Shown: positions 1 through 20,114 of the stretch, piece by piece
How positions within the stretch are numbered: the stretch's first letter is position 1
Layout of the letters: every line of letters starts with the position of its first letter
Source of the DNA: a virus
DNA length: 20,114 nt
IMG/VR virus record: IMGVR_UViG_3300006802_000803
Span: 1 to 20,114 of that record
Reading direction: 5' to 3' (one strand)
Program-made: the position numbers and the translations under genes
The notes under the pieces: generated by a model
Seen by the model: the letters and a program-made list of their open reading frames with translations, nothing else
The model's database searches: none
Told to the model about the DNA's origin: nothing

Positions 1-111
1 AACGGTGGTATTATTGGTTTGAAAGAGGGTGGCATGAATGATATGATGCAGGCCGATAGTTTAATGTTCAATGATCCTTCTGATGAAGGACAATGGGAGT
101 ATAATGTTTAA
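1..111 (+). CDS. C-terminal end of a phage protein (partial)
   Basis: An open frame enters from the left edge and stops with TAA at 109-111, giving the last 36 residues of a protein whose start lies outside the window. The tail begins with a glycine-rich stretch, GGIIGLKEGG, followed by Met/Asp-rich residues and ends QWEYNV. Short GGxxGLxxGG stretches are, from memory, frequent near the ends of structural or internal virion proteins of marine phages, so a structural role is a reasonable inference but nothing more can be read here. The stop overlaps the start of the next gene (ATG 104-106), which suggests the two are co-transcribed and translationally coupled. Confidence 0.7.
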   Translation, partial: NGGIIGLKEGGMNDMMQADSLMFNDPSDEGQWEYNV

Positions 112-331
112 TTTTAACACAAAGGATATGTTATGGTTAGCAGGGCTAGTTCTTAGCTTTGGTATTACTTGGGGTATGTGGAGTGAAAGATTAAATGCTG
201 TAGAACAAAAAGCCAATAGTGTTGCAGAAATGCAACAGGACATTGCTGTTATTAAAGTACAATTACAATCCATGGACGACAAAATGGCCTGGATGGAAGA
301 ATTTTTAATTAAGAATTATAAGGAGTTTTAG
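104..331 (+). CDS. Membrane-anchored coiled-coil protein, holin/spanin-like candidate
   Basis: 75 residues. A hydrophobic segment covers about residues 9-24 (LWLAGLVLSFGITWGM) and is followed by a charged helical, heptad-like region to the end. I chose ATG 104 rather than the upstream in-frame ATG at 71 because GGAG sits just before it and it overlaps the preceding stop by the usual few bases. It lies directly upstream of the lysozyme gene (stop 329-331, next ATG 334), the usual place for a holin or inner-membrane spanin. One N-terminal membrane segment plus a coiled coil fits either a small holin-like protein or an Rz-like i-spanin, though it is short for the latter. No motif proves either role. 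Confidence 0.65.
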   Translation: MFNFNTKDMLWLAGLVLSFGITWGMWSERLNAVEQKANSVAEMQQDIAVIKVQLQSMDDKMAWMEEFLIKNYKEF

Positions 332-333
332 AA

Positions 334-771
334 ATGGATATGGAAAGACTTTTGGCGTCTGTACGTCATAATGAAGGTTACCGCAACAAGGTTTATTTGG
401 ACACACTAGGCAAGAGAACTGTGGGTATAGGCCACCTCTGTGTTGAAGATTTTTGGGAAGATGACAAAGAATACGAAGAATCATTCTTGATGGAGATACT
501 AGAAAAAGATTTAGAAAACGCTATATCAGGTGCAGAAGAACTATTAGGTGAATATACAGTTCATGATCAATGTAAAGAATTGTTAGTAGAGATGGTTTTT
601 CAGCTTGGAAAAACAGGCGTCAGTAAGTTCCGCAACATGTGGGCAGCATTAAAAGATAAAACACCACCAGATTACAAGACAGCGGCACTGGAAATGCTCG
701 ATTCGAAGTGGGCCAAACAGACCCCGAACCGGGCAAAACGCATGTCAGATACAATGGCTAGTTTAGGATAG
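334..771 (+). CDS. Endolysin, T4-type lysozyme (glycoside hydrolase family 24)
   Basis: 145 residues. It should cleave the beta-1,4 bond between N-acetylmuramic acid and N-acetylglucosamine in peptidoglycan at the end of infection. The catalytic triad of T4 lysozyme (Glu11, Asp20, Thr26) is present with identical spacing as Glu14, Asp23 and Thr29, in the contexts NEGYR, VYLDT and RTVGIGH. The remainder has the helical C-terminal lobe of the family, including EMVFQLG near residues 85-92 and the RAKRM stretch near the end. Length is slightly below T4 lysozyme (164). AAGGAG lies 8-9 bases before the start. No signal peptide is visible, so export would need a holin, for which the gene just upstream is the candidate. 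Confidence 0.93.
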   Translation: MDMERLLASVRHNEGYRNKVYLDTLGKRTVGIGHLCVEDFWEDDKEYEESFLMEILEKDLENAISGAEELLGEYTVHDQCKELLVEMVFQLGKTGVSKFRNMWAALKDKTPPDYKTAALEMLDSKWAKQTPNRAKRMSDTMASLG

Positions 772-780
772 GAGGACGTT

Positions 781-816
781 ATGTGTGAATGTTGTGACGG
801 CGGATGTGGTAGGTAG
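781..816 (+). CDS. Cys-rich 11-residue micropeptide ORF, possible leader of the next gene
   Basis: The ORF encodes MCECCDGGCGR, four cysteines in eleven residues. A strong Shine-Dalgarno (GGAGG, 772-776) sits 4 bases before its ATG, better than any site in front of the following gene. Its TAG stop (814-816) shares its last G with the GTG start of the next gene (816), so ribosomes ending here could restart directly. It may be a translated leader that couples expression of the exported protein downstream, or a metal-binding or thiol-reactive micropeptide. The reading frame is directly visible; translation and function are inferred. Confidence 0.45.
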   Translation: MCECCDGGCGR

Positions 817-1364
817 TGAAACTACTTTTAACAATTCTTTTCTTCTTTACGTTAGTAGCTACAATAACTGATGTAAAGGCTGAGACAAATACCGTGTCAA
901 GCACGGTTGTGACTAACTCAACTCCACCTACCGCAAATGCACCAGTTATAGCCAATTCCAACAGTGACATATGTAAAGTTGGTATTGGCGGGAGTGTTCA
1001 AAATAACGTACTAGGAGTTGCCACAGGAATTTTAGTAGACGATGAACTGTGTCAAAAATTAAAATTAAGTCGCTCTATGTATGGCTACGGTATGAAAGTC
1101 GCGGCTGTGTCTATTCTTTGTCAAGACCCACGTGTCTGGACAGCGATGACTGATGCAGGGACCCCGTGTCCTGTCAAAGGCCTTATCGGGGCGGAGGCAG
1201 CTGAATACTGGACTGATAATCCTGATGAGATTCCAGACGGCAGTAAATACAAAACTGAATATGTACAGGCTGCAAAACCTGTAGAGGGAGAGTTAAGCGA
1301 TGCAGGACATATTGCACTTTATAAGACTTTGTTCCTTATTACTACTGGTCTCCTCTTATTCTAA
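816..1364 (+). CDS. Exported protein of unknown function with four cysteines
   Basis: 182 residues, starting with GTG. An N-terminal signal peptide is clear: MKLLL, a hydrophobic core to about residue 17, and a likely cleavage after DVKA (residue 22). The mature part starts Thr/Ser/Asn-rich, then has a conserved-looking core with cysteines at 53, 79, 102 and 118 (contexts ICKVG, ELCQK, LCQDP, PCPV) that could form two disulfides in the periplasm. The C-terminus is hydrophobic (LFLITTGLLLF), but that stretch is also where the next gene starts in another frame. I recall similar proteins as conserved hypotheticals in marine phage genomes; the function is not known to me. The position after the lysozyme suggests a lysis, envelope or virion role. 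Confidence 0.7.
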   Translation: MKLLLTILFFFTLVATITDVKAETNTVSSTVVTNSTPPTANAPVIANSNSDICKVGIGGSVQNNVLGVATGILVDDELCQKLKLSRSMYGYGMKVAAVSILCQDPRVWTAMTDAGTPCPVKGLIGAEAAEYWTDNPDEIPDGSKYKTEYVQAAKPVEGELSDAGHIALYKTLFLITTGLLLF

Positions 1365-2868
1365 AGCAGAGTGCTTAATTGATGAAGCAGGACTTTGTAT
1401 TCCAGGAGTCATAATTACAGAAGATACACAAGTTGACATTACTGAAGAAGACAAAGGCACTGAAATAATTACAACTACCACAACGACTGTTACTACTAAC
1501 ACTACCACAATTACCAACGAAGACTCAGGAGACATTTTAGATGGCACCAATGGTTATGTAAATTCTTCAAAAGAGGGTGATATGGATATTGATTGGGGTG
1601 GTCAAGGAGGTGCAAGTATGCCAACAGGTAATGCTTGTTATGGATTAGGTTCAGATAAATGTGCACAGATTACAGGCAGTGGTAATTCCACATCTACTAT
1701 GGGAGTTGATGGTATGGGTACAACATTTATTAATACGATTGACATATCTGATTTAAATATACAAAAAGGTGGAGAAGTCAAATATACAATTGAAGTAGAT
1801 AAACAAGATGCTCAAGATAGAATATACATGCACATTACAGGACTTAATGGAACTAGCCAGGTCTTTTCAGGCACTGACATCTTGTCTGAATCTGGAGTAT
1901 CAACCGGATACCAGTCTTATAATGGGTCTTTCGATTTTGCTGGTGTATTAAATAAAGTCGTAATTGAAGTAGGCGGAAGAGATATTAATCTTGCTGTAGG
2001 TCCTTTGTTTGATGACGTTAGTGTCAATGTTTTTTACAACGTAATTAATACTATTATTACACAACAAATTACTACCTTAGAAGAAATATATTATTTAGAT
2101 CTATTTGATCCTACTGAACTAGATTTTGTAGAAGAGGTGTTTGAATATAATGATATTAGTTTTGATGAAGGTGATATTGATTTTACACCTATTGAACCTG
2201 AAACTGAAGAGGTAAGTTTTGAGTCTGTTGAATTAGAATTAGAACTAGAAATGAATTTTGATATGGAGTTTGAAGCACCATCAATGGAAATGTTATCATC
2301 CTCAGACATGGAAATGGATATACCTGTAAATGTAGAAACTGTTGAAGCAGAGATACAGATGGAACTAGAAGAACTACCAGAGCCTGAGATGATGGCTTCT
2401 GTAGAAGATATGCCAGAACCAGAGATCACGGATCCCGAACCAGAACCTGAGACAGTAGAACCTGAACCTGAACCTGAACAAGAGACTACCGAAGAATCTC
2501 AAGAAGAACCACAGGAAGCAGAACAAAAAGAACCGCAACCAGAAGAAAAAGAAAAAGATCCAGAAGAAAAGCCAAAAGAAGAGAAATCATCTAAACCAAA
2601 GGTATCAAAGAAAGAGAAAGCTGCCACCAAAATCGTCAAGAAAATTGATGATAAAGCAAGATATGATGACGCTGCTCAAATGAAAACATTGATAGTTATG
2701 CAAATACTTGGTAATACAAAATCATTCTTTGACTCACAAGCTACAATAGTAGATACAAATGTTAACGAATATTTAAACAAGACAATAGAAGATCAATATG
2801 GTATTCTATTTGATATAGCTCAACAACAAACAATAGATGATATGGTAAACGCACAATGGCAGAAGTAA
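1300..2868 (+). CDS. Large exported acidic, Glu/Pro-rich protein of unknown function
   Basis: 522 residues. It starts with a signal peptide (hydrophobic core RLCSLLLLVSS, likely cleavage after SKA at residue 23). Then come a Thr-rich tract (about 56-72), a globular-looking part rich in Gly, Ser and beta-type residues (about 85-250), a very acidic segment (about 255-370), Glu/Pro repeats of the EPEPEP kind (about 370-430), a Lys-rich stretch (about 420-450) and a helical C-terminus. The ATG at 1300 has GGAG 9 bases upstream. The first 65 bases overlap the previous gene in another frame, so the signal peptide is dual-coded. The opposite-strand open frame over 2091-2429 follows from the low-complexity repeats and is not a gene. 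The role could be a surface or periplasmic spacer or a virion fibre-like protein; I do not recognise the family. Confidence 0.75.
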   Translation: MQDILHFIRLCSLLLLVSSYSKAECLIDEAGLCIPGVIITEDTQVDITEEDKGTEIITTTTTTVTTNTTTITNEDSGDILDGTNGYVNSSKEGDMDIDWGGQGGASMPTGNACYGLGSDKCAQITGSGNSTSTMGVDGMGTTFINTIDISDLNIQKGGEVKYTIEVDKQDAQDRIYMHITGLNGTSQVFSGTDILSESGVSTGYQSYNGSFDFAGVLNKVVIEVGGRDINLAVGPLFDDVSVNVFYNVINTIITQQITTLEEIYYLDLFDPTELDFVEEVFEYNDISFDEGDIDFTPIEPETEEVSFESVELELELEMNFDMEFEAPSMEMLSSSDMEMDIPVNVETVEAEIQMELEELPEPEMMASVEDMPEPEITDPEPEPETVEPEPEPEQETTEESQEEPQEAEQKEPQPEEKEKDPEEKPKEEKSSKPKVSKKEKAATKIVKKIDDKARYDDAAQMKTLIVMQILGNTKSFFDSQATIVDTNVNEYLNKTIEDQYGILFDIAQQQTIDDMVNAQWQK

Positions 2869-3368
2869 GTATAGGCGGAATCTCCTTTAAGGGAGGAAAG
2901 ATGATGGCAATTATCCTTGCACTTAGTAGTGCCGTGGGTGCTTTATATGGCGGATTTGAGATGTATAAACGCTTTCAAGATATGTCTGCAGCTATTGAGG
3001 CTTATCAGGAGCCTGACCTCAGCGGATTTGATAAGAAGATTGCACTTGTGGAAAGTGAAACTCAAGCACAAGTAGAACTTGTATCACAACAATTAGACGC
3101 TTTAAAAAGTGAATTAGAAATTATATTAGGTGAAATAGATTTAATAAGTCAAGTTAGTCGTGAACTTAAAGATGATCTAAAAACTGATTTACGCTCTGTC
3201 GAAGGGGACGTTCGTCACATTACTGAAATAGTGAATGACGTGGAAGATAGACAGAAAGAAGATTCTAGAGAACTGATAGATGAAATGAAATTGTTAGAAG
3301 AAAGTCTTGATCTAAAAATAGATAAAGCTTTAAACAACCCTCTATCAGGTATGAGTGCCAAAAACTAA
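2856..3368 (+). CDS. Membrane-anchored coiled-coil protein of unknown function
   Basis: 170 residues. The start ATG (2856) overlaps the end of the preceding gene by 13 bases. After a short Gly-rich N-terminus there is one hydrophobic segment (about residues 15-35, MMAIILALSSAVGALYGGF), followed by a long charged helical region with heptad spacing from about 58 to 165, compatible with an extended coiled coil. The topology resembles the smaller protein at 104-331, so both may act at the inner membrane. Its last 24 bases overlap the 3' end of the convergent gene on the minus strand. No enzymatic motif is visible. Confidence 0.65.
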   Translation: MAEVSIGGISFKGGKMMAIILALSSAVGALYGGFEMYKRFQDMSAAIEAYQEPDLSGFDKKIALVESETQAQVELVSQQLDALKSELEIILGEIDLISQVSRELKDDLKTDLRSVEGDVRHITEIVNDVEDRQKEDSRELIDEMKLLEESLDLKIDKALNNPLSGMSAKN

Positions 3369-4118
3369 ATCAAAATATTTTTGTTGATTATCATTTAGAT
3401 CGGCTAGATCTTTAATATTACTATCATTTTTACAAAGTTGATTGTATATCTTTTTATCTTTACACCAATCTCTACCTGTCCAAAACTCAAAGCCATCGTA
3501 TTTTGACTTGTATATACTACTATTTTCATAGCTATAAGAAAAATAATAATACTTGTAGTTCCAATCCATACAGTATTTTATTTCATATAAACTAGCATAA
3601 GTTCCCAAGCCTAGCTTTTCGTTTTCATAGTCCCAAGCAAATTGACCTGTCATAAAGTGATCATCAACCAGCATAGCTTCTGTAAAAGCTATAGGTCTTT
3701 CTTTGTAATAATATACAAAATATTTCCAATCAATAGGATCATCACGCATGAACTCTTCGCTTTCTTTTTCATTGTTTACTTCGTAGTAATTTTTATGTTG
3801 TATATATTTTTTGTATATATGAGCTATGTCATCTTCTAAGTGCCAGGGTAGTTTATCATAAGTATGTACATATATATCTTTTTTGTTAAGGGTATACTTT
3901 TGTTTTTTTGAAAATGTAAATTCTGATAGCTGCAGTCTACTAGATCTAGCATTAATCCAAGTAAGGTGATTTATTTTGGTATAGTACCAAGATAAAGGTA
4001 ACCAGCCGTTATTGAATGCATAGTCATATTCACTTTCCTCAAACTCTGCTAAGGGAAGACTATATAATAGATCGTAGTTTGTTAACTTACCTGTAATATG
4101 ATCAAAAAATATTTTCAC
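3345..4118 (-). CDS. ATE-like acyltransferase (arginyl-tRNA-protein transferase family, GNAT fold)
   Basis: 257 residues, GTG start overlapping the upstream stop (GTGA). The C-terminal half follows the pattern of arginyltransferases, which move Arg from charged tRNA to protein N-termini: GLGTYASLYEI (170-180) and then YYFSYSYENSSIYKSKYDGF (191-210) correspond to the family's SLG-Y--L-EI and YYLGY-I---MYK-KF-P-E blocks. The first half also parallels ATE: NNGWLPLSWYY, then ARSSRLQLSEFTFS and NKKDIYV resemble its R--V--F--S--QR----N-DL segment. The N-terminal Cys pairs of cellular ATE are absent. Family membership is my reading of the motifs; substrate and tRNA use are unknown. It is the last gene of a three-gene minus-strand operon headed by an SNF2-type ATPase. 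Its 3' end overlaps the convergent gene by 24 bases. Confidence 0.65.
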   Translation of the reverse strand: MKIFFDHITGKLTNYDLLYSLPLAEFEESEYDYAFNNGWLPLSWYYTKINHLTWINARSSRLQLSEFTFSKKQKYTLNKKDIYVHTYDKLPWHLEDDIAHIYKKYIQHKNYYEVNNEKESEEFMRDDPIDWKYFVYYYKERPIAFTEAMLVDDHFMTGQFAWDYENEKLGLGTYASLYEIKYCMDWNYKYYYFSYSYENSSIYKSKYDGFEFWTGRDWCKDKKIYNQLCKNDSNIKDLADLNDNQQKYFDLVFGTHT

Positions 4119-4753
4119 TCAGGACGTTCAAACTGAGTCATATAAGAATCATCAGTTTTAGTATCTTCTTCTCTTGTGTTTTCTACTGTGTAGAAATTTT
4201 GATCAATCTTATATCCAGGGTTTTTTGTCAATCTTTCTTCCATAAAAGCATCATCATACCAGATAGTTCTGTTGTTAGGGTATGCAAAAAAGTTGCCATC
4301 ATCCATACGAAACATATGTGCACATTTGTGTTCAGGATCTTCACTAAAATTTGTATCTAACATACCTGCTTTATTTTCCCATGCCCAATCTATAGTAAAC
4401 ATATAAGTACCTTTTCTTTTTATGCCTTTATAATCAACTAACTCTGCTCTACAATTCGCTAATCTATTGCGCTTTTGTACGTCTACATAAGGTGAAAAAC
4501 AATCCCAATACTGATGAATATTTAAAGGATGTTTTGGTGCATCTTTTTTCCAACAGAATGCGTGTATAGGTCTTCTAGTCCAATTAACACCATTTGGTAA
4601 TAAACATTCAAACAATAATGCTCTTCGTTCTAAACTATTAACAGTGTGCACGTCAGTAAATGTATACTCACCGTGACCTTTTTCATGATCAAATAGATAT
4701 TCGTTTCTAATATATGCGCTGAAAGGCGGTAAATTGTGATTTAAATATGCCAT
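4115..4753 (-). CDS. Conserved-looking phage protein of unknown function
   Basis: 212 residues, rich in aromatic residues, Asn, Asp and His, with several Cys (FECLL, AFCWK, YWDCF, ANCRA, HKCAH). It begins MAYLNHNLPPFSAYIRNEYL. No membrane segment or signal peptide is visible. The composition and many His/Cys/Asp residues could suit a metal-binding enzyme, but I see no known motif. The gene lies between the SNF2-type ATPase (13-base gap) and the ATE-like gene, whose GTG start overlaps its TGA, so the three are probably co-translated. An AGGT sequence about 11 bases before the ATG is the only ribosome binding site candidate. The tail (about 190-212) is acidic and probably disordered. Confidence 0.7.
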   Translation of the reverse strand: MAYLNHNLPPFSAYIRNEYLFDHEKGHGEYTFTDVHTVNSLERRALLFECLLPNGVNWTRRPIHAFCWKKDAPKHPLNIHQYWDCFSPYVDVQKRNRLANCRAELVDYKGIKRKGTYMFTIDWAWENKAGMLDTNFSEDPEHKCAHMFRMDDGNFFAYPNNRTIWYDDAFMEERLTKNPGYKIDQNFYTVENTREEDTKTDDSYMTQFERPE

Positions 4754-4766
4754 GAGATATATTAAC

Positions 4767-6212
4767 CTATACCAACCAGCTTTTCAAATCTTCTCCTAAC
4801 ACTTCTGTCGCAATATCTATCTTAGATCTTAAACATTGTACTATCTTTTCGTCTACAGTTTTTTCTGCTATAAAATCAACGTAAGTTACCTTTTGATCCT
4901 GTCCTATTCTATGTGCTCTATCTTCAGATTGTAGTCTTATTTCTAAGTCGTAACTGTTGCTATAATACACGACAGTGTGACTAGCAGTAAGAGTGAGGCC
5001 ATAGCCTCCGGTCTTTGGGTTAGCGACCAAATATTTAAGAGCATTTTCTTTATCTTGAAATTTAGATATAATTTGATCCCTTTCGTCCACAGGCGTATCA
5101 CCATAAAAACTAGATACAGTTTCTGTTCCATATTTTTTCTCCAATTCTTTTGTAATGTTTTTTATATCGTGTCTATAATTTGCCCAGATAATAACTTTAT
5201 CATCTGTTTCTTCTAAAAAGTTTAGAAGTTCTTTGATACGATTATTTTTAATTTCTATAACCTTACCATCATCTGTTGTCATGTGACCACAAGTTATCTG
5301 ATGTAACCTCATCATTTGTGTCAAGGCAGAAAAAGCTGTCATTGAGTTACCATTCAACTCTGCTACAGCAAACTCTTTCATCTCTCTGTACGCTTTAACT
5401 TGATCGGGAGTAAGTTCTATAAATCTTTTTGTATACAACTTCTCTGGTAGATCTAAACAATCTTCTTTAAGAACTCTTGTAGAAAAATTTTCTAGTTTTT
5501 CATTTAGTTCATCTAACCTTATGTACTTGATAATATGGTTATAACTATGTGCACCTCCAGCTGCGTTTCTCTGTGCCATCAAAGCATATCTGCTTTTAAA
5601 TGCCCAGAAAGAAGTAAAACCTAACAGGTCTTCGTTTAAAAAACCACACTGAGTATATAAATCTAAAGGAGACTTAGTTACAGGAGATCCTGTTAGTATT
5701 CTTCTATACTTAGCATACTTGCCAAGTTTAATAGCACTTTTAGTTCTATTAGCTGTAGGTGATTTAATTGTTGTAGACTCATCAACAGCCATCATTACTG
5801 CATGTGACTTTAAAAATTCTAATGCCGCTGTGTATCCTTTTGTGGTGCTTAAAGCTTCTACGTTAATAAGAAATATTGTAAGTTTCTCTGAAAAAACTTT
5901 AAGAGAATCTAACATAGCTTTTTGTTCTTTGTTAGGTGTAGGAGTCCAACACACAATATTATGTTCTATTCTATCTGGTAAATGTTTAGGTAACTCTGAT
6001 ATCATCCAGTTTCTATAAACACCTTTGGGTGCAACAATTAGGGCACCATTAATTTTTCTTTTTTCATGTAACATTGCCATGTTATCAATCAATACTTTTG
6101 ACTTACCTGTTCCCATCTCCATAAAAAATGCGTATGAGGTTGAGTTCCAGGATTTTTCTAATGTAGTTTTTTGATGTAAAAACGGCTTTGTTTTATATAT
6201 ATAATTATTCAT
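4767..6212 (-). CDS. SNF2-family DNA-dependent ATPase/helicase
   Basis: 481 residues. Superfamily 2 motifs appear in order: Walker A GTGKS (34-38), Ia region ALIVAPKGVYRNW (57-69), a DEST motif II (144-147) where DEAH is usual, motif III LTGSP (173-177), a GGYGLTLT motif V region and the SNF2 signature RAHRIGQ (432-438). It should use ATP to translocate on or remodel DNA, and phage homologues usually sit with replication genes. I chose ATG 6212 because AAGGAG lies 9 bases upstream. The frame remains open for 34 more codons, but those residues are hydrophobic, AT-derived and would run across the promoter. No nuclease domain is fused. A sigma70-like promoter lies directly upstream, overlapping the divergent promoter of the replication operon. 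Confidence 0.92.
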   Translation of the reverse strand: MNNYIYKTKPFLHQKTTLEKSWNSTSYAFFMEMGTGKSKVLIDNMAMLHEKRKINGALIVAPKGVYRNWMISELPKHLPDRIEHNIVCWTPTPNKEQKAMLDSLKVFSEKLTIFLINVEALSTTKGYTAALEFLKSHAVMMAVDESTTIKSPTANRTKSAIKLGKYAKYRRILTGSPVTKSPLDLYTQCGFLNEDLLGFTSFWAFKSRYALMAQRNAAGGAHSYNHIIKYIRLDELNEKLENFSTRVLKEDCLDLPEKLYTKRFIELTPDQVKAYREMKEFAVAELNGNSMTAFSALTQMMRLHQITCGHMTTDDGKVIEIKNNRIKELLNFLEETDDKVIIWANYRHDIKNITKELEKKYGTETVSSFYGDTPVDERDQIISKFQDKENALKYLVANPKTGGYGLTLTASHTVVYYSNSYDLEIRLQSEDRAHRIGQDQKVTYVDFIAEKTVDEKIVQCLRSKIDIATEVLGEDLKSWLV

Positions 6213-6239
6213 TTCTGTATTCTCCTTAATTCTCCCACA

Positions 6240-6268
6240 AATATATACTTGCAAAAAAAATAAATCAA
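6240..6268 (-). promoter_or_regulatory. Minus-strand sigma70-like promoter of the SNF2/ATE operon
   Basis: On the minus strand TTGATT (6263-6268) and TATATT (6240-6245) are separated by exactly 17 bases. The expected transcript start is about 20 bases before the AAGGAG that serves the SNF2 gene. The site lies within the 81-base gap between divergent operons and overlaps the plus-strand promoter. Confidence 0.55.
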
Positions 6269-6277
6269 GTGTATAAA
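6249..6277 (+). promoter_or_regulatory. Plus-strand sigma70-like promoter of the replication operon
   Basis: TTGCAA (6249-6254) and TATAAA (6272-6277) are separated by 17 bases. A start about 7 bases downstream would leave a leader of only about 10 bases before ATG 6294. The -35 and spacer overlap the opposing promoter, so the two would compete for RNA polymerase. Confidence 0.55.
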
Positions 6278-6293
6278 TAATTAAGAAAATAGA

Positions 6294-6626
6294 ATGACAG
6301 TTTACGTAATACAAGAAATGCCTTACAAAGATATCCTCAGTGCTGAGGAGTATGGCAAATTAATTTCTCTCATACCACCTGGCTTTCAATTATTATTGAG
6401 CTCTGATTCTATTGTGGACCAATTAAAAAAAGGTCTTAAAGATTTTTCAGATGAAGATTATTTATTGTTAATTGGTGATCCCTCAATTATTGGTATTGCA
6501 TGTTCAATCGCATCTGATATAAATATGGGATATTATAAAGTTCTTAAATGGGACAGGAAACGTGAAAAGTATCATCCCATTGAAGTAAATATAAGGAGAA
6601 ATGAGAATGACGAAAATAAACTTTGA
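6294..6626 (+). CDS. Small protein of unknown function, first gene of replication operon
   Basis: 110 residues, soluble, beginning MTVYVIQEMPYKDILSAEEY and ending in a Lys/Glu/Asn-rich tail. A hydrophobic core (DYLLLIGDPSIIGIACSIAS, about 61-80) and GYYKVLKWDRKREKY (about 84-98) suggest a compact alpha/beta fold. I recall this type as a conserved hypothetical in marine phages but not a function. No clear Shine-Dalgarno precedes ATG 6294, and the predicted transcript start is about 10 bases upstream; an alternative start is ATG 6318. The 3' end overlaps the next gene by 20 bases, so it belongs to the replication operon. Confidence 0.7.
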   Translation: MTVYVIQEMPYKDILSAEEYGKLISLIPPGFQLLLSSDSIVDQLKKGLKDFSDEDYLLLIGDPSIIGIACSIASDINMGYYKVLKWDRKREKYHPIEVNIRRNENDENKL

Positions 6627-7161
6627 AGACGATGTCTTTTCAGATGTCGATGACACCTCACTAAAAGCACTTGCTGATAAATGTAAACAACTTGAGTTTG
6701 CAGAAAAAGAAGTTGCTGAACTTGAAGATTCATTAAAAGAAAAAAAAGAAGCTGCAAGAAAATTATCTGAAGAGGATATACCTCTATTCTTAGCTGAAAA
6801 AGGTTTGTCTAGTATTACACTAGATAACGGTACTGAAGTAAAAATTTCAGAAGAGATACGACCTGGTGTAAAGGTTGCTGATAAGCCGTATGTATATTCT
6901 TGGCTCAGGGACAACGGATATGGTGACATAATTAAAAACAATGTCTCAGTATCTTTTGGTATGGGCGAAGACTCACAGGCACTTAAATTAAAAACAGCTA
7001 TACAAGATTTAGGAATGACAGGCACAGAAAAAGAAGATGTGCACTATCAAACTATGAAAGCATTCGTAACTGAGCAACACAAAAAGGGCGTGTCTTTGCC
7101 AGACGAATTTGGTGTGTACGTAGCCAATAAAACAAAACTCGTACAGAAACGAAAAATATAA
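6607..7161 (+). CDS. Coiled-coil protein of the replication operon, function unknown
   Basis: 184 residues. ATG 6607 is preferred over ATG 6601 because AAGGAG (6593-6598) is then 8 bases away instead of 2. Residues about 15-60 form a charged helix with heptad character (EFAEKEVAELEDSLKEKKE), followed by a mixed alpha/beta domain containing TLDNGTEVKI, SWLRDNGYGDIIK and a basic tail NKTKLVQKRKI. This could be an accessory protein of the ssDNA-binding candidate encoded next (20-base gap), but no motif supports a specific activity. A run of eight A around 6740 lies inside the frame without disrupting it. Confidence 0.7.
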   Translation: MTKINFEDDVFSDVDDTSLKALADKCKQLEFAEKEVAELEDSLKEKKEAARKLSEEDIPLFLAEKGLSSITLDNGTEVKISEEIRPGVKVADKPYVYSWLRDNGYGDIIKNNVSVSFGMGEDSQALKLKTAIQDLGMTGTEKEDVHYQTMKAFVTEQHKKGVSLPDEFGVYVANKTKLVQKRKI

Positions 7162-7181
7162 TCGAAAATAAGGAGCAACGA

Positions 7182-7979
7182 ATGACGCAAAACGCACAAA
7201 CGAAACCTCAGCAACAAGAAGTTGTTGAGAAGAAAAACACGGCTGTTGTAGATTTAGGATCTTTTGAGGCAGATGCCTCTTTAGGTCTTCAAGACTTACA
7301 ACAAGACGATCTAGCAACACCAAGGATAAAAATTCTTATGAATGGTTCTGATGAATTAGAGGCAGATGAAAACCTCAAGATGGGACAGATTTATAACAAT
7401 GTCACTGGTGAAGCTTATGACGGTAAAGAAGGTATTATAGTTATACCATGTGCTTATGAAAGACAGTACGCAGAATGGACTACAACAAGAGGTAAAGGTA
7501 ATCCTCCTGTAAATACTTACAAAGCTGATAGCGATATCTTAACCAAGACAAATAGAAGTAAAGAGGACAATAAAGATTACTTAGACAACGGTAATTATAT
7601 TGAGACAAATGCAAATCATTTTGTCATTGTATATGATTCAAAGACAGGCGTTGGCACTCCTGCTTTAATCACAATGAAGTCTACACAATTAAAGAAGAGT
7701 AGAAAATGGAACAGCATGATGTTGAACATAAGAATACCAGGATCTAAAGGTCCTTTTAATCCTCCTTCTTTTAGTCATATGTATAAACTTAAAGTAAAAA
7801 AGGAAGACAATGACAAAGGTAAATGGTTTGGTTGGGATATTGAATTAGTAGGTCCTATTACAAATATGGAGATATATAATCAAGCTAAACTATTTCACTC
7901 CAGTATAAAGTCGGGTGAGGTACAAGCTAAACCAGAACAAGATCAAGAATCATCTGGTACAACACAAACACCATTCTAA
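7182..7979 (+). CDS. Putative ssDNA-binding/recombination accessory protein
   Basis: 265 residues. AAGGAG lies 6 bases before the ATG. The N-terminus is Gln/Lys-rich and probably disordered. The central part (about 40-240) has TPRIKILMNGSDEL, IIVIPCAYERQYAEW, ALITMKSTQLKKSRKWNSMM and KLKVKKEDNDKGKWFGWDIE, an arrangement I associate with a family of phage replication-operon proteins often annotated as DNA-binding or SSB-like. The C-terminus is flexible and ends TTQTPF, reminiscent of the DxPF tip by which bacterial SSB recruits partners. The evidence is position (just upstream of primase, helicase and polymerase) plus this weak resemblance; a structure-based search could overturn it. An intrinsic terminator follows. 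Confidence 0.5.
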   Translation: MTQNAQTKPQQQEVVEKKNTAVVDLGSFEADASLGLQDLQQDDLATPRIKILMNGSDELEADENLKMGQIYNNVTGEAYDGKEGIIVIPCAYERQYAEWTTTRGKGNPPVNTYKADSDILTKTNRSKEDNKDYLDNGNYIETNANHFVIVYDSKTGVGTPALITMKSTQLKKSRKWNSMMLNIRIPGSKGPFNPPSFSHMYKLKVKKEDNDKGKWFGWDIELVGPITNMEIYNQAKLFHSSIKSGEVQAKPEQDQESSGTTQTPF

Positions 7980-7987
7980 TTTAACTT

Positions 7988-8023
7988 GGGGGTGGTGCTG
8001 GGTTATAGGCCACCCCCTTTTTT
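7988..8023 (+). terminator. Rho-independent terminator between ssDNA-binding candidate and primase
   Basis: A perfect 8-bp GC-rich stem, GGGGGTGG (7988-7995) with CCACCCCC (8010-8017), a 14-base loop and six T (8018-8023). It is the clearest intrinsic terminator in the window. It would lower transcription of the primase-helicase-polymerase block relative to the highly needed protein upstream, because the next gene starts only 15 bases later without an obvious promoter of its own. Confidence 0.9.
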
Positions 8024-8037
8024 AACAAAGGTAGGAA

Positions 8038-9564
8038 ATGTTAGAATACGATATTGGTACGTTTAAAAATATTTTTAGAGGCTTAGATAGAGCCTATGGA
8101 CAATATCGTGTGGGTGAACAAAAAGAAAATGGTAAGCAAGGTGGTAAAGCTTACATAACAAAAGGTCAGATTACTGATCAAATGTGGCATGATCATCTAG
8201 AGGGTAATGATCCTAGTTTAGGTATTATTCCTATTATGGATGACTCTAAATGCTATTGGGGTTGTATTGATGTTGATATGTATCCTCTTAATCTTAAAGA
8301 ATTAGTACAAAAAATAAATAAAAAGGGATTGCCTTTGGTAGTGTGTCGATCTAAATCAGGTGGTGCACACATATTTATTTTTACAAAAGAGCCTGTCACG
8401 GCTTCTTTAATGCGTGATAAATTAGCAGACTTCGCAGCTTTCTTAGGTTTTGCTAATTGTGAAATTTTTCCTAAACAAATTGAAATTAGAGCAGACAGAG
8501 GAGATACAGGTAACTTCTTAAACTTACCTTACTTTGGTGCACATAAAGAAACCAATAATAGATATGCAATAGACAATAATGGTAAACCTTACAGTTTAAC
8601 AGAATTTTTTACTTTACACAATAAACTCGCTTTAACAGGAGTAGAGTTACAAGACTTATCTACTACAAAAAAGAAAGACAGTTTGTTTGATGGACCGCCT
8701 TGTTTAGAACATTTAATGAATGAGAAGATACCAGAAGGTGGTAGAGATAATACTTTATATCAATACGCTGTATACGCTAAGAAGAAGTGGCCAGATGAAT
8801 GGCAGGACAAAATAGATGAGTTTAATCATAAGTTCATGGATCCTATATTACCTTCTAAACAAGTATTAAAGACAGTTAATCAACACGAAAAAAAAGAATA
8901 TCAATTCAAGTGTAAGGATCAGCCAATGTGTTCTGTATGTAATTCACAACTATGCAGGACTCGTAAGTTTGGTATAGGCAATGACTATGATCATGATGTT
9001 ACTGATCTTACAAAGTATGAGTCAGATGAGTCTGTATGGTTTTTAAATGTAGATGGTAGAAGACTATGTATTAGCACAGACGAGTTTTTTGATCAAGCTA
9101 AGTTTAGAAAAGCTTGTATGAATACTTTAAATGTATTGCCTAATAAGATGGCAGCTCGTGACTGGGACGCTAGGATACAGGCTTTATTAGCCATGGTAGA
9201 AGTTATAGAAATGCCAGAAGAAGTTACTAAGGTAGGTAGATTTGATAATTATATGGAGTCTTTCTTATCTGATCAAGGTGAGGCTATGACTATAGATGAA
9301 ATTTTAATTGACAAAGCATGGTCACCTGAGGATGAAGAAGTTACTTACTTCAAACTATCTTCCCTAGAAAATTATTTAACTAAGAAAAGATTTACTAATT
9401 TTAGCTCTACACAAATGTGTGCAAGAATAAGAGAATTAAATGGTGACTCTATCAAAAAGAAAATACGGGGTAAGGTTCATCACCTATGGTTTGTACCTAG
9501 GTTAAAAGATACAGATAGATCCGATCTACCTCTACCTAACTTAGATCCTAAGGTGCCTTTCTAA
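8038..9564 (+). CDS. Archaeo-eukaryotic-type DNA primase (TOTE/AEP superfamily)
   Basis: 508 residues. The N-terminal catalytic domain has AEP hallmarks: WGCIDVD (74-80) with the metal-binding Asp78 and Asp80, CRSKSGGAHIFIF (103-115) with the conserved SGGxH, EIFPKQ (142-147), and NLPYFG. A cysteine cluster follows (C292, C298, C301, C306, in CKDQPMCSVC and CNSQLC, then KFGIG), as in primase C-terminal zinc modules of the TOTE-type AEPs. A further helical/winged-helix-like region occupies the C-terminus, which ends LDPKVPF. It should make primers for the polymerase encoded downstream and may also extend DNA. It differs from DnaG and T7 gp4, since no TOPRIM or RecA-like helicase is present. 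The stop overlaps the helicase start (TAATG). Confidence 0.85.
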   Translation: MLEYDIGTFKNIFRGLDRAYGQYRVGEQKENGKQGGKAYITKGQITDQMWHDHLEGNDPSLGIIPIMDDSKCYWGCIDVDMYPLNLKELVQKINKKGLPLVVCRSKSGGAHIFIFTKEPVTASLMRDKLADFAAFLGFANCEIFPKQIEIRADRGDTGNFLNLPYFGAHKETNNRYAIDNNGKPYSLTEFFTLHNKLALTGVELQDLSTTKKKDSLFDGPPCLEHLMNEKIPEGGRDNTLYQYAVYAKKKWPDEWQDKIDEFNHKFMDPILPSKQVLKTVNQHEKKEYQFKCKDQPMCSVCNSQLCRTRKFGIGNDYDHDVTDLTKYESDESVWFLNVDGRRLCISTDEFFDQAKFRKACMNTLNVLPNKMAARDWDARIQALLAMVEVIEMPEEVTKVGRFDNYMESFLSDQGEAMTIDEILIDKAWSPEDEEVTYFKLSSLENYLTKKRFTNFSSTQMCARIRELNGDSIKKKIRGKVHHLWFVPRLKDTDRSDLPLPNLDPKVPF

Positions 9565-11150
9565 TGAAAACAAAAATAATATTAGGACCACCAGGAACAG
9601 GTAAAACAGAATATTTACTTCGTAAAGTAGAAGAACAATTAGAGGCTGGCGTAAAAGCAGAGCACATAGGATATTTTGCTTATACAGTAAAAGCAGCTAA
9701 TGAAGCACGGACCAGGGCTATGGGTAGATTTAAATTTTTAGATAAAAAAGATTTTATATATTTTAGAACACTACATAGTTTAGCTTTTAAACAATTAGGT
9801 CTAACTAAAGATGATGTTATGAAAGACAATCATTACAAAGAGTTATCAGATTTATTAGGTATCAAACTATCTAACACTAATCGTAAAATGGACAGCACAG
9901 GATTTCAATTACAAGATGATATGTTTGCTAAAGTCATAGACATGGCAAGAGTTAGAAACGTTACACTGAAAGAACAATTTCACGAGATGTCTCACATGGA
10001 AGGTGGATGGATGAAATTAAAATACATAGCAGACGGTATAAAAGAATATAAAAAGACTCGTAAGCTATATGATTTTACAGATATGATTATAGAATTTAGT
10101 AAAGCAAACAACGATGAAATGATTCCTAAGCTTGATATACTTATCATAGATGAAGCTCAAGATCTGCTACCTATACAATGGAAAATGGTCAAAAAGATTA
10201 TGAAAAAAGCAGGTGAAATATATATAGCGGGTGATGATGATCAATCTATATTTAAATGGGCGGGTGCAAATCCTGAGGACTTAATAGGTTTACAGGGTGA
10301 TAGATATATATTAGATAAATCACACAGAGTTCCTGCGGCTGTTCATAAAATATCTACAAAATTAATTAACAAAGTACAAAATAGAATACCTAAGGTATGG
10401 AAACCTAAAACCAGAGCTACACAATACGGTATTATTAAAGATGCAGAAGGGCTAGCTCATGGCACTGTAACTCATCATGTAACACGAGGATCTGTTTACA
10501 AACAAATTGAAAGAGATAAAGGTGAATGGTTAGTGATGGCTAGAGATAACTATACTTTAGAACAAGTAGCTGATGAGATGAAAACAAAGGGTTTTTATTT
10601 TTCTATGCATGGCCAGCCTTCCGTTAGTAATAAAAGATTGACTGCCATTATGGCTTGGACAGATATATCTAAAAATGAAAAATCAATATCTTTAGATAGA
10701 GTAAGAACAATGTATCACTATATGACAGTAAAAAAAGGTGTCGCTTATGGTCATAAAGGCTTAACGCATGCAGATCCTGATAAACTTTATAGCTATGAAC
10801 AATTAGCTGTGTACCATGGTTTATTGATACCACGTCATCGAATATGGCATCATGCCTTGGATCGAATGCCAGCACATGAGATTACTTACATAGTTTCTTT
10901 ATTACGTAGAAAAGAGAAACTGAATCAAGAACCTCGGATCAATTTATCAACTATACACGGTGCTAAAGGGGGAGAAGCAGATAATGTAGCATTACTTGCT
11001 GATTTACCTAGGAAGGCAGATGAAGCGTATTATAAAGATCCTGACAATGAGAGACGGGTGTTTTATGTAGGTATGACAAGGACCAAAAAGAATTTACACT
11101 TAGTAAGATCCGATACGGATAGGGAGTTTAAAGAGATGTTTTATGACTAG
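9564..11150 (+). CDS. UvrD/Rep-type superfamily 1 DNA helicase
   Basis: 528 residues. SF1A motifs are all recognisable: Walker A GPPGTGKT (8-15), motif Ia FAYTVKAANEA (about 38-48), motif II DEAQD (196-200), motif III AGDDDQSIFKWAGA (222-235), motif IV KSHRVP, motif V STIHGAKGGEADNV and motif VI YVGMTRTKKNL near the C-terminus. It should unwind DNA ahead of the phage polymerase or during recombination. Compared with UvrD (about 720) it is short because the 1B/2B insertions are reduced, closer to phage Dda-like sizes. The gene is coupled to the primase by a 1-base overlap and to the next gene by 8 bases. Confidence 0.93.
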   Translation: MKTKIILGPPGTGKTEYLLRKVEEQLEAGVKAEHIGYFAYTVKAANEARTRAMGRFKFLDKKDFIYFRTLHSLAFKQLGLTKDDVMKDNHYKELSDLLGIKLSNTNRKMDSTGFQLQDDMFAKVIDMARVRNVTLKEQFHEMSHMEGGWMKLKYIADGIKEYKKTRKLYDFTDMIIEFSKANNDEMIPKLDILIIDEAQDLLPIQWKMVKKIMKKAGEIYIAGDDDQSIFKWAGANPEDLIGLQGDRYILDKSHRVPAAVHKISTKLINKVQNRIPKVWKPKTRATQYGIIKDAEGLAHGTVTHHVTRGSVYKQIERDKGEWLVMARDNYTLEQVADEMKTKGFYFSMHGQPSVSNKRLTAIMAWTDISKNEKSISLDRVRTMYHYMTVKKGVAYGHKGLTHADPDKLYSYEQLAVYHGLLIPRHRIWHHALDRMPAHEITYIVSLLRRKEKLNQEPRINLSTIHGAKGGEADNVALLADLPRKADEAYYKDPDNERRVFYVGMTRTKKNLHLVRSDTDREFKEMFYD

Positions 11151-11424
11151 ATCAAAAAGTGCGAAAGGTGTTATGGGTGAGTTAGCCGTAGCTACTAAGT
11201 ATATCAGAAAAGGTTATTGGGTTGCAATGGCTATGTGTCCGCAGTGTCCTTTTGATTTAGTGGTTGTAGATAAAAAGGGAAAATGTAGACTTATAGATGC
11301 AAAAACTGTGTCAATTCGTAAGACGGGTAGGCAAAAGGGTGTGAAGATTAATAGAATGTTAAATCAAAAACAGAAAGAAATGGAGATAGAAATAGAATAT
11401 GTCGACCCAAAGACCACTATTTGA
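11143..11424 (+). CDS. Small PD-(D/E)XK nuclease, Holliday-junction-resolvase-like
   Basis: 93 residues. The pattern Glu13 (MGELAVA), Asp38 (CPFDLVVV) and Asp52-Ala-Lys54 (RLIDAKT) matches the PD-(D/E)XK metal-dependent nuclease core in the compact arrangement seen in archaeal-type Hjc resolvases and related phage endonucleases. The N-terminus is basic (TRSKSAKG). A likely role is resolution or debranching of replication/recombination intermediates. It starts inside the end of the helicase gene and ends 26 bases inside the polymerase gene, so it is translated with the replisome. A Cys pair (MCPQC, 32-35) precedes Asp38 and is unusual. Confidence 0.8.
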   Translation: MTRSKSAKGVMGELAVATKYIRKGYWVAMAMCPQCPFDLVVVDKKGKCRLIDAKTVSIRKTGRQKGVKINRMLNQKQKEMEIEIEYVDPKTTI

Positions 11425-13270
11425 ACCACCTAAAGAGTGGAATGCACCACAATCCTTTCCTGATTTATCACAGGCAAAGGAGATAGCAATAGATTTAGAG
11501 ACTTATGATCCTGGAATCAAGGACACCGGACCAGGTTGGGCTACAGGTAATGGACATGTTGTAGGTATAGCAATCGCAGTAGATGGATTCAAAGGTTATT
11601 ATCCCCTAAGACATGAAGGGGGCGGTAACTTTGATGAAGATATTGTCAGAGAAATATTTAAAAAAGGTTTTGAAAACAATGCAGATAAAATTTTTCACAA
11701 TGCAAGTTATGACATAGGTTGGTTGAAACGCTGGGGTATCAATGTCAAAGGTAGAATAATTGATACAATGATAGCTGCAGCATTGATTGATGAAAACAGA
11801 ATGCCAGGTCAGTACAATTTAAATGCAGTAGCAAGAGATTATATACAAGAAAAGAAAGATGAGTCTTTGTTATATGAAGCAGCACAAGCTTGGCAAATTG
11901 ATGCTAAAGCAGAGATGTATAAATTACCTTATCAATATGTAGGTCCTTACGCAGAGCAGGACGCAGATCTTACACTAAGATTATGGCAAGCACTCAAAGT
12001 AGAGATGAATAGACAAGAGTTACACCATATATTTTATTTAGAATCAGAATTATTACCTGTCTTAGTGGAGATGAAATGGAAAGGTGTCAGAATAGATTTA
12101 GAGAAAGCTGACACATTAAAGAAACAGATACTAGCCAAAGAAAAAAAATTATTATTGGAAATAAAAAAAGATGTGGGTTTTGAAGTAGAAGTATTTGCTC
12201 CTAGCTCGGTGGCTAAAGCATTTGATAAAAAGAAAATACCGTACAATAAAACACCCACGGGATTACCTAGTTTTGATAAAAATTTCTTAGGAACATTACA
12301 AGATCCTCTATCTAAAAAGATAGTTGAGTCAAGAGAATTATTTAAAGCTAGGTCTACGTTTATAGATTCTTTACTAAAACATGAGAAAAATGGCCGTATT
12401 CATGGCGAAATTAATCAATTAAAATCAGATCAAGGTGGTACAATTACAGGTAGATTAAGTATGTCTAATCCTAATTTACAGCAGATACCAGCTAGAAATC
12501 AAAACATTGGTCCTTTAATTCGATCTTTGTTTATACCAGAAGAAGGCTGTAGTTGGGGTAGCTTTGATTACTCACAGCAAGAACCTCGATTGGTTGTACA
12601 CTTCGCAGCTCTTACTCATGGTGGTCTTGATGGTGCCGATGAGTTTGTAGATTCTTACAGAGAAACGAATGATACAGACTTTCACCAGATAGCTGCAGAG
12701 ATGGCAGGGATAGATCGTAAAGTTGCTAAGACCATGAACCTCGGACTATTCTATGGTATGGGTCAAAAGAAATTAGGTAGTGAATTAGGAATGGGTGAAG
12801 ATGATACAAAAGAATTATTTGAGAAGTATCATAGTCGTGTGCCTTTTGTAAAACAATTGATGAGTCTTGCTAGTAAGACAGCAAATGATAATGGCCAGGT
12901 CAGAACTATCTTAGGTCGTGTCTGTCATTTTGATTTATGGGAACCTACTAAGTGGGGAGTGCATAAAGCGTTAGCACGTGATGAGGCAATGCGTAAGTAT
13001 GGATCTAATTTAAAAAGAGCTTTTATATATAAAGCTTTAAATAAACTTATCCAGGGTAGTGCAGCTGATCAAACTAAAAAAGCAATGATAGAAGTATACA
13101 AAGCTGGTATTACACCTCACATACAAGTACACGATGAATTAAATTGTTCTTGCAGAGATGAAAAAGATATCAAATTAATAAAAGAGATTATGGAAAACTG
13201 TATTGAGTTAGAAGTACCAAGTAAAGTAGATCCAAAGATAGGAACATCATGGGGAACGATAAAAAATTAA
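11399..13270 (+). CDS. Family A DNA polymerase with 3'-5' exonuclease
   Basis: 623 residues. Exonuclease motifs: DLE (Asp32, Glu34), HNASYD (100-105) and YAEQD (184-188), all acidic residues intact, so proofreading is expected. Polymerase motifs: A, DYSQQEPR with Asp390 and steric-gate Glu395; B, KTMNLGLFYG with Lys444 and Tyr452; C, HDE (578-580). There is no 5'-3' exonuclease domain, and the length fits phage Pol I enzymes. In motif B the residue matching E. coli Phe762 is Leu448, a variant reported in virioplankton polymerases. In motif A a Pro replaces the usual Leu after the gate Glu. It is the replicative polymerase, encoded after primase, helicase and nuclease with overlapping ends. 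Confidence 0.96.
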   Translation: MSTQRPLFEPPKEWNAPQSFPDLSQAKEIAIDLETYDPGIKDTGPGWATGNGHVVGIAIAVDGFKGYYPLRHEGGGNFDEDIVREIFKKGFENNADKIFHNASYDIGWLKRWGINVKGRIIDTMIAAALIDENRMPGQYNLNAVARDYIQEKKDESLLYEAAQAWQIDAKAEMYKLPYQYVGPYAEQDADLTLRLWQALKVEMNRQELHHIFYLESELLPVLVEMKWKGVRIDLEKADTLKKQILAKEKKLLLEIKKDVGFEVEVFAPSSVAKAFDKKKIPYNKTPTGLPSFDKNFLGTLQDPLSKKIVESRELFKARSTFIDSLLKHEKNGRIHGEINQLKSDQGGTITGRLSMSNPNLQQIPARNQNIGPLIRSLFIPEEGCSWGSFDYSQQEPRLVVHFAALTHGGLDGADEFVDSYRETNDTDFHQIAAEMAGIDRKVAKTMNLGLFYGMGQKKLGSELGMGEDDTKELFEKYHSRVPFVKQLMSLASKTANDNGQVRTILGRVCHFDLWEPTKWGVHKALARDEAMRKYGSNLKRAFIYKALNKLIQGSAADQTKKAMIEVYKAGITPHIQVHDELNCSCRDEKDIKLIKEIMENCIELEVPSKVDPKIGTSWGTIKN

Positions 13271-13443
13271 AAATTTTAGATGCTGAATGTTACAACTGCA
13301 AAGAAATTATTGTTCCTGTGGATCAAAAAAGAAAAGAGGAGGGCAGACAAATTTACTCGTGTCCTAACTGTGGTGAGGAGTTTTTTGTTGAAAATACTAT
13401 TGTTTTTGAAGCAGAAGAGGACGAAATTGTTACTTATCATTGA
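13249..13443 (+). CDS. Zinc-ribbon protein
   Basis: 64 residues. Two CxxC knuckles, CYNC (14-17) and CPNC (38-41), separated by a basic beta-hairpin-like stretch, form a typical zinc ribbon; an acidic tail (EAEEDEIVTYH) follows. Such small ribbons bind nucleic acid or partner proteins and can act as transcription or replication accessory factors. The start lies 22 bases inside the polymerase gene, so the gene is probably translated with it. A frame-shifted open frame over the same bases has no such pattern and is a shadow. Confidence 0.8.
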   Translation: MGNDKKLKILDAECYNCKEIIVPVDQKRKEEGRQIYSCPNCGEEFFVENTIVFEAEEDEIVTYH

Positions 13444-13468
13444 CATGTCCCATATAATTAGGTAAATT

Positions 13469-13570
13469 ATGGGGATACATTGGTTAAATATATTTATAGT
13501 TATTGTGTTTTTAGCAATCTTTTGGAAACAAATATTAATAGCTATAGCTGTGCTAACCTTATTATTTTAG
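13469..13570 (+). CDS. 33-residue single-span membrane peptide
   Basis: The reading frame runs from ATG 13469 to TAG 13570. It starts MGIHWLN, then a hydrophobic stretch of about 25 residues (IFIVIVFLAIFW, KQ, ILIAIAVLTLLF) runs to the C-terminus with one Lys-Gln pair in the middle, so it could cross the membrane once or form a hairpin. AGG lies 6 bases upstream, and a perfect TATAAT (13453-13458) precedes it. The following gene has its Shine-Dalgarno at this stop codon. Function unknown. Confidence 0.5.
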   Translation: MGIHWLNIFIVIVFLAIFWKQILIAIAVLTLLF

Positions 13571-13580
13571 GAGAAAGTAA

Positions 13581-13697
13581 ATGAAAATAGATAAAAGATC
13601 AAAAGAAAGTGTTTATATAACAATCAATGGTTGGGTTTATTATATTGATGATTCAACAGGAGAACAAATAATGCAAAAATGGAAGGAATCAAAGTAA
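13581..13697 (+). CDS. 38-residue basic protein of unknown function
   Basis: The frame runs from ATG 13581 to TAA 13697. GGAG (13570-13573), overlapping the preceding stop, lies 7 bases before the start. The peptide starts MKIDKRSKESVYITINGWVY, then YIDDSTGEQIMQKW and KESK: a likely beta-hairpin with a short helix, no membrane segment. Its stop is immediately followed by the next ATG (TAAATG), so translation is probably coupled. Confidence 0.55.
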   Translation: MKIDKRSKESVYITINGWVYYIDDSTGEQIMQKWKESK

Positions 13698-13847
13698 ATG
13701 AACCCCGCAAAATATAAATCAGTTGCCGTGTCGTTAAACATATGGCGATTGTTAAAACTGTTAGGTGCTGATGATTTTAGATCAGTCGGTAAAGTCATTG
13801 AATGGCTTTGTATACAGGAATGTAAAAAACGAAACATTGAGGTATGA
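13698..13847 (+). CDS. 49-residue ribbon-helix-helix-like protein
   Basis: The frame runs from ATG 13698 to TGA 13847, with AAGGAA 9 bases upstream. The order of predicted elements, a short strand (YKSVAVS), helix (LNIWRLLKLLGAD), turn and second helix (SVGKVIEWLCIQECKKRN), and the 49-residue length fit the Arc/CopG class of dimeric DNA-binding repressors. I infer this from pattern only. If correct it would be a candidate phage transcription regulator. The stop overlaps the next start (ATGA). Confidence 0.5.
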   Translation: MNPAKYKSVAVSLNIWRLLKLLGADDFRSVGKVIEWLCIQECKKRNIEV

Positions 13848-14311
13848 GTTTTTGTCCACAGTGCATGTGCCCCGAACATCCGAACATGTCGTGCATATGG
13901 TGTGGATGCTTACACATAGAAGAAATAAAGGAGAAAAAAGAAATGAAAAAAGACGAAGCAATTAAAATTTTATTAAAATATGTCGAGACCGATCATGCAG
14001 ACCACACTTTACAAGAGGCTGTACAGGTCTTAAAAGACGAAAAAAAAGAACCAAAAAAGTTTAGAGTAGCTGTTAAACAAACAACGACACTACACTATGA
14101 AGTTTTGCACGATAGTCTAGAGGAGGCCATAGACGAAGTGCAGAAAAAAGTAAACGAGAGGGACTGGGGTACTTTACTAACATTTCCTCCTGGGTCTCCT
14201 GATTACATCCCTATCCCTCCTTTTACTGAATACGAAATTAAGGATGTGTTTGTCAAAGAACATGTACTTAAACCTAATCCCCACAGCGAAGGGGGTTCAT
14301 CTGACACCTAG
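13844..14311 (+). CDS. Protein with N-terminal Cys-rich zinc-finger-like segment, function unknown
   Basis: 155 residues from ATG 13844. The first 22 residues contain CPQCMC and CIWCGC (Cys 4, 7, 9, 17, 20, 22), a likely zinc-binding knuckle pair. After a Lys/Glu linker, a second in-frame ATG at 13943 starts MKKDEAIKILLKYVETD and has a strong AAGGAGA about 9 bases upstream, while ATG 13844 has only a GAGG placed very close. A 122-residue form lacking the finger is therefore possible or even dominant. The body has a small helical part, a beta-rich part (FRVAVKQTTTLHYEV) and a Pro-rich tail. I do not recognise the family. Confidence 0.6.
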   Translation: MSFCPQCMCPEHPNMSCIWCGCLHIEEIKEKKEMKKDEAIKILLKYVETDHADHTLQEAVQVLKDEKKEPKKFRVAVKQTTTLHYEVLHDSLEEAIDEVQKKVNERDWGTLLTFPPGSPDYIPIPPFTEYEIKDVFVKEHVLKPNPHSEGGSSDT

Positions 14312-14312
14312 A

Positions 14313-14429
14313 ATGAAACATAGGGGTACCAATGCATTTTATCTTCGCAATCCTTTCGTGCTCGGTATTCCTAATCCTTACCTCTATAAGATAGGAAGTG
14401 GTGTGACAGCCCGGAGAGACGGGCACTAA
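14313..14429 (+). CDS. 38-residue basic ORF, possibly coding
   Basis: The frame runs from ATG 14313, two bases after the preceding stop, to TAA 14429. It encodes MKHRGTNAFYLRNPFVLGIP, then NPYLYKIGSGVTARRDGH. No clear Shine-Dalgarno is seen, so translation would rely on coupling. Near its 3' end GCCCG (14409-14413) and CGGGC (14420-14424) can form a GC-rich hairpin directly before the ribosome binding site of the oxygenase gene. The DNA may therefore work as an RNA element rather than, or as well as, a gene. Confidence 0.35.
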   Translation: MKHRGTNAFYLRNPFVLGIPNPYLYKIGSGVTARRDGH

Positions 14430-14438
14430 GGAGAAAGT

Positions 14439-15095
14439 ATGGAAAAACAGATTAGTTATGATTTATATACGCCTTTCGGACCACGGATCCTGAAAAGTTC
14501 GATACCTCAAAACATTGTTGATGAAGTAAATAAAAAGGCAGATGATATCTTAGATGATGAAAAAAAATCAGAACAATTAGATTACAGTGGCAATTTGGCA
14601 GGTAATGTAAAGAAAGAAATCGCTTTGTCGTTGGGTGAAATTAAGTCACTAGAATTAGTGGTTAATAAATTAGTGACGGAGTATATATTAAAGACAGTGG
14701 GTAGTCAATTTAACCCTGAAACTACGAACATGACGTATACGTCATGGGTCGTTAGTCAGTACGCTGGTGATTTTAACCCTGTACATATACATGATTCGCA
14801 GCTATCGGGTGTGTTTTTTTTAAAAGTTCCGCCAGGATACGAAGAAGAATACAGAAGAGAAGATCATTATCCGAGTGTGGGTTGTTTAGAATTTTTAGGG
14901 AGTGTGCCGAATACCTTTAGTAAACATTCGTATATGGCTAAACCCCAGATAGGTGACTTATATTTATTTCCTAGTTGGTTGTCGCACCAGGTCTATCCGT
15001 TTCGCAGTGAAGGGGAGCGTAGATCAATGGCATTTAATATTCACTTACGAGCCAAGGCTCCCGGAACAGACGTTGGTAAGGGCATTGATAAGTAA
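14439..15095 (+). CDS. 2-oxoglutarate/Fe(II)-dependent oxygenase-like protein
   Basis: 218 residues; GGAG lies 6-7 bases before the start. The C-terminal half shows the double-stranded beta-helix pattern of phage putative 2OG-Fe(II) oxygenases: NPVHIHDSQLSGVFFLKVP with His116/His118 as proximal metal ligands, LFPSWLSHQVYPF with His183 as distal ligand, and GERRSMAFNI with an Arg about 11 residues later for the 2-oxoglutarate carboxylate. Such enzymes hydroxylate proteins, small molecules or nucleic acid bases; the phage substrate is not known. The N-terminal 90 residues are helical. The last A of its stop is the first base of the next ATG. Confidence 0.75.
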   Translation: MEKQISYDLYTPFGPRILKSSIPQNIVDEVNKKADDILDDEKKSEQLDYSGNLAGNVKKEIALSLGEIKSLELVVNKLVTEYILKTVGSQFNPETTNMTYTSWVVSQYAGDFNPVHIHDSQLSGVFFLKVPPGYEEEYRREDHYPSVGCLEFLGSVPNTFSKHSYMAKPQIGDLYLFPSWLSHQVYPFRSEGERRSMAFNIHLRAKAPGTDVGKGIDK

Positions 15096-15199
15096 TGGCA
15101 CACACGGGGAGAGCAGGCTTTCACAAAGGCAGACGAAAGCTCGGATCTAAGAAAAGAAAGAGACGCTCTTCTCGATATAAGAATAGGAGAAAAAAGTGA
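15095..15199 (+). CDS. 34-residue highly basic peptide
   Basis: The frame runs from ATG 15095, overlapping the oxygenase stop (TAATG), to TGA 15199. More than half of its residues are Lys or Arg (GRRKLGSKKRKRRSSRYKNR in the middle), with no hydrophobic core. It should bind nucleic acid non-specifically, for example as a condensation or packaging helper, or bind RNA or ribosomes. Its last codons contain the AGGAGA that serves the following GTG start. Confidence 0.5.
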   Translation: MAHTGRAGFHKGRRKLGSKKRKRRSSRYKNRRKK

Positions 15200-15330
15200 A
15201 CACAGTAGTATTTATATTATTTGGAGTTGTGATTCTGCAGCTCTGCTTCGTGATCTTTTTGTTATGGGTTATCGGAACACGGCAATATGAAATTAACAAA
15301 GATAAATTTAAGGATAGGTTTATAAAATGA
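15196..15330 (+). CDS. 44-residue single-span membrane protein
   Basis: The frame runs from GTG 15196, with AGGAGA upstream at optimal distance, to TGA 15330. Residues 3-28 are hydrophobic (VVFILFGVVILQLCFVIFLL, then WVIG), followed by a charged cytoplasmic-type tail (RQYEINKDKFKDRFIK). It resembles small phage membrane proteins in general; no holin motif is decisive. It overlaps both neighbours by 4 bases. Confidence 0.55.
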   Translation: MNTVVFILFGVVILQLCFVIFLLWVIGTRQYEINKDKFKDRFIK

Positions 15331-15488
15331 GTGAGATAGAAGAACTAAAAAAAGAAATAGAAATTTTACGAGAACAGCTCCGAGATCAGAAAGAGTTGAA
15401 TGAGTTTCATCGCAAAATTAACGGTGATTTAAATGAAGAGTTAGATAAAGAAAAGAAAAAATATGCGGATTACGTATCACGGAGGTAA
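15327..15488 (+). CDS. 53-residue coiled-coil protein
   Basis: The frame runs from ATG 15327 (ATGA overlap with the membrane protein) to TAA 15488. It is almost entirely charged helix: MSEIEELKKEIEILREQLRD, then QKELNEFHRKINGDLNEELD, with Leu/Ile at heptad positions, ending VSRR. Together with the preceding membrane peptide it recalls a two-component membrane/coiled-coil arrangement, but this is inference. It overlaps the next ORF by 26 bases. Confidence 0.5.
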   Translation: MSEIEELKKEIEILREQLRDQKELNEFHRKINGDLNEELDKEKKKYADYVSRR

Positions 15489-15642
15489 GCTCTATATTAG
15501 TTTGACGAAGGTAGAAGTCCAAGATGTCAAGGATAATGAAGGGCGTCCTTGTGAAATAGATATTGGTCATGTTCCGATGTTGATTGATGATGTCTTTAAG
15601 ATTGCTAAAGAATACATAGCTGATATATCAAAAGAGCAATAG
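15463..15642 (+). CDS. 59-residue protein of unknown function
   Basis: The frame runs from ATG 15463 to TAG 15642, starting 26 bases before the end of the coiled-coil gene. The sequence (MRITYHGGKLYISLTKVEVQ, a GRPCEIDIGHVPMLID centre, then VFKIAKEYIADISKEQ) looks like a beta-hairpin followed by an amphipathic helix, well-composed for a small folded domain. The ribosome binding site is weak (purine-rich only). Confidence 0.5.
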   Translation: MRITYHGGKLYISLTKVEVQDVKDNEGRPCEIDIGHVPMLIDDVFKIAKEYIADISKEQ

Positions 15643-15673
15643 TTATTAAGTTATTCGTGCCTATATTAAGGGC

Positions 15674-15832
15674 ATGTTAAAATTACTAAAGAATATATTT
15701 AAAACTCCTAGATTACATATGGACGAAGGTGTTAAAGAATTTTGTATGGCTGAGTATGGTAGAGAATGGAAGTACGCTTATAATTGTTATAAGCTAGATG
15801 GTCGTTTTCCTCGACTATTTCAATCTAAATAG
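15674..15832 (+). CDS. 52-residue basic protein of unknown function
   Basis: The frame runs from ATG 15674 to TAG 15832, with AAGGG just upstream. It begins with a basic amphipathic helix (MLKLLKNIFKTPRLHMDEG) and continues with aromatic-rich EWKYAYNCYKLDGRFPRLF. The 3' end overlaps the convergent minus-strand gene by 8 bases. No recognised family. Confidence 0.5.
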   Translation: MLKLLKNIFKTPRLHMDEGVKEFCMAEYGREWKYAYNCYKLDGRFPRLFQSK

Positions 15833-16043
15833 ACGTTTGATCTTCTGGTATTGGGTACGCTGATACGCAAGTCATAGTTGTTGTATACGTAGGATCTCTT
15901 TGTTGCATGGTTGTTTCAAAATTGTTTTTGGCTAATGCACAGGATTGCAATGTATCATAAGGCACGGATCCCGCAACCCGGACACAGTCTACTGCAGGTT
16001 GTGTAATACAAAAGACACCCACCAAAAAATACTTAATGATCAT
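15825..16043 (-). CDS. 72-residue exported or membrane-anchored Cys-containing protein
   Basis: The N-terminus MIIKYFLVGVFCITQPAVDC looks like a signal peptide or anchor, and cysteines at 12, 20, 35 and 59 are compatible with a lipoprotein-like or disulfide-bonded small periplasmic protein. The ATG overlaps the stop of the metallopeptidase gene by one base (TAATG), so it is the last gene of a four-gene minus-strand operon. No family is recognised. A role in envelope modification or superinfection exclusion is conceivable but unsupported. Confidence 0.55.
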   Translation of the reverse strand: MIIKYFLVGVFCITQPAVDCVRVAGSVPYDTLQSCALAKNNFETTMQQRDPTYTTTMTCVSAYPIPEDQTSI

Positions 16044-16393
16044 TAGTTGAGTTTCTTTGTCATGAGGTGTATCAAATAGTCTTTCAGATTACTTCTGGTT
16101 AATAGTTCTGTGGTAAAATTAGCGTAAGCGTTCACAATATTTTCTTCTTCTGTTATCTTTTCTAGTTCATATTGATAGTGACATAAGTGAAACAGTTCGT
16201 GGACCAGGACGTTGAGTGTTGATTCGTTTTCCATGGCCATGATATTTTCATCTAAGACAATAGTCATTGGTGGTTTAGAATGAAAAGAGCCTTGCTGTTC
16301 ACTCACTTCGTATGCTAGTTCGTGGCTCACGAGCTTTAAATGGACTTTAAAAGGTCCCATTTCAACATACTCAGGTAACTTAGGTATTTTCAC
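16043..16393 (-). CDS. Putative zinc metallopeptidase (HExxH)
   Basis: 116 residues, GTG start overlapping the previous stop by one base (TAGTG). The centre holds VLVHELFHLCHYQYELE with His65, Glu66 and His69 as an HExxH site. Glu84 in the following EEENIVNAYAN helix is a candidate third ligand, similar in layout to SprT/ImmA-like small peptidases. The N-terminus (PFKVHLKLVSHELAYEV) is a beta strand region, as in those folds. It lacks a signal peptide, so it would act in the host cytoplasm. Possible targets include a repressor or host factor; none can be inferred from the sequence. Confidence 0.7.
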   Translation of the reverse strand: MKIPKLPEYVEMGPFKVHLKLVSHELAYEVSEQQGSFHSKPPMTIVLDENIMAMENESTLNVLVHELFHLCHYQYELEKITEEENIVNAYANFTTELLTRSNLKDYLIHLMTKKLN

Positions 16394-16611
16394 TACTTAA
16401 GTTTTTTTGTGATTGCACCGGCTAAGCCAGATAGGGCACTTGATCCCAAACCTGTAGATAGTTCTACACCTTTTCTTTTGTTTAATTGTTTTATAAAGTT
16501 TTCAACATTTACTTTAGCTTTTGATAGTTCAAGTTTTTTTTCGCCACCTCTAGGTTTGACTTTTGGTCCTTTACCACCAAGCTTTTTTCTTCTATTTATA
16601 AAATCTGACAT
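16393..16611 (-). CDS. 72-residue basic protein of unknown function
   Basis: Lys/Arg/Gly-rich N-terminus (INRRKKLGGKGPKVKPRGG) followed by a helix and a small-residue segment TGLGSSALSGLAGAITKKLK that could be a weak membrane-associating helix. AAGGG lies about 10 bases before the ATG. It starts 2 bases after the stop of the upstream gene and overlaps the metallopeptidase start by one base. The open frame on the other strand over 16409-16657 is a shadow. Confidence 0.6.
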   Translation of the reverse strand: MSDFINRRKKLGGKGPKVKPRGGEKKLELSKAKVNVENFIKQLNKRKGVELSTGLGSSALSGLAGAITKKLK

Positions 16612-16613
16612 GA

Positions 16614-16739
16614 TTATTTTCCCTTCGGTTTTTTACCAAGTTTTTTCATATTTATAGCAGTTGCTGCCTGGCGTTTCAATTTCTTTTTACGCTTACCACC
16701 AGTCAATTGTTTAGGCATTTGTGCTCGTGAAATTGGCAT
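16614..16739 (-). CDS. 41-residue strongly basic protein, first gene of the operon
   Basis: The frame runs on the minus strand from ATG 16739 to TAA 16614: MPISRAQMPKQLTGGKRKKK, then LKRQAATAINMKKLGKKPKG. I recall short phage proteins with a similar MPxSRAQxPKQLTxG start as conserved hypotheticals of marine phages. The positive charge suggests nucleic acid or virion assembly contacts. No Shine-Dalgarno is seen before the ATG. On the minus strand TTGTAA and TATTCT with a 16-base spacer lie just upstream, which would give an almost leaderless message. Confidence 0.6.
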   Translation of the reverse strand: MPISRAQMPKQLTGGKRKKKLKRQAATAINMKKLGKKPKGK

Positions 16740-16792
16740 ATAGTTGTATAGAATATATTTTTATTTTCTTTTTACAATTTTTTATTGAATAT

Positions 16793-16887
16793 GAGGTTAC
16801 CGAGGTTACTTTTACAATAAGTAGTTGATTCTACTGTATAATAGAGGTAACTTATAGGTAACTTATAGGTTACCTGGTAACTTTTAC
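16793..16887 (+). repeat. GGTWAC iteron-like array upstream of terminase small subunit
   Basis: Six copies of GGTAAC/GGTTAC start at 16795, 16804, 16846, 16857, 16868 and 16876. AGGTAACTTAT is repeated exactly in tandem (16845-16855, 16856-16866), one helical turn apart. AGGTAAC (16856-16862) and GTTACCT (16869-16875) form an inverted repeat, as do GTTACC and GGTAAC around T16875. GGTTACTTTTAC (16804) and GGTAACTTTTAC (16876) bracket the set. The array lies in the 225-base gap between divergent operons, and a further GGTAAC sits at codons 2-3 of the terminase gene. The rest of the gap is very AT-rich. Candidate roles: terminase binding (pac/cos), replication origin or operator. Confidence 0.7.
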
Positions 16888-16897
16888 TATACAAGTC

Positions 16898-16926
16898 TTG
16901 CAAAATAAATAGTGATAAATAATAAT
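16898..16926 (+). promoter_or_regulatory. Possible promoter of the terminase operon
   Basis: TTGCAA (16898-16903) and AATAAT (16921-16926) are separated by 17 bases, just downstream of the repeat array and 38 bases before the terminase ATG. The region is a long AT run, so a chance match is quite possible. The same TTGCAA hexamer serves as the -35 candidate of the replication promoter. Confidence 0.35.
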
Positions 16927-16964
16927 AATAATGTATATATAAAACAACTATATGATTAATTGAT

Positions 16965-17435
16965 ATGGGTAACGTAAGAAAGTTAACAACAAAACAACAC
17001 AAGTTTGCAATGCTGATAGTCTCAAAAGGCGATCGCATGTCAGCAAAAGACTGTGCAATTGAAGCTGGTTTTTCAGAGAAGTCAGCACAACAGGCCGCAG
17101 CTAATCTCACTAATCCTAAAATGTTTCCTTTAGTAGTAGAAGAAATTGAAAGATTACGTAGAGAATGGCAAGAAAAGTATAAAGTAAGTTATTCAAGGCA
17201 TATCAAAAGATTAGATGATTTGTCCAGAGGTGCGGAAGAAGCAGGTAATTGGGCAGCAGCTGTAGCTGCTGAAAAGTCCAGAGGCCAGGCAGCAGGACTC
17301 TATATTGATAGAAAAGAAATACTTACAGGTTCTATAGATCAACTATCTAAGGTTGAAGTAGAAGAAAAACTAAGAGAAATAGAGAAACAGTTCAGTATTA
17401 ATACTGATGCCATTGAAGTTCATCCTGAAGATTAG
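16965..17435 (+). CDS. Terminase small subunit
   Basis: 156 residues. The N-terminal domain LTTKQHKFAMLIVSKG, DCAIEAGFSEKSAQQAAANL and NPKMFPLVVEEIERLR matches the helix-turn-helix DNA-binding module of small terminases (LTxKQxxF...A..AGYS.ksA...a..L..NP.v). This is followed by a long helical central part (YSRHIKRLDDLSRGAEEAGN, AAAVAAEKSRGQAAGLY) for oligomerisation and an acidic tail. It should bind the packaging start site and recruit the large subunit, which is not in this window. No Shine-Dalgarno precedes the ATG, and no other in-frame start is plausible. The GGTWAC array directly upstream is an attractive cognate site. Confidence 0.85.
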   Translation: MGNVRKLTTKQHKFAMLIVSKGDRMSAKDCAIEAGFSEKSAQQAAANLTNPKMFPLVVEEIERLRREWQEKYKVSYSRHIKRLDDLSRGAEEAGNWAAAVAAEKSRGQAAGLYIDRKEILTGSIDQLSKVEVEEKLREIEKQFSINTDAIEVHPED

Positions 17436-17445
17436 TATTGCAATT

Positions 17446-17457
17446 CATAAATTTATG
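17446..17457. promoter_or_regulatory. 12-bp perfect palindrome in a short intergenic gap
   Basis: CATAAATTTATG is a perfect palindrome within the 54-base gap after the terminase gene, and TTGCAA (17438-17443) lies just before it. It could be an operator half-pair for a dimeric regulator, but in AT-rich DNA such palindromes also occur by chance. Confidence 0.25.
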
Positions 17458-17489
17458 GGATAAGTTATTCTATATAAGGAGAATATAGA

Positions 17490-17711
17490 ATGGCAAGAAC
17501 TTATGTAAAGATTGAATTAGATAAAACAGAATTTGATATTATGTGCAATTGTTTGGACATAACTTTGTTTGGTCGTAACGATCTGAAAAACCCGTTGGTC
17601 AAAATTCTTTGGCCTAAATTTAAATACAAGTTAACAGAACAACATAAGAAAGGAGGTTTAAAAAAAATAGATCATGAGCAAAATTATCGTAGGCTTACAG
17701 CAGATAGATGA
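17490..17711 (+). CDS. 73-residue protein of unknown function
   Basis: Starts MARTYVKIELDKTEFDIMCN with AAGGAG 8 bases upstream, the best ribosome binding site in this block. The N-terminus looks like a beta strand plus helix, and the C-terminal half is basic (FKYKLTEQHKKGGLKKIDHE), suggesting nucleic acid contact. It overlaps the next gene by 38 bases. The family is not recognised. Confidence 0.6.
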   Translation: MARTYVKIELDKTEFDIMCNCLDITLFGRNDLKNPLVKILWPKFKYKLTEQHKKGGLKKIDHEQNYRRLTADR

Positions 17712-18066
17712 AGGTGCAATTAATCCTGGAACTGGTTTGCATGAACAACCAATATGGAAAATTGAAATGCAAGATGACGAGGAAAGATTGTTAGGTAAAC
17801 ATAAAATGGAAGAGTATATTTCAAAATCTTATGGCAAAGCTATTCATAGATTTAAAAGATGGAAAGTTATGACAAAGACAAGTGAGACTCAAGTTTATGT
17901 TGTAGTCTTTTCAGACAGAACACATGAAATGCTTTCTCCAAATCAAATGATGGATAAGATATATGAAGGTCATCAAGTTAGAAAAGACCCTAAGTTAGAT
18001 TATATCGAATCTGAGTTAGCAGCTAAAGGTGGACATAGTCCAATTTTTATACCAGATGAAACTTAA
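17674..18066 (+). CDS. Protein of unknown function before the methyltransferase
   Basis: 130 residues, soluble, mixed alpha/beta. Recognisable stretches are MSKIIVGLQQIDEGAINPGT, SYGKAIHRFKRWKVMTKTSE and TQVYVVVFSDRTHEML. The AAAGGAGG at about 17648-17655 is 18 bases before the ATG, so initiation probably depends on the overlapping upstream gene. Its last 11 bases overlap the methyltransferase start. No known motif is seen. Confidence 0.6.
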   Translation: MSKIIVGLQQIDEGAINPGTGLHEQPIWKIEMQDDEERLLGKHKMEEYISKSYGKAIHRFKRWKVMTKTSETQVYVVVFSDRTHEMLSPNQMMDKIYEGHQVRKDPKLDYIESELAAKGGHSPIFIPDET

Positions 18067-19132
18067 ACACTTAGATTTGTTTTCAGGTATAGGTGGATTT
18101 AGTCTAGGATTAGAAGCTACAGGACATTTTGATACCATAGCATTTTGTGATTACGAACCTTATTGTCAAAAAGTTTTACGCAAACATTGGCCGTGGGTTA
18201 CAATTTATGACGATGTAAAGGAGTTAAACAGTGAAAGATTATCATCAAACGGACATACTAAAATCGACATCATTACAGGAGGATATCCCTGTCAACCATT
18301 CAGCATCGCTGGACGTCAAAAAGGTGAGCAAGATCCGAGACACGTCTGGCCAGAAATGTTTAGACTTGTCAAAGAACTCAGGCCGACTTGGGTTATTGGA
18401 GAGAACGTTAGTGGACACATTAAACTCGGTCTCGACACCGTACTTGAGAACTTGGAGAGTGAAGGTTACTTCGCAAGAGCGTTTAGTATTTCAGCTTCGA
18501 GCGTCGGTGCAGTCCACCAAAGAGAAAGAGTCTGGATTGTGGGCTACTCCGAACACAATGGATCATCTACCACAGAGAAGTCCCGAGTCAGTGAAAAAAC
18601 AGATGACAACAGCAAGGAAGGGCAGAACAAGACCATCCAATTTGAGAGAACAGGTGGATCCCACAATAGTGAAGATGTGGAGAACACCCGATGCTCACAG
18701 TGGCCGTGGTCCTTCTTCGGAAACCAGGATGAAGATGAAACTAGAGAAGGGGATGCCTATCAGTTTGAACGATCAGGTAGCACATCCAAGATTGATGTGG
18801 CCGACACCGAGGGCGTCAGCAGCTATGGCAGAGAAGACAGAGAACATACAGAACAGAGGGACGCAGAGAGGCAAGTTGGAGGAGAAAGTGGCAATGATGC
18901 CCACACCGACATCGAGGGATTGGAAGGACGCTGGTCCCAATGTGAATTACGAGAAAGCCAAGAAGAAGGGCAGATTGGCTGGTCACAGTGGTGGCAGTCT
19001 GAACCCAACGTGGGTAGAGTGGCTCATGGGGTACCCAAAAGGGTGGACAGACTTAAATCACTAGGCAATAGTTTAGTTCCAATGATACCGTATTATATTG
19101 GAATGAGTATTAAGAAAGGAGATATGTTATGA
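18056..19132 (+). CDS. dcm: DNA cytosine-5 methyltransferase
   Basis: 358 residues. Motif I DLFSGIGGFSLGLE (7-20) binds AdoMet, motif IV GGYPCQPFS (75-83) carries the catalytic Cys79, motif VI ENV (116-118), motif VIII QRERVWIV (155-162), and motifs IX-X RVDRLKSLGNSLVP close the fold. Start ATG 18056 is chosen from the family's usual MKxLDLFSG beginning; an in-frame GTG at 18029 is possible. Between motifs VIII and IX (about 165-320) the chain is unusually polar and low in hydrophobics, with repeated D/E-T-E-G-like steps. This coincides with a second long ORF in the +1 frame over 18231-19064. The region is also distinctly GC-richer than flanking genes. Phage C5 methyltransferases commonly protect DNA from restriction; the recognition sequence cannot be read here. 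Confidence 0.93.
   Translation: MKLKHLDLFSGIGGFSLGLEATGHFDTIAFCDYEPYCQKVLRKHWPWVTIYDDVKELNSERLSSNGHTKIDIITGGYPCQPFSIAGRQKGEQDPRHVWPEMFRLVKELRPTWVIGENVSGHIKLGLDTVLENLESEGYFARAFSISASSVGAVHQRERVWIVGYSEHNGSSTTEKSRVSEKTDDNSKEGQNKTIQFERTGGSHNSEDVENTRCSQWPWSFFGNQDEDETREGDAYQFERSGSTSKIDVADTEGVSSYGREDREHTEQRDAERQVGGESGNDAHTDIEGLEGRWSQCELRESQEEGQIGWSQWWQSEPNVGRVAHGVPKRVDRLKSLGNSLVPMIPYYIGMSIKKGDML
18231..19064 (+). CDS. Overlapping +1-frame protein inside the methyltransferase gene (WxTP-repeat family)
   Basis: 277 residues, entirely inside the methyltransferase gene in the +1 frame. It starts with GTG 18231 preceded by AAAGGAG (18217-18223) at 7 bases, a textbook site with no purpose for the outer gene, and ends with TAG 19064. 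Features: TSGQKCLDLSKN (39-50), TWRVKVTSQERLVFQL (74-89), then four WxTP-type repeats at WATPNTMD (104), WRTPDAHS (150), WPTPRASA (190) and MPTPTSRD (223), and a C-terminal LNPTWVEWLMGYPKGWTDL (257-275). From memory the same repeat and WVEWLMGxPxGWT ending occur in phage and bacterial proteins near cytosine methyltransferases. No function is known to me. The start site, length and motif quality argue for a real dual-coded gene; a conserved shadow of the methyltransferase is the alternative. Confidence 0.65.
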   Translation: MKDYHQTDILKSTSLQEDIPVNHSASLDVKKVSKIRDTSGQKCLDLSKNSGRLGLLERTLVDTLNSVSTPYLRTWRVKVTSQERLVFQLRASVQSTKEKESGLWATPNTMDHLPQRSPESVKKQMTTARKGRTRPSNLREQVDPTIVKMWRTPDAHSGRGPSSETRMKMKLEKGMPISLNDQVAHPRLMWPTPRASAAMAEKTENIQNRGTQRGKLEEKVAMMPTPTSRDWKDAGPNVNYEKAKKKGRLAGHSGGSLNPTWVEWLMGYPKGWTDLNH

Positions 19133-19302
19133 ACAAAATAGCATTGAACATAGTACGTCAACAGAGAGCATTGAAAGCAATGAGAGAGGCACAGTCACCT
19201 GTGTTTAAGCATTTTTGGTTTAATGTTTTTGGCAAGGTATGGTCAAATAGCCTCACACATAATGAGGATGGTGTGCCATATGACAACAAAACCAGAAACT
19301 AG
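19129..19302 (+). CDS. 57-residue protein of unknown function
   Basis: The frame runs from ATG 19129, overlapping the methyltransferase stop (ATGA), to TAG 19302. AAAGGAG lies 7-8 bases upstream. It starts MNKIALNIVRQQRALKAMRE, an amphipathic basic helix, then HFWFNVFGKVWSN. The 3' end overlaps the nuclease gene by 23 bases. No family is recognised. Confidence 0.5.
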   Translation: MNKIALNIVRQQRALKAMREAQSPVFKHFWFNVFGKVWSNSLTHNEDGVPYDNKTRN

Positions 19303-19717
19303 ATTTTGGAAAAAACTGAAAGAATTGACTCCGAACGTACATTGGACAAGGATTGAATCCTTTAGTTCACCTGGGATACCTGATTTGCACGGTGTTTATC
19401 GTGGCGAAGACGGGTATCCTGTTAGTGTTTTTGTTGAATTGAAATGTACTAAGCTGAAAAAAGTGGCATTGACGCCTAAGCAAATTTCGTGGAATTACAG
19501 CTATTATGAAGCTGGAGGGTTAAATTTTATTATGGTCGAGACCCTCCCTAATAGAGCCTTGTATATATATTCGGGAGGCATGGCCCGTGAACTCTCCATT
19601 GCGGGCATAGAAACGGAGCCATTGGCCATTATCCCCTATCCGTGGTCCGGGCAGGAGCTGCTGCTGACGATGGAACGCTTTCTCCATTACCGTGAATCTT
19701 GCGACTCGGCTACCTAA
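19280..19717 (+). CDS. PD-(D/E)XK nuclease (VRR-NUC/resolvase-like)
   Basis: 145 residues from ATG 19280; in-frame ATGs at 19262 and 19268 are alternatives, and none has a strong ribosome binding site. The nuclease core is visible: SFSSPGIPDLHGVYRG with Pro34-Asp35, then VFVELKCTKLKKVALTPKQ with Glu53-x-Lys55, and ISWNYSYYEAGGLNFIMVE, the usual helix-strand after the active site of VRR-NUC-type enzymes. It is the second PD-(D/E)XK protein of the window and may cut branched DNA or assist packaging, given the terminase gene upstream. Its last 140 bases become GC-richer and contain the first two TCTCCATT repeats, translated as RELSIAG and RFLHYRE. Confidence 0.8.
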   Translation: MTTKPETRFWKKLKELTPNVHWTRIESFSSPGIPDLHGVYRGEDGYPVSVFVELKCTKLKKVALTPKQISWNYSYYEAGGLNFIMVETLPNRALYIYSGGMARELSIAGIETEPLAIIPYPWSGQELLLTMERFLHYRESCDSAT

Positions 19718-19753
19718 TCTATGCCATGAGCTGCATCCTGGTAACCAGATGGG

Positions 19754-19780
19754 TTGACAGCTGCACAAAGATCCTATAAT
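19754..19780 (+). promoter_or_regulatory. Near-consensus sigma70-like promoter
   Basis: TTGACA (19754-19759) and TATAAT (19775-19780) both match consensus exactly, but the spacer is 15 bases rather than 16-18. The expected start lies about 3 bases before ATG 19789 or would drive an RNA through the repeat array to the right edge. Confidence 0.5.
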
Positions 19781-19788
19781 ATTGGGAC

Positions 19789-19917
19789 ATGATTAGTTTA
19801 TTTCTCCATTGGCTACTGGGCACGAGCTTCATCGCCATAGTTCTATTGTTGCGGTTTCCCCGACTCAGGAGACCAGTAGCGTGGATCGTGGTTCTGACAA
19901 TTCTCCATTACGCTTAA
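19789..19917 (+). CDS. 42-residue possible two-span membrane peptide
   Basis: The frame runs from ATG 19789 to TAA 19917. Two hydrophobic segments (SLFLHWLLGTSFIAIVLLL and VAWIVVLTILHYA) flank a basic turn (RFPRLRRP). GGGA lies 3-4 bases before the ATG, and a consensus-like promoter lies just upstream. However, it contains two copies of the TCTCCATT repeat, both read as xLH[Y/W], so the hydrophobic pattern could partly come from the repeat rather than from selection on a protein. Confidence 0.35.
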   Translation: MISLFLHWLLGTSFIAIVLLLRFPRLRRPVAWIVVLTILHYA

Positions 19918-19966
19918 ATCAACTTTTGCCTACCAACATAGGCCAGGTCAGCTGCTGTCCCAGGCA

Positions 19967-19989
19967 GGAGAATCCTGTGACGATTCTCC
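19967..19989 (+). other. Hairpin within the right-end repeat array
   Basis: GGAGAAT (19967-19973) and ATTCTCC (19983-19989) are perfect inverted repeats with a 9-base loop. The 3' arm is the start of a TCTCCATT copy and the 5' arm contains the paired CAGGAG element. No T tract follows, so it is not an intrinsic terminator. The region 19918-20114 otherwise holds no gene I can support. Confidence 0.55.
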
Positions 19990-20114
19990 ATTGCAGGTGT
20001 GCCACGAATCTTTGCCCTCTCTACTATAACAAAATCCGGCTCAGCTCAGGAGTTGCTGTGAAATCTCCATCAGGCGTGACTCACGACCCGTTGCCCTTAG
20101 GTATATATAAAAAG

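Follow-up and report, generated by a model that had tools for sequence, protein, structure and literature searches.

A +1 reading frame nested in a phage C5-cytosine methyltransferase gene and its likely role as a recognition subunit

Split methyltransferases and the layout of the locus

The closest described systems are C5-cytosine DNA methyltransferases whose conserved motifs are divided between two polypeptides. In M.EcoHK31I (YGGCCR), the large subunit carries motifs I-VIII and X, motif IX being left to the small one (PMC3404938, which cites Lee, Kam and Shaw 1995, PMC306636), and the predicted recognition domain has been placed in the large subunit (PMC3404938). M.EcoHK31I needs both polypeptides, and its large-subunit gene contains the small-subunit gene in a different frame. 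In M.AquI (CYCGRG), the catalytic motifs are on one polypeptide and the distal recognition region and motif IX are on another (PMC3404938). We found no description of a nested or overlapping class of cytosine methyltransferases in phages in the open-licence literature that we searched. The same nested pair as the one reported here does occur in Paenibacillus larvae phages, for example as BLOOM_56/BLOOM_57, where both members are annotated 'DNA cytosine methyltransferase' (PMC6070908); the passages found in that paper list the genes and do not take up an overlap or a subunit relation.

The window analysed here is a virus contig of 20,114 bases, read on one strand and numbered from its first base; all features of the pair are on the plus strand. 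The outer gene, alpha, extends from an ATG at 18056 to 19132 (1077 nucleotides), with an alternative, longer GTG start at 18029. Entirely inside it is a second open reading frame, beta, which runs without a stop for 277 codons from a GTG at 18231 to its stop codon at 19064, in the +1 frame relative to alpha, and covers 834 of the 1077 alpha nucleotides. A Shine-Dalgarno sequence, AAAGGAG, lies 7 nucleotides before the GTG (18217..18223). The first-pass annotation had claimed both the complete nesting and this ribosome-binding site, and both claims held. It had also claimed four spaced WxTP repeats, which is partly correct: three are WxTP (W104, W150 and W190), in WATPNTMD (18540..18563), WRTPDAHS (18678..18701) and WPTPRASA (18798..18821), while the fourth, MPTPTSRD (18897..18920), reads MPTP at residues 223-226. 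The clean carboxy-terminal WVEWLMGYPKGWTDL motif that it reported is present. Base composition changes over the overlap (18200-19200), where GC content rises to 45-52% and AT skew to 0.37, compared with 32-40% GC in the flanks, as expected under double coding.

Selection on both reading frames

By every available sequence test beta is a real gene, and selection acts on both frames. When the codons of the window's gene were shuffled synonymously 20,000 times, the longest +1 run had a median of 119 codons and a maximum of 231, compared with 278 observed; the same shuffles introduced a mean of 9.1 stops within the beta span, and none was free of stops. Across related genes, alpha codons were exchanged between positions that encode an identical residue, and beta profiles were used to score the +1 translation; these profiles had been built, for each gene, only from relatives with less than 42% alpha identity. 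The half of beta that contains the repeats and motif IX scored 123 bits in the real sequences versus 7.5 in the shuffled ones, with 44 of 44 genes above all of their shuffles, and the amino-terminal half scored 112 bits versus 69 (38 of 43 genes above all shuffles). An upstream control region that is not overlapped showed no excess over shuffles (1 of 37 genes). Frame +2 over the same DNA also exceeded its shuffles, more weakly (50 bits versus -0.6); this would be expected as a side effect of DNA conserved for frame +1, an expectation that we have not modeled. An alternative division into training and test genes at 50% identity gave no amino-terminal signal, with only six outlier genes in the test set.

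The distribution of substitutions was analysed in 79 independent pairs as differences per site at alpha codon positions 1, 2 and 3. The values are.073/.045/.247 upstream of the overlap,.065/.027/.113 in its first (amino-terminal) half,.214/.102/.100 in its second (carboxy-terminal) half, and.075/.055/.256 in the tail after the overlap. Since alpha position 1 is beta position 3 in a +1 overlap, it is the beta frame that is protected in the recognition region, and both frames that are protected in the catalytic region. The conservation of beta holds even where alpha is least conserved. Synonymous shuffling of beta, in turn, would be expected to create 5.8 alpha-frame stops per gene, yet none was observed in 144 genes, which argues that both frames are maintained.

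Beta also has its own start signals. The first in-frame beta start codon is preceded by a Shine-Dalgarno core of 5-6 nucleotides in 91 of 143 loci (64%), as against 5% of internal start codons; it lies a median of one codon past the last stop, which for its part tends to fall 16-19 codons ahead of motif IV. A chance or codon-bias origin of the inner frame was considered and is ruled out by the shuffles, the substitution positions and the start-site enrichment. Stops or a missing ribosome-binding site in the inner frame of related methyltransferases, or purifying selection confined to the outer frame, would have refuted the first-pass reading, and none of these was met: relatives keep the inner frame open and equipped with a ribosome-binding site, and selection is seen on both frames. 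The further suggestion that the outer frame is the more permissive of the two between motifs VIII and IX fits the substitutions, which spare the inner frame there, and the coil that AF2 predicts for alpha.

Inferred division of labour between the two chains

Alpha matches PF00145 at 8.4e-42 (Pfam) and TIGR00675 at 2.7e-34, and it meets membership in the PF00145 C5 methyltransferases through motifs I, IV (PCQ), VI (ENV), VIII and X. Motif IV, PCQP, with the catalytic cysteine, is encoded at 18287..18298, and motif X, LGNSLVP, which begins at the end of beta, at 19061..19081; invariant residues of the alpha alignment are P78 C79 Q80, E116 N117 V118, R156 R158, G337 N338 and P342. Membership among complete C5 methyltransferases is not met, since motif IX and a folded recognition domain are absent from the chain. 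The PF00145 match ends at residue 236, and phmmer aligns alpha with M.HhaI over residues 3-164 only. The AF2 model is confident over residues 1-167 and 343-357 (the motif X helix) and is coil over 170-327, at a pLDDT of about 28-50; the best Foldseek match of this model is M.HhaI (E 3.3e-14, 168 columns). Alpha thus resembles the monomeric enzymes M.HhaI and M.HaeIII in the fold of its catalytic domain and in motif order, but these are single chains with their own recognition domain and motif IX. Because the PF00145 match stops early and residues 170-327 are coil, we file alpha as a catalytic subunit and not as a complete monomeric enzyme. The predicted disorder of these residues (18563..19036), whose DNA also encodes the beta recognition region, together with the substitution pattern, suggests that in alpha they most likely form a permissive linker.

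Beta meets membership in PHROG_1008 by profile (9.4e-27, residues 13-196). This is the beta family, and its label, 'DNA methyltransferase', is silent on the nesting and on the missing catalytic domain. Searches of beta against Pfam and NCBIfam gave no match, nor did a sequence search against the PDB. The AF2 model of beta contains helices with pLDDT up to 95 over the DNA that encodes the alpha coil, and is weak overall (pTM 0.33). Given this weak model, and the lack of any Foldseek match to PDB structures, the fold of the recognition domain is not shown.

The carboxy terminus of beta, LNPTWVEWLMGYPKGWTDL (18999..19055), is motif IX, and its consensus, LNPxWVEWLMGxPxGWTDL, is near-invariant across 83 relatives. 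The identification comes from a plasmid relative (L307) in which a beta-type carboxy-terminal motif shares one frame with the catalytic domain and motif X, with PF00145 covering positions 3-322 of 324, and in which phmmer aligns this stretch with M.HhaI LHPRECARVMGYPDSY...FGNSVV, that is, with motifs IX and X. This second phmmer domain scores only 5.5 bits, so the identification also rests on position and order, on the MGYP core and on the motif X that follows. In an actinophage-like relative (L313), four LPTP-type repeats and motif IX are in frame within a single methyltransferase chain, and this one protein matches the alpha families phrog_363/116 as well as the beta family phrog_1008 (2.7e-45, residues 202-405). 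The in-frame modules of these two relatives suggest that beta is the counterpart of what, in a one-chain relative, forms the recognition region and motif IX. It is likely, on sequence and predicted structure and without activity data, that beta is the recognition domain plus motif IX. The first-pass claim that beta constrains the recognition region of the methyltransferase therefore held, and was exceeded.

We consider it very likely that alpha and the nested beta together make up a split C5-cytosine DNA methyltransferase of two subunits; no expression or activity data are available, and the heterodimer and its activity are inferred. One message would yield both chains, beta being translated from its own GTG and its own Shine-Dalgarno sequence. 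Alpha, with no folded recognition domain and no motif IX, would be responsible for AdoMet binding and catalysis through motifs I-VIII and X, and beta would provide the small domain, comprising the WxTP-repeat recognition region and motif IX, and would read the DNA. The amino-terminal domain of beta is overprinted on the DNA for the catalytic motifs and may serve to attach beta to alpha, a role that is again inferred. Methylation by the assembled enzyme would fall on the DNA of the phage itself and probably shield it from host restriction; this protective purpose is inferred from the absence of any recognised restriction endonuclease among those window ORFs that were scanned. The earlier proposal that both proteins are made, perhaps as partners, is supported, with translation and partnership still inferred from sequence.

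The window pair resembles M.EcoHK31I in splitting motifs I-VIII and X (alpha) from motif IX (beta) and in the nesting of the small-subunit gene. It differs in that constraint and structure prediction assign the recognition domain to the nested subunit, and in that the loci are mostly phage or prophage-like. With the recognition domain not in the large subunit, we regard the system, by analogy of layout alone, as working like M.EcoHK31I and do not file it as a member. As in M.AquI, the recognition region and motif IX are on a chain apart from the catalytic motifs; however, the small subunit of M.AquI also carries motif X, which here is in alpha, so that membership in the M.AquI type is not met.

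Distribution, natural variants and rival readings

Related loci were collected by beta protein, by alpha protein and by motif pattern. A beta-like ORF overlaps the methyltransferase in the +1 frame in 473 of the 505 loci scored (409 distinct DNA segments). Among the remaining loci, one has it in +2 (L083), five in the same ORF and four as a separate ORF, 17 are at a contig edge, and two have no methyltransferase nearby. In a set that takes in the loci retrieved with the alpha protein alone as query, 295 of 304 are +1 nested and the nine exceptions all trace to other searches, which indicates that the association is not produced by beta-based searching. The carriers are mostly phage or prophage-like, and the phyla of the genome loci include Bacillota, Bacteroidota, Pseudomonadota, Spirochaetota, Planctomycetota, Verrucomicrobiota, Nitrospirota, Synergistota and Actinomycetota. 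A tree built from 77 catalytic domains shows nesting to be an old, clustered state (4 label changes versus 14.7 in shuffles), and the window's alpha falls in an all-nested group of 38 rows with support 100/98. Two loci have unusual arrangements. In L054 (2119-2350), a second, shorter WPTP and motif IX cassette immediately follows the nested pair, and in L302 (2000-3400), a PAPS-reductase-like sequence takes the place of the catalytic half and the nested 3' half is kept; the latter may be either a recombination remnant or an assembly chimera.

Several relatives depart from the nested design. In L300 (regions at about 2806-3597 and 2076-2607), alpha is intact, the nested beta frame is interrupted by stops and its motif IX is ruined, and another copy of beta stands free downstream, adjoining alpha. 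The usual GRVAxGVPxRVDR stretch of alpha is changed to ARTAPEAPQRVNRI in this locus; its alteration where the nested beta has decayed suggests that the stretch is normally conserved for the sake of beta's motif IX. In L266 (2722-4060), alpha stops after motif VIII and the beta frame carries the repeats, IX and X, an arrangement split anew that is intermediate between the designs of EcoHK31I and AquI. In three further loci (L336, L361 and L381), the repeats, IX and X are located on a separate ORF downstream, and these loci, like L266, are closer to M.AquI. The Candidatus Megaera plasmid locus already mentioned (L307, 1942-2964) has motif IX in the alpha frame and LPTP repeats still in +1, and can be seen as a frame-swapped intermediate. 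Indels have shifted the module between frames in both L307 and L266. We had taken the actinophage relatives to be plain single chains, which is wrong for most of them, since a +1 LPTP ORF of about 140-310 codons is retained alongside a motif IX in alpha; the division of labour between the chains therefore varies.

Three other explanations of the inner frame can be considered. Beta could be a separate effector that is merely nested in an alpha complete by itself and that acts, for example, against restriction or in regulating the methyltransferase. The beta amino-terminal domain is indeed unknown among known C5 methyltransferases and has no Pfam match, and beta is free-standing at one locus (L300). 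However, neither motif IX nor a folded recognition domain is present in alpha, the carboxy terminus of beta is motif IX, the beta module is fused in frame to a catalytic domain in L313, and the free-standing beta still adjoins alpha, all of which makes an unrelated effector very unlikely.

We give similarly little credence to programmed ribosomal frameshifting from alpha into +1, by which a longer single chain would be made alongside free beta or in its place. The single-chain relatives that carry the module in frame, and the indels that have moved it between frames, speak for this possibility. Against it, beta has its own start and Shine-Dalgarno sequence at a fixed site, 16-19 codons before motif IV; the amino-terminal half, before the repeats, is under beta-frame constraint, whereas a shift of frame near motif VIII would not require any there; and the product would lack motif X. 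The third possibility, that the inner ORF is no gene and merely follows from codon usage and the conservation of alpha, is consistent with that conservation and with the completeness of the overlap, but it is refuted statistically and all but excluded: beta is conserved where alpha is least so, shuffling abolishes it, Shine-Dalgarno sequences are enriched, and a free-standing homologue exists.

The split-enzyme reading can be extended to a bolder one, towards which we lean only slightly: that this is a widespread phage and bacterial C5 class in which a whole recognition subunit is nested, the alpha stretch being a mere read-through linker, so that specificity evolves entirely in the other frame, and the module is a frame-hopping specificity cassette which, through indels, can become nested, fused or free-standing. 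What is new here is the breadth of the design, the evidence that beta and not alpha owns the recognition domain, and the existence of natural variants in which the module is un-nested, fused or split again. Strong evidence for long nested genes on the same strand is seldom available in bacteria and phages; here it comes from hundreds of loci, together with a function that fits the partner. Automatic pipelines frequently annotate just one member of the pair, with the result that such an enzyme is entered as a monomer, and any specificity deduced from its outer 'recognition domain' would use the wrong frame. The system is also suited to asking how two mutually binding proteins evolve from one stretch of DNA.

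The rest of the window contains genes for a DNA polymerase A, a UvrD-like helicase, a TOTE-type primase and a 2OG-Fe(II) oxygenase. Two genes at 6601-7979 match Pam3 phage gp33-like and gp34-like families, a hint of cyanophage-like relatives, and a phage gene on the minus strand (3345-4118) matches the arginine-tRNA-protein transferase carboxy-terminal domain (ATE_C, 9.6e-9), an unusual cargo. About five spaced copies or near-copies of TTCTCCATT, at about 50% GC, occur at 19590-19995, around and past the end of the last ORF.
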